Of a DNA stretch of 64,000 nucleotides, positions 1 to 64,000 are shown piece after piece. The DNA is taken from the IMG/VR virus record IMGVR_UViG_3300001373_000001, positions 1 to 64,000 of that record; one strand, 5' to 3'. Numbering within the stretch: position 1 is the stretch's first letter; each line of letters starts with the position of its first letter. This stretch comes from a virus. The position numbers were made by a program, and so were the translations under genes. Under the pieces are notes generated by a model that was not told the origin of the DNA, did not search any database, and saw nothing but the letters and a program-made list of their open reading frames with translations.

Positions 1-56
1 CTAAATTTACTTGTAATGATAAAATAATTGATGAAACGAATATGGAAATAAAATAA
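1..56 (+). CDS. 3' end of an upstream gene, truncated by the window edge
   Basis: Frame 3 is open from the first base and stops with TAA at 54-56, giving a basic tail that ends MEIK. Its position 52 bases before the next gene, on the same strand, suggests the last codons of a rightward gene. Nothing about its function can be said, and 17 codons is too little to exclude chance. Confidence 0.4.
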   Translation, partial: KFTCNDKIIDETNMEIK

Positions 57-107
57 GACGGATAGATAGAGAGTATTTTACTCTCTGTTTTTCTAATGGA
101 GGATTTT

Positions 108-989
108 ATGCAAGATTCTAATGAAAATGTTACAGAACTTATCGAAAAATCTAAATCAAGAAAACAAGAATTAGTAGCAAATGGAGAGTTACAATCAAGT
201 CCAGTAATATTGAAAACAGATGAAAATTATATTGTTGAATTTATGTCAGATGCAACATTGTACTCTAAAAAAGGAAGAAAAATAGAGATACCATCTGGAA
301 GTCTTAAATTTGTATTGAGTTTTAATAGAAAATATGAACATGATACAATAGAACTAACTATACCAATTGATGATATTATACTTGAAGGCAAGTACTTATA
401 TGATAATAAAGTAGTTGTTACACTTGGAAAAGATGATATTCAAGTTTATAGAGTAGATTCATTTAGTGGAGTAGCAATATCATTGAGCGCAGGATCAATA
501 GATCTAGATGCTATAGTAGAAGATGATAAATTATCAGTATCAATATTAGAAAGTATTCATTCAAAATTAATTCAAAGAGAGTCTTTAAGCGACAAAGAAT
601 TAATATCTAATGAAGAAGAAATATCAGGAAAACTAGAAGAATTAACATATAGATTAAATAGATTTAATGAAGGTATTTTCAAAATAAATAAATTTAACTT
701 AAAAGATATAGCATTGACAACAAAATCTGAGGGGAAATTAAGTATAATAGAATTAGAGTCTTTATTAGTGTATGGAGAAGAAGTACCTAATTTTATAACT
801 AACTTCTTAGATGTGTTTGAGTTCCGAAAAGAAATAGGCTTAGAATTAAATACTTTTTCAGCTGTAGAAAATATTATTAAAAATGTATTTAATTATAGGG
901 TTAGGTTATCAAGTAATAAAATCAATAAAATGTTACATGCATTAGCTCTAGATGACTTAAAGGAATACATTGAAACTATATTAAAATAA
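108..989 (+). CDS. Hypothetical helical protein, founder of a local paralogue family
   Basis: 293 residues if translation starts at 108. The upstream in-frame ATG at 96 overlaps the ribosome-binding site GGAGG at 98-102, which is spaced correctly for 108. The N-terminal 150 residues look beta-rich; the C-terminal half is helical. Residues around 200-210 carry the segment KFNLKDIALT, matching KVNLKDITID in the 8026 gene, KYNLKEFTID in the 1113 gene and related segments in four other proteins of this window. No known domain recognised. Function unknown. Confidence 0.85.
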   Translation: MQDSNENVTELIEKSKSRKQELVANGELQSSPVILKTDENYIVEFMSDATLYSKKGRKIEIPSGSLKFVLSFNRKYEHDTIELTIPIDDIILEGKYLYDNKVVVTLGKDDIQVYRVDSFSGVAISLSAGSIDLDAIVEDDKLSVSILESIHSKLIQRESLSDKELISNEEEISGKLEELTYRLNRFNEGIFKINKFNLKDIALTTKSEGKLSIIELESLLVYGEEVPNFITNFLDVFEFRKEIGLELNTFSAVENIIKNVFNYRVRLSSNKINKMLHALALDDLKEYIETILK

Positions 990-993
990 TTAG

Positions 994-1022
994 TTGAAAT
1001 TTACAGTAAATTGTATTATAAT
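994..1022 (+). promoter_or_regulatory. Sigma-A-type promoter
   Basis: TTGAAA at 994-999, a 17-base spacer, and a consensus TATAAT at 1017-1022. The predicted start at about 1030 coincides with the first base of the 13-bp inverted repeat at 1030-1091. Confidence 0.7.
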
Positions 1023-1029
1023 AATAATA

Positions 1030-1091
1030 TCATTGAAGCCTAAAATTATGTTAGCTCGTCTTTTATCAAAGTCCTATATAGGCTTCAATGA
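1030..1091 (+). ncRNA. Terminal-stem RNA element or structured 5' leader
   Basis: A perfect 13-bp inverted repeat, TCATTGAAGCCTA at 1030-1042 and its complement at 1079-1091, encloses a 36-base loop. It begins at the predicted start of the 994-1022 promoter and ends 21 bases before the next gene. No T-tract follows, so it is not a usual terminator. It could be a small RNA, an mRNA-stabilising 5' hairpin, or a regulatory leader of the 1113 gene. Confidence 0.5.
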
Positions 1092-1112
1092 CCATTTAAA
1101 TAGGAGGACACT

Positions 1113-1637
1113 ATGATTGATATTGAAATAAATGCAATGAGTAAAGAAGATGTTGAAACTATAATTAGACTCAGACAAGACTTACAATTCTGGAAAATAG
1201 ACAAGATATTCTTTAATGATCTAGAATACTTTAAAATAAACTTAGGAGATTTCATTACAATATTTGAAGTCATGAAAGATGTTTATGACTATTTATTTGG
1301 TACATCAGCAATTATAAACACTATACTTAAAAATGAATCATTGAAAAATATTAATTATAAAAAGCAATTTAACTTTTTAAATAACATAGAACTATTATTT
1401 AATACAATCGATAAATATAACTTAAAAGAATTTACAATAGATGATCTAACGCAAGAACAATTCGAAAATGTGTGTAATATACAATCTACTCATAAATTAA
1501 ATGAAACGATGGAACTGAAAACAAGCGTAATACTTGGATTAATAACTAATTCAATACTTAAACGTAAAGTTGCATTGAGTAAGAGTGGGATAGATTTAAT
1601 TAGGAATAAAATCCTCGAAAGAATAAAATTGAAATAA
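1113..1637 (+). CDS. Hypothetical protein, same helical family as 108-989
   Basis: 174 residues. Starts at ATG 1113 after AGGAGG at 1102-1107. Predicted all-helical and charged, with no membrane segment or cysteine cluster. Residues about 92-112 (NTIDKYNLKEFTIDDL) carry the family signature shared with the 108, 8026, 8993, 5648, 18309 and 19239 genes. It lies directly behind the hairpin at 1030-1091, which may regulate it. Function unknown. Confidence 0.8.
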   Translation: MIDIEINAMSKEDVETIIRLRQDLQFWKIDKIFFNDLEYFKINLGDFITIFEVMKDVYDYLFGTSAIINTILKNESLKNINYKKQFNFLNNIELLFNTIDKYNLKEFTIDDLTQEQFENVCNIQSTHKLNETMELKTSVILGLITNSILKRKVALSKSGIDLIRNKILERIKLK

Positions 1638-1652
1638 AAAGAAGGTTGAAAA

Positions 1653-1922
1653 GTGAAATGTTATTATTGTGAAGACAAAGCAGTATTATTAAAGAGTTCG
1701 GATACAAAAGTAGTAATTGAAGGTGAATGGATGATTTATTATGACGAAAATAATTATAACATAGATGATTGTTGTATTAAATACTGTCCAATGTGTGGTA
1801 GAGATTTAGAAGAAAATACTATACAAACAGATACTAAAAATATAGATGAAGCAATCGAAGTGATAAAGAGTTTAGCTAAAACTCTAGAAAAATTAAAGAT
1901 TGAATTCGGTTCTATAATATAG
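1653..1922 (+). CDS. Small zinc-ribbon protein
   Basis: 89 residues with a GTG start at 1653, preceded by GAAGG at 1641-1645. Two cysteine pairs, CYYC near residue 3 and CPMCG near residue 51, form a likely four-cysteine zinc site, and a CC pair lies between them. The C-terminal third is a helix that could dimerise. Short zinc-ribbon proteins of this sort are common in clostridial phages, but I know no function for them. It follows the 1113 gene by 15 bases and is probably co-transcribed. Confidence 0.75.
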   Translation: MKCYYCEDKAVLLKSSDTKVVIEGEWMIYYDENNYNIDDCCIKYCPMCGRDLEENTIQTDTKNIDEAIEVIKSLAKTLEKLKIEFGSII

Positions 1923-1968
1923 TATAATCAAGAAGCTTTTGTAAATGATATAATACCAGTAGCAAATC

Positions 1969-1995
1969 AACTTGTATGTAAATGCAGGTTTTTTT
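1969..1995 (+). terminator. Intrinsic terminator
   Basis: AACTTG at 1969-1974 pairs with CAGGTT at 1985-1990 (one G-T pair), followed by a run of seven T. The run continues as GTTGT, the same ending as the terminators at 2519 and 4156. Confidence 0.55.
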
Positions 1996-2140
1996 GTTGT
2001 ATTTAATGCTATATGGTGATATTATTAAACAAAGGCTATTATTTTATTTAAGTTTGATTAAATATTAATTAAAAAGCTAAGGCTTAAATTTGGTAATTTA
2101 TCTAAGCAGATTAGTATTTAATTAACAAATGGAGGATGGA

Positions 2141-2440
2141 ATGGGTTTGGTATTAACAAAACTTTTAGAAACTTATGATACATATATATATAAAGTTGAG
2201 AAAAGAGTAAAATTAACAAAAAGACTCAACAAGATATTATTTGTTGCAATGATAGCTAACTTTATATTATCAATAAAATTTGGAGCAATAAACTTCTTTG
2301 CTGGATTATTTAGCTTAGGAATTCTTATGTGGAGTTCTAACACTCTTATGGTAACCGAAAGAAAGATTGAAATATATAAAGAGCTTAGAGCAGACTGTAA
2401 CCAAGAAATATTACATCAAACATATAATGGAAAGAAGTAA
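2141..2440 (+). CDS. Small membrane protein
   Basis: 99 residues starting at ATG 2141; GGAGG at 2131-2135 fits this start and overlaps the earlier in-frame ATG at 2129. A charged N-terminal helix is followed by two hydrophobic segments at roughly residues 31-47 and 52-70, then a charged tail. This suggests a two-pass membrane protein with both ends on the same side. It resembles the 10537 and 12370 proteins in size and layout (helix, two membrane segments, charged tail), though not clearly in sequence. Function unknown. Confidence 0.75.
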   Translation: MGLVLTKLLETYDTYIYKVEKRVKLTKRLNKILFVAMIANFILSIKFGAINFFAGLFSLGILMWSSNTLMVTERKIEIYKELRADCNQEILHQTYNGKK

Positions 2441-2518
2441 ACTTTACATAATAATATATAAATGCTAAAATAAATATAGATCTCCTTATAAATTGTAGGT
2501 ATGTTTATGAGAAAATGA

Positions 2519-2553
2519 AAGAGCTATTAATGTAAATTAATGGTTCTTTTTTT
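2519..2553 (+). terminator. Strong intrinsic terminator
   Basis: A 13-bp stem with two G-T pairs (2519-2531 with 2536-2548), tetraloop GTAA, and a run of seven T followed by GTTGT. It closes the transcript of the 2141 gene. Confidence 0.85.
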
Positions 2554-2564
2554 GTTGTATAAAC

Positions 2565-2643
2565 GCAACGTAATAATCATATCGAATTAATATTATAAAA
2601 ATATTAATAAAACGTTGCATTTATGATAATAATGTGGTAATAT
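2565..2643 (+). promoter_or_regulatory. Promoter with overlapping inverted repeat
   Basis: TTGCAT at 2615-2620, 17-base spacer, TAATAT at 2638-2643. The inverted repeat GCAACGT (2565-2571) and ACGTTGC (2612-2618) overlaps the -35 box, and a second palindrome of ATTAATATT and its complement lies between the arms. The arrangement suggests an operator, perhaps for the regulator encoded at 2945-3463. Confidence 0.5.
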
Positions 2644-2672
2644 TATAAAAAACGAAATGAGGAGATTTTAAA

Positions 2673-2948
2673 ATGATACAAAGTTCTATAAGAAGATTGA
2701 TGATGGACAAGTTCACAACACTAATACAAGAGAATGAAGGGCTAAATTATAAAGATAGGTCAATGGAATATAAGATTGAAGACTCTAATATATATTACAA
2801 TATTAATAGTGGAGATATATATGAGGATGATATACTTGACCCAGAATGGGAATTAGTAAACTTAAAAACAATGGATATTGAGGATATGTTCGATGAGTTA
2901 AAAGCTTTATGTGATGCTATTGATGAAAGAGATGGTGAGCAAAAATGA
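2673..2948 (+). CDS. Small acidic protein
   Basis: 91 residues, starting after GAGGAG at 2660-2665. Strongly acidic in its second half (EDDILDPEWEL, DIEDMFDEL). Its last codons overlap the start of the regulator at 2945 by four bases (ATGA), so the two are translationally coupled. An acidic partner placed before a helix-turn-helix protein could be an antirepressor or a DNA mimic, but that is only a guess from size and charge. Confidence 0.75.
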   Translation: MIQSSIRRLMMDKFTTLIQENEGLNYKDRSMEYKIEDSNIYYNINSGDIYEDDILDPEWELVNLKTMDIEDMFDELKALCDAIDERDGEQK

Positions 2949-3463
2949 TAATAGAATTAATTAGGAAACAATATACAATTGAGGATTTTTGCCGACTAAT
3001 AAAAATGGATAAGACTAAGCTTTATAGAATAGATAAGGATATATCTAAAATTAAAGTGTGTGATCTTGCCGATATCTGCAATGAGTTAAATATTAATCCA
3101 TTAGATATATTCAAGTACCATTTTGTAGACAGAACTTATGATGACTTAATAGGATTAGTAAACCTACAATATGAAAGAGACGTAAAATATTTATTGACTA
3201 AATATCAACAGCAATACTTAGCTGACGTGTTAAATGGATATATATATACACCAGGAATGTCACCAAAAAGCTCATTAAAATTAAACATTATAGATGGTGA
3301 TATATATCAAAAATTAGGAGATAAATGGGAAGTTAATGTAGAAGAACTCGTAAGAACAATTGATAATATATCAGAGTTTGAAGCATATATAATTATTAAG
3401 AAAATTAAAGAATGGTGGAATAAGCCAGATGAAGAAAGAGATATAGATAATATATTGGTATAG
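2945..3463 (+). CDS. Helix-turn-helix (XRE-like) regulator
   Basis: 172 residues. The first 60 (YTIEDFCRLIKMDKTKLYRI, then LADICNELNINPLDIF) have the pattern of a Cro/C1-type helix-turn-helix, including the INPLDIF ending typical of XRE proteins. The remaining 110 residues are an unrecognised helical domain. It overlaps the acidic gene upstream and precedes the tyrosine recombinase by 10 bases. A role in controlling the recombinase or its own promoter at 2615-2643 is plausible from context. Confidence 0.75.
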   Translation: MIIELIRKQYTIEDFCRLIKMDKTKLYRIDKDISKIKVCDLADICNELNINPLDIFKYHFVDRTYDDLIGLVNLQYERDVKYLLTKYQQQYLADVLNGYIYTPGMSPKSSLKLNIIDGDIYQKLGDKWEVNVEELVRTIDNISEFEAYIIIKKIKEWWNKPDEERDIDNILV

Positions 3464-3473
3464 GAGAATATAA

Positions 3474-4076
3474 ATGAATATAGTTGAACCAATTAGAGAC
3501 ATTAAGACAATTAAAAATATTAGATCTATATTAAAAAGTCAATCAACACGAAATGAGCTATTATTCATTCTTGGAATAAACGTTGGAATTCGTGTTAGTG
3601 ATATACTTAAACTTAAGACTAAAGACTTGTTGATGCCAAACAAGAGTATTAAAGACCATGTTGTAATAACCGAAAAGAAAACTGGTAAAACTAAAAAGTT
3701 CTATATAGGAGACATAGTAAGAGAAGTGATACATGACTATTATAAAGACATTAATGACTATAATCCAGATAAATATGTATTTGATGGAAGAAAAGGTGAT
3801 TTAGCCATATCTAGACAACAAGCATATAGGATATTAAATAAAGCTGCTGAATTAATTGATTTAGTAGAGAGAGATGGTAACAATAGACTTATATCTGGAG
3901 AAATTGGAACTCACACGCTCAGAAAGACATTTGGTTATCATGCTTATCAAAACGGAACTTCACTAAGTCTATTAATGCAAATATTTAATCATTCATCTGA
4001 ATTCCAAACATTGAGATATATTGGCATTACAGAGGATAACAAGAAAAATGTTTATCTAAATTCTAATTTAGGATAG
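3474..4076 (+). CDS. Tyrosine recombinase (phage-type integrase), catalytic domain only
   Basis: 200 residues after AGGAG at 3463-3467. All catalytic residues of the family can be placed: Arg40 (GIRVSD), Lys72 in the beta-hairpin (KKTGK), His147 and Arg150 (THTLRKTFGYH), His173 (NHSS) and the nucleophile Tyr182 (TLRYIG). The N-terminal SAM-like core-binding domain of full XerC/D proteins is missing, as in short clostridial phage integrases. It likely resolves multimers or integrates and excises DNA. No attachment-site core is obvious in the 240 bases after it. Confidence 0.9.
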   Translation: MNIVEPIRDIKTIKNIRSILKSQSTRNELLFILGINVGIRVSDILKLKTKDLLMPNKSIKDHVVITEKKTGKTKKFYIGDIVREVIHDYYKDINDYNPDKYVFDGRKGDLAISRQQAYRILNKAAELIDLVERDGNNRLISGEIGTHTLRKTFGYHAYQNGTSLSLLMQIFNHSSEFQTLRYIGITEDNKKNVYLNSNLG

Positions 4077-4155
4077 ACAAATTAATTAAGACATAGTAAA
4101 ATAAAGTACAAGTTTATGGATTTATTATAAAGAGAACTATCAAAAAAAACAAATT

Positions 4156-4184
4156 AGAAGCCTAATAAAAAGGCTTCTTTTTTT
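4156..4184 (+). terminator. Intrinsic terminator after the recombinase
   Basis: AGAAGCCT at 4156-4163 pairs with AGGCTTCT at 4171-4178, followed by a T-run that continues into GTTGT. Confidence 0.85.
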
Positions 4185-4264
4185 GTTGTGTGCAAATTTA
4201 TTATCATCTATTTAGCAAAGGAGAAACAATGCTTGAGATTTAATTATAACTTAGTGATAACTAA

Positions 4265-4293
4265 TTGTAAACAATGAAAATATATGATAAAAT
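4265..4293 (+). promoter_or_regulatory. Promoter for the 4357 gene cluster
   Basis: TTGTAA at 4265-4270, 17-base spacer, TAAAAT at 4288-4293. It lies 64 bases before the 4357 start and after the 4156 terminator. Confidence 0.5.
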
Positions 4294-4356
4294 ATTATTA
4301 ATTCCTTATATATAGCTACAATGCTAATTAATTACAAAAAAAATAAGAGGTTAAAT

Positions 4357-5097
4357 ATGAATAATTTTGAAGAACTAATTGAAAGATTAACTAACAATAT
4401 TATAGCGATAGACCCTATATTTAAAAGATTAGATTATAAACATGAAGTATTTAAAAAGTACATATTAAAAATCAACAAAGAATATCTTAGTAGAGTTGAC
4501 TCTTGGTACTTTAATGATAATACCAATAATCAATATCTAAGAATAACAAATAAAAAACTATCAGAGTTACTATTTGGAAATAAAATAAGTATTAATAGAG
4601 TGGAGAAATTGATACCAGCACTAGTTGAACTAAACTTATTAACAATTATTAAACATGAGACTTATGAGATTCCAAAATATAATATTAATGAAATAGTTCA
4701 AAAATCAATTATAAACAGTGAACAGATTAATGATATGAATGATAAGGTTATTAAAAAGAAATACATAAAAAAAGAGCAAGGATGCAGTAAAGAAGAGTCA
4801 TATGAACTAATAGAAGAATATATATTAGATCAATTAAGGCTTAATAGATATGTTTTATCACAAAACATAGAAAGCCATTTTATAGTAAATAAAAAATTCA
4901 TAGATATTCCTAGACGTATTAGGGCAGGAATAAAGCTATGTTCTGATAAGCATAACTTATTACTAATAATGGCTGATAAGATGCTTAAGGTAGCTCTAGA
5001 CATCAAATTAGGCTATCCTAAGGTTATAATAACTAAATCATTTTACAAAGAAATTGAAACGGAGACTTATTCATGCAAAATAAAGAATATGAATTAA
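4357..5097 (+). CDS. Winged-helix-like protein, paralogue of 6144-6890
   Basis: 246 residues starting at ATG 4357, which follows AAGAGG at 4345-4350; the ATG at 4321 has no ribosome-binding site. Residues about 60-110 (LRITNKKLSELLF, then VEKLIPALVELNLLTII) have the spacing of a winged helix with the recognition helix before a beta-wing. The 6144 protein has the same plan: N-terminal helix, tight-turn motif LSYILFDD against LSELLFGN, then NLKDIQ. A replication or transcription regulator is possible. The 3' end overlaps the next gene by 25 bases. Confidence 0.75.
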   Translation: MNNFEELIERLTNNIIAIDPIFKRLDYKHEVFKKYILKINKEYLSRVDSWYFNDNTNNQYLRITNKKLSELLFGNKISINRVEKLIPALVELNLLTIIKHETYEIPKYNINEIVQKSIINSEQINDMNDKVIKKKYIKKEQGCSKEESYELIEEYILDQLRLNRYVLSQNIESHFIVNKKFIDIPRRIRAGIKLCSDKHNLLLIMADKMLKVALDIKLGYPKVIITKSFYKEIETETYSCKIKNMN

Positions 5098-5645
5098 AAC
5101 TTAGTCAAGCTATAATAGAATCATTTGGATATAAATTTGAAGAACTATATAACTGTTTCAAGGATAATATAATAGAAGTAGATTTAATAGTATCAATGAT
5201 AGAAGTTGTAGATTTGTTAATAAAAGATATTTCCGACTATTATAGTGATCCAATAGATGATTTAAATACAAATAAAACATTGGTAAAGAATGCTTATTGT
5301 GTAACATCATTCTTTTTAAAGATGAAAGAAATATATGAGCCAGAAATGCTTAAAACATTAAAGATGGTTACAAATGATGGTGAACCATTTGAAATAGGAT
5401 TTAAAAATAAAGATGGTGAAATAATATCTGCACATGATAGATATAAACTAACTATATCTAGTGAATCAGCGTTCGAGTTCTTGTTATCAATTATAATAGA
5501 CTCATTAAATAATAAAAGAAATACTTCAATATATAAACTAATAAATGAATTAACTAAAATAGATGTTAGTATATTTGAGTGTAATAACTGTATGCAATAT
5601 AAATATCTACAAAAATGTAATTGTAAGTATACAAGAGAGGAGTAA
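5073..5645 (+). CDS. Member of a three-gene family (AIIESF proteins) with C-terminal zinc clasp
   Basis: 190 residues. Begins inside the preceding gene after GGAG at 5061-5064. Shares the N-terminal signature LxxAIIESFxYxxExLYN with the 11227 and 11787 proteins and ends with a cysteine cluster CNNCMQYKYLQKCNC, equivalent to CYTCNKF-HCEDC and CGDCNKY-CEGC in the paralogues. The cluster should bind one zinc. The middle is helical and variable. Not recognised from any named family; function unknown. Confidence 0.8.
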   Translation: MQNKEYELKLSQAIIESFGYKFEELYNCFKDNIIEVDLIVSMIEVVDLLIKDISDYYSDPIDDLNTNKTLVKNAYCVTSFFLKMKEIYEPEMLKTLKMVTNDGEPFEIGFKNKDGEIISAHDRYKLTISSESAFEFLLSIIIDSLNNKRNTSIYKLINELTKIDVSIFECNNCMQYKYLQKCNCKYTREE

Positions 5646-5647
5646 AC

Positions 5648-6151
5648 ATGGAACATGTTGAACTAAGGATTATTTTAAATGGAGATAGAAAGTTAATGGG
5701 TATATCTAGATACGCTAATAACTTAGACACAATAAAAGAAAACCTAAATATTTTTACAGCATTCTTGATGTTCGCAGACCAATATTCATACTTTTTAAAG
5801 ACCATAAATACATTTAGTTTAGATGAAATAGAATATACTTTAGATGATGAACCATATAAGCCTACATTTATTAAAGTTACAGATGACCAAAAAGAGAGAC
5901 TTGAACGAGGTGAGATGTCTCCATATGAAATAGTCTTATGTGTTGTAAGAGAAGAATTTAAACAAGTATTATCAGATCATGAAGAGATCGTATACAAAGA
6001 TATACCTAAGATCATCTCATACTTGAGAGAGAATAATCTAATAGATGATATTATAGAACGTGTAAAAGAAATAACACTTGGAAATAGAGAGTTAGATGAT
6101 ATGATAATGAAAGATTTAACAGAAAGCTTAAAGGTACAAGTAGATGAATAA
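5648..6151 (+). CDS. Hypothetical protein of the helical paralogue family
   Basis: 167 residues, acidic, starting two bases after the previous stop with GAGAGGAG at 5634-5641. It shares with 18309 and 19239 the layout of a hydrophobic helix, then INTFSLDEIEYTLDDEPYKP, a linker, a second helix block containing E(I/F)VLxVVxEE, and a terminal helix LRENNLIDDIIE. The conserved core suggests a common fold duplicated several times in this element. No enzymatic motif seen. Confidence 0.8.
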   Translation: MEHVELRIILNGDRKLMGISRYANNLDTIKENLNIFTAFLMFADQYSYFLKTINTFSLDEIEYTLDDEPYKPTFIKVTDDQKERLERGEMSPYEIVLCVVREEFKQVLSDHEEIVYKDIPKIISYLRENNLIDDIIERVKEITLGNRELDDMIMKDLTESLKVQVDE

Positions 6152-6890
6152 ATTTCAACAAACATTAACTAATAATTTAAACAATATAGATGATATATTC
6201 GATAATATAGATATTAAATATGGTAAACTTAAACCATATGCTATACGTATGAATAGGGCTTTATTACTAGCGACTTATAATAGAGATCAAGATATAAAAG
6301 TATTAAATGTAGGGTCTAGAACTCTATCTTACATATTATTCGATGATTCAATAAGTTATAGAAAAGTTAAAGTAACTATGGCTCATTTGATATATTTTGG
6401 ATTTATAACTAGAATAAGCGCTAAAGAATTTACTATAAATAAATATAACTTAAAAGATATACAAAGTAATATAATTAGATATGAGGGATTTAAATATAAC
6501 ATAAATAGAATGACTATAAAAGAAGTTGCTGATAAAGAAGGTATAGAAGTTGCAAATAATATATATATTGAAAAAGAATTGATGGAATTTGTTGACGATT
6601 TTTTTATAAGCTCAAATTCAATAGAAGTAGACTCGGACTATATAATGGTTAAAGATTACATAATATCAGCAATACTAGAGAATGGATATATAATTCAAAA
6701 AGATGTTCTTAAATATTTCTGCAAAAATAAACTTATGGCATGCCATAAAGTAAGAATTAATATAATTATAAGAAACATGATTCAATTTAAATTAATATAC
6801 ACTAGAACATGTGATGAGTTTATGAAAAATAAATTCAACTTATTTAATGTTAATTCTCGCTCTAAAATTATACTAAATATGAATGATTAA
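6144..6890 (+). CDS. Winged-helix-like protein, paralogue of 4357-5097
   Basis: 248 residues, overlapping the previous gene by eight bases; AAAGG at 6130-6134 is the likely ribosome-binding site. Residues about 55-100 (VGSRTLSYILFDDSISYRK, then MAHLIYFGFI) align in layout with the 4357 protein and look like a winged helix. A second helical block at 165-230 contains another possible recognition helix. Last gene of the 4357-6890 operon, closed by the terminator at 6904. Confidence 0.75.
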   Translation: MNKFQQTLTNNLNNIDDIFDNIDIKYGKLKPYAIRMNRALLLATYNRDQDIKVLNVGSRTLSYILFDDSISYRKVKVTMAHLIYFGFITRISAKEFTINKYNLKDIQSNIIRYEGFKYNINRMTIKEVADKEGIEVANNIYIEKELMEFVDDFFISSNSIEVDSDYIMVKDYIISAILENGYIIQKDVLKYFCKNKLMACHKVRINIIIRNMIQFKLIYTRTCDEFMKNKFNLFNVNSRSKIILNMND

Positions 6891-6903
6891 CAATATATTT
6901 TTA

Positions 6904-6938
6904 AATAACTACCATAAATAATTTTGGTGGTTATTTTT
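6904..6938 (+). terminator. Intrinsic terminator
   Basis: An 11-bp stem AATAACTACCA (6904-6914) with TGGTGGTTATT (6925-6935), one G-T pair, followed by TTT. It ends the 4357-6890 operon. Confidence 0.75.
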
Positions 6939-7040
6939 ATTTATATGCCAAAAATAGCTTGTATAAAGTAAAAATCGATACAAAATGTTCCGAATTTGAA
7001 TTTAGTATAGCTAATTTTGAGTATCTAATTTTTAACATTA

Positions 7041-7069
7041 AAAAGAACTATTAGAAAATCCAATAGTTC
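7041..7069 (-). terminator. Intrinsic terminator of the secreted-protein gene
   Basis: GAACTATT and AATAGTTC (7045-7052 and 7062-7069) form an 8-bp stem; on the minus strand it is followed by a run of five T. It lies 21 bases past the stop of the 7090-7515 gene. Confidence 0.75.
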
Positions 7070-7089
7070 AATTTAATCAAAATTAATCC

Positions 7090-7515
7090 TTAATAATAAT
7101 CTTGGTCATCAATGCGATATGGAATCCATCCAGCATAACATCTAAATATCAAGCCATTTCTTTTATAGCCTTCCATACATCTTCTGTAATACCATCGCAT
7201 TTCATTTTCTGCTACGCCTATAGTTGCACCCATAGCAATAGTCCATGGATTTGGAAGTCCTTTGATACCTAATGCCCATTTATACTTAGCTACAGTTACA
7301 TTTTTACCAGTATTTGCCCACCCTAAAGCTTGATAGTTATCGGCAGTTTTCTTGTACTCCATAGCCATGTTGTAGCACTCTTGCTTGGTATAATACCTAT
7401 CATAATATCCCCAGCCTTTGTCAACTACATCGTGTTTATTTCCAGCTGCGAAACAAGTCGTTGACAATATAAATAATGTAGATAGTAATATAAAAATAGA
7501 AACTAACTTTTTCAT
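7090..7515 (-). CDS. Secreted protein of unknown function
   Basis: 141 residues with a clear Sec signal peptide: MKK, a hydrophobic core (LVSIFILLSTLFILST) and the cleavage site CFAAG near residue 24. The mature part is rich in Tyr, Trp and Arg and contains cysteines (QECYN, RRCMEG, FRCYAG) that could form disulfides outside the cell. An extended -10 element (TGTTATAAT, on the minus strand at 7539-7544) and GGAGGTG lie before the start. A secreted toxin, bacteriocin-like or surface factor is possible, but no family is recognised. Confidence 0.85.
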   Translation of the reverse strand: MKKLVSIFILLSTLFILSTTCFAAGNKHDVVDKGWGYYDRYYTKQECYNMAMEYKKTADNYQALGWANTGKNVTVAKYKWALGIKGLPNPWTIAMGATIGVAENEMRWYYRRCMEGYKRNGLIFRCYAGWIPYRIDDQDYY

Positions 7516-7567
7516 AATGACACCTCCAATTCTAGTTTATTATAACATATTTTATACAACTTAAAGA

Positions 7568-7675
7568 TTACATTTTTGTTAAGAATTTAGGCTCTGTAAG
7601 GCAGAAAAACAGCGCATATAATAACACAATTATAAAAATAAAGCAACTAAAAAAAGACTTAATAAAATTGAACAT
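7568..7675 (-). CDS. 35-residue membrane peptide
   Basis: The start at 7675 follows a strong GGAGG five bases upstream. The peptide MFNFIKSFFSCFIFIIVLLY continues with a short hydrophobic stretch and a charged tail, giving one membrane segment. Size, hydrophobicity and proximity to a secreted-protein gene would fit a small toxin-like or accessory membrane peptide. Support rests on the ribosome-binding site only. Confidence 0.5.
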   Translation of the reverse strand: MFNFIKSFFSCFIFIIVLLYALFFCLTEPKFLTKM

Positions 7676-7795
7676 AATACCTCCAAAATATATTGAAATT
7701 TGTATATTTATTTGATATAATGTAGTTAAACTTATTAAAATTACAATATATAGTAAAACCATAAGACTTTGAAAATACTAACAAAAGAGGTCGAA

Positions 7796-8014
7796 ATGAA
7801 TCAAAAAAAACCATATAATAATAATTTACAAAAATATAGAGTATATTATAATCTAACTCAAGAAGCATTGGCAAAAAAACTAACAATGTCTGTGCAAACA
7901 GTGAGGATGATTGAGCATCAAAAATCTCATCCAGTTGATTATAATATTAAATCTATATTAGAATGTTTTAATGTAAGTTTCAATCAAATGTTTTATGATA
8001 CAAATGATGACTAA
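7796..8014 (+). CDS. Small XRE-family repressor
   Basis: 72 residues starting at ATG 7796 behind AGAGG at 7786-7790. The TTG at 7769 lacks a ribosome-binding site. Residues 10-65 match the Cro/C1 helix-turn-helix: LQKYRVYYNLTQEALAKKL, then VSQ-like SVQTVRMIEHQKSHP, and the FNVSFNQMF ending. Stand-alone DNA-binding domain, so probably a dimeric repressor or activator of the operon it heads (7796-9313). Confidence 0.85.
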   Translation: MNQKKPYNNNLQKYRVYYNLTQEALAKKLTMSVQTVRMIEHQKSHPVDYNIKSILECFNVSFNQMFYDTNDD

Positions 8015-8025
8015 GGGAGCTAAAT

Positions 8026-8991
8026 ATGGACTTAAAACTAGAGGACTTGAAATTAATAGATAACGAAGTAATGAGTATATTTGAATGGGTAAAAAGATTT
8101 GAAGGCGAAGGAATGGGAGGATCAGATCTAGATAAGTTAAATGTATGTATATTAATAAAATTAAAGACTATAATAAATGCTATTGAAAAAGTAAACTTAA
8201 AAGATATAACAATAGATAGAGTACCCTTATCAGTGATACAAGCAAGAAAGATTAAACATTATTCTCTAAATGAATCATTTAATAAACTTAAAAATAAAAT
8301 ACCAAACTACAGCAAATATTTATTCATTTTAAGCGTAATAAGTTTTGACTTTAAAATTAGTTTTAATGTAAATATATATCACATTTTATTCAAGTTTAAA
8401 GCTACAATAAAGGTTGCTGAAAACTTACTAGAAAATATAAGCATATTTAAACTAATTGGTTTTAGATACGATGAACAAGGTTTAAAAAAATTAATACAAG
8501 ACTTATTTAAGCGCAAGTTAAGCACAGAAGATTTCTTTACAAATACGAAAATATCAGAATCGATAATGAAAGATGACATTGTAGATAATACAATGGATGA
8601 TGATAAGTTTGATAAGTACTATAATATTTTAAACGAAAATAAAGATATGAGTTATCTAAACTTGCATTATATATTGTCTAGTAAAAAAGAACTTGATAGA
8701 GAAGCTTCTGATAAATTCATAACTAATTTTTGTAATTTTATGAGAATGGATATCATAAGACCTGATCCAAATGGTTACTCAGAAGATGATTTACTTGGAG
8801 ATGTTTTAAATAAAATTCTAATAGAATCATGCTTGATAAAAACAATACTATCAAACCTAGAAAATAAATATTTTGGATCTGTAAATGATTTAAGTGTACT
8901 AATATGTTCCATGAATATTTCTATTTTAGATAAGCAAGAGAGCATTCTTGAATTATTACGAAATATGCTAGATGAATGTGAGGATAGATAA
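8026..8991 (+). CDS. Hypothetical protein, helical paralogue family (long member)
   Basis: 321 residues after GGGAG at 8014-8018. Residues 40-120 (LKTIINAIEKVNLKDITIDR, then KIPNYSKYLFILSVIS) are clearly related to the 8993 protein (VDKLEQVEFDDITIDGVSLK, then EPNYTKYEYIIYLLSVF). The remaining 200 residues are helical and acidic without a recognised motif. The adjacent duplicate suggests local tandem duplication followed by divergence. Confidence 0.8.
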   Translation: MDLKLEDLKLIDNEVMSIFEWVKRFEGEGMGGSDLDKLNVCILIKLKTIINAIEKVNLKDITIDRVPLSVIQARKIKHYSLNESFNKLKNKIPNYSKYLFILSVISFDFKISFNVNIYHILFKFKATIKVAENLLENISIFKLIGFRYDEQGLKKLIQDLFKRKLSTEDFFTNTKISESIMKDDIVDNTMDDDKFDKYYNILNENKDMSYLNLHYILSSKKELDREASDKFITNFCNFMRMDIIRPDPNGYSEDDLLGDVLNKILIESCLIKTILSNLENKYFGSVNDLSVLICSMNISILDKQESILELLRNMLDECEDR

Positions 8992-8992
8992 T

Positions 8993-9313
8993 GTGGATAT
9001 TAAAATTAAATATATTGACTTTATTAATCAATTAATTAATGATGGATTGTTATTTGTAAATACAGAAATAATAAATACATTAAATAAGTTTGTTGATAAA
9101 CTTGAACAAGTAGAATTTGATGATATAACTATTGATGGAGTATCATTAAAAGAATACTTTGGATTATTATCATTTGAGTATTATAAATACATTAGAAAAC
9201 ATGAACCTAACTATACTAAGTATGAATATATAATATATTTACTAAGCGTATTTAATGAAACAGACTATAATTTATACCTATTCAAATCAATAATAAAAAG
9301 AAAGGAAATGTAA
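8993..9313 (+). CDS. Hypothetical protein, short paralogue of 8026-8991
   Basis: 106 residues with GTG start at 8993, placed eight bases after GTGAGGA at 8978-8984, which lies in the previous gene. An ATG at 8972 is in frame but has no ribosome-binding site. The whole protein corresponds to residues about 40-130 of its neighbour. Its stop overlaps the start of the kinase-like gene by one base. Confidence 0.75.
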   Translation: MDIKIKYIDFINQLINDGLLFVNTEIINTLNKFVDKLEQVEFDDITIDGVSLKEYFGLLSFEYYKYIRKHEPNYTKYEYIIYLLSVFNETDYNLYLFKSIIKRKEM

Positions 9314-10143
9314 TGAAGAATATAGCAATAATAAACTGTAGCGATAGCAAATTTGAAGAATATAAGTCTAATTTTATGAATTTTTTTATAAACCTACATA
9401 GAATAAATGATACTAACGTAAAAGAGATTGAGACTACCATAAAAAGTTTTAATATAGATAGAGTCATATTAGTAGATGATAGAGATAAAATGACTCTAGA
9501 AGCCTTAGAACAGCTTGCAGGGTATATTAAAATGTTTTTCAGTAATATAGATATAATTTACTTAGGTAACAATGAAATAGAGTTTGAAGATCACAATTTA
9601 CTTGAAAGATCAGCTCACTTTAAAAATTTGAATGACCTAGAAATTTATAATTGGATTTTCTATAATAGTTTATCAAAAAGCAATAAATACATCCTAGATC
9701 ACTTGAAGTTTAATACTAATAAGAAACTAGTAATAATGGTTGGGCTGCCGAGATCGGGAAAGACTACATTTGTTGAAAGATACTTAAAAAAACATGACTA
9801 TGTAATACTATCATCAGATCAACTTAGACTAAGCTTATATAAAGAAGTGTTCAACAAAGAACGTGAGCAAGAAATGTGGCATATGTTTAGAGAAATGTAT
9901 AACTATTTTATCCAAACTAAATCAAATATTATAATTGATAGCACTAATATAAGTTATGTAAACAGAATGTATTATATGGATATAGCAAAACAAAACAAGT
10001 ATGATATAGTCATAATACATATTGATACACCTAAAGAAATTTGCATTAGTAGATGTGAAGACGAAAAACTAATAGAGGTTATAAATTGCATGGAAAATAC
10101 AATCGACCACGACTTTAGCGGTGCGTTTAGTATAACAATCTAA
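9313..10143 (+). CDS. Polynucleotide-kinase-like P-loop protein with an N-terminal extra domain
   Basis: 276 residues. The C-terminal half is a P-loop kinase of the AAA_33/PNK type: Walker A GLPRSGKTT at 144-152, an SSDQLR segment (substrate and metal region) at about 169, DSTNIS at about 213 and the lid arginines ISRCE. Such enzymes phosphorylate 5'-OH ends of RNA or DNA or small substrates. The first 130 residues form an alpha/beta domain (IAIINCSDSK, RVILVDDRDK) without a recognised family; no phosphatase DxDxT motif is seen. It may repair tRNAs or nicks made by host defence nucleases (inference from phage precedents). Confidence 0.8.
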   Translation: MKNIAIINCSDSKFEEYKSNFMNFFINLHRINDTNVKEIETTIKSFNIDRVILVDDRDKMTLEALEQLAGYIKMFFSNIDIIYLGNNEIEFEDHNLLERSAHFKNLNDLEIYNWIFYNSLSKSNKYILDHLKFNTNKKLVIMVGLPRSGKTTFVERYLKKHDYVILSSDQLRLSLYKEVFNKEREQEMWHMFREMYNYFIQTKSNIIIDSTNISYVNRMYYMDIAKQNKYDIVIIHIDTPKEICISRCEDEKLIEVINCMENTIDHDFSGAFSITI

Positions 10144-10177
10144 TCTAAATGTTATACCAAAGTAAAGGAGCATACAA

Positions 10178-10540
10178 ATGAAAAAATTTGATTTTACTAA
10201 CATAGATAAGTATATTGAGTTAAATAAAGATAAGATTGAAACAGTTATGCTTGGAATGCTTGAAGATTTTTTTTGGACTGGATTTCAATACTATGGAGAG
10301 TCAAAAGAAAATGTTACAATTGATTTCTCAGATTGGGCAACTCCAATAATGCATATTGAATTTAAAGATGGATCGGAAATAGTTGTTGATAGCTATATAG
10401 ATGATTATAAGAAATATGATAAAGCAAGATATATAGGAATCATAAATATAATCAAAACAAGTGTTATGACACAAGATAATGTTAATAGACTTTCAAGATT
10501 ACCGAGATACAATCTAATCGATATAATGAGGAAAATATGA
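10178..10540 (+). CDS. Hypothetical protein, paralogue of 10863-11234
   Basis: 120 residues after AAAGGAG. Shares with the 10863 protein the opening KYIELNK(D/E)(K/S)IE, the aromatic block (D/E)DFFWTGFQYY and the core SDWATPIMHIEFKDG followed by VVDSYIDD. The alternating pattern predicts a small alpha/beta fold. Not recognised otherwise. Stop overlaps the next start by four bases. Confidence 0.8.
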   Translation: MKKFDFTNIDKYIELNKDKIETVMLGMLEDFFWTGFQYYGESKENVTIDFSDWATPIMHIEFKDGSEIVVDSYIDDYKKYDKARYIGIINIIKTSVMTQDNVNRLSRLPRYNLIDIMRKI

Positions 10541-10818
10541 GTGAATTAGAGGTATTATTATATTTTAAGGGGAAATGCATTAAAAGTTTAATATTGAGTA
10601 TTGCATCAGCTTTTCTAGTAACTAGTTCAAATTTAGTTATGATACTAAAATTATTAAATGATACTGAGTATAATAACAACCTAGTAATTGGATTAAAAAT
10701 ACTTAGCATAATAATAATAATACTTAATTTTTGGATTGCAATATTAAACATAAAATGTATAGAAGGATTAATTATAAGTATCTTAGATATAAACAAAGCT
10801 TTAAAAGAAATTAGATAG
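10537..10818 (+). CDS. Small two-pass membrane protein
   Basis: 93 residues translationally coupled to the preceding gene (ATGA overlap). Hydrophobic segments at about 18-36 and 50-70 with charged ends (cytoplasmic ends likely). Same general plan as the 12370 protein. Function unknown. Confidence 0.75.
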   Translation: MSELEVLLYFKGKCIKSLILSIASAFLVTSSNLVMILKLLNDTEYNNNLVIGLKILSIIIIILNFWIAILNIKCIEGLIISILDINKALKEIR

Positions 10819-10862
10819 AAGTTATCTGGAAATTTAGGATAACTGAATTAGGAGATATACAA

Positions 10863-11234
10863 ATGAAAACAATTGATTTAGTTAAACTTAACAAGTACAT
10901 AGAACTTAATAAAGAATCAATAGAATGGGTTGACACTGGTATGTATGATGATTTTTGGTGGAGTAGAATACAATATTATCATTATTGTAATAAATTTGCC
11001 AAAGATATAATTGGATCGACTTATTGGTCAACTCCAATTGCATTAGTTAAGTTTAAAGAAGGAAAGATTATAGTAATAGATTGCTTTACAGATGATGGAA
11101 TAGACCGTGAGAATGAATTTTCTACATTTATAGAAGTATTTAAAAGTGATGAAAGAACTAAAAAAGCAACTAAAAAAATATCGACTCTTGAAAGATATAA
11201 TATAGATGATTTATTGGAGATTAAAGATGAATGA
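10863..11234 (+). CDS. Hypothetical protein, paralogue of 10178-10540
   Basis: 123 residues following AGGAG at 10850-10854. Matching features to its paralogue: NKYIELNKESIEW, DDFWWSRIQYY, STYWSTPIALVKFKEGK and VIDCFTDD. The tryptophan-rich surface is conserved between both, suggesting a real binding function. The 3' end overlaps the next gene by eight bases. Confidence 0.8.
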   Translation: MKTIDLVKLNKYIELNKESIEWVDTGMYDDFWWSRIQYYHYCNKFAKDIIGSTYWSTPIALVKFKEGKIIVIDCFTDDGIDRENEFSTFIEVFKSDERTKKATKKISTLERYNIDDLLEIKDE

Positions 11235-11787
11235 AGAATATCAATTAAAACTAAAAGAAGCTATAATAGAGTCATTTAATTATTTCGACGAAGATTTATA
11301 TAACGACCTAAAAGATAATATTATGCCATTAGAGAAAATTGCTACATGGATAATACTTATGAAAAAATTTGTTGATTTAATTGAAAATATAGAAGATGTA
11401 AATAAAATGAATATAAAAGTATTTCATTGCAAATCAATATATTGTATATCAAAATTCATACTAAGAATGAACGAATTATATACTCAAGAAATGCTTAAAA
11501 ATGCAATATTTAAACTAGAAGATAAGTATTATAGATTTTTTAAAAACGAAAATGAGGATGGGTTATTTATACTTGACCAAGAAAAATCAAGAATCATAAA
11601 ACCATTTGAGTTTATAATGATTTCAATATCTGCAACTGGAGATCTTAAGTATCACCTGGAATTAATAGATAAGTTAATTCTATTTTCAATAATATTATTA
11701 ATGAATTTTAATTGCTATACATGTAATAAATTTAGAATATTAAAACATTGTGAGGACTGCGTTCCTACAGAGATTGAGGAGAAATAA
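11227..11787 (+). CDS. AIIESF-family protein with C-terminal zinc clasp (second copy)
   Basis: 186 residues from ATG 11227, with TGGAG at 11215-11219 as ribosome-binding site. N-terminal KLKEAIIESFNYFDEDLYND and C-terminal CYTCNKFRILKHCEDC define it as a paralogue of the 5073 and 11787 proteins. The cysteine pairs are nine residues apart and probably hold zinc. Tail-to-head contact with 11787 (one shared base) implies co-translation. Confidence 0.8.
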   Translation: MNEEYQLKLKEAIIESFNYFDEDLYNDLKDNIMPLEKIATWIILMKKFVDLIENIEDVNKMNIKVFHCKSIYCISKFILRMNELYTQEMLKNAIFKLEDKYYRFFKNENEDGLFILDQEKSRIIKPFEFIMISISATGDLKYHLELIDKLILFSIILLMNFNCYTCNKFRILKHCEDCVPTEIEEK

Positions 11788-12347
11788 TGGAATACCAAGA
11801 AGCATTAAAAAAAGCAATAATAGAATCATTCGGTTTCTTTTTCGAGGATTTATATAATGACTTAAAAGTTAATATAATACCAACATCAATAATAGTTCCA
11901 ATGGTAGAAGTAACTAATGCATTGCTAGATAAACTTAAAGAGGGAGTTAGTTCGCTCAATCCATGCGCATATAAAATGGCGAAACAATCAAATGATTTTA
12001 TAATGAAGATGAACTCAATTTATAAAATATACATGCTAAATGAAGTTAGAGTTAGATGGGATAATAAACCCAGAATGTTGAGCATTCAACAAGTTGGAGA
12101 AGAAGAAATGAGCAATGTTAAAATATATACAGAATTAATAAAAATACACAACGAATTATTGCCATTTGATTTATTAGTAGATATAGTATCTAGCAGTGCT
12201 GGTCAAAGATTTGATAGAAGAGATATACCAGTATTCTTAGAAGTTTGCAATGAAATATTATCAGAAGTTAATTGTGGAGATTGCAATAAATATAGACATT
12301 TTGAATTATGCGAAGGATGCGAGCCAAGACTATTAAGTGATATGTAA
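11787..12347 (+). CDS. AIIESF-family protein with C-terminal zinc clasp (third copy)
   Basis: 186 residues. ATG overlaps the preceding stop by one base; GAGGAG at 11776-11781 is the ribosome-binding site. Shares ALKKAIIESFGFFFEDLYND and the ending CGDCNKYRHFELCEGC with its two paralogues. The middle (residues 60-150) differs strongly, so the conserved parts are the two ends. Function unknown. Confidence 0.8.
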   Translation: MEYQEALKKAIIESFGFFFEDLYNDLKVNIIPTSIIVPMVEVTNALLDKLKEGVSSLNPCAYKMAKQSNDFIMKMNSIYKIYMLNEVRVRWDNKPRMLSIQQVGEEEMSNVKIYTELIKIHNELLPFDLLVDIVSSSAGQRFDRRDIPVFLEVCNEILSEVNCGDCNKYRHFELCEGCEPRLLSDM

Positions 12348-12369
12348 TTATTTTTGGGGGTAAGTAACA

Positions 12370-12654
12370 ATGGGATATATAGACATGGGATATACAGATA
12401 AGAAATATGTTTTGGAATTACTAAAAAGTTTGTTGTTTAAGATTAAGCTTTGCATAATAATTATTATAATATCAGAGATGATGTTAGCATACTTAGTTGT
12501 ATTTAGAGAAGAGAAGTTAACCTTTGTAATAGGATTTATAATAGGAATAGCAGTATTAATTAGGTTTATTAATAGACATATGAAATGGAAGAAAGAATTG
12601 ATAATAGCAATGAAAATCGATGAAAACAGACGAAAAATGATTGAAAATGATTGA
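12370..12654 (+). CDS. Small two-pass membrane protein
   Basis: 94 residues after GGGGG at 12355-12359. Two hydrophobic helices (about 25-43 and 50-68) with a short positively charged loop and a basic tail, so the tail is probably cytoplasmic. Similar in design to the 2141 and 10537 proteins. Confidence 0.75.
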   Translation: MGYIDMGYTDKKYVLELLKSLLFKIKLCIIIIIISEMMLAYLVVFREEKLTFVIGFIIGIAVLIRFINRHMKWKKELIIAMKIDENRRKMIEND

Positions 12655-12679
12655 AAAATAGACTAAATGGAGGGTACAA

Positions 12680-13570
12680 ATGAGCGATGAAACTTTTGCC
12701 TATTTATGTCCAAAATGCAAAACAGTAAATACTAAAGATAATAAATATTGTATTAAATGTGGGCATTGGTTATTAGATAGTAATTTTCCTGCAACATCAC
12801 TTAATAGAAAGGAATTTAAAGAGATTAATAATACAACTAAACCTGAATCTAAAATAAAGTCAATTGTAGTATATTCAATCATAGGAATTATATTTCTAAT
12901 ACCATCAATAAATGTTAAAATGATGATATCTTTAATCGCTGTATTATATGGAATTATAAACATAATATATCCAATCAAGATGTTATCAATATACAAAAGA
13001 AGTACTGGTGTAATTATAACAATAATATCATTTATAGTAATGTGCGTAGTGACTTCCTATCAAGTACCAAGTGAAAATAAAAAGAGTACTGTTACAAATA
13101 CGAATACGTATACAATTACAAATACTATTGCTAATACTATTACTAATACTAACAATAGTATACAAGTACCAGAAACTCTAAAACCAACACCAGAACCAAC
13201 CAAAGCACCAGAATTAATATTAAATGAATTTAAATCTGAATGTATTAATATAGATTACAATGAACTTGCCAGAGATACAGAATCTTATATCAAAACTAAA
13301 ATTAAAATAACTGGTAAAGTTGTACAGATACAAGAACTAAATAATATAATAATGCTAAGAGTAAATATTACTAAAGGAGATTATGGAATATATAAAGATA
13401 CTGTATTAGTAAATTATCTAATGAAAGATAATGAGAAGCATATTTTAGATGATGATTTAATTAATATTTGGGGTACAGTTGTAGGGAGAAAGACATATAA
13501 GGCAGTATTAGGAAATTCAATTACCATTCCTGAAATTAATGCGAGAAGTATTGCATTAAATATAAAATAA
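12680..13570 (+). CDS. Zinc-ribbon membrane protein with C-terminal OB-fold
   Basis: 296 residues after GGAGGG at 12668-12673. Order of parts: a zinc ribbon (Cys10, Cys13, Cys24, Cys27), three or so membrane helices at about 58-120, a Thr/Asn-rich linker (TNTNTYTITNTIANT) with a Pro/Glu hinge, then residues 185-296 with the pattern of the tRNA_anti-like OB-fold (KIKITGKVVQIQEL, LRVNITKGDYG, INIWGTVVGRKTYK). This architecture is familiar in Firmicutes as a membrane sensor, with the ribbon inside and the OB-fold outside. Role here unknown. Confidence 0.8.
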   Translation: MSDETFAYLCPKCKTVNTKDNKYCIKCGHWLLDSNFPATSLNRKEFKEINNTTKPESKIKSIVVYSIIGIIFLIPSINVKMMISLIAVLYGIINIIYPIKMLSIYKRSTGVIITIISFIVMCVVTSYQVPSENKKSTVTNTNTYTITNTIANTITNTNNSIQVPETLKPTPEPTKAPELILNEFKSECINIDYNELARDTESYIKTKIKITGKVVQIQELNNIIMLRVNITKGDYGIYKDTVLVNYLMKDNEKHILDDDLINIWGTVVGRKTYKAVLGNSITIPEINARSIALNIK

Positions 13571-13622
13571 TCTTATAATAATACTATAAATAATTATTGT
13601 TTTGCGAAATAGTACAAACTAA

Positions 13623-13672
13623 AAATAAGGCACTCGGTTAAGAATAAAACTTAATCGACTATGCCTTATTTT
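13623..13672. terminator. Bidirectional intrinsic terminator
   Basis: AAATAAGGCA at 13623-13632 pairs with TGCCTTATTT at 13662-13671, and the inner GGTTAAG pairs with CTTAATC. T-runs flank it in both directions. It separates the rightward 12680 gene from the leftward RNA starting at 13748. Confidence 0.8.
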
Positions 13673-13748
13673 GTTATGTACTGAACATAGAGACCAATTA
13701 TTTATTAGTAATTTAAACTCAAAGGTATTGTTGTAAAGTCTCTATGTT
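13623..13748 (-). ncRNA. Candidate small RNA with +1 terminal stem
   Basis: Predicted to start at 13748 from the promoter at 13755-13783. The first 11 bases (AACATAGAGAC) are perfectly complementary to bases 13694-13684, enclosing a 43-base loop, and the transcript then runs into the hairpin terminator at 13672-13623. Promoter, terminal stem and terminator fit a free-standing RNA of about 125 nt. No open reading frame of note is inside. Confidence 0.6.
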
Positions 13749-13754
13749 GATAAT

Positions 13755-13783
13755 AGTATAAAATACTTATTAATAATTGTCAA
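13755..13783 (-). promoter_or_regulatory. Strong leftward promoter
   Basis: On the minus strand TTGACA (13783-13778), 17-base spacer, TATACT (13760-13755). It lies immediately after the stop of the 13784 gene and points into the 11-bp inverted repeat whose first base is the predicted transcription start. Confidence 0.7.
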
Positions 13784-14017
13784 TTATATTACAAATCCAA
13801 GTATAACTTTATCAACAGAAGCTTGCTCACCAGTAATCACATTTTCTACTAAACAATTATGTATTTGGAATATAGATTTGTTATATATAATAGCATTCAT
13901 AATATCAGCTTTTACATCAAACAAAGTTTTATACAATTTATATTGATCACATTCTTTGATTTCTCCAGTATCATCAATACAAACATACTCACCTTTTAAA
14001 TTTATTAGTCTGTACAT
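13784..14017 (-). CDS. Hypothetical protein
   Basis: 77 residues, opening MYRLINLKGEYVCIDDTGEI (short beta-hairpins) followed by a helix. Its start lies 29 bases inside the 13989 gene, so it is the last gene of the leftward operon of small paralogues. No family recognised. Confidence 0.65.
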   Translation of the reverse strand: MYRLINLKGEYVCIDDTGEIKECDQYKLYKTLFDVKADIMNAIIYNKSIFQIHNCLVENVITGEQASVDKVILGFVI

Positions 14018-14264
14018 CTATAAGTAAAGTCCTCTCTTTCTTATAAATATCAAGACATATATCATTTTTATCGCCATCATAAGTTACTTCATAATAAAAG
14101 TCTTTGCTATAATGAGATCCAAATAAACCTTTATGATTCTGCAATGCCTTACAATACCAAACTTCATAAACAATTGATATATCATCAACATTAACCATCA
14201 TGTCGGTTATAAGTGTGTCCACAATCATCTCTTTGGCTTTATATTTAAATTCTTCACTTGTCAT
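13989..14264 (-). CDS. ~93-aa tandem paralogue, copy 4
   Basis: 91 residues. Shares with the next three genes upstream the plan (F)xxxxKxxIxxxLxxxxxVxxxDI helix, then a beta-rich half with F(Y)YEVTYDGDKNxxxLxIY. It overlaps the preceding gene stop by four bases. The family resembles short immunity-like or lipocalin-sized beta proteins only superficially; function unknown. Confidence 0.8.
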   Translation of the reverse strand: MTSEEFKYKAKEMIVDTLITDMMVNVDDISIVYEVWYCKALQNHKGLFGSHYSKDFYYEVTYDGDKNDICLDIYKKERTLLIDVQTNKFKR

Positions 14265-14542
14265 TTTTCGACCTCAACTTCTTCTACCTCATATGTACCT
14301 ATTGATTGCAATATGTAAGATACTAATATATACTGGTTATTTTCAGCATCATGAGTAATCTCAAAAATATATGATTTACAACCTTCTCTTTTGAATACAG
14401 CAGTCTTTTGTTTATTATAAGTTTGCTCTCCATCATTAATAACAGATACCTCTATATCTTCTGGATCACTAACTATCTTACTTTCAACTAAAAAATCTAT
14501 TATTAATTGTCTGCTATATTGTAAAAACTTTTCATAACTCAT
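14261..14542 (-). CDS. ~93-aa tandem paralogue, copy 3
   Basis: 93 residues beginning MSYEKFLQYSRQLIIDFLVE and containing SYIFEITHDAENNQYILVSY, equivalent to FYYEVTYDGDKNDICLDIY in copy 4. Start codon four bases after copy 2's stop, with GGAGG-type signal at 14551-14555 on the minus strand. Acidic C-terminus (VEEVEVEK). Confidence 0.8.
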   Translation of the reverse strand: MSYEKFLQYSRQLIIDFLVESKIVSDPEDIEVSVINDGEQTYNKQKTAVFKREGCKSYIFEITHDAENNQYILVSYILQSIGTYEVEEVEVEK

Positions 14543-14546
14543 AAAT

Positions 14547-14825
14547 TTAATCCTCCATTATTTGGTCTAAAGTTTTATTGATAGTTATAATATGATTAAA
14601 TACATCTAGCTTAAAAGTATTATTGCTATTAAGATATTCTATCTTGAAATATAATTTATTATCTAAGTTAATATAAAATGTAGCTGCATAAGACCCGTTT
14701 GAAAACACACAATCTAATACAATGATCTGATATGCAAAAGTAAGCTTATAATTAACTAGATTATTACTCTCTAAGTAAGTCATAATCAAGTTTTTAGAAC
14801 AATCCATAAACAAAGTATGGTTCAT
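14547..14825 (-). CDS. ~93-aa tandem paralogue, copy 2
   Basis: 92 residues (MNHTLFMDCSKNLIMTYLES, then LYFKIEYLNSNNTFKLDVFN). Same helix-then-sheet layout as copies 1, 3 and 4, with about a fifth identical residues by eye. AAGGAG lies before the start. Confidence 0.8.
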   Translation of the reverse strand: MNHTLFMDCSKNLIMTYLESNNLVNYKLTFAYQIIVLDCVFSNGSYAATFYINLDNKLYFKIEYLNSNNTFKLDVFNHIITINKTLDQIMED

Positions 14826-14948
14826 AAAATCTCCTTAAAAAAATAGATATTAACATTATATTAATATCAAGTAATCATAAACGGGTTTAGTTTAAAAAAA
14901 TATTACCATATAGATTTTTATTATAATATATACTGTATTAAATGTAAA

Positions 14949-15233
14949 CTATGAATTATTACTCACATCGCTTAGTTTAACATGATGAATACAATTACTA
15001 CTCCCGAATTGCTTATAGGATGTTATAAAAAGTTCATCAATCTCAATGTTATAAGTACATTCAAAAAAGTAATCATTTTGTTTAGTGCAAAAAAATGATA
15101 TATAACCAGTATATATCTCGCTTGAATATCTTGGGTATATAAATACATCCTCTTCTTTAAAGCCTTCTAGGCTTATTAGAGTTTCTTTAATTTTAATTTT
15201 ACAGATATTAATAAATTCATCTAAACTCATCAT
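14949..15233 (-). CDS. ~93-aa tandem paralogue, copy 1
   Basis: 94 residues (MMSLDEFINICKIKIKETLI, then YFFECTYNIEIDELFITSYK). The second Met may be the start because GGAGG lies 7 to 9 bases before both. It is separated from copy 2 by 123 bases containing no other gene, so copies 2-4 may also have their own promoter. Confidence 0.8.
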   Translation of the reverse strand: MMSLDEFINICKIKIKETLISLEGFKEEDVFIYPRYSSEIYTGYISFFCTKQNDYFFECTYNIEIDELFITSYKQFGSSNCIHHVKLSDVSNNS

Positions 15234-15257
15234 AAAACCTCCTTAACAATGTAAACC

Positions 15258-15289
15258 AAAAAAGCTACTATATAATATATATAAGTAGC
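15258..15289 (-). terminator. Intrinsic terminator upstream of the paralogue cluster
   Basis: GCTACT and AGTAGC (ends of 15264-15289) form a stem around an AT loop; the minus strand continues into a run of six T. Confidence 0.65.
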
Positions 15290-15386
15290 ATTTTCTGTAA
15301 TGGATAAATAGAATCAACAATCTTAATTATACTAATTAATTATGGGACTATAAAATATTATAATATAACCTAAAATAAAATGCAAC

Positions 15387-15415
15387 AAAAAAGCTACTAA
15401 CCAATAGTTAATAGC
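15387..15415 (-). terminator. Intrinsic terminator of the lipoprotein gene
   Basis: On the minus strand GCTATTAAC pairs with GTTAGTAGC (one G-T), then six T and GTTG. It lies 68 bases past the lipoprotein stop. The trailing GTTG matches the rightward terminators at 1969, 2519 and 4156. Confidence 0.75.
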
Positions 15416-15482
15416 AATTTTGCACTAATGAGAAATAAAAAATATTAAGTAAATTATAATATAACTAGTATTCAATGTAAAG

Positions 15483-15878
15483 TTAATTCTTTGCACGAAT
15501 ATATTTTAAGTTAATCTCAACTCCACCTACTTTAATAGTTACACCTTTTTTTAAATAGATATTCTTATACTCTTTTTCATAATATTCTGTATTTATACCA
15601 ATCATCGCAAGTAAACTCAAATCGCTAGTTGATACATTTCCGTTTCCAGATAAAGCAGTAATATCATATACTCCAACTGGAATATCAGTTCCTATTACAT
15701 AGTTTCCAGCTTTTAATACAATATCTTTAGGAGTCTCCTTGGGTTGTTCATTTAAAGCTTCTGTTTGGTTAGATGTTACAGATGGTTTATCAAGTGATTG
15801 TTGAGTGTTGTCTATTTCAGCGCAAGATGTAAGACTCACAATAGCAACTAAGCTGAGAAAAGTTAATAATTTCTTCAT
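15483..15878 (-). CDS. Secreted lipoprotein
   Basis: 131 residues with a class II signal peptide: MKKLLTFLSLVAIVSLTSC, the lipobox LTSC placing the acylated Cys at residue 19. A Gln/Asn/Pro-rich linker follows and then a beta-rich domain (LKAGNYVIGTDIPVGVYDIT) of the sort often found in Firmicutes surface lipoproteins, with a repeated KxGxY/GxxI pattern. It is anchored on the outer face of the membrane. It could change host surface properties (for example superinfection exclusion), which is only inference from location. Confidence 0.85.
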   Translation of the reverse strand: MKKLLTFLSLVAIVSLTSCAEIDNTQQSLDKPSVTSNQTEALNEQPKETPKDIVLKAGNYVIGTDIPVGVYDITALSGNGNVSTSDLSLLAMIGINTEYYEKEYKNIYLKKGVTIKVGGVEINLKYIRAKN

Positions 15879-15977
15879 CTATTTCTCCTTTAATTTTAAT
15901 TAGATTAATTATACCACGAAAATTTGTTGAATACTATAGTGTTTTGCAAATTAATTACATATACGATGTAAAATAGT

Positions 15978-16934
15978 TTAAGTTATTACTAGAAGATTTA
16001 TGTTATCTTTTGACACTTTAGATAATATTAATGCTGAATTTGATGATGCAATAAACTGAACATTGGGAAATATGCTAATTAAAATTTCAAGTAATTTTTC
16101 TTGGCAATCTTGATCTAATCCTACATCTATATTATCTAACAAAATAATTCCATTAGTACTTAATATATTATAAGGGTTTAATACAGCCATCCTATATGCA
16201 ATATCTGCTACAAGAAGAATTATACTTCTAGTACTATGATCTAATGATTTGAATAAAATAGTATGTAATCCATTGCTAAGTTCAAGTTTTCTTGTAATAA
16301 GATTGAATGAAAACTTAACATCTTTAACACTAGTATTAAGCATTAAATAACAAGTTCTAATAGCTTTATATAAGACTTCTAATTCAGGAACTAATTTGTC
16401 ATCTTGAAGTTGAATATAAGTCATTCTAACAATCCATAACAACATCATTCTATAGTCCTGTGAAGCCAAACAATTAGCATATCCATAGGTTCGAGTAATA
16501 CGTTTAGGCATGTTTAACTTTGGATTCAATAACCAATCAGATTTGTAATAACCAATAATAGGTAATAAACATTTCTTATCGCCAGCTCTTACTTGTTTCT
16601 GTAATTCTCTAGCATAATGTTTTATAGCGCTAGAGGTGCTAGTTACCTTATTAGCTCCATAAAGTACTCTGCTACAAGTAATATCTTTGTTATCTACATA
16701 CATATCCATAATTATTTTTATTGGATATATACCCATACACGCATGTTTAGGAAGTATTAAGTTTGAGCGTATATCATCTAAGCCGATAAAGAATGCTGCT
16801 AAACCAATTGATATAGCTTCTAGTACTATAGATTTTTTATCATTCATACCAGACAGTACAGAGCATTTATTAAAGTTTAACTTTATAGCATCACAGCTCA
16901 TAAAATTTCTCATTAGTATATTTTTAATAATCAT
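15978..16934 (-). CDS. RecF/SMC-like ATPase with degenerate Walker A
   Basis: 318 residues. N-terminus (IIKNILMRNFMSCDAIKLNF) is the typical start of RecF/SMC/OLD-type ABC ATPases. The P-loop reads LSGMNDKKSIV instead of GxNGSGKST, so the last Gly before Lys is lost. The Walker B region NGIILLDNIDVGLDQ and the H-loop-like VQFIASSNSALIL are recognisable near 265-300. No coiled coil or nuclease domain is present. ATP binding may be weak or absent. It follows the HicB-like gene by three bases and is probably co-transcribed with it. Confidence 0.75.
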   Translation of the reverse strand: MIIKNILMRNFMSCDAIKLNFNKCSVLSGMNDKKSIVLEAISIGLAAFFIGLDDIRSNLILPKHACMGIYPIKIIMDMYVDNKDITCSRVLYGANKVTSTSSAIKHYARELQKQVRAGDKKCLLPIIGYYKSDWLLNPKLNMPKRITRTYGYANCLASQDYRMMLLWIVRMTYIQLQDDKLVPELEVLYKAIRTCYLMLNTSVKDVKFSFNLITRKLELSNGLHTILFKSLDHSTRSIILLVADIAYRMAVLNPYNILSTNGIILLDNIDVGLDQDCQEKLLEILISIFPNVQFIASSNSALILSKVSKDNINLLVIT

Positions 16935-16937
16935 TTT

Positions 16938-17162
16938 TTAATCATCCTTATATGGTATTGAAGGTTCTTTTCCAATTTCATTACACAGTTCAAAATAATG
17001 ATCTACAGCTTCTTCAAATGCTTTTTTGAAATCTTCAATAGTATTACCCTCGAATGATATTAAGTCGCTCACGCCTTCGAATCTTCCATAATAAACATTA
17101 TAGTCCTTAGTATAATAAACTTTGGTAGTATATCCTTTGTATTTCATTATCATTCGTTTCAT
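16938..17162 (-). CDS. hicB: HicB-like antitoxin, without an adjacent HicA
   Basis: 74 residues matching the HicB_like core: a GYTTKVYYTKDYNVYYGRFE strand pair, GVSDLISFEGNTIEDFKKAF and FEEAVDHYFELCNEIGKEP. In HicAB pairs this half-RNase-H fold neutralises the small mRNase HicA. No HicA-size gene is found on either side: TM2 protein lies before it and an ATPase after it. It may be an orphan that protects against a host HicA, or a stand-alone regulator. No C-terminal DNA-binding domain is present. Confidence 0.85.
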   Translation of the reverse strand: MKRMIMKYKGYTTKVYYTKDYNVYYGRFEGVSDLISFEGNTIEDFKKAFEEAVDHYFELCNEIGKEPSIPYKDD

Positions 17163-17173
17163 GTCCGATACTC

Positions 17174-17398
17174 CTAATTATATCTAGCATTAAAATTTTC
17201 ATCAGATGAGCATAAAAGAATAATACCTTGAATGAATACTATAATCTCTATAATTACTGGTACTATTATAGTCCAGCAAAGCAATATATTTATTATAAGT
17301 ATTATCACTCCTGCTGTTGTCCTGCCTAGATAGAACTTATGCACACCTAATCCACCTAAAAATATTGCTAGTAATCCTGCTACTAATTTATTTTTCAT
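17174..17398 (-). CDS. TM2-domain membrane protein
   Basis: 74 residues opening KNKLVAGLLAIFLGGLGVHK, then FYLGR, the hallmark of the TM2 domain, followed by a second membrane helix and a short charged tail. TM2 proteins are common in Firmicutes phages and plasmids, but their role is unknown. An extended -10 (TGTTATAAT) lies upstream on the minus strand near 17435. Confidence 0.9.
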   Translation of the reverse strand: MKNKLVAGLLAIFLGGLGVHKFYLGRTTAGVIILIINILLCWTIIVPVIIEIIVFIQGIILLCSSDENFNARYN

Positions 17399-17451
17399 AA
17401 AAGTCCCCTTTGTTTAATTTTGATATAATATTATAACATATTTAGATATTT

Positions 17452-17537
17452 GAGTGAAACTATATACTGGATATATATATTATCGTTAATATTAGAGTGT
17501 AAAAAAAATATAGGTTATATAGAGAATAGTTTCACTC
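17452..17537 (+). ncRNA. Long-loop inverted repeat, possible small RNA or bidirectional terminator
   Basis: GAGTGAAACTAT at 17452-17463 and its exact complement at 17526-17537 (12 bp) enclose 62 bases. On the plus strand TTGATA (17420-17425), 17 bases and TAGATA (17443-17448) predict a start at about 17455, inside the first arm. The repeat also lies just beyond the stop of the leftward DUF5662 gene, so it could instead end that transcript. Confidence 0.45.
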
Positions 17538-17547
17538 CATTTTATTA

Positions 17548-18075
17548 TTATTTATTTTTGGGATATTCTTTAAGTTTTCTTAATTCTTTAGATGTTTCTT
17601 TCCAGCCATCGGTAGCTATAGAAATAAATATATCTTCTAACAAAGCTCTAGTCTCTGGATGCAAGATCATTAAATCCTTTTGTTTGTTATAATAGTTTAA
17701 TGGTTCTTGTTCATTCCAGACAGGTAAGTATGCTTTCTCTGCTCCGATCCAGTCACACACAAGCTCGATTAAGTCTTTTATTGGTAATTTAATTGCATAT
17801 ATTGATCCACATTCTTCATCAAGCCAATATTGCCAATGGTGAGTATTTCTACCTTTGTGATGTTGCCACGCTTTAGAATATCCTATAGCAGACTTTTCTT
17901 TTGCAATAGGACTAGAAGAGCCGACAAAGTACTTTGCTGATGAAAAGAACTCTATTGGTGATAGTTTAGATAAGTCATGCTTTAAGCCTCGGTAAGGTAT
18001 ACCACAGTCGATACATGCTTTAAGCACATATAGTTTATGTTTTAATATTGTTTTGAGATGTTTGAGATATTTCAT
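17548..18075 (-). CDS. DUF5662 family protein
   Basis: 175 residues. Conserved features of the family: GLKHDLSKLSPIEFFSSAKY, GYSKAWQHHKGRNTHHWQYW and the EAYLPVWNEQEPLNYY stretch; the many His and Asp residues (HDLSK, HHKGRNTHHW) look like a metal site of HD-domain type. The family is widespread in Firmicutes phages; its reaction is not established, although a phosphohydrolase is likely from the metal ligands. Start supported by GGAGG on the minus strand at 18082-18086. Confidence 0.85.
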   Translation of the reverse strand: MKYLKHLKTILKHKLYVLKACIDCGIPYRGLKHDLSKLSPIEFFSSAKYFVGSSSPIAKEKSAIGYSKAWQHHKGRNTHHWQYWLDEECGSIYAIKLPIKDLIELVCDWIGAEKAYLPVWNEQEPLNYYNKQKDLMILHPETRALLEDIFISIATDGWKETSKELRKLKEYPKNK

Positions 18076-18155
18076 ATTCGACCTCCAGGATATAATTGAT
18101 AATAGATTGATTGACTATAGACTATTAAACGATAAAACATAGAGTTGTATATTTA

Positions 18156-18239
18156 CTATTTAGAAGCCATACTAATAAATAATACCATAGCCATCATACC
18201 AATTGCAAAACCAAGAATAAATATTGCTAAAAAATTCAT
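18156..18239 (-). CDS. 27-residue membrane peptide
   Basis: MNFLAIFILGFAIGMMAMVL followed by FISMASK: one membrane helix with a tiny charged tail. The start at 18239 is preceded by AAAGGAG nine bases away, a better signal than most genes here. It lies alone between the DUF5662 gene and the divergent 18309 operon. Confidence 0.55.
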   Translation of the reverse strand: MNFLAIFILGFAIGMMAMVLFISMASK

Positions 18240-18308
18240 TGCACTCAACTCCTTTATTATAGATTATAATTTTGATATAATAATTAAAAAATACTAAGGA
18301 GAAATTTA

Positions 18309-18794
18309 ATGAAAGAATTAATTGAAGTAGAAATGATATTTGATATTGATGTTAAAATAGAAAATATGATATCAATAGTTAAAGGAATAAAACAAGCTAA
18401 TGACTTAGATGATGAAACGTTAAAGAATATTATAGTTGCTATAATGTATCTTATATCAGTTAGGGATATAATTAATGAAACTAATAAATTAGATTTTGAT
18501 GCAATTGAATTTAATTATACTGGTAAAAAGATTACTTCTAAAAACTTGGATGTAACAAAACGCACAGCCAAAACAAATTATGGATTAGTGTTATTAATTA
18601 TAGAAAATACTCTAAGTATAAAGTTAAAAGACCACGAAAAGTTAGTATCGGATGCATTAATAGAAGTTATAAGTTGCTTAAAAGATAATTATATTTTAGA
18701 TAAAGTTTATATGTTAACTCTTGACTTAGTACGAGAAACAAAGATGGATGTTATATTATTCAAAATTTTTATGAAAACATTAAGGAGAATATAA
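18309..18794 (+). CDS. Hypothetical protein of the helical paralogue family
   Basis: 161 residues after AAGGAG at 18296-18301. Core ETNKLDFDAIEFNYTGKKIT, then LVLLIIENTL and a C-terminal helix CLKDNYILDKVY aligns in order with the 5648 and 19239 proteins. The stop overlaps the next start by one base. Function unknown. Confidence 0.8.
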   Translation: MKELIEVEMIFDIDVKIENMISIVKGIKQANDLDDETLKNIIVAIMYLISVRDIINETNKLDFDAIEFNYTGKKITSKNLDVTKRTAKTNYGLVLLIIENTLSIKLKDHEKLVSDALIEVISCLKDNYILDKVYMLTLDLVRETKMDVILFKIFMKTLRRI

Positions 18795-19246
18795 TGGGAT
18801 TTAAATTAGGTTTATATATTAGAGATGTAAGGAAACGTAAAAACTTTACTATGGAATATTTATCCAAATTAACTGATATTAGTTTAGGGTATATTAATTA
18901 TATTGAGACTGGGATAAGAGATCCTTCTCTTGGTAAGTTGATTAAATTAAGTCACGCTCTAGAATGCGACTTTAGAGAGTTATTTCACATATATCAAATT
19001 GATCAACTTAGCAAGCTTGATGAATGGGAATATGAAAAGTATGATGTAGATTCTTGTATTAAAACAATGGAGAATTTAGCGCCAGATTCGTATATGATTA
19101 AAAGATTGAAGAAGATAGATAATTATAGTAATATTGACTTGCAGCGTATTATTAGGATTTGTACTGAGCTAGATGAAGATCAACTTAAAAAGTTAAGAAG
19201 TACAATGGAAATTTGGTTTAAAGATTGGGAGAGTAGAAATGAATAG
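18794..19246 (+). CDS. XRE-family transcription regulator
   Basis: 150 residues. A full Cro/C1 helix-turn-helix spans residues 1-65 (LGLYIRDVRKRKNFTMEYLS, then ISLGYINYIETGIRDPS and ALECDFRELF). The remaining 85 residues are a helical acidic dimerisation or ligand part with NYSNIDLQRIIRICTELDED, reminiscent of the C-terminus in phage repressors such as those with a linker followed by a helix pair. It is embedded between two members of the helical paralogue family, which might be its partners. Confidence 0.85.
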   Translation: MGFKLGLYIRDVRKRKNFTMEYLSKLTDISLGYINYIETGIRDPSLGKLIKLSHALECDFRELFHIYQIDQLSKLDEWEYEKYDVDSCIKTMENLAPDSYMIKRLKKIDNYSNIDLQRIIRICTELDEDQLKKLRSTMEIWFKDWESRNE

Positions 19247-19769
19247 TGAACAATTTAATGATATTGAGACAGAAGATTTTCAAGAAACACTTAAAGTAGA
19301 ACTTAAGTTAATCAAAGATCAAGATGAACAATTAAGATTTTTTAAGTATTTATTTGAAGATACAACAAGTTTAAAAGTTGAAGATTTTTGTTTTTCATTA
19401 ATGCTAGTAAATTCATATAAGTTGTTTATAGACTTGGTTAATGATATATCGTTTAGAGCTATAAGATTTACTCTTAATGGAGAGAAATTTAATCCGAACA
19501 AATCTGTTTTGGTTAATGATGCACAGTACAAGAAATATAAAGAGTATACAATAAGCACGTTCGATGTTATATTGATAGTTGCAGAGAATGAGTTAGATTT
19601 TAAGTCTTGTGACTATGAAGAAATAACTGGGACTGTATTAGATAATGCTATTAAGTATATTAAAGATAATGAGTTAGTTGATTTGGTTTTAGAGCAATGT
19701 GAATTAATAAATTCTTTAGGTTTAGAACATTGGTTTGAAGATATTAAAGACAGGTTAGTTAATAGTTAA
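19239..19769 (+). CDS. Hypothetical protein of the helical paralogue family
   Basis: 176 residues, overlapping the regulator by eight bases. Family core: LFIDLVNDISFRAIRFTLNG, EKFNPNK, then TFDVILIVAENELDF and YIKDNELVDLVLEQ. Closest in layout to the 5648 protein. The XRE gene plus two paralogues (18309-19769) form one coupled operon. Confidence 0.8.
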   Translation: MNSEQFNDIETEDFQETLKVELKLIKDQDEQLRFFKYLFEDTTSLKVEDFCFSLMLVNSYKLFIDLVNDISFRAIRFTLNGEKFNPNKSVLVNDAQYKKYKEYTISTFDVILIVAENELDFKSCDYEEITGTVLDNAIKYIKDNELVDLVLEQCELINSLGLEHWFEDIKDRLVNS

Positions 19770-19776
19770 AATATGG

Positions 19777-20050
19777 TATAATAGTTAGTATGACCTAGAA
19801 TGTACTAGAATATGGAAAGTGTCTTATTTGACACGCTAGGGGTATTAGGATCGATTTTGAAATAGGGTCATATTGTATAGGTAAGTTAAATTAAAGGGTA
19901 ACATGGGCATTCTCGCAAGAGGTATTTTGACTGGGGAGTGGGTTAGTTTATTAGGTAGTAAGTTAGTTTATTAGTGGGTAAAAAAAGAATAGGTTATTAT
20001 AAGAAGATAAACACTCCTTTGATATAAGGTATTTGTTTATTGTTTAAAAG
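19777..20050 (+). ncRNA. Candidate structured RNA region
   Basis: An extended -10 (TGGTATAAT, TATAAT at 19777-19782) predicts a start at 19789. There TATGACC (19789-19795) pairs with GGTCATA (19866-19872), and the pairing extends by TA-TA across one bulged G; inside lies GTGTC-TTATTT-GACAC. A GNRA-type hairpin CTCGCAAGAG follows near 19917, and at 20007-20040 ATAAACA pairs with TGTTTAT around CCTT-AAGG. The stretch is G-rich on this strand and has no coding frame. It covers most of the 350 bases before the 20120 gene. Confidence 0.5.
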
Positions 20051-20119
20051 CGCTGCCAAGTAATAGTATTATAACATAATAGTATTATAATATAATAAAT
20101 AAATAAAGGAGAATGAGAA

Positions 20120-20320
20120 ATGAAAGAAATAGAAATTTTAATTACTAAAGAGAAACAAGATCAATTAGCATTAGAGCTTGGGTTAACAGGTTTATATGAT
20201 TTAATTTTAAAACAAAAAAAAGATATAAAGATTTTAGAAGAATCATTAAGGAATTTAATTAATGGAAACAAATTAGAAGCTTATAATATATTAATTGGTT
20301 ATATAAAAGTAGTTGAATAA
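20120..20320 (+). CDS. Small hypothetical protein
   Basis: 66 residues after AAAGGAG at 20105-20111. Mostly two amphipathic helices (LILKQKKDIKILEESLRNLI), with no cysteines or membrane segment. Could dimerise as a short coiled coil. Function unknown. Confidence 0.65.
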   Translation: MKEIEILITKEKQDQLALELGLTGLYDLILKQKKDIKILEESLRNLINGNKLEAYNILIGYIKVVE

Positions 20321-20519
20321 TAAATCAAGTAGCTCAATCTACTAATATAATATTAATAAGAGTATATTTTAAGTTTAATATGTTTTTATTATATTGTTAA
20401 GAAGATTATATTAAGAGAGCTATAAATAGTTACAGACTATAGCTTTACAGACTAACAGACAACGAAGTTGCTTAAGACCCTTACGGGTTTATATACACGT
20501 TGAATAAAGGAGTAAAATC
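20321..20519 (+). promoter_or_regulatory. Structured leader of the 20520 gene
   Basis: AGCTATA and TATAGCT (around 20426-20452) form a 7-bp stem, and CAACG/CGTTG encloses the small hairpin ACCC-TTAC-GGGT at about 20480-20492. These folds sit between the 20120 gene and the ribosome-binding site AAAGGAG at 20508. Confidence 0.35.
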
Positions 20520-20924
20520 ATGAATGAGAATAAATTTGAGAATAATTTTACAGTGGATAAGTTAGCATATATAATAATGGAATATGGATTACCAACATCA
20601 GCTTTGACAGATAAACAGATAATAGAGTTATGTAGTATAATATATGAATATAGAGAAGTAGATTATTCAGAGTATTATAATATTAACTGCGATCACTGTG
20701 TTCATGAGTTTCTTAATGATGTTAAAAGTGTTATTAAAAAAGCTCAACATACTTATACTTGTGAGCTTGAAATTGGTGATATATATAATTTGAGATTAAT
20801 AGAACTTGTAGTTATTAAAGATATATTGAGTAAGTTAGATAATGATCTTAAGAATGAATATCATAAGTTGTCAATTGATTTACAGTTAACAGATTGCTTA
20901 GTTTATATGATTGGATTGTTGTAG
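20520..20924 (+). CDS. Hypothetical protein
   Basis: 134 residues after AAAGGAGT. Acidic, helical, with two cysteines in CDHCVHEF near residue 59 and another at residue 77, possibly a metal site with nearby His. It is the last rightward gene before the large non-coding region. Function unknown. Confidence 0.7.
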   Translation: MNENKFENNFTVDKLAYIIMEYGLPTSALTDKQIIELCSIIYEYREVDYSEYYNINCDHCVHEFLNDVKSVIKKAQHTYTCELEIGDIYNLRLIELVVIKDILSKLDNDLKNEYHKLSIDLQLTDCLVYMIGLL

Positions 20925-21475
20925 TTAGAGTATTCGTGAATTCACTGCGATCATAATTACCCCCACACTGTGTGTTATTGATATAAGACTATAGCTAATA
21001 AAAGATTATATAATATTACTATATACTGTTTGTGACTTATAATGGATACTCACTTGGCTTCCTAGATATTGGGTTTTCTACCTGATCACACTGCGTAGGG
21101 TGGTGTCGGGAAAACGAGAACAAACGTTCGTACTATGCACGTAATATAGGGGAGTGTCGTTCAGAACACCAGAACTTACCAAATTTGGAATAATTTGATT
21201 TGGTGTATATTTTACTTCTATAGTAACTTATGGATATTTTATTACCATAAATTCTAAACTATAACTAATTATGGTTATAGATGAAAACAAGAACACATTT
21301 TTTTATGTCTGGGAAATTTTAACAGTCGAAAAAGATGTATAGATTTATAAATAGATGTATACATATATATACTATATATACTGTAGGTTTAGAAGTGTTC
21401 TATTTGGTAATTAAAGAGCCTGTTAACTGGAAATTATATAGTAACTAGTCTCAAAGTAGCTAATAGCTTGATTCT

Positions 21476-21518
21476 AAATGTAACAAAAGTAGTATTTGTA
21501 ACATTTCCAATATTGGAA
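21476..21518. repeat. Abutting inverted repeat and perfect palindrome
   Basis: AAATGTAACAAA (21476-21487) and TTTGTAACATTT (21495-21506) are complementary at 11 of 12 positions; the second arm runs directly into the perfect 14-bp palindrome TTCCAATATTGGAA (21505-21518). Probable protein-binding sites. Confidence 0.6.
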
Positions 21519-23070
21519 TAAAATAGAATTGATATTTCAAGTGCTGTAAACAATTACAGTTATGTAAGTATTTTACTTGTTTGTTAGACTATAGGAGATC
21601 GTATGTTCTTATATATATGGTAGATATTGTAAGTATTATTTATGGGAAAATGTCCAAAAGACGTTGAAAATATACATTTTTTCAGGCAATGAGGCTACCC
21701 TATCGGGTTTTGTCATAACTGGTAATAAATTAAACATTCATAGTCTTACCAAATATATCCTAACAAATATAAACAAATATTCAAACATATGTATCCAAGA
21801 CCTCGTGACATGTCCCCGGACTAGTTTCTACTCAACTATACAGGATTAACTAAAAAACAATAACATACACTATAAAAAACACGCCTTTATTAATAACTAA
21901 CCTTTAACACAACTAATTAACCTTATAACTCTATACAATACTACACTTCAATCAAAACAAATCATATACAACTAATCAAAACAAACAAAAAAATAAAAAT
22001 AATATCACAAAACATAAACATTAAACAAATAACAAATAACAAATAACAAACATTAACTAACTAACAAAACTAACTATTCTATCATTATTAACTAACAACT
22101 ATCTTAGATCACTCAACACTAACAAACATTAACTATTATATAACTAACAATAACATTACATTTAACACAACTAACTAACCTAACAACTTATACAATCACA
22201 GCAACACAGCAACAACAACAAGCATACAACTAATACACTATACTATACATACTATACTATATACATATTATATATATTCTTCTCTCATCTCATCAACTCT
22301 TATACAACTCATTAATTAACATAAATTGCACACAATCTAAACAAACATTGTACACAACACAATTATAAAATCAAATCTTATACAACTCAATAATAAAAAC
22401 ATATTGAATAAAACCAAATATCAAAACTAAATTGTATAAAATATAATCCTAAAATTAAAATATCAAAATCAAATTTTCAAATCAAAATTATTAAATCAAA
22501 ATTATCAAATCAAAAAATACAAATCAAATTGTATCAAACTAAAATAATCAACTCAAAAAAATCAAACATATCTTTAATACAATTCAAATCAAAATATTAA
22601 ACTCAACTCTATAAATATACTAACAATTACCAATATTATTTCCAGCTCTATAATAACTATAACACAATACAATAAACAAATCTAATACAACTAATAAAAT
22701 CTATAACACTACAAACATATACATTACATCAATTAAAACTAACTAACAATAAATTCCATGTATAAATATACCAAACAGGCAGCACGTCCACCAGAGAGCC
22801 ACTAAATTTCCAATACAATATATTCCAATACAAACTATATAACTAAATCTCTAAACTAAACAACACACTACATAAAAACTATAAAACAAATAGTATACAA
22901 CTAATAAACTATAACTTGTATTAAACTAATTGATACAAATAATCTATATAAAATAACTAAACTAAAACAGTATAATATATATCTATCTTGAACGCAAAAT
23001 AAGCACACTACAAGCATAATAAAGAGAGTGCGCTAATAATATAAAATACTAAAAACATAATGCTACAATA

Positions 23071-23135
23071 AGCATATAAGCAGTAAAGCATATAAGCAGT
23101 AAAGCATATAAGCAGTACTATTATATAAGCAGTAC
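23071..23135. repeat. Iteron-like tandem repeat, 16-bp unit
   Basis: AGCATATAAGCAGTAA occurs at 23071-23086 and 23087-23102, with one terminal change at 23103-23118, and a partial fourth copy ATATAAGCAGTAC at 23123-23135. The core ATAAGCAGT recurs singly at 27740-27748 and, with one change, near 27848. Directly repeated units of this length are typical of plasmid initiator binding sites. Confidence 0.75.
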
Positions 23136-23410
23136 TACATAACTATATCTGTATAGCTGTAATCAAACTAACTAATAAACTAATAACTGAGTCGCTAAAA
23201 CTAAACATCTAACTATCAATAAAGCTGTAAAGCTATATACACCTTTTAAGCTCTTTTAATCATATCAACCTTATAAAATTACATCTAAATATAAACATCG
23301 CTCAACACACCTTAAAACGTCAAATAACACTATATCCTAAACAATCCCATAATACTAAAAACAGGATCTTAAATCAAACTAATATTGTTAAAAAATTAAC
23401 ACACTATAAT

Positions 23411-23437
23411 AAAAAAAGACTAGTATAAAACTAGTCT
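23411..23437 (-). terminator. Terminator of the leftward island
   Basis: AGACTAGT (23417-23424) and ACTAGTCT (23430-23437) form an 8-bp stem around ATAAA, followed on the minus strand by seven T. It ends the 26705-23444 operon seven bases after its last stop. Confidence 0.85.
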
Positions 23438-23443
23438 AGTAAA

Positions 23444-24019
23444 TTATTTTTTTGAATGAAATGAATCAATTAAAAATTCTAAAGTATAGTTGGTTAATAT
23501 CCAACTTATTTCATCTATATCAATTTTATTCGATTTACAATCACTCAAATTATTACAAACATTAACTAAATCATTAAAGCTGTATTGATAACTTGATACA
23601 ATAGTATGTATTACTTCAATTCCATTTTCAAACGTTTCAATTATAAATTCATGTTTGTATAATCTCTTAGTATCGCTTTCGATCGCAATCAATAACTTTA
23701 ATAAAGATTCATACTTAAATGATAAATCAAAATTATCTTTACTATTACACCTATCGATTCTATTCTTCAAATAATCGTACAAATAACTAAATAAAGTCAT
23801 AAAATTATTACTCTCATCTATATAAAACTTTAATTCATAATCACTATTAACATTTTTTGAATTGTATTCAATCTTAATACTACACTTATAACAAAGTTTT
23901 TTGTTATGTACGTCTCTATTCATAAGCATAAAAGCATTATTAAAAGCCTTTAAAGTATTAAAACTTTGCTCAAAATCATGGTATTTTTTACCCTCATATT
24001 TTAAATAAATCTTTAACAT
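23444..24019 (-). CDS. Island protein, paralogue of 24241-24789
   Basis: 191 residues from ATG 24019, preceded by GAGGT ten bases away. It shares with the 24241 protein LKYEGKKYHDF/LNYEGKELHNF at the N-terminus, an AxESD(T/S)KRxYxHEFIIE block near residues 120-135 and the VCNNL motif later. The alternating pattern suggests an alpha/beta fold. No known family. Confidence 0.8.
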   Translation of the reverse strand: MLKIYLKYEGKKYHDFEQSFNTLKAFNNAFMLMNRDVHNKKLCYKCSIKIEYNSKNVNSDYELKFYIDESNNFMTLFSYLYDYLKNRIDRCNSKDNFDLSFKYESLLKLLIAIESDTKRLYKHEFIIETFENGIEVIHTIVSSYQYSFNDLVNVCNNLSDCKSNKIDIDEISWILTNYTLEFLIDSFHSKK

Positions 24020-24020
24020 T

Positions 24021-24239
24021 CTATACCTCAAAGCTTTCTATAATATACTTACCGTTTCTAGTTGCTACACACATATAATTACGTGCGCTTAATGCTTCTA
24101 TCTCAAAACAATTTAACTTGCATATATACAAGCCGTCAACTTCAACCTTCTTTATAATATAATTAATTCTAGACTTGTTTACAACTAAGTTATTATTGCA
24201 TACAATTCTATACATGTTGTTTCTTAAATTATTATTCAT
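24021..24239 (-). CDS. Island protein, small
   Basis: 72 residues lying between the two paralogues with one-base gaps, so certainly part of the same operon. Predicted beta-rich (MYRIVCNNNLVVNKSRINYI, then CFEIEALSARNYMCVATRNG). No family recognised. Confidence 0.7.
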   Translation of the reverse strand: MNNNLRNNMYRIVCNNNLVVNKSRINYIIKKVEVDGLYICKLNCFEIEALSARNYMCVATRNGKYIIESFEV

Positions 24240-24240
24240 T

Positions 24241-24789
24241 TTACACCTCTAAATTTAAATCAATTTTAAACTTTTCTATCAAATAATCTAGTCTATGAGT
24301 TGTTATTTTATAAGTACTATCTTTTCTATATAGGTTATTACATACCTTTTCTAAAGTCTCAAAATCTAACTGTACTTTATCTATAATACTGTGTATACAA
24401 CACGATTTATTTATTGATTCAATTATAAATTCGTGAATATACACACGCTTTGAATCGCTTTCATTAGCTATTATAAGATACTTCAAATTTCTAAAAGTAT
24501 TCATTAGTTTAAAATTCTTATCTCTTTCGAACCTATTTATATTTAAATCAATATAATGTATCAAAAAATTATAAAATAAATAATTAGTTTTCTTGCAAAC
24601 ATAAAATTTCAAATCAAACAATTCAATATCATTTTCTAAAATCAATAAATGACACTTAAACGTGGTTTCCTCGTCGACGGCTTCAAAATTCTTGAACATA
24701 AATATATTTGATATATCTTGAATACAATTAAATTGAGTACTAAAATTGTGCAACTCTTTTCCTTCATAATTCAGCTTATAATTAATCAT
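24241..24789 (-). CDS. Island protein, paralogue of 23444-24019
   Basis: 182 residues. Shared motifs with its paralogue: LNYEGKELHNF, KFYVCKKTNYLFYNFL, NESDSKRVYIHEFIIESI and LEKVCNNLY. Start overlaps the previous gene by four bases. The repeated Cys residues are not arranged as a zinc site. Function unknown. Confidence 0.8.
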   Translation of the reverse strand: MINYKLNYEGKELHNFSTQFNCIQDISNIFMFKNFEAVDEETTFKCHLLILENDIELFDLKFYVCKKTNYLFYNFLIHYIDLNINRFERDKNFKLMNTFRNLKYLIIANESDSKRVYIHEFIIESINKSCCIHSIIDKVQLDFETLEKVCNNLYRKDSTYKITTHRLDYLIEKFKIDLNLEV

Positions 24790-25466
24790 TCTATCACCTC
24801 TTTTTTATTTAAATAAACCTCATTCAAACTATCCCAAATTGACACGTTATTTAGACAACTTCTCACAATCTCATTAGTGCAATTGTCTAATACCTTGTCA
24901 ATTCGCTTTTCTGAGTTGCAAATTTTCAAAATCTTAATTAACTTTTCCAATACAACGTTGCTACTTTTTTCGTTCTCTTTACTAGTGTTTTTAACCTTCA
25001 ACACTAGTGTACAAGTGCTTTTATCAAAAATCAAATTGGTTTCAATATTATTTGATATATTAAAATATCTATGTACAAAATCCAGAAAATTATTTATTTT
25101 GTACTCGTTATTAAATAACACATAATTTTTTATGTTTATCAAAATTGTGTATTCGCCTTTAATAGCATTGTTTAACGACTGCAAATAGTCTAATTTAAAA
25201 CTACTTGTAATCAAATTACTAGTACACATATTAACAGTATTGAATCGACTTAAAGTTATTTTCTTTTCTTTTAACTCATCAATTTTAATATCGCTTTTAT
25301 CATAGAACAACAAGCAACAATTAATAGTTTTTGCAGTACTTGAATTATATACAAAGTTATAAAACTCATTAAATTTAAGTTTCATACAATTTATACATAA
25401 CCCTTTAGAATCTCTTAATAGGTTTATTTCTTTTGTTATATTAATATTCTTACAATACATACACAT
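24786..25466 (-). CDS. Island protein with N-terminal zinc knuckle
   Basis: 226 residues starting MCMYCKNINI; Cys2-Cys5 and Cys24-Cys27 (CINCMKL) form a likely zinc-binding knuckle. The rest is alpha/beta without motif. Ribosome-binding site GAGGTG lies before the start. A nucleic-acid-binding role is possible from the zinc knuckle only. Confidence 0.75.
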   Translation of the reverse strand: MCMYCKNINITKEINLLRDSKGLCINCMKLKFNEFYNFVYNSSTAKTINCCLLFYDKSDIKIDELKEKKITLSRFNTVNMCTSNLITSSFKLDYLQSLNNAIKGEYTILINIKNYVLFNNEYKINNFLDFVHRYFNISNNIETNLIFDKSTCTLVLKVKNTSKENEKSSNVVLEKLIKILKICNSEKRIDKVLDNCTNEIVRSCLNNVSIWDSLNEVYLNKKEVIE

Positions 25467-25471
25467 AATAA

Positions 25472-25816
25472 TTACACCTCGTCGCTTTCATTTTTATTGC
25501 AATCGCTACAATAACAAGTAGTATACTTATTTACAACCTGTTTTAAATCTTTTAAGCTGTATAAAATATAAGTAGCTGTATAATTATTAATTGTGTGATT
25601 AATTTCAATTATATTGCCTTTAAGCGCTTCATTATAACAACGTGATTTAAAATGATTATGTATATTTTCATTAATCATTTTTTCAAAGTAAAGCATACTT
25701 TCATTTGTATTCATTTCAAACAATCTTTTTAAGCAATCTATTACTACTTTATCATTAGTTTTGTTTTGTTTCATAACTTTTAATATGTTTAGTACTTTTT
25801 CTTGATTTTTATTCAT
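25472..25816 (-). CDS. Island protein, helical, C-terminal cysteines
   Basis: 114 residues after AAGGTGG (the ribosome-binding site variant used repeatedly between 23 and 35 kb). Helical first 70 residues, then beta, ending with CYCSDC near the C-terminus that may bind metal with the acidic tail ESDEV. No family recognised. Confidence 0.7.
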   Translation of the reverse strand: MNKNQEKVLNILKVMKQNKTNDKVVIDCLKRLFEMNTNESMLYFEKMINENIHNHFKSRCYNEALKGNIIEINHTINNYTATYILYSLKDLKQVVNKYTTCYCSDCNKNESDEV

Positions 25817-25936
25817 TTTTTAGCCACCTTTTTTAATTTTTACAAGCTAACTTTTAACCTTCAAAAATTAACTTGATTAAAACTAAAAAGTTCGTACACT
25901 AGCAAGCTTTTACACTTGCTAGAAGTACTTTTAAAC

Positions 25937-26128
25937 CTATTTAAACAATTCTAGAACTTGACTATAAGTAACGTTTACACTTCTAATATAAACATTTTGT
26001 GCAATGTCTATATTAGATAATAAACCTTTTTCTATTAAATTAAAAAGTCTTTGATACTCTGTATTTGAACCGTTTGTATACAAGTTGTTTTGTATACAAA
26101 TAGTTCTTACTTTATCCCAGCTAATCAT
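25937..26128 (-). CDS. Island protein, small
   Basis: 63 residues, start overlapping the preceding gene by eight bases, GAGGTG upstream. Sequence ISWDKVRTICIQNNLYTNGS followed by EYQRLFNLIEKG looks like a small helical domain of the kind found as N-terminal modules in plasmid proteins. Function unknown. Confidence 0.65.
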   Translation of the reverse strand: MISWDKVRTICIQNNLYTNGSNTEYQRLFNLIEKGLLSNIDIAQNVYIRSVNVTYSQVLELFK

Positions 26129-26705
26129 TTATATTCACCTCACTACTTTCAAAATATTTTACTACCTCGTCAAACTTCACTAAACGCCTGTAATCTTGAT
26201 TGTAGAATTCTAAGTCACCTATATTTTTTGACATATTATATATCATATCAAGTGTATCTTGATAGAATACATATTCATTAATGCAATAGTAAATTTGACC
26301 GTCCGATAATTCTTTTAGTTTCAATACTTGTGTTTTAAACGATTGACCATTTTCACATTCAAAACGGTCTAAAAGTTCATAGTCAATTAAGTTTTCAATG
26401 TTTTCTAAACAATTATAAGTTCTATAATCCTTATACCTGTAATATTTCTCTGTGTTCAACTCATCAATAAAATCTTTAACGCTAATAATCCTATTTTCAA
26501 ATCTGACAAAGTATTTATCATTGTGAATACTTTCTAAGTCATCAAATATACTCATGTCGCATAATCCACTAATCAAGCGACTAACCTCATTCAAACTATC
26601 TTTTTCAAATAGTTGAAAATCAGCCGTAAACATCTGCAATACCCTATTTTCGTACGCTACAAAACTTTTATTATCATTAGTAGCGATTGTAATTTTTTTA
26701 CCCAT
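26121..26705 (-). CDS. First protein of the leftward island
   Basis: 194 residues starting at MGKKITIATN (26705), which has AAGGTGG upstream; a longer frame to 26819 lacks a ribosome-binding site. Alpha/beta content, many Tyr and Asp, no motif recognised. It lies about 270 bases from the promoter at 26984-27012, leaving a long untranslated leader. Confidence 0.75.
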   Translation of the reverse strand: MGKKITIATNDNKSFVAYENRVLQMFTADFQLFEKDSLNEVSRLISGLCDMSIFDDLESIHNDKYFVRFENRIISVKDFIDELNTEKYYRYKDYRTYNCLENIENLIDYELLDRFECENGQSFKTQVLKLKELSDGQIYYCINEYVFYQDTLDMIYNMSKNIGDLEFYNQDYRRLVKFDEVVKYFESSEVNIND

Positions 26706-26961
26706 TTTTTTAGTCCACCTTTTTATTATTAATATTAACTCAAAACGTGTAGTATTGCACGTTGTGAGCTTGTTTTTAATAACAACTAAGCGACTTATTA
26801 ACCTCAACCAACTATTCAATTATCAAAGTTCAACTAACATAGTGTTAGCGCTGTCTATAACTGTTATTACAACTATACGACTATAGATATCAGAACGATA
26901 TCAGAACATAGTCATAACTATAATAAATTGAAGAATGCTTGATGTAAACAAGTTGTGCTTG

Positions 26962-27012
26962 TGTACCGATTGGGTACATTACAATAGTAACACCATGCAC
27001 AAACAAAGTCAA
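26962..27012 (-). promoter_or_regulatory. Leftward promoter with operator-like palindrome at +1
   Basis: On the minus strand TTGACT (27012-27007), 17-base spacer, TACTAT (26989-26984). The palindrome TGTACC-GATTG-GGTACA at 26962-26978 covers the predicted start near 26977, as expected for a repressor site. This promoter drives the island down to 23444. Confidence 0.7.
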
Positions 27013-29053
27013 CAACTTTTTTTAAATATTTTTTAAAATACCTACAACGTACTAATACCAATGCATATAGCCATTATATTTTTTTAAAAACTAACCCATT
27101 AACTGTAATCAAATCCACTAAATAACATAAATCTAAATACATATAGTGTAACAACTAACAAACAATACCAAATATACCATAAAACAATTTTAAAAAATTA
27201 TATGTATTACCAAATCATACAAGTAGATTTTACCAGTAGATACCAGCATTACAACTATATACCATCAAATTCAATACATAATATCCCAAAGCTAACACTA
27301 TATTACATCTATAAATAGTATACAATCTAAATATTTTTAAAATTAATCAAAAAAAGACCTCTAAAACATAAAACTATATAACCTTACAATCCAGCAACTA
27401 AACGGATACAAACAATAAGCACGCCAAAACTAACTAAATAAAAAACTTTAAAATATTTTAATAAACGTTTAAAACACCTCTTAAAGCTCTCGTTGATCAC
27501 TAATAAAACTAATTAAACTAACCTATTTTAAAGTCGCTGTATACCCTTTAAAATCTCAACTAGAGCTATATTAAAACAGTATCGAAACACAACTAATAAA
27601 TAAACTCGATATTACTCAAATTTAAACATATTTTTATAACTTTAATACAATTAGAATATATACAATCTATTACAATAAAATGCTTGAAGTGTGCAATAGC
27701 AGTACATTATAAGCATACTAAAAACCTATAGACTTATCCATAAGCAGTCAAAAATCAAACCTGCATAAATACCAATAATACCAGCAAATCCAGTATTAAC
27801 AACGTTTTAACGCTTACATAAAATCAACACTAAAACGTCAAAAAAGCATAAGCAGCTAGTTACCACATAATGTAAAACTCCTGCATAGGCAGTCATTACA
27901 GTATCATAAGCACTAATAATCCTTATAACGTACTATAATAGCCAAAATATAAGCATACAACACAATCAAACATAGTCAAATAAATAAATATATGATATAC
28001 TACAATCTAACCTAAAAAATTACTTCTATATATAACAAAAAAACAACTCAAAAATATATCCCAGAATATACCAAATATAAATTTGGCGAATGACTAAGTT
28101 ATATTTACAAATATTAACAAATATAGTCTGCTGGGTAACTTTTCTAGTTATATTTACATCATATTCTATATAATACATATATTTACATTTTCAATATCGT
28201 GGTGGATCTGTACGCATCTATAATTCTCGAGTTCCCATAAATCTAATATCCACAATCTCTAACACACTCATTTTTAAAGATAAGTTCGCATTATCGTGTG
28301 TAAAATATAGGTCTGGCGAATTCTATCGGTCAAAAAATTCTAGTCAAATAATTCTACTCTAAGGATATCCAAGCACTCAAAAATATATCGATTTCTTATC
28401 AAAATAGATACTTGCAAAATATCATTAAAATACACTCATCTAATACAGTAATACCATATGTTTTACATATATAAAAAACATATAAAAACTACCTTAAAAT
28501 CCATGATCGGAACAACAAAAATTAATAACATTTTAATATATGTTTAGTATATTATTATTATATTTTTATTAATCACATAACATAAACTAATTATATATAT
28601 CTTATATACTTAATCCTGTATACCTAACCAAACAACTCTAAAACATATCTTATCTATCTAACATCTATCAAAATCCTATCTCATAAACTCACAATAGCCT
28701 TATTTAACGTTTATAGCCTCATAGAGCGACTTTATTATAAAAGATATCATATTATATAGCCAACACTAAAACAGCTATTATATGACCAAATACGAGCGCA
28801 CAATAAATAATACATATTACAACAATATAACAATAAATATTATATATAATGCATATAACCAATAAACTAACTATGCTTACAATATTATACATTAGGCAGC
28901 TGGATCAATTAAACTTTATCAAAAAAACTTTTAAAAAATTCTACAAATATATTACATATATTACAAATAAATATAATTGCATAAAACTAATTAATCCTTT
29001 AAAGCTACTATAATACTACACTATAAAATATATAAAATAATTTAAAAAAAATG
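27013..29053. other. Non-coding A/C-rich region
   Basis: About 2 kb with no supportable gene on either strand. The plus strand remains A/C-rich and G-poor like 21720-23400. Many of its few G residues fall in AAGC or AGC words, including scattered copies of the ATAAGCAGT iteron core (27740, 27848). It lies between the leftward promoter at 27.0 kb and the rightward promoter at 29.05 kb, as expected for an origin or control region. Confidence 0.5.
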
Positions 29054-29082
29054 TTGACATTGTACTTGCATAGTCGTATAAT
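29054..29082 (+). promoter_or_regulatory. Perfect consensus promoter
   Basis: TTGACA at 29054-29059, exactly 17 bases, TATAAT at 29077-29082. It begins a leader of about 440 bases before the J-domain gene and probably serves much of the 29.5-40 kb operon. Confidence 0.85.
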
Positions 29083-29161
29083 TATAAATGTCGAAAGACA
29101 AGCGACACACTAATTGAATATATAACTTAATTACAGTTACAATTATTGTTGCTGTAAGCTT

Positions 29162-29270
29162 AATAGCTATATTAGAAATAGCATACATATTAATAGCTTG
29201 CACACGCTAGACTTTAGACTAATAGCATCGTTCGACTCGATACTAGTAAATTGAACTTTGAAAACTAAAT
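29162..29270 (+). promoter_or_regulatory. Leader with 15-bp periodic repeats and rRNA-leader-like element
   Basis: AATAGC recurs at 29162, 29177, 29192 and 29221, steps of 15, 15 and 29 bases, suggesting a protein array on one face of DNA or RNA. At 29251-29270 the sequence TTGAACTTTGAAAACTAAAT resembles the conserved element found before 16S rRNA genes in Firmicutes (CTTTGAAAACT). The resemblance is from memory. Confidence 0.45.
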
Positions 29271-29529
29271 ATAATGATATTATTTGATTTGATTTTACGA
29301 TTTAATTTTAAATAATATCTGTACAATGTTTGATAATGATTTTTTAAAATCAAATTTAGTGCCACAAACCACTAGAGTAGTACATTTTAAAATATTATAA
29401 TCAAACTGAATACTATAAAATTCTATTGCATTATATCAATATGAATTGTTAGATTCAAATTGTATAGATACCATTTTGAAATTAAAAAAATGAAATTAAA
29501 AAAATAGAATTAAAAAGGGGTTTTGAAAA

Positions 29530-30069
29530 ATGAAATATGTATACTTCAAAAATGTAAACTCTAATGATGATATGAAAATGCAATATAGAAAACTTGCTAA
29601 ACAATATCATCCAGATTTTAACAATGGAGATAATGAAAAAATGAAAGTTATCAATAATGAATATGATAACTTGACAACATATAAAGATTATCATAATACC
29701 TTTACATATGATGCAGAACAACAACAACAACAAACTAATACAAACAATTTTAGCGATGAAAATCAAGAATTTAGAGATATCATTAATGATTTAATAAATC
29801 TTGATGATATTGAAATTAGTATTGTTGGTAGCTGGTATTGGATAGATGGTAACACCGAACCACATAAAGACATATTTAAAAGATATGGTTTTGAGTGGAA
29901 AAGGAAGACTTCAAGATGGTATAAAAAGCCTAACTGGTATAGATTTAGTAAAGCAGAAACTAAGAATAAAACCTTTAATCTAGAAGAACACTACAAGGAT
30001 AAGACATTTATTATAAAAGAGCGTACTAAACCAAGCGAATTGAATTCAAAAAAATATGCAATAAACTAA
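29530..30069 (+). CDS. J-domain (DnaJ-like) protein
   Basis: 179 residues after AAAAGGGG at 29514-29521. Residues 10-50 are a J domain: QYRKLAKQYHPDFNNGDNEK with the essential HPD, then MKVINNEYDNL. This motif stimulates DnaK-type ATPase. A poly-Gln/Asn linker follows, and the C-terminal part (VGSWYWIDGNTEPHKDIFKR, then WYKKPNWYRF) is a module seen in plasmid and phage J-proteins. It may recruit host DnaK to the element's replication or assembly proteins. Confidence 0.85.
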   Translation: MKYVYFKNVNSNDDMKMQYRKLAKQYHPDFNNGDNEKMKVINNEYDNLTTYKDYHNTFTYDAEQQQQQTNTNNFSDENQEFRDIINDLINLDDIEISIVGSWYWIDGNTEPHKDIFKRYGFEWKRKTSRWYKKPNWYRFSKAETKNKTFNLEEHYKDKTFIIKERTKPSELNSKKYAIN

Positions 30070-30095
30070 ATTAAAATAAAAGGGGATATAAAAAA

Positions 30096-30920
30096 ATGGC
30101 TACAAAAATGATTGATAATAATGTATTAAACCCAATGGGAATAACAACGGAAGAGATGTTTATAAGTTGTCCGTCAATATTCGCAACAAAAAAACATGAG
30201 TCAAGAAGTGACAATTATACTTATGTAAGTACTTTCAATATCTTAGATAACCTCAAGGAACAAGGATTTTTTCCCGTTGCTTGTAATCAATCTAATACAA
30301 GCGATGAAACAAAAAAATGTTTTACTAAACACTTAGTAAAATTAAGGCATAGAGATGAATTAAACAATCAAAAAGAGGATACGCACGAAATCGTACTTGT
30401 TAATTCGCATGATGGAAAATCAGCTTATCAAATGAGTTCTGGAGTATATCGCAAGGTTTGCTCAAATGGTCTTATAGCATTCACAAATCAACAAAGTTAC
30501 TCAGTTAGACACCAAGGAAACATACACCAAAATGTATATGATGTTTCTTACAAGATTATTGAGGATAAAAAGGAAATCATGTCTAACATTCAAGAAATGA
30601 AATCTATAGCATTAACTAACAATGAAAGAATTGAACTTGCAGAATTCGCAATATCCACAAAATACAACTCAGAAAAGGACGGAGAACTAATCGAGCCAAA
30701 GAATTTATTAGTACCTAAAAGAAGTTATGACAAAGGAATAGACCTATATACCACATTTAACATTGTTCAAGAAAATTTAATTCGTGGAGGAATCAAGACT
30801 ACAAAACGTACTACTACTAGACCTATCAAAAATATAGACCAGGATTTAAAGATTAATAAACTTCTCTATCAATTTGTTAATGATATGAGAAAATCAAAAG
30901 CTACTAGGAGGGCAATATAA
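30096..30920 (+). CDS. DUF932 family protein
   Basis: 274 residues after AAAAGGGG. Recognisable DUF932 order: FNILDNLKEQGFFPVACNQS, a basic KHLVKLRHRDE, EIVLVNSHDGKSAYQMSSGV, then CSNGLIAF and the helical C-terminus with TTFNIVQENLIRGG. The family is common on plasmids and phages next to replication and defence genes; its molecular role is unknown. Translationally coupled to the next gene (one-base overlap). Confidence 0.9.
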   Translation: MATKMIDNNVLNPMGITTEEMFISCPSIFATKKHESRSDNYTYVSTFNILDNLKEQGFFPVACNQSNTSDETKKCFTKHLVKLRHRDELNNQKEDTHEIVLVNSHDGKSAYQMSSGVYRKVCSNGLIAFTNQQSYSVRHQGNIHQNVYDVSYKIIEDKKEIMSNIQEMKSIALTNNERIELAEFAISTKYNSEKDGELIEPKNLLVPKRSYDKGIDLYTTFNIVQENLIRGGIKTTKRTTTRPIKNIDQDLKINKLLYQFVNDMRKSKATRRAI

Positions 30921-31531
30921 TGAATATAACAATTAAAATCAATAATATAGAGTATTCTGGTTACTGGAATAAAAAAATATACTTCATGAAGGGTAGTAAG
31001 AACTACATATACATTGAAGGCGAAAAAGTAATCATATCTAAAGAGATAGAAAACCAATTATATGAAATGACTAGAGAGGGGACAACAAGCCAAGAAGTCC
31101 AAGACTCTAGATATCAATTCATTATCCAAGCAGACTTAAAAAAACTAGAACTTTTAAGAAATCCTAAAACAAATATAATTTCTAGAGTAGTAAACACATG
31201 GATAGACTCAAATGGTATTAATCAATGTTTGTGTGACTCTAGGCGAACTAATACGAAAGATATAGAAAAGTATATCAGATTTGAAATAGAAAGCTTGAGA
31301 AGGCAAAATAATAACTATGCAATACCTAACTTCTATCAATTCGACGGTCGATATATCCACGAAAATAATAAATGTTGGTATGAGTGTTGGAGTTTTGGAG
31401 TCGAAAAAATCTATACAATACATGAAAATTTAAGTTTTAATAAAATTAGTGAGATATTTATTAATGAATTCAACACAAGAAAATACATAAATTTTAAATA
31501 TGGTGACTGTGAGTTTTTAAAAATCCAATAA
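30920..31531 (+). CDS. Hypothetical protein
   Basis: 203 residues, AGGAGG at 30906-30911 inside the DUF932 gene. Starts beta-rich (MNITIKINNIEYSGYWNKKI). The middle is helical and the end carries a Trp/Cys-rich segment ENNKCWYECWSFGVEKIYTI. No family recognised. Sits in the operon with the J-domain and DUF932 genes. Confidence 0.75.
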   Translation: MNITIKINNIEYSGYWNKKIYFMKGSKNYIYIEGEKVIISKEIENQLYEMTREGTTSQEVQDSRYQFIIQADLKKLELLRNPKTNIISRVVNTWIDSNGINQCLCDSRRTNTKDIEKYIRFEIESLRRQNNNYAIPNFYQFDGRYIHENNKCWYECWSFGVEKIYTIHENLSFNKISEIFINEFNTRKYINFKYGDCEFLKIQ

Positions 31532-31553
31532 TCTAGATTGCATGGTTAGCTTA

Positions 31554-31576
31554 AGAGTGGTTCAACTCCACTCTGG
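31554..31576 (+). promoter_or_regulatory. Intercistronic hairpin
   Basis: AGAGTGG (31554-31560) and CCACTCT (31568-31574, loop TTCAACT) form a 7-bp stem without a T-run. The identical stem occurs between dut and thyX at 54988-55009. Probably an attenuator or processing hairpin. Confidence 0.5.
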
Positions 31577-31615
31577 TCTATATATCAAATAAAAATAAAA
31601 AGGTGGTTTTAAAAA

Positions 31616-32048
31616 ATGAATTTTTGACAAAGAAGTAATATCTTTTAGAGGTTTAAAGTTTGATTTGAATACATTACATAGTGATTTTGAAAATTTTGAG
31701 ATATACAATTTTTCTGAAAACACATTGACAAGTTATATTGTCTATCAATTAATAAATGATAGTAGATTTGACGATAATATATATATAAAACTTGCTAAAG
31801 AATTAATTAGGTTTATTAAGTTTACCAAGGGTAAAAAATCGGTAAACATAAAATTAAAAGGATTGCAAATTAAGAAAACAGATGATTTTAATAGAGTTAA
31901 TTTTGGTAGTACATCTATTAAGATAAGCACTAATTTCATTGAGGATATTGAGTATATGTTATACAACAAAACTGAATTCAGATTTGACCAAAAAATAATA
32001 AATGATGCGATAATATTAATGAAAGAAGAGTATAAAAACAATGAATAA
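31616..32048 (+). pseudogene. Hypothetical gene with a frameshift at a T-run near the start
   Basis: The well-placed ribosome-binding site AAGGTGG (31602-31608) and ATG 31616 lead into MNF and then a stop, because the run at 31621-31625 has five T. With four T the frame would read on as MNFDKEVISFRGLKFDLNTL and join the 127-residue frame that is open from 31665 to 32048. A TTG at 31665 could still start a shorter protein. A sequencing error, a slippage switch or a true mutation are all possible. The protein itself (helical, basic KGKKSVNIKLKG) is unrecognised. Confidence 0.6.
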
Positions 32049-32352
32049 AATTAAAGAATTAAAGAACTCTATTATAATACATAAATTAAATATAATAGAA
32101 CTTGAAAGACAACTAAGAATTGAAGTATTAAAAGAATTAATACCACTTTGTAAATTTAATCTATGTACTAATCCAAATGAAACTATACTATTTACAACTA
32201 AAAATAAATGGAATAAAGAAGTAATAAAAATACATGGATTATATAAAGATGAGTTGCTTGCACTCCAAACAATTGACTCTATACTAGTTGAAAATAATAT
32301 AAAACTTGAGGATATATTTGACGATGAGGCAGACTGTATTGTAGGAATATAA
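32041..32352 (+). CDS. Hypothetical protein
   Basis: 103 residues overlapping the previous frame by eight bases. Long N-terminal helix (MNKIKELKNSIIIHKLNIIE) suggests a coiled coil; the C-terminus is acidic (DIFDDEADCIVGI). No family recognised. Confidence 0.7.
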   Translation: MNKIKELKNSIIIHKLNIIELERQLRIEVLKELIPLCKFNLCTNPNETILFTTKNKWNKEVIKIHGLYKDELLALQTIDSILVENNIKLEDIFDDEADCIVGI

Positions 32353-32360
32353 ATAAAATT

Positions 32361-32403
32361 GTTAACCTACAAATGATTAAAAATGATAAGTTTGTAGGTT
32401 AAC
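32361..32403 (+). promoter_or_regulatory. 13-bp intercistronic inverted repeat
   Basis: GTTAACCTACAAA at 32361-32373 and its exact complement at 32391-32403 enclose 17 bases. No T-run follows, so RNA processing or mRNA protection is more likely than termination. Confidence 0.55.
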
Positions 32404-32441
32404 TAAAACTAAAAAATAGATTTAAAAAGGGGATCAAAAAA

Positions 32442-33074
32442 ATGAATTTAGTATATATTTATAATCAAATTAAAAAAGGAAATCATATAAATTTATTATT
32501 TGAACTTGAAAAGGAAATTGAATTACAAAATAGTTTAAATACTCAAAATCCTATAGATGATATTCAAAAAAAAGCAATTGAAAGAATAACAAATAAGATA
32601 TTTAAACCTAAAAAAGTATATAGAACTGATACATATAGAGTATACCCGTTGAATGGGTGTAGCTACTTTGTTGACGGTGTTTATGGATTAAAATATAATT
32701 GGGAATTTAGAGTTGAAAATAATCAACTTAAATACTCAAAAGAGATAATGAAATATGAAACAGCTTTTAAAGACTCAGATTTAATTGAAGTAGAAATAGA
32801 CATATCTAAAATAAAAACTAGAGCTAAATTAAGCACTGCAAATAATTTAAAGCATGTAAAGTTTAATGATGCTTATTTTAACCCAAAATTGATTACTGAA
32901 ATATTTAATTTGATGGTTAATCCAGTTACAAAGGCTAAAATAGCAAAGAATAATGAATGTAGTATGTTATTCTTGTATAACAAGGACGTGACTGCTTTAG
33001 TGTTACCAATTAGACTAGATGATAAGTCAAAAGAAGAGTATAAAAAACTATATCCAGAGGAATTCGGAACATGA
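32442..33074 (+). CDS. Hypothetical protein
   Basis: 210 residues after AAAAGGGG. N-terminal helix, then an alpha/beta part with YRVYPLNGCSYFVDGVYGLK and, near residue 175, LFLYNKDVTALVLPIRLDD. Many Tyr/Lys. No motif recognised. Stop and next start share ATGA. Confidence 0.75.
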   Translation: MNLVYIYNQIKKGNHINLLFELEKEIELQNSLNTQNPIDDIQKKAIERITNKIFKPKKVYRTDTYRVYPLNGCSYFVDGVYGLKYNWEFRVENNQLKYSKEIMKYETAFKDSDLIEVEIDISKIKTRAKLSTANNLKHVKFNDAYFNPKLITEIFNLMVNPVTKAKIAKNNECSMLFLYNKDVTALVLPIRLDDKSKEEYKKLYPEEFGT

Positions 33075-33238
33075 AAGAGAAGTTATTGAAAGACCTAATT
33101 AGATGTATAGTTAAAGAGGTATACGATGATATTACCTCTAGAGATATTGAGAGTATAACAGACTCAATTTATTCTGAGGAATTAAGTTATATAGGAGATT
33201 TGACACTATACATAGACCAAAACAAAGAATTAAATTAA
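33071..33238 (+). CDS. 55-residue acidic protein
   Basis: Starts in the ATGA overlap with the 32442 gene and reads MKEKLLKDLIRCIVKEVYDD followed by an acidic helix, ending TLYIDQNKELN. Coupled start, intact frame and an own ribosome-binding site for the following gene support it as real. Confidence 0.6.
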   Translation: MKEKLLKDLIRCIVKEVYDDITSRDIESITDSIYSEELSYIGDLTLYIDQNKELN

Positions 33239-33253
33239 AGAGGAGTTTAGAAA

Positions 33254-33580
33254 ATGAGTGAACAAAAATATAAATATAAGTTTAATTGCGTTGAAGCTAG
33301 TAGGCATTTACAAAAAGAATTTTTAAGACATGCAATTGATAATAGCAAAGAAATAACTTATAATACATTTGTAAAAAATATTGGTAATGACTATTTTAAA
33401 GAGTTTATAAAAGAAAATTTTACGCAATATGAAACCAATAGCAAAAAAGGCTTGACGTTTAAAAACGACTGGCATATAAGCTATCATAAAAGCTATTTTG
33501 ATGTAATTAAAGATTCAAAGCGTAAAAGGTATATAGTATATTATTTTAGACATAGTTCAATAGAATATCTATTTTATTAG
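33254..33580 (+). CDS. Hypothetical protein
   Basis: 108 residues after AGAGGAG at 33239-33245. Basic and aromatic (KSYFDVIKDSKRKRYIVYYF), possible nucleic-acid binding by charge. No family recognised. Confidence 0.7.
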   Translation: MSEQKYKYKFNCVEASRHLQKEFLRHAIDNSKEITYNTFVKNIGNDYFKEFIKENFTQYETNSKKGLTFKNDWHISYHKSYFDVIKDSKRKRYIVYYFRHSSIEYLFY

Positions 33581-33595
33581 GAGATCAAAATTATA

Positions 33596-33626
33596 TAAGC
33601 TAGATTATTTAATTTAGTCTAGCTTA
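33596..33626 (+). promoter_or_regulatory. Intercistronic inverted repeat
   Basis: TAAGCTAGA (33596-33604) and TCTAGCTTA (33618-33626), 9 bp, loop 13 bases, no T-run. One of a series of such hairpins between the genes from 31.5 to 37.3 kb. Confidence 0.45.
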
Positions 33627-33654
33627 AAATAACAAAAATGAAAGCGGTGGAATA

Positions 33655-33966
33655 ATGAGAACTTCAATTAAGTATTATGGGACTAGAAATCGCAATCAAG
33701 TTAACAATAATAGAGAAGGTTGCATATTTTGCAGTGGCAATAATTTAGAAAAAATTCAAAAAGTTTTAAATGATTTAATTGAATATTTAGAAATAAATTC
33801 TGATGTTGAGTTTTTAAAATGTCATACTTACCAAGATTATGATATTTTGAAGAAGGGATATATAAGTGTTTGGGAAACTTTTAATATTACTGACAAAGAA
33901 GAATTTGATTGTATAAAAGATGAGTATATGAAATGGAAAAGCAATTATAATTTTAATGATGTTTGA
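33655..33966 (+). CDS. Hypothetical protein
   Basis: 103 residues; GCGGTGG at 33643-33649 is the ribosome-binding site. Contains CIFC at residues about 24-27 and a KCHTY segment that could share a metal. The second half is acidic and helical. No family recognised. Confidence 0.65.
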   Translation: MRTSIKYYGTRNRNQVNNNREGCIFCSGNNLEKIQKVLNDLIEYLEINSDVEFLKCHTYQDYDILKKGYISVWETFNITDKEEFDCIKDEYMKWKSNYNFNDV

Positions 33967-34001
33967 AAACCTAAAATCAATTCTAAGGTTATTTAAAGCC
34001 G

Positions 34002-34044
34002 ATTTAAGCCATTGTTTATTTATATATGTAATTATGGCTTAAAT
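34002..34044 (+). promoter_or_regulatory. 11-bp intercistronic inverted repeat
   Basis: ATTTAAGCCAT (34002-34012) and ATGGCTTAAAT (34034-34044) enclose 21 bases; a second repeat GTTTTAA/TTAAAAC follows at about 34047-34076. A related arrangement (TTTAAGC to GCTTAAA, and CGTTTTAA) is found before the 37353 gene. Confidence 0.5.
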
Positions 34045-34112
34045 GAGTTTTAAACGCTTTAAGAGTGCTTAAAACGTCAAATAGAATATATTAAAAAGGT
34101 GGAATAATAATA

Positions 34113-34520
34113 ATGATAAACTTAAAACAATTAAATTTAGAACAACTCAAAGAACTTAAAACTAGTATTACAAATGAAATTGAGTTAAGAGAGCCAAAAA
34201 AAGAATTTGTATTATGTACTCATGAATGCAAAAATAGCGCTAACTATCATCAAAATAAGTACAAACATTGGTTAAAAATAATAACAAGTGTTGATAATAC
34301 TAAAACAAATAGTTATGCATTTAACGGTGAATTTTTAAGCATTAATATTGAACACAAGTTACCAGAAAACACAATAATAGCTGAATTTTGTGGATCTGGA
34401 AATATAGTTGAAATATATCATATAAAATCTAAAGATAATATTGAAAAGATATTCTCATGTTCTGCTAGGTCAATGAGCAATACTATTGATGAGCTTCATG
34501 AGTATATGAAAAACATATAA
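34113..34520 (+). CDS. Hypothetical protein
   Basis: 135 residues after AAAGGTGG. N-terminal helix LKQLNLEQLKELKTSITNEI followed by ELR and a beta-rich domain with CTHECKNSANYH and HKLPENTIIAEFCGSGN. The helix motif (LEQLKxLxxxIxxEIxxR) is common as a short coiled-coil start in phage proteins. Function unknown. Confidence 0.7.
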   Translation: MINLKQLNLEQLKELKTSITNEIELREPKKEFVLCTHECKNSANYHQNKYKHWLKIITSVDNTKTNSYAFNGEFLSINIEHKLPENTIIAEFCGSGNIVEIYHIKSKDNIEKIFSCSARSMSNTIDELHEYMKNI

Positions 34521-34548
34521 TAATATAATTAAAGAGGAGTTTTGAAAA

Positions 34549-35346
34549 ATGAAAAAAGTATTTAAAATTAGCGTTGAAGACGTATTGAGAAAAGTAATAG
34601 AAATTGAAGCTAATAACATTGAGGAAGCTATTGAAAAAGCATGGAGAATGTATGATAAAGAAGAGATAGTTATCACTACTGATAACTATGTTGGAACACC
34701 AATTATAAAAGAAAGTTTTAACATATTAAGCGATGAACAATTAAACAAATTATGGTGTATGATACTGGAAGAGTCATTATTATATGAGGAAAGTGTTTCT
34801 ATTGACTATGTAGATATACTAAATGAAATCAATGAAAGTGGTTTTAAATTAGCAGTTAAACTATGCAAGAATGAAATCAATAAATTTATTGACAAAATTA
34901 TAGGAAATTCTAATTATAATTTTGATTCAATAATCAAACAATTAAAAGACAATTTAATTAAAACACATCTAAACAATAAAGGGATTTTAAAGCTATCTAT
35001 AGCTAAAGAGTGGGAAGATGATGAAGAGACTTATTATAACTCTTTGGAAGAACTCCAAAACAATATTGATGCTGTAATCAATATCGAAAAAAATAAATAT
35101 ACTTGCTTTAATAATAAAAATATAAATCCTTTAGAACTTATCGCATCTGGAAGAGAACACGTTATAAAATTAATAAACAAAGATGATGAAACCGAAAAAT
35201 TATTTGTTAGAATAGACCTTGCTATCAATCCAGATTATGAAATAGAAAATTATTCTTATGTATGGTTAACTGATACACCTAAAGATGCTATTATATTATT
35301 AGAAAATGATGAAGGTAGTTATTTTTGTAAAGTAACAAAATCTTAA
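34549..35346 (+). CDS. DpnD/PcfM-like N-terminal domain protein
   Basis: 265 residues after GAGGAG at 34535-34540. The first 50 residues (KVFKISVEDVLRKVIEIEAN, NIEEAIEKAWRMYDKEEIV, TTDNYVGTPI) match the DpnD/PcfM-like domain found on conjugative elements and the DpnII locus. The other 210 residues are an unrecognised, mostly helical acidic domain with a final beta part (LFVRIDLAINPDYEIENY, WLTDTPKDAI). Role unknown; the family is associated with mobile DNA. Confidence 0.8.
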   Translation: MKKVFKISVEDVLRKVIEIEANNIEEAIEKAWRMYDKEEIVITTDNYVGTPIIKESFNILSDEQLNKLWCMILEESLLYEESVSIDYVDILNEINESGFKLAVKLCKNEINKFIDKIIGNSNYNFDSIIKQLKDNLIKTHLNNKGILKLSIAKEWEDDEETYYNSLEELQNNIDAVINIEKNKYTCFNNKNINPLELIASGREHVIKLINKDDETEKLFVRIDLAINPDYEIENYSYVWLTDTPKDAIILLENDEGSYFCKVTKS

Positions 35347-35440
35347 TATATAAGCACTAACTAAGAATTGTTTAATTTGTATGGATAACTTATAATTAAC
35401 ATATAAATTAAATAATACTTAGATTAGGAGATATTAACAA

Positions 35441-36148
35441 ATGTTACTAAAGATTACTGAAATTTGCAAAATGAATTGTATTCATTGTAGTGGAGATTAT
35501 AACGCATATGGAAAAGATATGGAAATGAATGTATTTAAGAATTGCATAGACTTCATTAAAAGATTTGAAAATGTGGCAATTATTGTAACTGGCGGAGAAC
35601 CAACGCTGCATATACATTTTAAGGAAATTATAGAAGAACTTGTAAAAATTACTAAACTCCTGGTACTAACTACCAATGGAGATTTTGACGGTAATATGGC
35701 TGAGTATTTGAGCAAACTTCCCATACAAATACAAGTGACAAACGACCGTCGTTATTATCCTAAAGATGTGCCAAAATATACCTATGGAAACTTTATGTAT
35801 GTTGACAAGATACATAAACTAAGCAACGAAGGAAGAGCGAAGTTAAACAATTTAACTTGTACAGACAATAAGCCGAATTGTTATAATATTAGAAGTTATT
35901 TAAAAGCTAGTTATAGTCTAAATCATGCCATGTATTGTAATGGTTTATTAGGTAAATTCTGTAAGCCATCTATTGATATACATGGCAATATTTACGTTGG
36001 AGAAAATGAAAAGTTATGCACTAAAGTTGGTCATGTTTTAGAAGACACTATTAATATATCTACTAGAATTCGAAACATGAGATGTAATAATTGTAAGTTA
36101 TTTGATAAATTAACAATGGAATATAGGAGGCATGTAAATGAAGTATGA
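35441..36148 (+). CDS. Radical SAM enzyme
   Basis: 235 residues after AGGAG at 35425-35429. The 4Fe-4S motif is CKMNCIHC (CxxxCxxC) near residues 9-16, followed by VTGGEPTLH (GGEP, SAM binding) and LTTNGDF. A C-terminal CxxC (MRCNNCKLF) and CKPSIDIHGNIYVGENEKLC resemble a shortened SPASM/twitch region holding a second cluster. The substrate is not evident: no peptide precursor gene is adjacent, and it lacks QueE or NrdG signatures. It overlaps the AcrVA2-like gene by 11 bases, so the two are made together. Confidence 0.9.
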   Translation: MLLKITEICKMNCIHCSGDYNAYGKDMEMNVFKNCIDFIKRFENVAIIVTGGEPTLHIHFKEIIEELVKITKLLVLTTNGDFDGNMAEYLSKLPIQIQVTNDRRYYPKDVPKYTYGNFMYVDKIHKLSNEGRAKLNNLTCTDNKPNCYNIRSYLKASYSLNHAMYCNGLLGKFCKPSIDIHGNIYVGENEKLCTKVGHVLEDTINISTRIRNMRCNNCKLFDKLTMEYRRHVNEV

Positions 36149-37133
36149 CGAGTTTTTTTATACATTAGATGAATATATACTAGAAGGATTACAAGAAATA
36201 AAAAGTATTAGTTGTAACTTATTTAGTAGGTTAGTTGGTATTTCAGACATACATTTAGAATGCTTAAAAAATAATACAGATTTTGATATTACTTTATATG
36301 AAAAGCAATTCTATACTCATGATATGTCAAAGATGAGTATAACACAATATATTGGATTGTTTCATACATATACTTATGGTAAGTTATTTAAGGTATTTTA
36401 TAATTTCTCATACGAATTATTGAATTTGTTAGAGAAAGATTTTAATATAAACAACTATAATGAGTTTAGAAATGAAACATTTGAAATATTTAAAACACTG
36501 CCATATAAATCATTTGGAATGAGTTGTAAAGATACAAAAGTATTTATATGCATTGATATAAGCAATAGAATATTATCAATTGCAACTGATGATTATAAAA
36601 ATAAGAATATGATAATTGGAACATTTATATTGAGAAACACTATACATAAAACATTACTAAGCCACGCTGAGTTAACTGATGTAAGTGTTTATTCCGAAGA
36701 GTTTAAGAGTGCTAAACAATTACTAATTACATGTTATACTTGCATGAAATATCTTTGTTGCAGTAATAAAGATATAACTAATAAAGAAGAATATACTTCT
36801 AACTCTAAGCCTAAAATTAAAACTAAGCTTAAAAATACTATTGCAACGTGGGATGTTGGTTTTAGAGTTGCTAAATTTATAAAACAAAGTCAACTTAAAA
36901 ATGAAAATATAAAATCAAATGATCCTAATACAAAAGATCAAAATCAAAATAATGAAATTGAAAACATAAAACTGACTTCAAAAAAACGAAGCCATATGAG
37001 AAAAGCACACTATCACAGTTTTTGGACTGGTAGCAAGGAAAACAAAAAACTAATATTAAAATGGCTAAGCCCAATGTTAGTTAATTTTGACATGGAAAAC
37101 AATCCTATTACCGAATATAAAGTTGAAGAGTAG
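36138..37133 (+). CDS. AcrVA2-like protein (candidate Cas12a inhibitor)
   Basis: 331 residues, starting after AGGAGG at 36125-36130. The C-terminus KKRSHMRKAHYHSFWTG followed by LILKWLSPMLVN fits the pattern KRxHxRxxHxHxxWxG...WxPxxVN that ends AcrVA2 of Moraxella, and the middle segment KVFICIDIS matches the (V/I)xVDIS element of that protein; total length is close to AcrVA2 (about 320). AcrVA2 was described as blocking Cas12a by acting on its nascent N-terminus and mRNA. Homologues outside Moraxella are widespread on mobile DNA and mostly untested, so activity here is unknown. Confidence 0.65.
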   Translation: MKYDEFFYTLDEYILEGLQEIKSISCNLFSRLVGISDIHLECLKNNTDFDITLYEKQFYTHDMSKMSITQYIGLFHTYTYGKLFKVFYNFSYELLNLLEKDFNINNYNEFRNETFEIFKTLPYKSFGMSCKDTKVFICIDISNRILSIATDDYKNKNMIIGTFILRNTIHKTLLSHAELTDVSVYSEEFKSAKQLLITCYTCMKYLCCSNKDITNKEEYTSNSKPKIKTKLKNTIATWDVGFRVAKFIKQSQLKNENIKSNDPNTKDQNQNNEIENIKLTSKKRSHMRKAHYHSFWTGSKENKKLILKWLSPMLVNFDMENNPITEYKVEE

Positions 37134-37352
37134 CAATAAATCAAAACTAAGTATACATATACAATAAATTTGTTGAATTTAAACAATCAAGATGTTATAA
37201 TAATCATATGAGTTCAATTAATTTAACGATATGTATTATTTAGCGTTTTAAAGGGTGTTTAACGGTTTATTTTGATTTAAGCTATAATAGACCATAAATG
37301 AATCATAGTGGCTTAAAAGGTATTTAAATAAGTTTAAAAGGGGATATGAGCA

Positions 37353-37613
37353 ATGAAAGAGTTAAAAGAGTTAAATATAAGATATGGATTCCAAATAGAA
37401 GAGTTTGGAATATATTATAAAATAACATCAAGATTTGATGTGTGGTTTGTCAAGAGATATGAATTTTATAATAATAGAATTCAACTCTATCATGGTAATG
37501 TATTTGGAAAGTGTAATATCCATAAACAGTTAGTTTGCCATGGATTAGAACACTTATTCTTATACATTAAATCCCATGATAGCAAGTATTTCTTAAAAGG
37601 AGGTGTTGCTTGA
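37353..37613 (+). CDS. Hypothetical protein
   Basis: 86 residues after AAAGGGG. Beta-rich start (IRYGFQIEEFGIYYKITSRF), one CNIHKQLVCHGLEH segment with Cys/His that may bind metal. The stop overlaps the next start by one base. Confidence 0.7.
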   Translation: MKELKELNIRYGFQIEEFGIYYKITSRFDVWFVKRYEFYNNRIQLYHGNVFGKCNIHKQLVCHGLEHLFLYIKSHDSKYFLKGGVA

Positions 37614-38332
37614 TGTTCGCAAAAGATATTACTGTAACCTCTTGGAATTATATGGTTGAAAAATATCTATATAATTGTAGCGCTGCCAAGAGAAGTTTAA
37701 CATTGAAGTTTCTAAAGCACATTAAAGATATTGATGTGCCTCTTGAAAATGTAGCACCGAAAAACATAGAGGAATTTTTAATTATGAATCAAAATAATAA
37801 CGTGGGACTTTTAAGATCGGCTATTAACCAACTTTTTAAGCATTTAAAACTATCAAATGTAGATATTAATATAGATATGAATGAAATAAAAAATGAAATT
37901 AAAAAAATGAAGTCTATAAAACCAAAGAAGAAGAAAATTACTATGAATGATAGTGCTTTTACTCAAGCTGAATTAGAATTGATACTAAGCCAAATACAAG
38001 ATATAACTAAAAATAGAGATAATTTAATTTTTAATATACTTTTTGATACTAAATTAAGTATAGAGGAAATTTTAAGCTTGAAGTTTGAAGATTTTGAAAA
38101 TAGGACATTGAACTATAAGAATAAAAAATATATACTTAGCAATAAGACTATCGAATACTTTGATATGAATTGTTATATAAACGAAAAGTATAAAACAATT
38201 TTATTCAAGTCATTTGAAGGAAAGCCATTAAATATGATTGCATTCCTAACTAGGATTAGAAAGATTAAAGATAACTTAGGCATAAAAGGTAGTCTAGTCA
38301 AGAAGTTAAATAGATATTGCGAGAGGAATTGA
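37613..38332 (+). CDS. Degenerate tyrosine-recombinase-fold protein
   Basis: 239 residues from ATG 37613, ten bases after AAGGAGG. Residues 1-100 look like the SAM-like core-binding domain (WNYMVEKYLYN, LRSAINQLFKHLKL). The catalytic part RDNLIFNILFDTKLSIEEIL, LKFEDFEN follows the family pattern, but the catalytic Arg of GxRxxE is replaced (TKLSIEE) and no HxxR or Tyr nucleophile is found. Probably a DNA-binding protein derived from a recombinase. Confidence 0.65.
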   Translation: MFAKDITVTSWNYMVEKYLYNCSAAKRSLTLKFLKHIKDIDVPLENVAPKNIEEFLIMNQNNNVGLLRSAINQLFKHLKLSNVDINIDMNEIKNEIKKMKSIKPKKKKITMNDSAFTQAELELILSQIQDITKNRDNLIFNILFDTKLSIEEILSLKFEDFENRTLNYKNKKYILSNKTIEYFDMNCYINEKYKTILFKSFEGKPLNMIAFLTRIRKIKDNLGIKGSLVKKLNRYCERN

Positions 38333-38337
38333 CTCAA

Positions 38338-39114
38338 ATGACTATAATACAAAAAATGAAAGCAGTGCTACAACTATTTGAATTCGATAAGGATTTTGAA
38401 AGTAAATTAACTGAATTATTCAAGACTAAGTATTCGGATATTATATCTGGAAAATTAGCTAAGGATATTATTAACTTCAATTTGAACTTTATAAAAACTC
38501 ATGATTTGGAATTAGTTCTAGATCATTTTAATATACAGAAATTAATTAACGAACAAGTAGTGCAAACCTTAAAATACAATTTAAGAAATTTAAATGATGC
38601 TGAGTTGGACAGCGAATTTGTATATATAATAAGCGCTTATAATCAGAGTAATATTATAGCTATACCTAATAAACTAATATCAGAAGCGCTAAACAATGAA
38701 TCTAATGCTATATTATCAACATATACTCCGAGAGAGGAATATGTAATTAACAAGAATGAAATATCAAAATCAAATAATGAAATTATAAAATCAAATAATA
38801 AAATTTCAAAATCAAAATTAAAAAATAAAACTTTTGAATCAAAAAGAGGAAGAAAGAAGGTAAATATAGAAGTTGATTATGAAATTTTAAATACAAAAAA
38901 CTCAATGGAAGAGTTTGAAAAATATAACATGGATGGAGTCGAAATAGCTTCAATGAAAGCTAGAGATGTCTATTCAGAGTATTTAAAATTTTGTAAATTA
39001 AATAAAATGTTTCCTCAAAACATATTAATTTTTGGTAAATACTTTACTAAAATATATGATGTAAAACAAGGAACTGATGGAACATATTATTTGAATGTTC
39101 AACTCAAAAAATAA
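38338..39114 (+). CDS. Hypothetical protein with C-terminal primase-associated wing-like domain
   Basis: 258 residues from ATG 38338, GAGAGGA upstream (at 38320-38327). Residues 140-175 are Ser/Lys/Asn-rich repeats (ISKSNNEIIKSNNKISKSKL) followed by KRGRKKVNIE, an AT-hook-like basic patch. The last 60 residues (DVYSEYLKFCKLNKMFPQNI, LIFGKYFTKIYDV) fit the winged-helix found at the C-terminus of D5-type phage primases. DNA binding is likely; no catalytic domain is seen. Confidence 0.65.
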   Translation: MTIIQKMKAVLQLFEFDKDFESKLTELFKTKYSDIISGKLAKDIINFNLNFIKTHDLELVLDHFNIQKLINEQVVQTLKYNLRNLNDAELDSEFVYIISAYNQSNIIAIPNKLISEALNNESNAILSTYTPREEYVINKNEISKSNNEIIKSNNKISKSKLKNKTFESKRGRKKVNIEVDYEILNTKNSMEEFEKYNMDGVEIASMKARDVYSEYLKFCKLNKMFPQNILIFGKYFTKIYDVKQGTDGTYYLNVQLKK

Positions 39115-39116
39115 AT

Positions 39117-39992
39117 ATGAATATAATGAAACAGTATGAAAACTATAATGGCAGAAAGAATAATAGATTAGACTACTTTGTAAGTAGTTTTGATAAGTTT
39201 GTTAGTGAAAATAAAAATACAGATATGAAAGAAGTAGACTTTAGTTCATTTTTAAAAGAAACTACATCTAATAGAACCTTGATGAATAATATTAGCGATG
39301 CGAATTTCTTTTTAGAATATATTGGACTCAGTAAAATGAATACAAAAGAGATTGATAAAGACAAATTAATAAAAACTGACTGTTCTGGAATACTTCATAT
39401 AGATCAATATAAACTGTTATTAAAGCAACTTACAGTTCATGATGATTTTGGAAAAAGGGTTAATAATAGAGATAGAGTATTGGTTCAAATGGCTTGGTGG
39501 GGATTTAAGACTATGGAAATTGCTGAAATAAAACGGTATGATATAGAATTCGTAAGATCAAATATGACTAAAATAAAGCTTCCAAATGGAGTTATAAGAA
39601 CTATAACAGATGAGAGCTTTAGAGAAGATTTAGAATTATATCTACAAGATAGGCATATATTACAATTCCATAAAAATCCAACTGTTGAAGTTCCGTTATT
39701 AATAACGGATAATTTGATTGCAAAAGTTGACAATGCATTAAGTAGAAATGGATGTGATTCTGTTAATGTATTAACGAATATTCTTAAAAATGCTCTATAT
39801 AATAATTATGTAGAGATTGATGGAATAAACTTAGTATCTCTAAATAACCAAAGTATATTTAAAAGTAGAATAGTGTATTTATTATCACTTGGTTATACTG
39901 GAGCAGATATTCAAAAAATCCTTAGTATCAAAAGTCAAGGATTTATCTGGCTGAAAAGATTAGTTCCTTTGATATATAAAAATAGAAAATAA
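39117..39992 (+). CDS. Degenerate tyrosine-recombinase-fold protein
   Basis: 291 residues; ATG at 39117 or 39126, no clear ribosome-binding site, two bases after the previous stop. RDRVLVQMAWWGFKTMEIAE followed by IKRYDIEF has the family layout of an integrase core, and SIFKSRIVYLLSLGYTGADI with QKILSIKS matches the HxxR-helix region, but catalytic Arg/His/Tyr residues are not conserved. Together with 37613 and 38338 it makes a coupled three-gene unit ended by the terminator at 40003. Confidence 0.65.
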   Translation: MNIMKQYENYNGRKNNRLDYFVSSFDKFVSENKNTDMKEVDFSSFLKETTSNRTLMNNISDANFFLEYIGLSKMNTKEIDKDKLIKTDCSGILHIDQYKLLLKQLTVHDDFGKRVNNRDRVLVQMAWWGFKTMEIAEIKRYDIEFVRSNMTKIKLPNGVIRTITDESFREDLELYLQDRHILQFHKNPTVEVPLLITDNLIAKVDNALSRNGCDSVNVLTNILKNALYNNYVEIDGINLVSLNNQSIFKSRIVYLLSLGYTGADIQKILSIKSQGFIWLKRLVPLIYKNRK

Positions 39993-40002
39993 TTGAATAT
40001 AT

Positions 40003-40031
40003 AAGAGTAGCTTAATACTACTCTTTTTTTT
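40003..40031 (+). terminator. Intrinsic terminator
   Basis: AAGAGTAG (40003-40010) and CTACTCTT (40018-40025) with a 7-base loop and a run of T to 40031. Confidence 0.85.
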
Positions 40032-40089
40032 ATGTTTGTGATATAGTTAAGTAATATATTTTACACAATTTATATAAATGAGGTGTTTT

Positions 40090-40446
40090 ATGAATTTTCA
40101 AATACAAGATATTGAAAAATACACTATATTAAAAAGCTTCATAATAACTATATCTAATCTAAATACTGATGGAGGAGCTTGTCTAGAATCTAATATATTA
40201 GATAATCAATTCAAATGCTGCTTTAATGATAACTTGCAAACTATTAATATTTGTGAGGGTGCTAATTTATTTGCAATTAAAAACATTTTTGATTACATTT
40301 CATCATTAGGATATGAAAACTTAAGCTTTAACCCTTCTAAAATCAGTCATTATAATTCCAATTTATTGAAGTTAAATAAAGATTGTATGCTACTTAATAA
40401 TCGCAAAATATTCAACTTAATTCTTGACAAGGTTAGATTAAACTAA
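40090..40446 (+). CDS. Hypothetical protein
   Basis: 118 residues from ATG 40090; GAGGTG at 40080-40085 fits this start and overlaps the alternative ATG at 40078. Contains four Cys but no pairs typical of zinc ribbons. The last codons contain the -35 box of the promoter for the RNA upstream of the Ro-type gene. Function unknown. Confidence 0.7.
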   Translation: MNFQIQDIEKYTILKSFIITISNLNTDGGACLESNILDNQFKCCFNDNLQTINICEGANLFAIKNIFDYISSLGYENLSFNPSKISHYNSNLLKLNKDCMLLNNRKIFNLILDKVRLN

Positions 40447-40452
40447 TATAAT
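40424..40452 (+). promoter_or_regulatory. Perfect consensus promoter upstream of the Ro-type gene
   Basis: TTGACA at 40424-40429, exactly 17 bases, TATAAT at 40447-40452. Predicted start about 40459, inside a 295-base gap without an open reading frame. Only two such perfect promoters were found in the window (the other is at 29054). Confidence 0.85.
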
Positions 40453-40458
40453 TGTATT

Positions 40459-40718
40459 GAACTCAATTAGTTTTACATATAGTAGATACGAACAGCAAAC
40501 AAAATTAAAAGATTTTGGATCTTAAAGTGTATCTAGAAACCAAATGGAATGACATTGGTGTAGTGCGAATGGATTTTTTTGTGTCTTGTAGTAGTCACAT
40601 ACAGCAATCAATACAGAAGAATTAATAGTTCGATTCTATTACGCACTATCTTGTTAGGCAATAATAATTATTCACCTATAACATACACATATATAAGCTT
40701 AGAGTAATCTAGGCTTAT
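40459..40718 (+). ncRNA. Candidate Y RNA with tRNA-like part, upstream of TROVE gene
   Basis: From the promoter at 40424-40452. Elements in order: TAGATAC (40483-40489) paired with GTATCTA (40529-40535) around a small AAGAT-ATCTT hairpin; hairpin CCAAATG/CATTGG (40540-40558); then 88 bases closed by TAGTGCG (40561-40567) and CGCACTA (40642-40648), with a T-arm-like hairpin TAATAG-TTCGATT-CTATTA directly before the 3' strand. The loop TTCGATT fits the tRNA T-loop consensus. The anticodon arm is not canonical. GCGAATGG at 40565-40572 resembles the CGA-containing Ro-binding strand of Y RNAs. A further 11-bp hairpin at 40693-40718 ends the region. Confidence 0.6.
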
Positions 40719-40741
40719 AATTTCAGAATGGAGTTGATTAA

Positions 40742-42241
40742 ATGTTGAACTCTTTAGAAAGTCTTACAAATTCAGAAATAACTAAAACTCAAAATGGTGC
40801 AAATGCTTATTCTACAACTGATAATAGTATTGTAGATTTCTTTTTTAGTGCTTCAAGTATGCGAAAAATGAATAAAGATGAAATCATATATCTATTTGCT
40901 AAGGCATTAGAATGCGATCCACTTATTGCAATCAAAGTTTTATTTTATGTAAGGGATATTAGGGAAGGCTTAGGAGAGCGAAGAATATTTAAAATTTTGA
41001 TAAATTATTTAATAACTTTTAAACCTCAGTACATAGTAAACAACTTAAAACACATTCCAGAGTATGGAAGATGGGACGATTTGACATGTCTATTAACTTG
41101 TATGAATGTAGATATAGTTAAAGATGTTGTGAAGATAATCGATACTCAATTAATCAAAGATGTTCAATCTAAAAATCCAAGCTTATTAGCTAAATGGATG
41201 CCAACAGAAAATTGTAGTAATAAAGAACGAATTAAATTAGCTCGAATTCTAATGAATAAATTAGGATTATCTAATATAGTTTATAGAAAAATAATAACTA
41301 ATATTAGAAAGAAGCTTGATTTAATTGAAACCAAACTTACTAAAAAAGACTATACTTCTATAGACTATAATACAATACCTTCAATTGCTAATAAAAAGTA
41401 CCATAAAGCCTTTAAACGTAATGATACTATAAAGTACGAGCAACACTTAGAGAATGTCTTAAATGGCAAGGAAAACGCTAAGGTGAATGCATCTGTATTG
41501 TATCCGTATCAAATTGTATCTGAGATACTTAAAAGATTAGATTTCTGTAGACCATTTGATGAACAATTCAAAGTTTATTCTCAAGTAATGTGGAATAACC
41601 TTAAAGATATTCAAATTGATGAAGAATTAAATACTCTTTGTGTAGTAGATACATCTGGGTCAATGACTAGTGATAACGCTGTTCCTTTGTCAAGTGCGAT
41701 AGCCTTGGCTTTATTATTCTCAAGTAAATTTAATGGAGTATTTAAAGACTGTTTCATTACTTTTTCTAATAAACCAAGATTTGTTAAAATACCAACAGAA
41801 TTAGATATTGTTGGTAAAGTTCAATATATTATGAAATATGAAGAAGTTGCTAATACTAATATTGAAGCTACTTTTGATTTATTATTAAAGACTGCTATAG
41901 AAAATAAATTAAAACAATCAGATATGCCAAATAAAATAATAATAATATCTGATATGGAATTTGATAACGCTACAGAAGATAAAGCTACTGATGCTTTGTT
42001 TTTAATAATTAAAAATGAGTGGAAATATTATGGATATGAGCTACCTTATATCACGTTTTGGAATGTATCAACTGAAACTGATAAAACCCATTATCCAGTA
42101 AAAGAATCTGAATATGTCCAATTCGTTAGCGGACACTCTCAAAATATATTCAAATCAATTGCAACTAATAAGTTTCAAACACCAATGGAAACTATTCTTG
42201 AAATTATAAATTCTGATAGATATTCAAATATAACAATTTAA
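40742..42241 (+). CDS. TROVE-domain (Ro60/Rsr-like) RNA-binding protein
   Basis: 499 residues after TGGAG at 40729-40733. The N-terminal 270 residues form the TROVE HEAT-repeat ring: GANAYSTTDNSIVDFFFSAS, LIAIKVLFYVRDIREGLGER, RRIFKILI, IPEYGRWDDLTCLL. The C-terminal half is a von Willebrand A domain with an intact MIDAS (Asp303, Ser305, Ser307 in VDTSGSM). Bacterial Ro proteins bind misfolded RNAs and Y RNAs and tether PNPase or other nucleases for RNA decay and stress recovery. Phage-encoded copies are known in mycobacteriophages. Here a tRNA-like RNA lies immediately upstream. Confidence 0.9.
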   Translation: MLNSLESLTNSEITKTQNGANAYSTTDNSIVDFFFSASSMRKMNKDEIIYLFAKALECDPLIAIKVLFYVRDIREGLGERRIFKILINYLITFKPQYIVNNLKHIPEYGRWDDLTCLLTCMNVDIVKDVVKIIDTQLIKDVQSKNPSLLAKWMPTENCSNKERIKLARILMNKLGLSNIVYRKIITNIRKKLDLIETKLTKKDYTSIDYNTIPSIANKKYHKAFKRNDTIKYEQHLENVLNGKENAKVNASVLYPYQIVSEILKRLDFCRPFDEQFKVYSQVMWNNLKDIQIDEELNTLCVVDTSGSMTSDNAVPLSSAIALALLFSSKFNGVFKDCFITFSNKPRFVKIPTELDIVGKVQYIMKYEEVANTNIEATFDLLLKTAIENKLKQSDMPNKIIIISDMEFDNATEDKATDALFLIIKNEWKYYGYELPYITFWNVSTETDKTHYPVKESEYVQFVSGHSQNIFKSIATNKFQTPMETILEIINSDRYSNITI

Positions 42242-42312
42242 TAAGAGTTTTTTTTACACTCAAGTTTTAGAATATAAATCTACCTATACCATTTACGAAA
42301 GGAAAATTTAAA

Positions 42313-43221
42313 ATGAATAAAGATGAATTACAACAATGTAAGAATTATTTTTCTATAGCTGGAATAGTTAAAGGATTAGAAAATCCATCTAAAAATCAAG
42401 GCTTCGAGATAGGAACAATCAAAAATGGGTTGTCTAAAGGTAAGCAATACAAGTCTATTAAATTCAAAGTACAAACATCTCCAGAAAATACTATACCTGT
42501 AGAATGCTTTGGAATGGAACTTGACAACGCTTATTTCTATTCTAAAACATTAAAAAAGACTATTAAAGCGCCTTGGGACAAACGAAATTCACTATCCAAA
42601 GAAGGCTATTTATTAATTAAACCTTCATTTGATTTGGTTCAAGAATTACACGATGAACTAAGAGATGGAGAATCAGTTACTATAACTGGAGAAATAGACT
42701 ATCAAGAATATAAAGTTAATGATGAGGTTAAGAAGAACACTAAATTTATAATTAAATCTGTTAAAAAAGCTACTCATGAAATAGACTTTGAACATCCAGA
42801 ATTCAAAGAAAAGAATAAGTTTAATCAAGATTTAGTTGTTGATGATATTTCTGTAGATGGAGACTCTATATTCATCAATGGATTAATTATAGACTTCAAA
42901 AAAGAGATTAAAACAGCTTGTTTTGAAGTTGATACAAAAAAAGTTCATAAACTATTTACTAAGAAAGTTATGTCATTAAAATTTGGTGATTTTATGAGGG
43001 TTAATGGCATTATTAACTATAAAGTTATCCAAGAAGAAGTTGATGGCGAATGGGGTACTATATTTATTAATGACTATAAAAAATCTCTAGAAGTATTATC
43101 TGTAGATGAAAAGTCATTTGAGCAAGGAAAGTATAAACAAGCAGACTTATATGGAGAAGATGAATCCGATGAGTTTGAAGAACAATTTGACGATAATGAG
43201 TTACCATTCTTAATTGATTAG
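42313..43221 (+). CDS. ssb: Single-stranded DNA-binding protein (phage type)
   Basis: 302 residues after GAAAGGA. Two beta-rich segments (about 10-150 with FKVQTSPENTIPVECFG and VTITGEIDYQEYK; 165-260 with IFINGLIIDFK and MRVNGIINYK) look like two OB-folds. The tail is very acidic and ends in DDNELPFLID, which resembles the DDxxPF tip that SSB uses to bind helicases and nucleases. First gene of the replication cluster, three bases from the Sak4-like gene (which starts a little inside). Length is almost double bacterial SSB, as in some phages. Confidence 0.75.
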   Translation: MNKDELQQCKNYFSIAGIVKGLENPSKNQGFEIGTIKNGLSKGKQYKSIKFKVQTSPENTIPVECFGMELDNAYFYSKTLKKTIKAPWDKRNSLSKEGYLLIKPSFDLVQELHDELRDGESVTITGEIDYQEYKVNDEVKKNTKFIIKSVKKATHEIDFEHPEFKEKNKFNQDLVVDDISVDGDSIFINGLIIDFKKEIKTACFEVDTKKVHKLFTKKVMSLKFGDFMRVNGIINYKVIQEEVDGEWGTIFINDYKKSLEVLSVDEKSFEQGKYKQADLYGEDESDEFEEQFDDNELPFLID

Positions 43222-43233
43222 GAGTTGATATTT

Positions 43234-44301
43234 TTGAGTCTTAAAAACTTAAAACCAAATGTAACTAAGGTTCTTCTAGAGTCTTATATTCATACCATTC
43301 TTGGAGTTCGTAAAACAGGCAAGACTACATTATTTTATGAGCTTTTATTAGAAAAGTATAATGATTTAGGTAAAGGATTATTAATACCATTAGAGCGTGG
43401 ATATAATGCTTTAGATGGACTAATGACTACTGACGACTTAAAAGTAATTAATACTTGGAGTGATTTTAATTATATTGTAGACTTATTAGTTGCTGAAAAA
43501 CAAGATTTAGATTACAAAATAGTTTGCATTGATACTATTGATATGATGGTAGAATTAGCTGAGAAAGAGGCTATTAGATTTTACAATATGAAAGTAGAAC
43601 CTTCTAAGCGTGCTAGAACCATTAATGAAGCTGGTGGAGGTTATGGACGTGGTAAAGCTTATGCCAAGATCATTATTAGAGATGCGCTAAATAAGATATC
43701 TAAAGCTGGTTATGGAATATTCTTAATTGGACATTCAAAAGATAAGACTGTAAAAGAGAAAGATGGAACTGAATATAATTTTCTTAGTTGCAATTTAACG
43801 AGTGACTATACAGATATACTTCTTGATGCTTCTGATATAATTACCTTTTTGACTGTTGAAAAGGAAATTGAGGATAATAGGATTACTCAGCAGAAAGTAT
43901 ATATGAACTTTAGATCAGACTCTATAGACTGTGGTGGCAGATTTAAACATTTGCCAGGAAAAATAGAATATTCAGCTAGAAATTATATAGAAACATTTGA
44001 AGAGGCTGTTAGATATCAACTCAGAAATAGAATGAAACATTCCGAATCTGATATTAAAGAGTTATCTGAAAATGAAGAGGATATTCTTAAAAAACAATCT
44101 ACTGAAAATATATCCAAAATGGTAGAGTTGCCTAAGATCAAAGAGAGCATTAAAGATGAAATGAGAAATAAAATAAATAATAAAAATGTCAAACCTAAAC
44201 AACTTAAGGATTTAATGTTAAAATATAATATAAATATTGTTGACGAACTAGAAGATTTACAAATGGCTACAGATTTATTTAAAGAGGTTTCTAATCTCTG
44301 A
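43234..44301 (+). CDS. Sak4-like AAA_24 recombination ATPase
   Basis: 355 residues with TTG start at 43234, nine bases after GGAG (43221-43224); a TTG at 43225 is too close to that signal. RecA-like core: Walker A LGVRKTGKTTL near residue 24, an acidic LIPLERGYNAL (catalytic Glu region), Walker B YKIVCIDTIDMM and the sensor GIFLIGHSKD. Proteins of this kind assist SSB in phage recombination and replication. Residues 270-355 are a helical tail that may bind partners. Ends overlapping the next gene by one base. Confidence 0.85.
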   Translation: MSLKNLKPNVTKVLLESYIHTILGVRKTGKTTLFYELLLEKYNDLGKGLLIPLERGYNALDGLMTTDDLKVINTWSDFNYIVDLLVAEKQDLDYKIVCIDTIDMMVELAEKEAIRFYNMKVEPSKRARTINEAGGGYGRGKAYAKIIIRDALNKISKAGYGIFLIGHSKDKTVKEKDGTEYNFLSCNLTSDYTDILLDASDIITFLTVEKEIEDNRITQQKVYMNFRSDSIDCGGRFKHLPGKIEYSARNYIETFEEAVRYQLRNRMKHSESDIKELSENEEDILKKQSTENISKMVELPKIKESIKDEMRNKINNKNVKPKQLKDLMLKYNINIVDELEDLQMATDLFKEVSNL

Positions 44302-45011
44302 TGTCTAAATCAAGAGTATTCTTGATTATTTGTAGTTATATATTAATGGTAATATGCACCATGGAAGTTACTAACGAGCAATACTTAAAATTAAATCTTA
44401 AGCCAAATTCGTCAACTATAACATCAAATCAAGTAGTAGTCATAACCACTCCGCAAGTTAACATTCCAACTACTATTAGTTGTACTAATGTTATAACTAA
44501 TACTGTTGTAACTTGTACGGACGTCATAACAACTACTAAGATAGTTACTATAAAGCCTTATATAAGTACTAGTAAACCAGTGTATACTAAGAAGCCGACT
44601 TATAATAATCAATATGCTGTAAAATCTACACCTACTAAAAGTTCTAGAAGTTATTCTAATGAAAATTCTATGACCTTCAAAGTGACTGCTTATGATTTAT
44701 CGGAAGAAAGTTGTGGTAAATCTAGTGGCGAATACTGGTATGGTAAAACATCCAGTGGTTATGACTTGCGAGGAAAATCTCGAACTCAAGCCATGACTAT
44801 TGCAAGCGATACTTCAATCCTTCCAATGGGTACGAGAGTATATATTAATTTTATAAGTGATAACTTTAAGAAATACAATGGAACATATACAGTAAGAGAT
44901 ACAGGTGGAGCTATACATGGGTATATATTAGACTTATATTTGGGTGTAAATTGTTATAATGAAATGGATAATTTTGGTGTTCAGAAAGCTAATGTAACTA
45001 TACAGAATTAA
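44301..45011 (+). CDS. Membrane-anchored 3D-domain protein (cell-wall acting)
   Basis: 236 residues. N-terminal signal or anchor helix (VFLIICSYILMVICTM), a Thr/Val/Pro-rich spacer of about 90 residues, then the 3D (double-psi barrel) domain: MTFKVTAYDLSEESCGKSSG, AMTIASDTSILPMGTRVYI, and the triad region VRDTGGAIHGYILDLYLG with the family Asp residues. 3D domains occur in lytic transglycosylases and resuscitation factors that cut peptidoglycan. It sits strangely inside the replication operon and may work in lysis or in wall remodelling. Confidence 0.85.
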   Translation: MSKSRVFLIICSYILMVICTMEVTNEQYLKLNLKPNSSTITSNQVVVITTPQVNIPTTISCTNVITNTVVTCTDVITTTKIVTIKPYISTSKPVYTKKPTYNNQYAVKSTPTKSSRSYSNENSMTFKVTAYDLSEESCGKSSGEYWYGKTSSGYDLRGKSRTQAMTIASDTSILPMGTRVYINFISDNFKKYNGTYTVRDTGGAIHGYILDLYLGVNCYNEMDNFGVQKANVTIQN

Positions 45012-45017
45012 ATAATT

Positions 45018-45048
45018 AGAGGTTTAGAAAATATTCTAGACCTCTTTT
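45018..45048 (+). terminator. Terminator or attenuator hairpin
   Basis: AGAGGTTTAGAA (45018-45029) pairs with TTCTAGACCTCT (45034-45045) with one G-T, followed by TTT. The short T-run suggests partial termination inside the operon. Confidence 0.65.
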
Positions 45049-45064
45049 AATTATAGGTGGTAAT

Positions 45065-45523
45065 ATGAAAAATTATAAATGTAAAAGTTGTAAAGAAATA
45101 ATTGATAATAATCTAATTAAAATTGATGGTAAACCAAATAAGTACTATCATCAAGATTGCTATACAGAACTTGAATATTATAAGAAACTTAAAGATTTGA
45201 TATTTGTTGAGTTCTTTCAATATACTTATCCAACGGTCATAACAAAGAATTTAACTGAGCTTAACAGAACTATAAAATATGAATACTTATATAAATACTT
45301 AAATGGTAATTTGAAAGTTATACAAAACAAAATAAATCAAATGGAGTTTGTTTCGGCTATTCAAAGATGGAATTATATATTAGCTATTTTGAGAAATAAT
45401 ATTGAGCATTTTATCAAAACTTATATCAAATTAAGTTCTGAAAAAAGCAAAGACTTAAATATAATAGAAGCTTCAAATAGAAATATAAATAATAATTCTG
45501 CTAACTTTGATATACTGGACTAG
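45065..45523 (+). CDS. Zinc-finger protein preceding the helicase (possible helicase loader)
   Basis: 152 residues; TAGGTGG at 45054-45060. N-terminal treble-clef-like zinc site: Cys5, Cys8 (CKSCKE), His29, Cys32 (YHQDC). The rest is helical (VISAIQRWNYILAILRNNIE). Its stop overlaps the helicase start by one base. Small proteins placed directly before phage DnaB genes are often loaders, but no loader sequence signature is seen here. Confidence 0.7.
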   Translation: MKNYKCKSCKEIIDNNLIKIDGKPNKYYHQDCYTELEYYKKLKDLIFVEFFQYTYPTVITKNLTELNRTIKYEYLYKYLNGNLKVIQNKINQMEFVSAIQRWNYILAILRNNIEHFIKTYIKLSSEKSKDLNIIEASNRNINNNSANFDILD

Positions 45524-46953
45524 TGAAAAATATGATACAAGATATTTCAGCAGAAAGTATAGTAATTGGAATGTTGTATAGAAAACCAGAACTTATTCAA
45601 GAATATCTAGAATTAATAGATGGAAAAAATGACTTCTCAGACGATTCAATATTATTCTTGTATAAAGTACTTATAGATACTTTTTATAGCAATAACAATA
45701 TAAATGAAACCTCAATTAATATAACCATTTCTAAATATTCTCAATCTGAGAAAAATAAATTCAAGAAACTAGGTGGAAATAAATGTTTTGAAAGACTTGC
45801 TTCAATATCCGAAGTAAGTAATGATTTTAAGTATTATTATAACAAGTTGAAATCTTATAATGTAATGAGATACTTAGACTCTAAAGGATTCCCAGTACAA
45901 AGAGATGTTGATAAAATAAAAGATTTAGATTCTGATGGTATTATAAAAGTATATGAAAGCCAACTCCTTAAAGTAGGCAGTCATATTAAACAAATAAATG
46001 ACTCTAACATGCTTGGTAAAGGTATACTCAAATCATATCATAACCTTAAAACTAATCCGAATTTAGGCATACAATTACCTTACAGACTTATTGATAGTAT
46101 TTGCAGAGGTTGGGGAAAGTCATGTCTATTTGCAAGCGCAATGCATAGTGGATTTGGAAAATCTAGAATGATAGTTGATATGATATCTTTTATAGGAATA
46201 CACAATAAAGTACCAATATTATTAATAATCAATGAGCAAGAGCAATCTGAAATTGAGTTAATGTTACTTACTTGTATTGCTAATAAGATTGGGGCGAAAT
46301 ATGGAATAGAGATCAATGAAACGGAGATTGCTTTAGGTCAAGTAGATGCTGTCAAAGAAAGTGTTATTGTTGAAGCTTCTGAATATATTGAAAAGAATAC
46401 TCAAATTAGAATAATGGAAATTAAAGATTGGTCTTATGATAATTTGAAGATAATACTTAAGAAGCATAAATTGCGTGGAGTTGATTATGTTGTAATAGAT
46501 ACCTTCAAGCCAATGCGTGGCATTAGTAATAATAATTCTCCAGACTGGTTAAACTTTGCAACTACAGCCGAGAAGTTGAAAGAACTAATCGGATCAGAAG
46601 CTAAAGGTGGATTGAACATGGGATTATGGTTTACAATGCAACTTACAGATGAAAGTTTATTAACCAAAGTTCTAGGATCATCATCTATAGCAAATGCTAA
46701 GCAAATTAAGCACTACCTTGACTTTTTAATGATGAGCAGAGCATTAGATGATTTTGACATGGAAAAAATTAGACTTAAGATTAATAATCCTAAAAGTAGT
46801 TTACATGGTAAAATAACTAAATTAAATTCAGATTATAAACACTATTTAACATTTATAGACAAGAATAGGCGTGGCATTGACAAACAAAATTTAATATTCC
46901 AAGTGGATAAAGGATTGATGAGATTTAATGAATTAGGATTTGCAGTATTTTGA
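45523..46953 (+). CDS. DnaB-like replicative helicase
   Basis: 476 residues; GTG at 45523 (overlapping the preceding stop) or ATG 45532. N-terminal helical domain AESIVIGMLYRKPELIQEYL and then the RecA-type core from about residue 185: GWGKSCLFASAMHSGFGKSR with Walker A reduced to AMHSGFGKS, LLIINEQEQSEIEL (H1a), Walker B DYVVIDTFKPM and the H3/H4 part GLWFTMQLTDESLL. The ring helicase unwinds DNA at the fork and recruits the primase encoded next door. The first Gly of Walker A is replaced, a change seen in some phage DnaB proteins. Confidence 0.85.
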   Translation: MKNMIQDISAESIVIGMLYRKPELIQEYLELIDGKNDFSDDSILFLYKVLIDTFYSNNNINETSINITISKYSQSEKNKFKKLGGNKCFERLASISEVSNDFKYYYNKLKSYNVMRYLDSKGFPVQRDVDKIKDLDSDGIIKVYESQLLKVGSHIKQINDSNMLGKGILKSYHNLKTNPNLGIQLPYRLIDSICRGWGKSCLFASAMHSGFGKSRMIVDMISFIGIHNKVPILLIINEQEQSEIELMLLTCIANKIGAKYGIEINETEIALGQVDAVKESVIVEASEYIEKNTQIRIMEIKDWSYDNLKIILKKHKLRGVDYVVIDTFKPMRGISNNNSPDWLNFATTAEKLKELIGSEAKGGLNMGLWFTMQLTDESLLTKVLGSSSIANAKQIKHYLDFLMMSRALDDFDMEKIRLKINNPKSSLHGKITKLNSDYKHYLTFIDKNRRGIDKQNLIFQVDKGLMRFNELGFAVF

Positions 46954-46970
46954 TTTGGGAGGATATGTAT

Positions 46971-47981
46971 ATGTTAGCTGATGAGTTGAAATCAAGATTA
47001 AATGAGGATTTTGTATTTGATATTTTAAGTGAATTAGGATGTAAAAATATTAGAAAAATGAAGAATAAAAATACTGAGTATTTTGTATGTGCTAATCCAG
47101 ATGGTGATAATACCAATGCTATCAATGTATATTTGGATAGCTACTATACTAGAAACTATACTAGACCAGAATTCGAGAGCAGAAATATAAAAGATATAAT
47201 ATCATTAGTTGAGTATTTTGAAGATATAAGCCATTTTAAAGCAATAAACAAGATATGTAAAATATGTAGCTTTAATTACTATGATAATGAAATAAGTCTA
47301 GGCTTATTGAATTGGATCAAATCAATTGAGACTGGAGATGCTAAAAAAGAAGATAGTATAAATCCGATACCAAATGATATACTTAAACAATTTCACGCTA
47401 AGCCTATAAAGAAATGGTTTCTAGAAGGCTTAAAAAAAGAGTCTCAAAACTTATTCGAGATTGGATTTGACATTGATAGTGAGCGAATAACAATACCCAT
47501 AAGAGATGAGATTGGAAATCTAGTAGGTGTTAAAGGTAGGCTATTAAAAGATAGTAAGATTAAAGATGATAAATATCTATATTTATACACATGTCCAAAA
47601 GATTTAATATTATTTGGATTACATCAAAACTATAACCATATAAAAAAAGCAAATGAAGTTATAGTTGTAGAAGCTGAAAAAAGTGTTATTAAGCTTAATT
47701 CTTTAGGATTTAAAAATGCTATTGCTGTAGGTAGTAAGCATATATCGGAATCACAAATAAACAAGCTTTTAAGACTAGGAGTTCCAATAACGATAGCTTT
47801 TGATAAAGATGTAACTTTAAAAGAACTAAAAAGAATTGCTGAGAATTTTAAGTTTCCAGTTAAAACAATTGATATCAATATTATATATGATGAAATGGAT
47901 TTTTTAAAAGAGAAAGAATGTCCAATGGATAATACTAATAACTGGAATTTATTATATAATAATTTTAAAATATCAGCTTAA
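46971..47981 (+). CDS. DnaG-type primase with TOPRIM domain
   Basis: 336 residues from ATG 46971, eight bases after GGGAGG. N-terminus resembles the CHC2 zinc-binding domain in layout (EYFVCANPDGDNTNAINVYL, a DIISLVEYF helix) but without its cysteines. The TOPRIM core is intact: VIVVEAEKSVIKLNSLGFKN (Glu), IAVGSKHISESQ and ITIAFDKDVT (DxD). It should make RNA primers for the DnaE-type polymerase. No C-terminal helicase-binding domain is visible. Confidence 0.85.
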   Translation: MLADELKSRLNEDFVFDILSELGCKNIRKMKNKNTEYFVCANPDGDNTNAINVYLDSYYTRNYTRPEFESRNIKDIISLVEYFEDISHFKAINKICKICSFNYYDNEISLGLLNWIKSIETGDAKKEDSINPIPNDILKQFHAKPIKKWFLEGLKKESQNLFEIGFDIDSERITIPIRDEIGNLVGVKGRLLKDSKIKDDKYLYLYTCPKDLILFGLHQNYNHIKKANEVIVVEAEKSVIKLNSLGFKNAIAVGSKHISESQINKLLRLGVPITIAFDKDVTLKELKRIAENFKFPVKTIDINIIYDEMDFLKEKECPMDNTNNWNLLYNNFKISA

Positions 47982-47985
47982 AGTA

Positions 47986-48014
47986 TTGACAACGATTAGA
48001 TTGTATACTATTAT
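47986..48014 (+). promoter_or_regulatory. Promoter of the nucleotide/polymerase operon
   Basis: TTGACA at 47986-47991, 17-base spacer, TATTAT at 48009-48014; five bases after the primase stop. The predicted leader contains hairpin TAGGGTGTG-GAAA-CACACTCTA at 48058-48079 before the 48105 start. Confidence 0.75.
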
Positions 48015-48104
48015 TTATTTAAAGATATTAATTTTTTTGTAAATTTTGTTCTACATGTAGGGTGTGGAAACACACTCTAATATATATTCAGAAAGGAATT
48101 AACT

Positions 48105-48284
48105 ATGCTTACTGAATTAGATATAGAAACATTAAATTTATGTTTAAGCACTGCTAAAGTTAAACTTAATAAAGAAATCAAGTCTAAAGAAGAATTTAAT
48201 CTAGAGAATGGTGGATTATGTAGTATATACCACTTAGGAAAACAAGCCAATACAATAAGAATTGATATAAAACTTGAAAAATAA
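48105..48284 (+). CDS. 59-residue hypothetical protein
   Basis: Begins MLTELDIETLNLCLSTAKVK after GAAAGGA at 48091-48097 and ends RIDIKLEK. Its last codons overlap the recJ start by 11 bases. Well-formed ribosome-binding site and coupling make it a real gene. Possibly a RecJ partner; no family recognised. Confidence 0.7.
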   Translation: MLTELDIETLNLCLSTAKVKLNKEIKSKEEFNLENGGLCSIYHLGKQANTIRIDIKLEK

Positions 48285-49845
48285 CAAACTAATTAATGAG
48301 TTACTATCATTAAGAAATATTAAAGATACCGAAAGATTTATGAATCCATCATCAAAGGATTTAATTGAATTTGAGTGTCTTAAAAATATTTCAGATGCTA
48401 GAGATTTATTACTTAAGACTATCAAGTCAAATAAGCAAATTGCTATCTACTATGATGTAGATTGCGATGGTATATGTTCTGGAACTATAATGTATAGATA
48501 TTTACAAGACTTAGGAGTCGAGAATATCAAATACTTTATAAACACTGGAAAGAAGCATGGAATATCTGATAGAGATATTACAGAGTTTAATGGAATAGAT
48601 TTGTTGATTATTGTAGACTCAATTGATACAAATTATAAATTCTATAACCAATTAAAATCTAATGGTACTGATATAATAATATTAGACCATCATGACTTTG
48701 ATACATATCCTAAGAGCGCAATTCTAGTATCATCTTCTAAAAATTATCCCAATAAACATTTATCTGGTTCTGGTGTAGTATTTAAGTTCTGTGCATATAT
48801 TGATGAGCTAAACCAAACAGGATATTCATATAAGTATTTAGATTTAGCAGCGTGTGGCATTCTTGCAGACGTTTGTGAGGTATCTGAGGCTTCATTTGAG
48901 AATAGGTACATTGTATACCTTGGATTGAAAAACATGTCTAATTTAGCCATTAAATCGATTGTAGGGACATATTCATTTAACTCTACATCTGTACTATGGA
49001 GTATTGCTCCATTAATCAACTCAGCTAATAGAACAAGTAATAATGAAATAGTATTAAAGCTATTTTTGTTAGATGATCCGAAACTAATTAGGAATATAAT
49101 CAAGCAACTAAAAGAAATTAAAAAACATCAAGATAAATTAGTAAGTGATAGTTATACAAGAATAAATCAGAATATATCAACTACAAGCAATGTAATACTA
49201 TCTGTAACTGAGAATAAAGAGTTTTCTGGACTTATAGCAACTAAATTATCAAATCAACATAAGAAGCCTTGTATCATACTATATACTGATGATTGTGAGG
49301 ACTTTAAAGGCAGTATAAGAGGTTATGGAACTAAAGACTTCAAAGAGTCAATCAACAAAACAAACCTTGCTAAATGCTATGGACATGGCAACGCTGCTGG
49401 AATAGAGATAAATAAGAATAACATTTCTAAATTAATGAACGAACTAAACCAAATGAATATACAAGATGATAACCATATTGAATCAAACTGGGACTTAGAA
49501 ATCGATATATTAGATATAAAAGATAATTTAATAAATAAAATTGAAACTATTAATTTTATAAATGGAAATGGATTTAAGCCTATTAAAATAAAAGTAACTA
49601 TAGAAGTTGAAAGATTATACTTGTTAAAAGAATCTCACACTAGAATAAATACTTTGAATATAGACTTTTTTTTATGGAATAATATCCAACTATTCAATGA
49701 GTTAACATGTGATGATTTTGAGTACGCACAAGTAACTTTAATTGGAGAGCTTTGTTTTGGTAACTTTAGAGGAATAAAGACTAAGCAATGTATAATTGAT
49801 AGCTATTCAGATGTTATTAAATATCCTTTGTTTCTAAGGGAATGA
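48274..49845 (+). CDS. recJ: RecJ-like single-strand exonuclease (DHH phosphoesterase)
   Basis: 523 residues with TTG start at 48274, reached by coupling to the 48105 gene. DHH-family motifs: YDVDCDG (Asp61, Asp63, Asp65), IVDSIDT, LDHHD (Asp138-His139-His140), and GVVFKFC; the DHHA1 substrate domain includes GSIRGYGTKDF and the GHGNAAGIEI motif near residue 370. A C-terminal OB-like domain follows. RecJ degrades 5'-ended single strands in repair and recombination. It could process Okazaki fragments or degraded host DNA here. Confidence 0.9.
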   Translation: MKNNKLINELLSLRNIKDTERFMNPSSKDLIEFECLKNISDARDLLLKTIKSNKQIAIYYDVDCDGICSGTIMYRYLQDLGVENIKYFINTGKKHGISDRDITEFNGIDLLIIVDSIDTNYKFYNQLKSNGTDIIILDHHDFDTYPKSAILVSSSKNYPNKHLSGSGVVFKFCAYIDELNQTGYSYKYLDLAACGILADVCEVSEASFENRYIVYLGLKNMSNLAIKSIVGTYSFNSTSVLWSIAPLINSANRTSNNEIVLKLFLLDDPKLIRNIIKQLKEIKKHQDKLVSDSYTRINQNISTTSNVILSVTENKEFSGLIATKLSNQHKKPCIILYTDDCEDFKGSIRGYGTKDFKESINKTNLAKCYGHGNAAGIEINKNNISKLMNELNQMNIQDDNHIESNWDLEIDILDIKDNLINKIETINFINGNGFKPIKIKVTIEVERLYLLKESHTRINTLNIDFFLWNNIQLFNELTCDDFEYAQVTLIGELCFGNFRGIKTKQCIIDSYSDVIKYPLFLRE

Positions 49846-49851
49846 GGAAAT

Positions 49852-52800
49852 ATGGAAATCAGTAAATGGTTAGAAACACAGCTTCAAAGAGATATTTGGA
49901 GCAAAAAATATAGAAATGGCGATGAAACTTTTGACCAATGGTTAGATAGAGTTTCAAATTCTAATCCTAAAATAAAAGATTTAATTGTAAATAAGCAATT
50001 CTTGCCAGCTGGAAGAATACTAGCTAACAAAGGATTACAAGACATAGGAAAGAAAATAACATACTCTAATTGTTTTGTTAAAAATCAAATGGTTACAACT
50101 CAAAGAGGATTAATACCGATTCAAAAAGTAATTATTGGTGATTATGTTTTGTGTGATGATAATACATGGTCAGAAGTAGTTAACTTGTCTAATAGACTAT
50201 ATGAGGGTGACCTGTATAGAATCAAGACTAAATATAATTTCAAAGATTTAATTTGTACTCCAAATCATCAAGTTATGACTAGAGATGGATGGAAAAGAGT
50301 AGATAGATTGATTCATAAAAATAGAGGTTTAGAGTTCCATGATGAGATTAAAATAACTAAAGTTGATGGAATTAATAATCAAGAAAGAGTATTAGATTTA
50401 TCTCAATTTATTTTAAGTGATGATAAATACAATGTTGAAGTACTAGACTATACTTTAGTTATAAGTAGAATAAACTCAAGATCAAAAAGAGTTTATAAAT
50501 CAGATAGATATATTACTCTAGACTCAGATTTATATTACTTAATTGGTAGATTTATTGGGGATGGATGGCTTAATTATAGTGAAGATGATGCTAGTTATAT
50601 TTTTGGAATTGTATTCAACTCACTTAATGAAATGCATTCATATGAGAAATGTAAAGAAATTATAGAGTCTAAATTTGAATGCGAAACAAGTTGCTATGAA
50701 CCAAAAGACTCACATTCTATAGTACTTAATACTAAAAGCATTGTTGGATTTAAATTACTAGAAGTTTTAGTTGGTAGATATTCTACACATAAATCTATAC
50801 CAGAAATTATGATTGGTAATTTAGATGTTGTGTTAGGAATACTTGATTCTGATGGTGGAATAGATAAGAATGGAGTAATAAGAATAGGACTCAAAAATGC
50901 TTATTTAATAGAGCAGATCAGAGAGACATTGCTATTAAATAATATTATAAGTTCTGAATCAAAAGTTGTAAGTAATGGTATTAAAATTAATAAATCTAAG
51001 ACTTTTAAATCGCAAACATTTGTTAATAAAAAAATGAATAGAAAATTGATGCCTTTACTATCTAAATGCTATACAGACTTGAGATTGAATAAAGTACATG
51101 ATAAAATAATTGATTACAATGAAGTTATAGACATTATCATAGAAGAATCTATGGAAGTATTTGTATATAATTTAGAAGTTAAGAATATACATAGTTATAC
51201 AGTAAACGGACTAATGGTTAAGAATTGTTATGTTTTGCCACCTCCACAAGATAATATTGAAAGTATATTTAATACTGGAAAAGAGCTTGCGAGAACGTTT
51301 TCATATGGTGGTGGAGTTGGATTATCTCTTAGGGATATATCTCCAAAAGGTATGAGGCTTAATAATGCAGCGAAAGAAACTACAGGAACTATAAGTTTTA
51401 TGCAATTGTATTCTGATGTTACAGAAGCTATAAGTCAACAAGGTAGAAGGGGCGCTTTGATGCTATCAATGCCAATTTCTCATCCAGATATAATAGACTT
51501 CATCAACATTAAAACAGACCTTACAAAAGTTACAAAAGCTAATATTTCTATTGAAATTACAGATGAATTTATGATTGCTGTAAGAGAAGATCAAGATTAC
51601 ACAATGAAATTTACTAGAACTGAAACAGGAGAAACTATATCAAATACTATTAATGCTAGAGAATTATTTAAAATTATAGCTAAAAATAATTGGGATTATG
51701 CCGAACCAGGTATTTTATTTTGGAACAACATTCAAAAATGGAATTTACTATCCGAAGATGATAACTTTGAATATGCTGGCGTAAATCCATGCATTCCTTT
51801 AGGTCAGTATATTCTAACACCAACTGGTTATAAGAAAATACAAGATGTCGATGGTAAAATAAGCTTATGTGGCAGACATTTTGAATGCTCTGAATTAATA
51901 CCAAGTGGATATAAAAATGTAGTAGAAATAAGAACTGAATGTGGAAATATAATTAGGGTATCTGAGAACCATAAGATATTAACTAAAAATGGAGATAAAT
52001 TTGCTAGTACATTGACAGATAAAGATGAGCTTGCTATGGATTTTAAACCTATTCATAATTTTGTTATAAATAACTATGATGAGTATGAAAAAGGTATTGT
52101 TGTTGGTTGGTTTATTAGACATTGTGTAATTTATTATGATTCATATATATTAACAATTCGACCAAGGCACAAGCAATTTAAAGATGAGTTAATCAAGTAT
52201 TTAAGTAAATATTTCACTAATTTAGAAATATATCAAAAGAATAATAAAACGAATATATCTCTCAAGAATTGTCCAGAACTAAGTGCTTTCATAGAAAATG
52301 TTTTATACAATCAAGACTTGCATAATGTAGATATTTTAAATAGAAGTAAGGACTTCAAAATAGGTATTATTAAAGTTTTTATAACTAGTGGAAGATTTGA
52401 TACTAAGAATAGAAAAATGTTTAGATCATTATCTATAAAAGATGATTATAGACAATTGCAATTACTGCTTGCTGAATTTGGAATTCTAACTAGTAGGTAT
52501 GGAAACCACTGGAAAAGGATTAGTTTTCTAGAAAATGGACTTCATTTTATTGGAGCATTGACTAGTTCAGTTAATTTCGAAATTAAAACTATGCAAAGAT
52601 CAATTGATTTTAAGACTAAAAAAAGCTATCAAAAAGTAGATTATGTAAAGCCATTAGGAGTAATGCCAGTATATGATATTAACGTTCCTAAGACTGGTAG
52701 ATTTAATCTAAACTCTATAGTAGTTCATAACTGTGCAGAAGAACCATTGCCAGCCTATGGAAGTTGTAATTTAGGTAGCATAAACTTATCAGAATTTGTT

Positions 52801-54369
52801 GCAAACGAATTCACATTAAAAGCTAAATTTGATTATTATAGATTTAATTCTGCTGTAAAAGAATCTGTTATATATCTAAATGAGATACTTGATGAGGGAC
52901 AGTTATTACATCCATTAAAGCCACAACAAGAGGTTATAACAGACTGGAGACAAATAGGTCTAGGAATATTTGGACTAGCTGATATGCTTATTAAAATGCA
53001 AATTAGATATGGTTCGGATGAATCAATTGATGTTTGTAGGAATATAGCTCATGCAATGGTTAATAAAGCTGTTGAGACTTCTGCTTTACTTGCTAAGGAT
53101 CAGGGAACTTATAAAATGTACAATAAAGAAGCTATTTTAAAAAGTGAATTCTTAAAATATAATTGCTCAAATGAAACTATTGACTTAGTAAGACAATATG
53201 GACTTAGAAACTCTCAGTTATTAACTATAGCGCCAACAGGATCACTCTCAACTTTATTTGGAGTTAGTGGTGGTATTGAACCTATTTTTGAAACTCATTA
53301 TACAAGGAAGACAGAATCATTACATGGTGAAGATGTATACTATGACGTGTTTACGCCAATTGTTGATAAGTATATGAAACTTAAAAATATAACAAAAGAA
53401 GAGTTGCCAGACTTTTTTGTAACTTCTATGAATTTAGATTACAAAGAGAGAATTAAAATGCAAGCTGTTTGGCAAAGATCAATTGATGCTAGTATTAGTT
53501 CTACTGTTAACTTAAACGAAGATGCAACAATAGAAGATGTTGAAGAGTTATATATGTTAGCATGGGAACATAGTTTAAAGGGTATTACAGTGTTTAGGAA
53601 CAATTGTAAAAGATTAGGCATACTAACTACTCCAATGAAGAAAGAACCTGTTGTAGAGCCTGCAAATGTTGTTGAGAGCGTAACATATGCAAACAATTCA
53701 CAAGTTCATTATATAGATTCTAATGGAAAATCTATTGAAATAAAAGTTGATACTAAACAACAAGAATTAGAAGTTCCAACAGGTTTACTATATACAAAAT
53801 ATAAGCTTAGAACAGGATGTGGAAATCTCTATTTATTTGTTGGAGCGGACTACAAAAATAAGAAAATTTACGATATTTTCGTAAATACTGATGGAACTAG
53901 TGGCTGTATGGTTAATACTATATCAAATGCTAGGTTAATTTCGAAATTATTAAGATTAGGATGTCCTCTAGAAGATATTGTAAAACAATTAAATAGCTCT
54001 GGAACTTGTAATAGTTATACTAATTCTAGAACTAAACAACTTGCGTACAATGAAATGTTGAAAAAAGATATCAGTGATAATTTGAAGAAAGAATTGGAAA
54101 ATAAAATAGGCGTTCCAATTTCAAAAGGTAAATCCTGCTCAAGTGCTATTGCCAACATTCTTATTGATATTAACAATAAGTTTATATCAAAAAATAATGA
54201 GGCTGCTGCTACTGATCCATTAGTAGTTAACCTACCTTATTTTCCAGTTACAAATAATGTAATTATTAAACCTTTAAGTTATGAAAATATTGAATGTAAA
54301 CACGAAAACATGAGATTTCAAGAAGGTTGTAATGTCTGCCCAGATTGTGGATATTCAAAATGTGATTAA
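49852..54369 (+). CDS. nrdJ: Class II (adenosylcobalamin-type) ribonucleotide reductase with two inteins
   Basis: 1505 residues precursor; 806 after removal of two inteins (residues 74-458 and 647-960). RNR sequence on the exteins: FLPAGRILAN, SYGGGVGLSLRDISPKG, QGRRGALMLSM, the GSCNLGSINLSEF stretch, and LLTIAPTGSLSTLFGVSGGI. The C-terminus EGCNVCPDCGYSKCD is the cysteine-rich tail that re-reduces the active site in NrdJ. The enzyme converts ribonucleotides to deoxyribonucleotides with B12 and works with or without oxygen. Both inteins interrupt highly conserved sites directly before a Cys. GAGGAAAT precedes the ATG. Confidence 0.9.
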   Translation: MEISKWLETQLQRDIWSKKYRNGDETFDQWLDRVSNSNPKIKDLIVNKQFLPAGRILANKGLQDIGKKITYSNCFVKNQMVTTQRGLIPIQKVIIGDYVLCDDNTWSEVVNLSNRLYEGDLYRIKTKYNFKDLICTPNHQVMTRDGWKRVDRLIHKNRGLEFHDEIKITKVDGINNQERVLDLSQFILSDDKYNVEVLDYTLVISRINSRSKRVYKSDRYITLDSDLYYLIGRFIGDGWLNYSEDDASYIFGIVFNSLNEMHSYEKCKEIIESKFECETSCYEPKDSHSIVLNTKSIVGFKLLEVLVGRYSTHKSIPEIMIGNLDVVLGILDSDGGIDKNGVIRIGLKNAYLIEQIRETLLLNNIISSESKVVSNGIKINKSKTFKSQTFVNKKMNRKLMPLLSKCYTDLRLNKVHDKIIDYNEVIDIIIEESMEVFVYNLEVKNIHSYTVNGLMVKNCYVLPPPQDNIESIFNTGKELARTFSYGGGVGLSLRDISPKGMRLNNAAKETTGTISFMQLYSDVTEAISQQGRRGALMLSMPISHPDIIDFINIKTDLTKVTKANISIEITDEFMIAVREDQDYTMKFTRTETGETISNTINARELFKIIAKNNWDYAEPGILFWNNIQKWNLLSEDDNFEYAGVNPCIPLGQYILTPTGYKKIQDVDGKISLCGRHFECSELIPSGYKNVVEIRTECGNIIRVSENHKILTKNGDKFASTLTDKDELAMDFKPIHNFVINNYDEYEKGIVVGWFIRHCVIYYDSYILTIRPRHKQFKDELIKYLSKYFTNLEIYQKNNKTNISLKNCPELSAFIENVLYNQDLHNVDILNRSKDFKIGIIKVFITSGRFDTKNRKMFRSLSIKDDYRQLQLLLAEFGILTSRYGNHWKRISFLENGLHFIGALTSSVNFEIKTMQRSIDFKTKKSYQKVDYVKPLGVMPVYDINVPKTGRFNLNSIVVHNCAEEPLPAYGSCNLGSINLSEFVANEFTLKAKFDYYRFNSAVKESVIYLNEILDEGQLLHPLKPQQEVITDWRQIGLGIFGLADMLIKMQIRYGSDESIDVCRNIAHAMVNKAVETSALLAKDQGTYKMYNKEAILKSEFLKYNCSNETIDLVRQYGLRNSQLLTIAPTGSLSTLFGVSGGIEPIFETHYTRKTESLHGEDVYYDVFTPIVDKYMKLKNITKEELPDFFVTSMNLDYKERIKMQAVWQRSIDASISSTVNLNEDATIEDVEELYMLAWEHSLKGITVFRNNCKRLGILTTPMKKEPVVEPANVVESVTYANNSQVHYIDSNGKSIEIKVDTKQQELEVPTGLLYTKYKLRTGCGNLYLFVGADYKNKKIYDIFVNTDGTSGCMVNTISNARLISKLLRLGCPLEDIVKQLNSSGTCNSYTNSRTKQLAYNEMLKKDISDNLKKELENKIGVPISKGKSCSSAIANILIDINNKFISKNNEAAATDPLVVNLPYFPVTNNVIIKPLSYENIECKHENMRFQEGCNVCPDCGYSKCD
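50071..51225 (+). mobile_element. Intein 1 of nrdJ with LAGLIDADG endonuclease
   Basis: 385 codons from Cys74 to Asn458. N-terminal splice block CFVKNQMVTTQRGLIPIQKV, then CTPNHQVMTRDGWKRV (block B with TxxH). The homing endonuclease is intact-looking: LIGRFIGDGWLNY and VVLGILDSDGGID each keep the acidic Asp. C-terminal block VFVYNLEVKNIHSYTVNGLM, then VKN, with Cys459 as +1 residue. The residue before Asn is Lys instead of the usual His. Confidence 0.9.
51790..52731 (+). mobile_element. Intein 2 of nrdJ with decayed endonuclease
   Basis: 314 codons from Cys647 to Asn960. Blocks: CIPLGQYILTPTGYKKIQDV, VSENHKILTKNGDKF and the end MPVYDINVPKTGRFNLNSIV, VHN (HN present), with Cys961 as +1. The LAGLIDADG helices are reduced to VVGWFIRHCV and KIGIIKVFITSGRFD; the expected acidic catalytic residues are missing. 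It likely splices but no longer cuts DNA. Confidence 0.85.
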
Positions 54370-54482
54370 AGATGAGTTTAATAATTAACATTAGTACTTA
54401 TTTAGAAGTTGAAATGAGTAAAATAATTGACATTTATGCTTAATTTATATCAAAAAATAAGCACGAAAGTAAAGGAATTAAT

Positions 54483-54983
54483 ATGAATATTAAAGTTGAA
54501 ATTTGTACTGAAGGAGTATCACTTCCGTTTTATGCAAATGAAGGCGATGCAGGAATGGACATTAGAAGTGCTGTTGATATGATAATTGCACCACAACAAA
54601 CTGTTGTTATACCAACAGGATTAAAGATGGCAATACCTAAAGGGTATGAACTCCAAGTACGTGCTAGAAGTGGTTTAAGCCTTAATACACCACTTAGAAT
54701 TTCAAATGGTATCGGTACTATAGATAGTGGTTTTAGAGATGAAATTGGTATTATAGTGACTAATACGTCAATGAAAACTGATAATGACCAATATACTATA
54801 CAAGAAGCATTCTACACTGATTCTAAAGGAAATAACCATGGTTCTTATATAATTAGAAAAGGTGATAGAATTGCTCAAATTGTACTCAATCAAATTCCCA
54901 CAATTGAATTTGAATTAGTTGAAGACGTTAAAAACTTTGGAATAGATAGAAATGGTGGATTGGGTAGTACTGGTACTAAATAA
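54483..54983 (+). CDS. dut: Trimeric dUTPase
   Basis: 166 residues, AAAGGA upstream. All five motifs are present: GDAGMDIRS, RARSGLSLNT, GTIDSGFRDEIGIIV (catalytic Asp), KGDRIAQIVL and RNGGLGSTG. A 20-residue insert between motifs 3 and 4 (QEAFYTDSKGNNHGSYII) is unusual. Converts dUTP to dUMP, keeping uracil out of DNA and feeding the ThyX reaction. Followed by the hairpin at 54988. Confidence 0.95.
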   Translation: MNIKVEICTEGVSLPFYANEGDAGMDIRSAVDMIIAPQQTVVIPTGLKMAIPKGYELQVRARSGLSLNTPLRISNGIGTIDSGFRDEIGIIVTNTSMKTDNDQYTIQEAFYTDSKGNNHGSYIIRKGDRIAQIVLNQIPTIEFELVEDVKNFGIDRNGGLGSTGTK

Positions 54984-54987
54984 GACT

Positions 54988-55009
54988 AGAGTGGATATTA
55001 TTCCACTCT
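54988..55009 (+). promoter_or_regulatory. Intercistronic hairpin between dut and thyX
   Basis: AGAGTGG (54988-54994) and CCACTCT (55003-55009), 8-base loop, then TTTA. Same stem sequence as at 31554-31576. May be a weak terminator or processing site. Confidence 0.6.
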
Positions 55010-55028
55010 TTACAAAGGAGAGTTTATT

Positions 55029-55766
55029 ATGTTTCTAACTGAAAATAAAGTAAGTTTAATAAACGAAAATCTAATTAATGAACCTAATATATTAAAAACA
55101 ATAGAAAAATGTACAAGACTTTGTTATGATTCTGGACATCTTACAACTCAAGATTCATATAAAAAAATAACTAAAAGTATTATAGATCACAATCATTTAG
55201 CAATGTTAGAGCATTATAGTTTATCATTCGAAATAACTTGTAGTCGTGGTTGTAGCATGGAGATTATAAGACATAGAATGGCAAGCTACGCTCAAAAATC
55301 CACAAGATACATTAATTCAACTAAAAGAAATTTTAATATCATTAATCCATACTGGACAAAACTAGAACTCGGAGAATATATTTATATCCAAGCTCCAAAC
55401 ATGTTTCAAACAGATGAGATTGCTATTATTAAAAATGGCGAACAAAATATAGTTACTCATGCATTTAATGAGCTTGACTGGAATTTGCCACACAATCAAT
55501 TTTTAAGAATGTGCTTAATGTCAGAGAAATTTTACTTTGAAACTATGACAATGAATAATTCACCTCAAGATTGTAAGTGCTTTATATTAGATTGTTTTGA
55601 AACTACTATAGTAATGACTGCTAATATCCGAGAATGGATTCATTTTATTAATTTAAGATATTATGAAACTACTGGAAAAGTATATCCAGAAATGAAAAAA
55701 GTAGCTGAAATGATATTAGATATTCTAAGCATAAAATTACCATTTGTATTTAAAAGAGGTGAATAA
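55029..55766 (+). CDS. thyX: Flavin-dependent thymidylate synthase
   Basis: 245 residues after AAAGGAGAG. ThyX motif RHRMASYAQKSTRY (RHRxxSxxxxSxR) at residues 81-94, with downstream NDxxW-like region REWIHFINLRYYETTG. Methylates dUMP to dTMP using methylene-tetrahydrofolate and FAD/NADPH, without needing dihydrofolate reductase. It follows dut directly in pathway order and precedes the kinase gene by two bases. Confidence 0.95.
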   Translation: MFLTENKVSLINENLINEPNILKTIEKCTRLCYDSGHLTTQDSYKKITKSIIDHNHLAMLEHYSLSFEITCSRGCSMEIIRHRMASYAQKSTRYINSTKRNFNIINPYWTKLELGEYIYIQAPNMFQTDEIAIIKNGEQNIVTHAFNELDWNLPHNQFLRMCLMSEKFYFETMTMNNSPQDCKCFILDCFETTIVMTANIREWIHFINLRYYETTGKVYPEMKKVAEMILDILSIKLPFVFKRGE

Positions 55767-55768
55767 TT

Positions 55769-56305
55769 ATGAATTACTTATATTGTATAATTGGAAAGTC
55801 TGGAGTGGGTAAAACTACTGTTGCTACTGCATTACAACAAGAATATGGGTTGAAGTCAATTGATTCTTATACAACTAGACCTCGCAGATCAGAGAATGAA
55901 GTTGGTCATATATTTGTTAGCAATAAAGAATTCGAAGTTATAAATCAAGATTTAGTTGCATATACATTTTTTGATAATAATCATTATGGAGTTACCTTAG
56001 ATCAAATAGAAGAATCGGATATATATGTTGTTGATTGGGTTGGATATCAAGATTTACTCAAAAACTATGAGGGTAATAAAATTATAAAATCAGTGTATTT
56101 AGATGCAAAAGAATCAGTATTGTTAAGTAGAATGTTGAGACGAGAAAATGATTATCTTAAAGCTCAAACAAGAATTCATCATGATAAAATGAAATTCAAC
56201 AAGATTAAAAAGAAGTGTGATTATTGTATTGAGAATACTTTGTTAAATAAAACTATACAAGAATTCAAGCGCATTATGGACTACAACAATTCTTTGAAAG
56301 GCTAA
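55769..56305 (+). CDS. Guanylate-kinase-like nucleotide kinase
   Basis: 178 residues. P-loop IGKSGVGKTTVATAL at 8-22; SYTTRPRRSENEVGHIFVS is the GMP-binding block of guanylate kinases, and SRMLRRENDY is the lid. Shorter than cellular Gmk (about 205). It likely phosphorylates GMP or dGMP for the polymerase, although small changes leave the base specificity open. Two-base gap to thyX and four-base gap to the polymerase gene. Confidence 0.85.
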   Translation: MNYLYCIIGKSGVGKTTVATALQQEYGLKSIDSYTTRPRRSENEVGHIFVSNKEFEVINQDLVAYTFFDNNHYGVTLDQIEESDIYVVDWVGYQDLLKNYEGNKIIKSVYLDAKESVLLSRMLRRENDYLKAQTRIHHDKMKFNKIKKKCDYCIENTLLNKTIQEFKRIMDYNNSLKG

Positions 56306-56309
56306 TGCT

Positions 56310-59300
56310 ATGAGATATAATAACTACCATAAGCATACACACGAGTCAAATATTAAAACTTTAGATTGTGTAGTCAAACCAATTGACTATATTAAACATA
56401 GCCTTAATTTAGGTCATACAAGCTATTCTAGCGTTGAACATGGTTGGACTGGTAAATACATGTTAAATTATGATTTATGTGTAGAAAATGGATTAAAATT
56501 GATATATGGAGTAGAAGCATACATTGTATTAGATAGATTCCAAAAAGATAAGTCTAATGCACATATAATTATTATAGCCTTAAATAGATTTGGATTTAAG
56601 CAATTAAATTTAATGCTGTCAGAAGCAAATAAGACTGGTCTATACTATAAAACTAGAATAGACTTGGAATTATTACTTAAACTTAATCCAGATGATTTTA
56701 TAGTCACTACAGCTTGCTTGGGTGGAATAGCAAATGCTAAATATAATCTAGACTTTATTGATCCAATCCATAATCATTTCGGGAACCATTTCTATTTAGA
56801 GATTCAAAATCATATATCAAATGAGCAAGCAGAATTAAATACTAGACTCCATAAGCTATCAATTGATAGGAATATAGAGCTAATACATGCAAATGATAGT
56901 CATTATATATTAGGATCAGATAGTAAGTATAGAGATTTATTATTGAAAGGCAAAGGCATAAATTACGCTGTAGAAGATGGATTTAAGCTTGATTATCCAG
57001 ATTATGATGTTATATTAGATAGATATAATAAACAAGGTGTATTAGCCTCTAAAACGGTAATTAAAGCTATACAAAATACATTGATATTTGATAACTGTGA
57101 AGATTTGAAATTTAATAAAGAAATTAAGATGCCAGCTTTCAAATGCAATGATACTACAAAAGAACTCAAAAAGATATTGAACAAAAAATATAAACAATCT
57201 GATGATAGAGATGTTTCTAGGAATAAAGAATATATAAAGTGTATTAAAGATGAACTTGATATAATAGTTAATACAAATATGCAAGATTATTTTTTGTATA
57301 ACGAAAAGATAATTAGAGTTTCAAAAGAAGATTATAACTTAGTTCTAACTAGAACAGGAAGAGGGTCGTGCGTAAGTTTTTATTTAAATAAACTATTAGG
57401 ATTCACAGAGATTGATAGACTTGTAAGCCCTATAACTCTATATCCTACAAGATTTATGTCAATTGAAAGAATATTATCTACTAAGAGTTTACCAGACATA
57501 GACTTTAATTGTGCCAATGTAGAACCAGTTGTAAAAGCTTCTAAACAAATTCTTGGCGAGAATGGTATTTATCAGATGATTGCTTTTGGTACTATGCAGA
57601 AGTCAGAAGCATTTCGAAACATGTGTAGAGCATTAGATTTAGATATAGAATTATATAATGAAGTTGCAAAAGACTTAGATCAATATTCAGAACATCCAGA
57701 TTGGAAAGATATAATTGAATCATCAAAAGTATTTATTGGTACTATAGACAAGATATCTCCAGCGCCATGTTCTTATCTAATGATGGATAAGGATATATCA
57801 GAAGAGATTGGATTAATCAGAGTAAATAATCTTATTTGTTGTGCAATGGATGGAATGACCGCAGAAGTATTTAAATACCTCAAGAACGACTTCTTAGTAG
57901 TAAAAGTATGGGATATAATATCTAAAACTTTTGAGGCTATAAACAAGCCTATACCCAATATCAAGCAACTAGAAGAATTACTTGATAATAAAGTTTGGGA
58001 TTTATACGAAAATGGTCTTACAGCTACACTAAACCAAGTTGAGACACAGTTATCAACAGGATTAGTCAAACAATATAAGCCTAAAAGTGTAGCAGAACTT
58101 TCAGCATTTGTTGCTTCTATTAGACCAGGATTCGCAAGTCTAGTGAATAAATTTATATCTAGAGAATACCATACAACAGGTATCAAAGAATTAGATGATT
58201 TATTAGAAGATAGTTACCATTATATGTTATACCAAGAATCTATCATGAAATTTCTAATATGGTGTGGTATAAAGGAATCTGAGACATACGACATCATCAA
58301 AAAGATTGCTAAAAAGAAATTTAAAGAGCATGAATTAATAGAGCTTAAAACTAAACTAATAAATGGATTTAAGGCTAAAACAAATGAAGTTGATAAGTTT
58401 AATGAAGTTTGGCAAGTAGTAGAAGATGCAGCCAATTACAGCTTTAATGCTAGTCATAGTTTATCTGTAGCATATGACAGTTTATACCAAGCTTATCTTA
58501 AGGCTAATTATACTATAGAATATTTTACTGTTTGTTTAAATATTTTCAAAGAAGACTTAGAGAAGACCAACAGGATAATAGATGAATTAGATCATTTTAA
58601 TATAAAATTATTCTCGGTTGATTTTGAGCATTGCAATGATGATTATTCATTTGATAAAGAAACTCAGACTATTTATCGAAGTGTATTGTCTATTAAAGGT
58701 TTTGGAGAAAAGACTAATATTAGTTATATAATTAATAAGCTTAACAAGAATAAATTTGATGATTTCATAGACTTACTAAATGCATTGATAGAGAATGGGT
58801 TACAACAATCAAAGATCAATATATTAATCAAACTTAACTTCTTTAAAAAGTTTGGAGATATTAATTACTTACTAGAAGTATCTAGAATATATAATCTATA
58901 TAATACTACTAAGATACTATCAAAAGAGAAAATTGAGAAAGCTAATTTAAATATAGAAATTGTTAAAAAGCACTTTAAAAAAGAGACTGAAAAAAGCTAT
59001 TCAGATATAGAATCCAATGTAAATTTTATTAAAGATATTTGTATAGATATAAAATATGAAAATTCCGATATAATAGATATTATACAATATGAAATGCTTT
59101 ACTATGACATGATTACAAGTACATTCAAGATTAGCAAATCAGTATATTATGTTCAAGATATTTTAGGAAAAAAGTCTAAAACTATTAAATGCTATAATCT
59201 TAAAACTGGTAAAACAATTATGTTTAAATTAGATTATAGAGTAATATTTAATTCCAAAAAGAATATGTATAATTATAATAAAGTGTTAATAACTAAAAAT

Positions 59301-59435
59301 ACATTTATAAAAATTATAAAATCTGAGTGGCAAGACAAGATGATGCTAGTTGATAGTAAATGGATACCAAGCGGTGAAAAAATATTAGCAATAAAAAGGT
59401 TCGATGGGTTAAATAATAAGCTTCAAACTATGTAA
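56310..59435 (+). CDS. dnaE: DNA polymerase III alpha (DnaE-type), phage form
   Basis: 1041 residues; AAAGG at 56297 fits ATG 56310. PHP domain at the start (YHKHTHES and, near residue 195, HANDSHY), the palm motif TRTGRGSCVSFYLNKLLGFT and the catalytic SLPDIDFN with Asp396 and Asp398. The third Asp probably lies further along in the palm and was not pinned down. The fingers/HhH part has KFISREYHTTGIKELDDLLE, and SLSIKGFGEKTN resembles a helix-hairpin-helix. No 3'-5' exonuclease gene is adjacent; proofreading may rely on the PHP domain. Length is shorter than bacterial DnaE (about 1160). Ends the 48-59 kb operon. Confidence 0.85.
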   Translation: MRYNNYHKHTHESNIKTLDCVVKPIDYIKHSLNLGHTSYSSVEHGWTGKYMLNYDLCVENGLKLIYGVEAYIVLDRFQKDKSNAHIIIIALNRFGFKQLNLMLSEANKTGLYYKTRIDLELLLKLNPDDFIVTTACLGGIANAKYNLDFIDPIHNHFGNHFYLEIQNHISNEQAELNTRLHKLSIDRNIELIHANDSHYILGSDSKYRDLLLKGKGINYAVEDGFKLDYPDYDVILDRYNKQGVLASKTVIKAIQNTLIFDNCEDLKFNKEIKMPAFKCNDTTKELKKILNKKYKQSDDRDVSRNKEYIKCIKDELDIIVNTNMQDYFLYNEKIIRVSKEDYNLVLTRTGRGSCVSFYLNKLLGFTEIDRLVSPITLYPTRFMSIERILSTKSLPDIDFNCANVEPVVKASKQILGENGIYQMIAFGTMQKSEAFRNMCRALDLDIELYNEVAKDLDQYSEHPDWKDIIESSKVFIGTIDKISPAPCSYLMMDKDISEEIGLIRVNNLICCAMDGMTAEVFKYLKNDFLVVKVWDIISKTFEAINKPIPNIKQLEELLDNKVWDLYENGLTATLNQVETQLSTGLVKQYKPKSVAELSAFVASIRPGFASLVNKFISREYHTTGIKELDDLLEDSYHYMLYQESIMKFLIWCGIKESETYDIIKKIAKKKFKEHELIELKTKLINGFKAKTNEVDKFNEVWQVVEDAANYSFNASHSLSVAYDSLYQAYLKANYTIEYFTVCLNIFKEDLEKTNRIIDELDHFNIKLFSVDFEHCNDDYSFDKETQTIYRSVLSIKGFGEKTNISYIINKLNKNKFDDFIDLLNALIENGLQQSKINILIKLNFFKKFGDINYLLEVSRIYNLYNTTKILSKEKIEKANLNIEIVKKHFKKETEKSYSDIESNVNFIKDICIDIKYENSDIIDIIQYEMLYYDMITSTFKISKSVYYVQDILGKKSKTIKCYNLKTGKTIMFKLDYRVIFNSKKNMYNYNKVLITKNTFIKIIKSEWQDKMMLVDSKWIPSGEKILAIKRFDGLNNKLQTM

Positions 59436-59451
59436 ATAGGATAATTATTAC

Positions 59452-59480
59452 TTGATATGTTTTATGCAACATGTTAAAAT
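59452..59480 (+). promoter_or_regulatory. Promoter of the 59518 gene
   Basis: TTGATA at 59452-59457, 17-base spacer ending in TG, TAAAAT at 59475-59480 (extended -10). Confidence 0.7.
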
Positions 59481-59517
59481 ATAAATTGAATACAATATTA
59501 TTATTGGAGGATTTCAT

Positions 59518-59871
59518 ATGAAAATCAAATTAAATTTCTACATAGACATTGGCAATCAATTAAAGCCAACAGAAGTGTCTAGTCTAATGAGCGACTTAAA
59601 TCGTCAAGTATTAAATAATCTAGTTTTAAACTCAAAAGTATTAGGAATTGAAGTATTATCAACTAATAAGGAATTTGAAGCATATATGCCAGAACTTACT
59701 AGTTGTAATGAGTGCAAAAATAAATGTGAAGAATGTGAAGAAGATGTTGAGGAAACTGAAACTGAGAGCGATGTTGAATATATTGATATGTCAGATATTT
59801 CAACAGATGAATTATTAGAGGAGTTGCGTTCTAGAATTGAACAAGGCAATGAAGAAGAGGACGAAGAATAA
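59518..59871 (+). CDS. Small acidic protein with cysteine cluster
   Basis: 117 residues after GGAGG at 59504-59508. Beta-alpha start (MKIKLNFYIDIGNQLKPTEV), then CNECKNKCEECEED (CxxCxxxCxxC, probable metal site) and a tail of mostly Glu/Asp with an LLEELRSRIEQG helix. The high negative charge suggests a DNA mimic or a partner for basic proteins. No family recognised. Confidence 0.75.
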   Translation: MKIKLNFYIDIGNQLKPTEVSSLMSDLNRQVLNNLVLNSKVLGIEVLSTNKEFEAYMPELTSCNECKNKCEECEEDVEETETESDVEYIDMSDISTDELLEELRSRIEQGNEEEDEE

Positions 59872-59877
59872 TTCGCC

Positions 59878-60150
59878 CTATATATAACTACCAACTATAT
59901 TCTTATCATCATTATGTTGTCTAGGCATAAATACTAGACCATGTGATTCGAAATAAGATTTACAAACATTTAAATCTTCGAATTTCTTAATTGTACTAGT
60001 AGTTTTTACACTTCCTTTACTTACTTCAAATAATCTTGATACTATGCTTTCTGGATAGTCTAAAGGTTGCTTATATATAGCATATATGTATATAGTATTA
60101 TTTGTATTATTACATATTATTATATCTTGTTTTTCAATGTCACCTTGCAA
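59878..60150 (-). CDS. Hypothetical protein on the opposite strand
   Basis: 90 residues with TTG start at 60150 and GGAAGGTG upstream. The central part (YPESIVSRLFEVSKGSVKTT, STIKKFEDLNVCKSYFESHG) has the look of a small regulator module. It converges on the acidic 59518 gene with six bases between stops. Moderate support only. Confidence 0.6.
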   Translation of the reverse strand: MQGDIEKQDIIICNNTNNTIYIYAIYKQPLDYPESIVSRLFEVSKGSVKTTSTIKKFEDLNVCKSYFESHGLVFMPRQHNDDKNIVGSYI

Positions 60151-60406
60151 ATTTTATTCACCTTCCTTTCTATTTCATATTACTACAACCAAAACTTTTT
60201 TTCAAATTAACTTTTTTGGTTAAATTGTTTTGGTATAAATTTAATAATTAATTTAATATGTTTATTGAAAGATATGAACCTATGAACTTATATATTAAAT
60301 ATTCATAGGTTTACATCTATTTTACAATAGTCTATTGACTAAGTGTATTAATTTAACATAAAGTCCATCGACTTTGCGTTAAAAAAATAAATTAGAGGTA
60401 TTTTAT
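60151..60406. other. Intergenic stretch between divergent genes
   Basis: About 250 AT-rich bases. It holds the ribosome-binding sites of both flanking genes and two small hairpins: AAAGTC-CATC-GACTTT at 60360-60375 before the resolvase gene, and an AACCTATGAA/TTCATAGGTT inverted repeat at about 60275-60312. No clear promoter. Confidence 0.4.
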
Positions 60407-60904
60407 ATGAATGTTGGTAAAAACTTTGAGAATCAGTTTAGGAAATCAGTTCCAAAAGATGTACTATATTACAGAAATAAAGATACCGACCTATCTTGGT
60501 GTGGTGGTAATAGTAAGTTTACTCCAAAAAGTGAATTTGATTGTTTATTATTTGATGGATATAATTTATTTATATTAGAACTTAAGTCTACTAAAGAATC
60601 AAGGATAAGTTTTGGAGATAACGGAATGATTAAGACCCACCAGATCAGATCATTAAATTCTTATTCGCACTATAAAAATTGTATTTCTGGATTTATATTT
60701 AATTTCAGAGATAATTCAAACTTTACTTGTTTTTTGAGCGTTCGAGATTTTGATATGATAACAACAGATACCGAGAAGAAATCAGTTAATATTAAAGAGA
60801 TCGCCAAATATTGTATTCCAATAGATAATAAACTACTTAGAATACAGTATTCATATGACATAGCAGGATTTTGTTTGAAATTTGCTGAAAATATTAATGT
60901 TTAA
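60407..60904 (+). CDS. RecU-like Holliday junction resolvase
   Basis: 165 residues after AGAGGT. Features of the phage RecU group (PD-(D/E)xK fold): GKNFENQFRKSVPKDV, SEFDCLLFDGYNLFILELKS giving the Asp and E-x-K of the active site, then TKESRISFGDNGMIKTHQIR. RecU resolves four-way junctions made during recombination and helps separate replicated copies. Last gene of the phage-type replication set. Confidence 0.85.
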   Translation: MNVGKNFENQFRKSVPKDVLYYRNKDTDLSWCGGNSKFTPKSEFDCLLFDGYNLFILELKSTKESRISFGDNGMIKTHQIRSLNSYSHYKNCISGFIFNFRDNSNFTCFLSVRDFDMITTDTEKKSVNIKEIAKYCIPIDNKLLRIQYSYDIAGFCLKFAENINV

Positions 60905-60972
60905 TAGGTTAGAATCTTTAAATTGTCCAGAGAATTTTACATTTTTGTAGTATTTTTACAGATATGTACATA

Positions 60973-61005
60973 AAAAAAGCAATATCAAATATATATTACT
61001 TTTTT
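60973..61005. terminator. Bidirectional terminator at the distal end of the CRISPR array
   Basis: AAAAAAG-C-AATAT (60973-60985) pairs with ATATT-A-CTTTTTT (60993-61005). On the minus strand the central mispair becomes G-T and a T-run follows, so it should stop the leftward array transcript; on the plus strand it serves the resolvase gene. Confidence 0.7.
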
Positions 61006-61044
61006 CAACTATGTACAAACTAATATGTTTACATTAGTTATCTG

Positions 61045-61301
61045 CTTTCAATATAGCAATTATTAGCTTCAATTCTAACAAATTAGTAAAGCTTAGTATC
61101 GTTTCAATGTACAATTGTTTAATATTTTCAACTGTTTCAATAATAGCAATTGTTGTCAACTAACCGTCAAGTAACCGTCAAGTAACCGCATGTTTTCAGC
61201 TTTCAATATACAATTGTCGTTTATGTCTGCTTGCAACATAGCAATTATTAAATCTAAATTAATATCAGTTTCAATATACAATTGTTTAAATATTTTCAAC
61301 T
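61045..61301 (-). repeat. Decayed CRISPR-repeat copies at the trailer end
   Basis: At least six diverged copies of the first two thirds of the repeat (plus-strand form TTTCAATATAgCAATTgTT) start at about 61045, 61101, 61134, 61199, 61229 and 61268. Spacing is irregular (30-65 bases). An 11-bp tandem repeat AACCGTCAAGT lies between at 61162-61188. Decay at this end fits transcription leftward, with the leader at the cas12f side. Confidence 0.7.
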
Positions 61302-61592
61302 GTTTCAACATAACAATTGTTGTTTGCAAACTAATTAAGTTGAATTCAATTTAAATTAATGGTTTGCAGTTTCAACATAACAATTGTTGTTTGCAAACCA
61401 CATACTAACAAAACAAAAGTTAAAACTCGAACGTTTCAACATAACAATTGTTGTTTGCAAACGCAGAAATAGTTGGTAATGGTAGTAAAAAAACAAGGTT
61501 TCAACATAACAATTGTTGTTTGCAAACACTGCATTTTTCGATTATTAACCATCCACCATAATGTTTCAACATAACAATTGTTGTTTGCAAAC
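61302..61592 (-). CRISPR. CRISPR array, five perfect 30-bp repeats and four spacers
   Basis: Repeats at 61302-61331, 61369-61398, 61433-61462, 61498-61527 and 61563-61592; spacers of 37, 34, 35 and 35 bases. In the plus-strand form the repeat begins GTTTCAACAT, then the palindrome AACAATTGTT, then the palindrome GTTTGCAAAC. Read on the minus strand it ends in ATGTTGAAAC, a usual 3' end for repeats, so crRNAs are expected from the minus strand, the same direction as cas12f1. All five copies are identical; spacers differ. Confidence 0.95.
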
Positions 61593-61818
61593 GCTTTTCG
61601 AAACTAGCTTTCAAAAATTACAAAACCTCTAACTAATCATTACAACTAGCTTTTAAGATTTTGTTCCAAGTACAATTGCATTTTGCTATCCAAGTGGATA
61701 GGGTGTCTATATAGTTCTTGGAAACTCAATAGACTTAACGAGCGGAAGCCAACTACCAAGTAGAATTACGACGAATACTCGCTTTTAGCCGCCAAATCGG
61801 CTTAAGTACTATTATATA
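61593..61818 (-). ncRNA. Candidate tracrRNA and leader between cas12f1 and the array
   Basis: The 226 bases are richer in G+C than their surroundings and strongly folded. On the minus strand: AGCCG-ATTTGG-CGGCT at the cas12f1 side, GCGAG to CTCGT pairing, then CTTGGAA/TTCCAAG closing a unit (61665-61733) that holds CTATCC-ACTT-GGATAG. CGCTCGTTAAG recalls CGCTCGGTAAG in the tracrRNA of AsCas12f1 (from memory). GCAATTGT within it can pair with the repeat's palindrome. Exact ends unknown. Confidence 0.6.
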
Positions 61819-63090
61819 TTACTTTTTATTTTTTTTCAACTTCTTTTTTATTATTTCTTGATTATCTGGGTTGGAAATATTTTTAGCAGCATTATAATCT
61901 GCATCAAGTTTTACTCCACAATTAACACAAACAAATTCATCTCTTTTTACTCTATTGTCTTTATCTGTATGCCCACACCCACTACACTTTTGACTAGTGT
62001 ATCTTGGGTTTATAAGTTTAACTTCAATTCCAACTTCATCAGCTTTGTATTTAATCTTTTCTTGTAAATCGAAATAGCTCCAATCTTTAAGAAATAACTT
62101 ATCTTTTTTAATATTTGATAAGTCTTCCATCTGTATTATTTTACAGTTATTCTTAACTGCTAATCCTACAATATATTTAGAATATTTATGGTTAATCAAA
62201 TCTTTAAAATTAGCTATTTTCTTTCTCACAACTCTTACATATTTAGACCTATGTTTATATCCTCGACCTTTTATAGCATCGCTTTTTATGCTAGATTGCA
62301 AAGACTTTAATAAAGATTCTTGTTTCTTTCTAAAGCTGTCTATTTCGCCTCCTCTTATGTGATATCTTTTTAAATTATTATTAAATGCCATATAAGCAGC
62401 ATTTACTATTCCCATGTCTATACCCATTATATTTTTATCACTTAAAAGTAACTCTTTCTTTTCCATACAATATGTTAAATTAATGAACCATTTATTCTTA
62501 CTAAAAATTATCATTGAAGCTCCGATTTTATACTCTCCAGATAGCACGCTTTCAATTATTTTCTTTTGGTAATTACCATCAACTTTAATTTCTACGCAAA
62601 CATGGCAACTACCTTCGTTTCTTGCAAATAACCTTAAGTCTACATAATACTTATTTTCATTTTCAATAACTTCTATGCTCTTAGAATGTAAATCTATAAT
62701 ACTATTTTTATAAGATGGAATAGACATCTCACCTTTTAAAAACTTCTTCTTACTATCATTCCATTTCTTGCAACCTCTTTGAATAGAAGTTGAAATATTA
62801 GCTTTCGATAGCATTGGGTATTCGGTTCTGATTACTTTATCACAATACCCACTAAAAGATTTGTATCCTAATATACTTAATATATCTGGTTTACACTCAT
62901 GTTTGATATAATAATCCGAACAATAATTATTCCATTCCCAATTTAATCTAATTGTTTTGTTCAATACTTTTTGTGTTTGGTCTTGAAACTCCACAAGTTG
63001 TTTCTTAAAATCTTTGAAATCTATACCCTCAGAATCGATTATCTGAAAGCGCATCACTTTATTTATTGTATCAATTTTTATTTCGTCCAT
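61819..63090 (-). CDS. cas12f1: Cas12f1, miniature type V-F CRISPR effector nuclease
   Basis: 423 residues, nearly the same length as AsCas12f1 (422). RuvC-I IMGIDMGIVNAAYMAF with Asp225, RuvC-II IIQMEDLSNI with Glu322, zinc ribbon Cys369/372/388/391 (SQKCSGCGH, CVNCG) and RuvC-III DADYNAAKNI with Asp398. N-terminal recognition part includes LNKTIRLNWEWNNYCSDY, ILGYKSFSGY and KGEMSIPSYK, all found in AsCas12f1 and distinguishing it from transposon TnpB. It should act as an RNA-guided DNA nuclease (as a dimer in known cases). GGAGG for its ATG lies in the previous gene, whose stop is one base away. Confidence 0.92.
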   Translation of the reverse strand: MDEIKIDTINKVMRFQIIDSEGIDFKDFKKQLVEFQDQTQKVLNKTIRLNWEWNNYCSDYYIKHECKPDILSILGYKSFSGYCDKVIRTEYPMLSKANISTSIQRGCKKWNDSKKKFLKGEMSIPSYKNSIIDLHSKSIEVIENENKYYVDLRLFARNEGSCHVCVEIKVDGNYQKKIIESVLSGEYKIGASMIIFSKNKWFINLTYCMEKKELLLSDKNIMGIDMGIVNAAYMAFNNNLKRYHIRGGEIDSFRKKQESLLKSLQSSIKSDAIKGRGYKHRSKYVRVVRKKIANFKDLINHKYSKYIVGLAVKNNCKIIQMEDLSNIKKDKLFLKDWSYFDLQEKIKYKADEVGIEVKLINPRYTSQKCSGCGHTDKDNRVKRDEFVCVNCGVKLDADYNAAKNISNPDNQEIIKKKLKKNKK

Positions 63091-63091
63091 C

Positions 63092-63505
63092 TCATTCCTC
63101 CAGCATATTGTATATACAAAGTATGGACATATTAGCTACTTGACTTTTATTTACACCCCATTTTTTAGCAAGGTGTATTGTCAAATCATTAACGGAATTG
63201 AGCATATTGAATGATACATGTGTTGTATCTTTATTCTTCTTTATTCTATTATATGCAGTTCTAACATCATCAATATCTTTTATTTTAAATTTCAAATCTT
63301 CAAAACTTGTTTTTTTATCAATTAATTTATTAATTTTCAATAAATCTTCTTGACTCAAGTTTTGTAAGTTTTCTATAATATTATCTATAGAAGTTTTAAT
63401 TATAATCTTCTCTTTAATATTTTCTTGAGTTTTATTTTTTTTTGGATAATTAGCAGCTTGTTCTATATCTATATCTACGCCTTCATTTTTATTCTTCTTA
63501 TTCAT
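63092..63505 (-). CDS. Ribbon-helix-helix-like partition partner of ParA
   Basis: 137 residues from the third Met (63505), correctly spaced from GAGAGG; the first Met overlaps that signal. N-terminus is Lys/Asn-rich and disordered. The last 45 residues (THVSFNMLNSVNDLTIHLAK, KWGVNKSQVANMSILCIY) have the form of an RHH DNA-binding domain, expected to bind a parS-like site. It sits between parA and cas12f1 with overlapping or abutting ends on both sides. Confidence 0.75.
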   Translation of the reverse strand: MNKKNKNEGVDIDIEQAANYPKKNKTQENIKEKIIIKTSIDNIIENLQNLSQEDLLKINKLIDKKTSFEDLKFKIKDIDDVRTAYNRIKKNKDTTHVSFNMLNSVNDLTIHLAKKWGVNKSQVANMSILCIYNMLEE

Positions 63506-64000
63506 TTTCATACCTCTCATTAATTTTTTTTATAACTTCATTTGTCAATTTTGCATATTGTCTGGATATTTCTAATTTATTATCAAATAATTCTATAGGA
63601 ATACTTAGTTCTTGAGATCGTATAATATTAACAGATTCAGATAATATTGTATTAAATATTTGGTTACTATCAAAATATTCGCTCATCTTTTCAAAACATT
63701 TTTTTGTTAAAGTTGTCCTTTTATTTGCTCTAGTTAATACAGTTCCCAATATTTCCAAATCGCTATTAGTATTATTTCTAATATCGTTAACTAAATTTAT
63801 AATCCTGTTAATACCTTCAAATGAAAATATTCCCACATCTATTGGTATTATTAAGTAATCGCATGCTGATAGAACATTTAAAGTTGCTATTCCCATTGTT
63901 GGTGAACAATCAAATAAAATAAATTTATAATCATCTTCTACCTCAGATATTCTTTTTTTGATTATCAATTCTCTAGCTAAATAATTTGAAAAGTCTAGAT
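63498..64000 (-). CDS. parA: ParA partition ATPase, 5' end cut by the window
   Basis: The frame is open to the window edge; 166 codons are visible, starting within LDFSNYLARELIIKKR. Walker-type ParA features: DDYKFILFDCSPTMGIATLN (A' / B region), ACDYLIIPIDVGIFSFEGI and LGTVLTRANKRTTLTKK. The P-loop KGGxGKT must lie beyond 64000. With the RHH partner it would position and segregate low-copy DNA. It heads the operon with cas12f1. Confidence 0.9.
   Translation of the reverse strand, partial: LDFSNYLARELIIKKRISEVEDDYKFILFDCSPTMGIATLNVLSACDYLIIPIDVGIFSFEGINRIINLVNDIRNNTNSDLEILGTVLTRANKRTTLTKKCFEKMSEYFDSNQIFNTILSESVNIIRSQELSIPIELFDNKLEISRQYAKLTNEVIKKINERYENE

What the first reader, a model, noticed from the sequence alone, without database searches (positions are those of the whole stretch)
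40424..42241. Ro60/TROVE protein with an upstream tRNA-like RNA under a perfect promoter: candidate phage Ro-Y RNP
TTGACA-17-TATAAT drives a 260-base non-coding stretch ending just before the TROVE gene. It contains a 7-bp acceptor-like stem TAGTGCG/CGCACTA, a T-arm with loop TTCGATT and total length 88, but no proper anticodon arm. Bacterial Y RNAs of the YrlA type mimic tRNAs and are encoded next to rsr. The strand near the stem (GCGAATGG) resembles the Ro-binding strand of known Y RNAs.
Basis: partly seen in the sequence, partly recalled or inferred. Interest (0 to 1): 0.9.

Follow-up and report, generated by a model that had tools for sequence, protein, structure and literature searches.

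The report
Phage Ro60 with tRNA-part-displaying Y-like RNAs
This virus of bacteria encodes a cousin of the human autoantigen Ro60 and, just upstream, two small structured RNAs that belong to a widespread, apparently undescribed family of phage RNAs that share one probable Ro-binding module and often carry pieces of transfer RNA, including anticodon arms.

Summary
A perfect sigma-70-type promoter (40424-40452) precedes a non-coding stretch and then a 499-aa DUF2828/DUF7788 protein whose AlphaFold model matches Ro60/TROVE structures. RNA 1 (40483-40536) is a stand-alone hairpin.

The element is not chance. In 80 other phage DUF2828 loci, ACAGCAA is the commonest of all 7-mers after a 7-bp stem (54 loci on the gene strand, 1 on the other). 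It occurs in three layouts: short hairpins, permuted YrlA-type RNAs, and tRNA-order RNAs. Payloads often carry genuine anticodon arms (26 of 113 short RNAs; 0.4 expected). Five phages without DUF2828 lack it, and so do bacterial YrlA RNAs examined.

Most likely this is a phage Ro60 RNP whose RNAs share one Ro-binding module and display tRNA parts. Binding, expression and function are inferred. Permuted phage YrlA RNAs are prior art; the module, short and tRNA-order forms and anticodon payloads I found in no held source.

The parts
40424..40452 (+). sigma-70/sigma-A consensus promoter TTGACA-17-TATAAT; predicted start near 40459
   Evidence: sequence; only 12/12 match in 40000-42500
40483..40536 (+). 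RNA 1: short Y-like RNA; 8-bp stem TAGATACG/TGTATCTA, A, ACAGCAA, ~29-nt payload, conserved G after the 3' strand
   Evidence: model R1, built without the window: 44.8 bits, E=3e-9 in 2.8 kb unfiltered; best place in the 118-kb record, E=1.3e-7; fold z=-4.8. The default-filter window search missed it
40492..40498 (+). ACAGCAA box of RNA 1
   Evidence: invariant by selection in the model; top 7-mer in 80 independent loci
40509..40523 (+). possible Gln(UUG)-type anticodon arm AAGA-TTTTGGA-TCTT in RNA 1 (tentative; the MFE fold prefers another hairpin)
40561..40648 (+). RNA 2: tRNA-like RNA in normal tRNA order without a D arm; acceptor stem 40561-40567/40642-40648
   Evidence: model R2, built without the window: 31.3 bits, E=1.8e-7 in 701 nt, E=3.1e-5 in the whole record, next place 14.3 bits
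40580..40599 (+). Ro-stem hairpin of RNA 2, TGTGTCTT-GTAG-TAGTCACA (6 of 8 pairs), keeping the conserved G after the TGTGTCTT strand
   Evidence: sequence; homologous hairpin covaries in 27 relatives
40601..40607 (+). ACAGCAA box of RNA 2
   Evidence: sequence; alignment
40623..40641 (+). T arm of RNA 2, TAATAG-TTCGATT-CTATTA
   Evidence: sequence
40697..40718 (+). 9-bp hairpin AAGCTTAGA-GTAA-TCTAGGCTT before the gene; possible processing or regulatory hairpin, no clear U tract
   Evidence: by eye; not reported as a terminator
40742..42241 (+). DUF2828/DUF7788 protein, Ro60 fold (helical-repeat ring plus vWA domain with intact MIDAS D303-S305-S307, T372, D404)
   Evidence: PHROG 850 'RNA-binding protein' 6.5e-115

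Best explanation
The locus encodes a phage Ro60 RNP. The DUF2828 protein is a Ro60-fold ring with a vWA domain. Its partner RNAs share one recognition module (~8-bp stem WAGRCRCW/WGYGYCUW-G plus N-ACAGCAA) attached to variable payloads that often resemble tRNA or tRNA arms. In this phage one strong promoter is predicted to make a precursor with two such RNAs: a short hairpin, and a tRNA-order RNA with the module at the anticodon position. Shown by sequence: the module, its strand-specific link to DUF2828 genes, covariation, the Ro60 fold, and tRNA-like payloads. Inferred: transcription, binding of the module by this protein, and function. The function I think most likely (about 0.35) is that the RNP displays tRNA parts to occupy enzymes that act on tRNA, such as host anticodon nucleases, sparing real tRNAs during infection; tethering a tRNA-binding nuclease, as bacterial Y RNAs tether PNPase, is the main rival.
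For: Protein: Foldseek's first 12 PDB hits are all Ro60/TROVE, including a Thermus phage phiLo Ro60 and D. radiodurans Rsr. Association: in 80 loci not used for discovery, ACAGCAA after a 7-bp stem tops all 7-mers, 54 loci on the gene strand and 1 on the other; the next unrelated 7-mer has 16. Elements with an exact stem and 3' G: 139 in 56 loci, all on the gene strand, none inside the gene (104 upstream, 35 downstream), none on the other strand. Scrambled motifs give 0-5 stemmed cases; the one-base variant TCAGCAA gives 15. R1 hits 19/19 DUF2828 phage records at E<=0.1, not always beside the gene; T4, SPO1, K, phiKZ and T5 have none at E<0.1 and no DUF2828. Covariation: tRNA-order set, Ro hairpin 80% paired, all 8 pairs with two-sided changes. 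Payload: loop CTNNNAA on a >=4-bp stem in 26/113 short RNAs against 0.4 shuffled; 13/27 tRNA-order RNAs rebuild a 5-bp anticodon stem with U33 against 2.3. Long forms match Rfam YrlA below its cut-off: 45.9 bits, E=2.4e-9. Both window RNAs were found by models built without them. In Listeria phage CKA15 the homologous protein was detected in purified virions (20 peptides), and highly transcribed unannotated regions lie near tRNA genes (PMC12282133).
Against: No binding or expression data for this phage. The only coordinates given for an abundant CKA15 non-coding RNA (26,236-26,727) do not contain ACAGCAA. Alignment A3 (covariation) was selected for perfect stems, so its pairing is partly circular. 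RNA 2 has no D arm and no clear anticodon arm, and two mismatches in its Ro stem; its 31.3 bits lies in the range of ordinary tRNAs under R2. About 24 of the 80 loci lack an exact-stem element. The anticodon-loop and D-loop tests were designed after seeing examples.
Confidence: 0.8

Rival explanations
1. The module is an intron-like or processing element: tRNA-order and permuted forms are tRNA genes interrupted in the anticodon stem, and excision plus ligation restores functional tRNAs.
For: Deleting the insert rebuilds a 5-bp anticodon stem with U33 in 13/27 tRNA-order RNAs, e.g. L021 CT|CGC-CTTTTAA-GCGAG, L083 ACG|GC-ATGTTAA-GCCGT. RtcB lies directly upstream of DUF2828 in MT837221.1 and near it in Listeria phages.
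Against: RtcB was found in 1 of 20 DUF2828 phage records, and not in this phage; other RNA ligases were not searched. Short RNAs and the window RNAs have no tRNA to restore. About half of the tRNA-order RNAs have no restorable arm. The preserved arm also fits an unspliced three-way junction.
Confidence: 0.15
2. Classical Y RNA function: the RNAs tether or gate the Ro ring for PNPase or another nuclease, changing RNA decay in the infected cell.
For: Ro60 fold; permuted forms match YrlA weakly but significantly; bacterial YrlA tethers Rsr to PNPase (PMC8394870).
Against: Short RNAs and the window RNAs lack the permuted T-acceptor-D domain described as the effector-binding part; payload anticodon arms are not part of that model. 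Compatible with the same Ro-binding module.
Confidence: 0.3
3. The elements are DNA-level repeats or general tRNA-array hairpins unrelated to the Ro60 protein.
For: Several loci lie in tRNA arrays; a few elements are far from the gene (W12 and W13).
Against: Strict strand bias to the gene, compensatory changes, presence in this phage with no tRNA gene, absence from five DUF2828-lacking phages that do have tRNA-like matches.
Confidence: 0.05

Closest known systems
YrlA (Rfam RF02553) bacterial Y RNAs
   Same: Permuted long forms share the order T arm, acceptor hairpin, D arm on a basal stem; found beside a Ro60 protein
   Different: Phage forms score below the cut-off (45.9, 35.7, 18.7 bits against 69); mycobacterial YrlA loci examined have a different basal stem and no ACAGCAA in the RNA; short and tRNA-order forms have no YrlA counterpart that I know of
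Y RNAs suggested in mycobacteriophages and Listeria phage CKA15 (PMC12282133, citing Chen et al. 2014)
   Same: Phage Ro-like protein with nearby non-coding RNA proposed as Y RNA
   Different: No shared motif, short RNA or tRNA-order form is described in the text I could read; Chen et al. 2014 itself was not available
Ro60/Rsr proteins, including Thermus phage phiLo Ro60 (PDB 9l5y)
   Same: Ring plus vWA fold with intact MIDAS
   Different: Separate sequence family DUF2828/DUF7788; 9-15% identity to solved Ro60 structures
tRNA
   Same: RNA 2 has acceptor stem and T arm in tRNA order; relatives also keep the D arm and sometimes the anticodon arm
   Different: Ro-stem hairpin and ACAGCAA at the anticodon position

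Membership tests
Ro60/TROVE proteins | Ro60 fold: helical-repeat ring plus vWA domain | tested here: met
   AF2 pLDDT 85.8, pTM 0.82; first 12 PDB hits Ro60/TROVE, best E=4e-8, TM 0.53
Ro60/TROVE proteins | match to the Pfam TROVE model | tested here: not met
   only DUF2828, DUF7788 and a sub-threshold VWA hit; profile search of PDB sequences best E=0.096
Ro60/TROVE proteins | binds Y RNA or misfolded RNA | not testable with these tools
   needs protein and RNA
YrlA (RF02553) | match to the Rfam model at its cut-off | tested here: not met
   window: no match; relatives 18.7-45.9 bits against 69
YrlA (RF02553) | permuted tRNA domain (T arm, acceptor hairpin, D arm) on a basal stem | tested here: not met
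   window RNA 2 is in normal tRNA order without a D arm; met only in long forms of relatives
YrlA (RF02553) | encoded beside a Ro60/Rsr gene | tested here: met
   RNAs end 205 and 93 nt before the DUF2828 gene
YrlA (RF02553) | tethers PNPase | not testable with these tools
   no biochemistry
ACAGCAA phage RNA family (this report) | ~8-bp stem, N, ACAGCAA, conserved G | tested here: met
   RNA 1 44.8 bits with R1; RNA 2 has 6 of 8 pairs, ACAGCAA and the G
tRNA | cloverleaf with D and anticodon arms | tested here: not met
   no ARAGORN call; no D or anticodon arm in 40561-40648

The most novel reading that the evidence does not exclude
Many large phages make a Ro60 RNP whose interchangeable RNAs present individual tRNA parts, above all anticodon arms such as Lys(UUU), as bait that neutralises host anticodon nucleases, with the Ro protein possibly delivered in the virion: a new form of anti-defence RNP.
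Probability: 0.3. Interest if true: 0.95.

Novelty: new variant of a known kind. Interest (0 to 1): 0.87.

Why it matters
The role of Ro60 RNPs is still unclear in bacteria and phages. A compact, searchable candidate binding signature, shared by RNAs in phages of Listeria, Staphylococcus, Enterococcus, Bacillus, Mycobacterium, Campylobacter, Aeromonas and E. coli, makes the question testable in standard laboratory phages. Anticodon-arm payloads would link Ro60 to the conflict over tRNA between phages and hosts.

Tried and rejected
Rfam and ARAGORN on the window: nothing. Scan of viral contigs with the single window protein: no relative. Window-wide R1 search with default filters missed RNA 1; the unfiltered search found it. 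GCGAATGG as the Ro strand: not conserved in relatives. RtcB-dependent splicing as the general explanation: RtcB in 1 of 20 records. The MFE fold of RNA 2 gives a long hairpin instead of the tRNA-like fold; I prefer the tRNA-like fold because 27 relatives covary for it. CKA15 abundant region as a member: no ACAGCAA in it. D-loop-like payloads: only 5 of 113, post hoc. Papers: no held paper describes the motif or anticodon payloads; key Y RNA papers were not held.

Full report
WHAT IS IN THE WINDOW. The window is part of a 118-kb IMG/VR virus record. At 40424-40452 lies TTGACA-17-TATAAT, the only 12-of-12 promoter match in the region, although promoter-like sites as a class are no more common there than in shuffled sequence. 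A non-coding stretch of about 283 nt follows, then a 499-aa gene at 40742-42241. No tRNA gene is called in the window or in the rest of the record, and Rfam finds nothing.

THE PROTEIN. Pfam assigns DUF2828 and DUF7788, not TROVE; 681 phage records encode relatives at up to 41% identity. An AlphaFold model from 40 aligned relatives has pLDDT 85.8 and pTM 0.82. Its first 12 PDB matches are all Ro60/TROVE: 9kop, a Ro60 from Thermus phage phiLo (9l5y), animal Ro60 and D. radiodurans Rsr. The MIDAS residues are invariant in A2. So the Ro60 fold is supported by structure, while sequence profiles give only E=0.096.

THE ELEMENT. The gaps around DUF2828 genes in Bacillus, Listeria, Enterococcus, Staphylococcus, Mycobacterium, Campylobacter, Aeromonas and Felix O1-like phages hold repeated copies of a 7-8-bp stem followed by one or two nucleotides and ACAGCAA, the 3' strand being followed by G. 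I then tested this on 80 IMG/VR loci that played no part in the discovery. Taking every perfect 7-bp stem with its partner 25-140 nt downstream, the 7-mer two bases after the 5' strand was counted: ACAGCAA ranks first, in 54 of 80 loci (128 times) on the gene strand and in 1 on the other; the next 7-mers are its own shifted forms, and the first unrelated one (GCTCAGT, a tRNA D arm) has 16 loci. With exact stem and 3' G, 139 elements lie in 56 loci, 104 upstream and 35 downstream, none inside the gene and none on the other strand. Scrambled versions give 0-5 stemmed cases, while the one-base variant TCAGCAA gives 15, so it may be a tolerated variant.

THREE LAYOUTS. (i) Short hairpins of about 45-80 nt. 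(ii) Permuted RNAs in which T arm, acceptor and D arm lie inside the stem, as in YrlA; those of Enterococcus phage PEF1 match Rfam YrlA with 45.9 and 35.7 bits, significant (E=2.4e-9, 2.3e-6) but below the cut-off of 69. (iii) tRNA-order RNAs: normal acceptor, D and T arms with the stem as a closed hairpin at the anticodon position, followed by ACAGCAA. In 27 of these, selected on ACAGC, T arm and acceptor but not on the Ro hairpin, that hairpin is 80% paired with two-sided changes at all 8 pairs. Model R2 finds about 50 of them above 54 bits in more than 25 loci, including Aeromonas phages phiAS5 and LAh_6; ordinary tRNAs score up to about 45.

CONTROLS. R1 finds the short form in 19 of 19 DUF2828 phage records at E<=0.1, usually near the gene but elsewhere in phiM12 and the Erwinia phage. 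T4, SPO1, K, phiKZ and T5 have no DUF2828 and no R1 match below E=0.1; under R2 they give only tRNA-length matches of at most 44 bits. YrlA loci in mycobacterial genomes show a different basal stem and no ACAGCAA in the RNA. Caution: the alignment behind R1 was chosen for perfect stems, so the pairing is partly circular; searches do not have that fault.

THE WINDOW'S TWO RNAs. RNA 1 (40483-40536) scores 44.8 bits with R1, built without it, the best place in the record. Its payload may form a Gln(UUG)-type anticodon arm, but the MFE fold prefers another hairpin. It scores 31.3 bits with R2, built without it: E=1.8e-7 in 701 nt, 3.1e-5 in the record, next place 14.3 bits. It has the acceptor stem, T arm, ACAGCAA, the conserved G and 6 of 8 Ro-stem pairs, but no D arm and no clear anticodon arm. 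Acceptor plus T arm arises in 3 of 5000 shuffles of the region.

PAYLOADS. In 113 short RNAs, hairpins with 7-nt loops are in excess (z about 6.5). Loops CTNNNAA on at least 4 bp occur in 26 against 0.4 in shuffles, while control loop patterns give at most 2. In the listing of the broader pattern, the commonest anticodon apart from T-arm hits is UUU (9), then GUU (5). In 13 of 27 tRNA-order RNAs, removing the insert rebuilds a 5-bp anticodon stem with U33, against a mean of 2.3 in shuffles. These tests were designed after seeing examples.

MECHANISM. Shown: the Ro60 fold, the conserved module, its strand-specific link to the gene, and tRNA-like payloads. Inferred: the protein binds the module, and the payload faces other enzymes. 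I favour display of tRNA parts that occupy tRNA-acting enzymes, anticodon nucleases above all, at about 0.35; PNPase-type tethering is next at 0.3, splicing to functional tRNAs at 0.15. RtcB occurs in only 1 of 20 records searched, though beside DUF2828 in MT837221.1 and Listeria phages.

PRIOR KNOWLEDGE. PMC12282133 reports that the Listeria phage CKA15 homologue is present in purified virions, that non-coding regions near the tRNA genes are the most transcribed in the phage, and suggests Y RNAs; it cites Chen et al. 2014 for Y RNAs in mycobacteriophages. The one region with coordinates (26,236-26,727) lacks ACAGCAA; whether the ACAGCAA array nearby is one of the other two is not stated. PMC7824862 notes TROVE proteins in some jumbo phages, described for cellular organisms as an RNA-repair platform with a tRNA-like partner. 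The main Y RNA papers were not held, so novelty of the motif is judged only from what I could search.

Noticed in passing
L020 (Listeria phage CKA15) 3237-3728, minus strand: The most abundant phage RNA region reported in PMC12282133 has no ACAGCAA; a different non-coding RNA of unknown kind.
   Followed up: partly
L006 2792-2850 (Enterococcus phage EF1): tRNA-like RNA with acceptor, D arm and T arm but only a 7-nt link instead of an anticodon arm, directly upstream of an ACAGCAA element.
   Followed up: no
L002 2105-2225 (Bacillus phage FADO): Circularly permuted tRNA with a two-base acceptor loop inside an ACAGCTA element.
   Followed up: partly
L003 610-1905 (MT837221.1): RtcB RNA ligase gene directly upstream of, and overlapping the start of, the DUF2828 reading frame (PF01139, 4e-59).
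   Followed up: yes
L007 934-1058, L036 924-1048, L065 4521-4637: Elements whose payload looks like a tRNA in normal order, with or without its acceptor stem; a possible fourth layout.
   Followed up: partly
window 37610-39992: Three successive ORFs; the first matches integrases (PHROG 1, Pfam 2e-5), the next two have no family match.
   Followed up: no
L015 1522-1661 (Sinorhizobium phage phiM12): A 20-bp inverted repeat flanking ACAGCACC, much longer than the usual stem.
   Followed up: no
L108 285-645 (phage T5): Annotated stable RNAs of unknown function (RNAI, RNAIII, tRNA-like RNA1) without ACAGCAA.
   Followed up: partly
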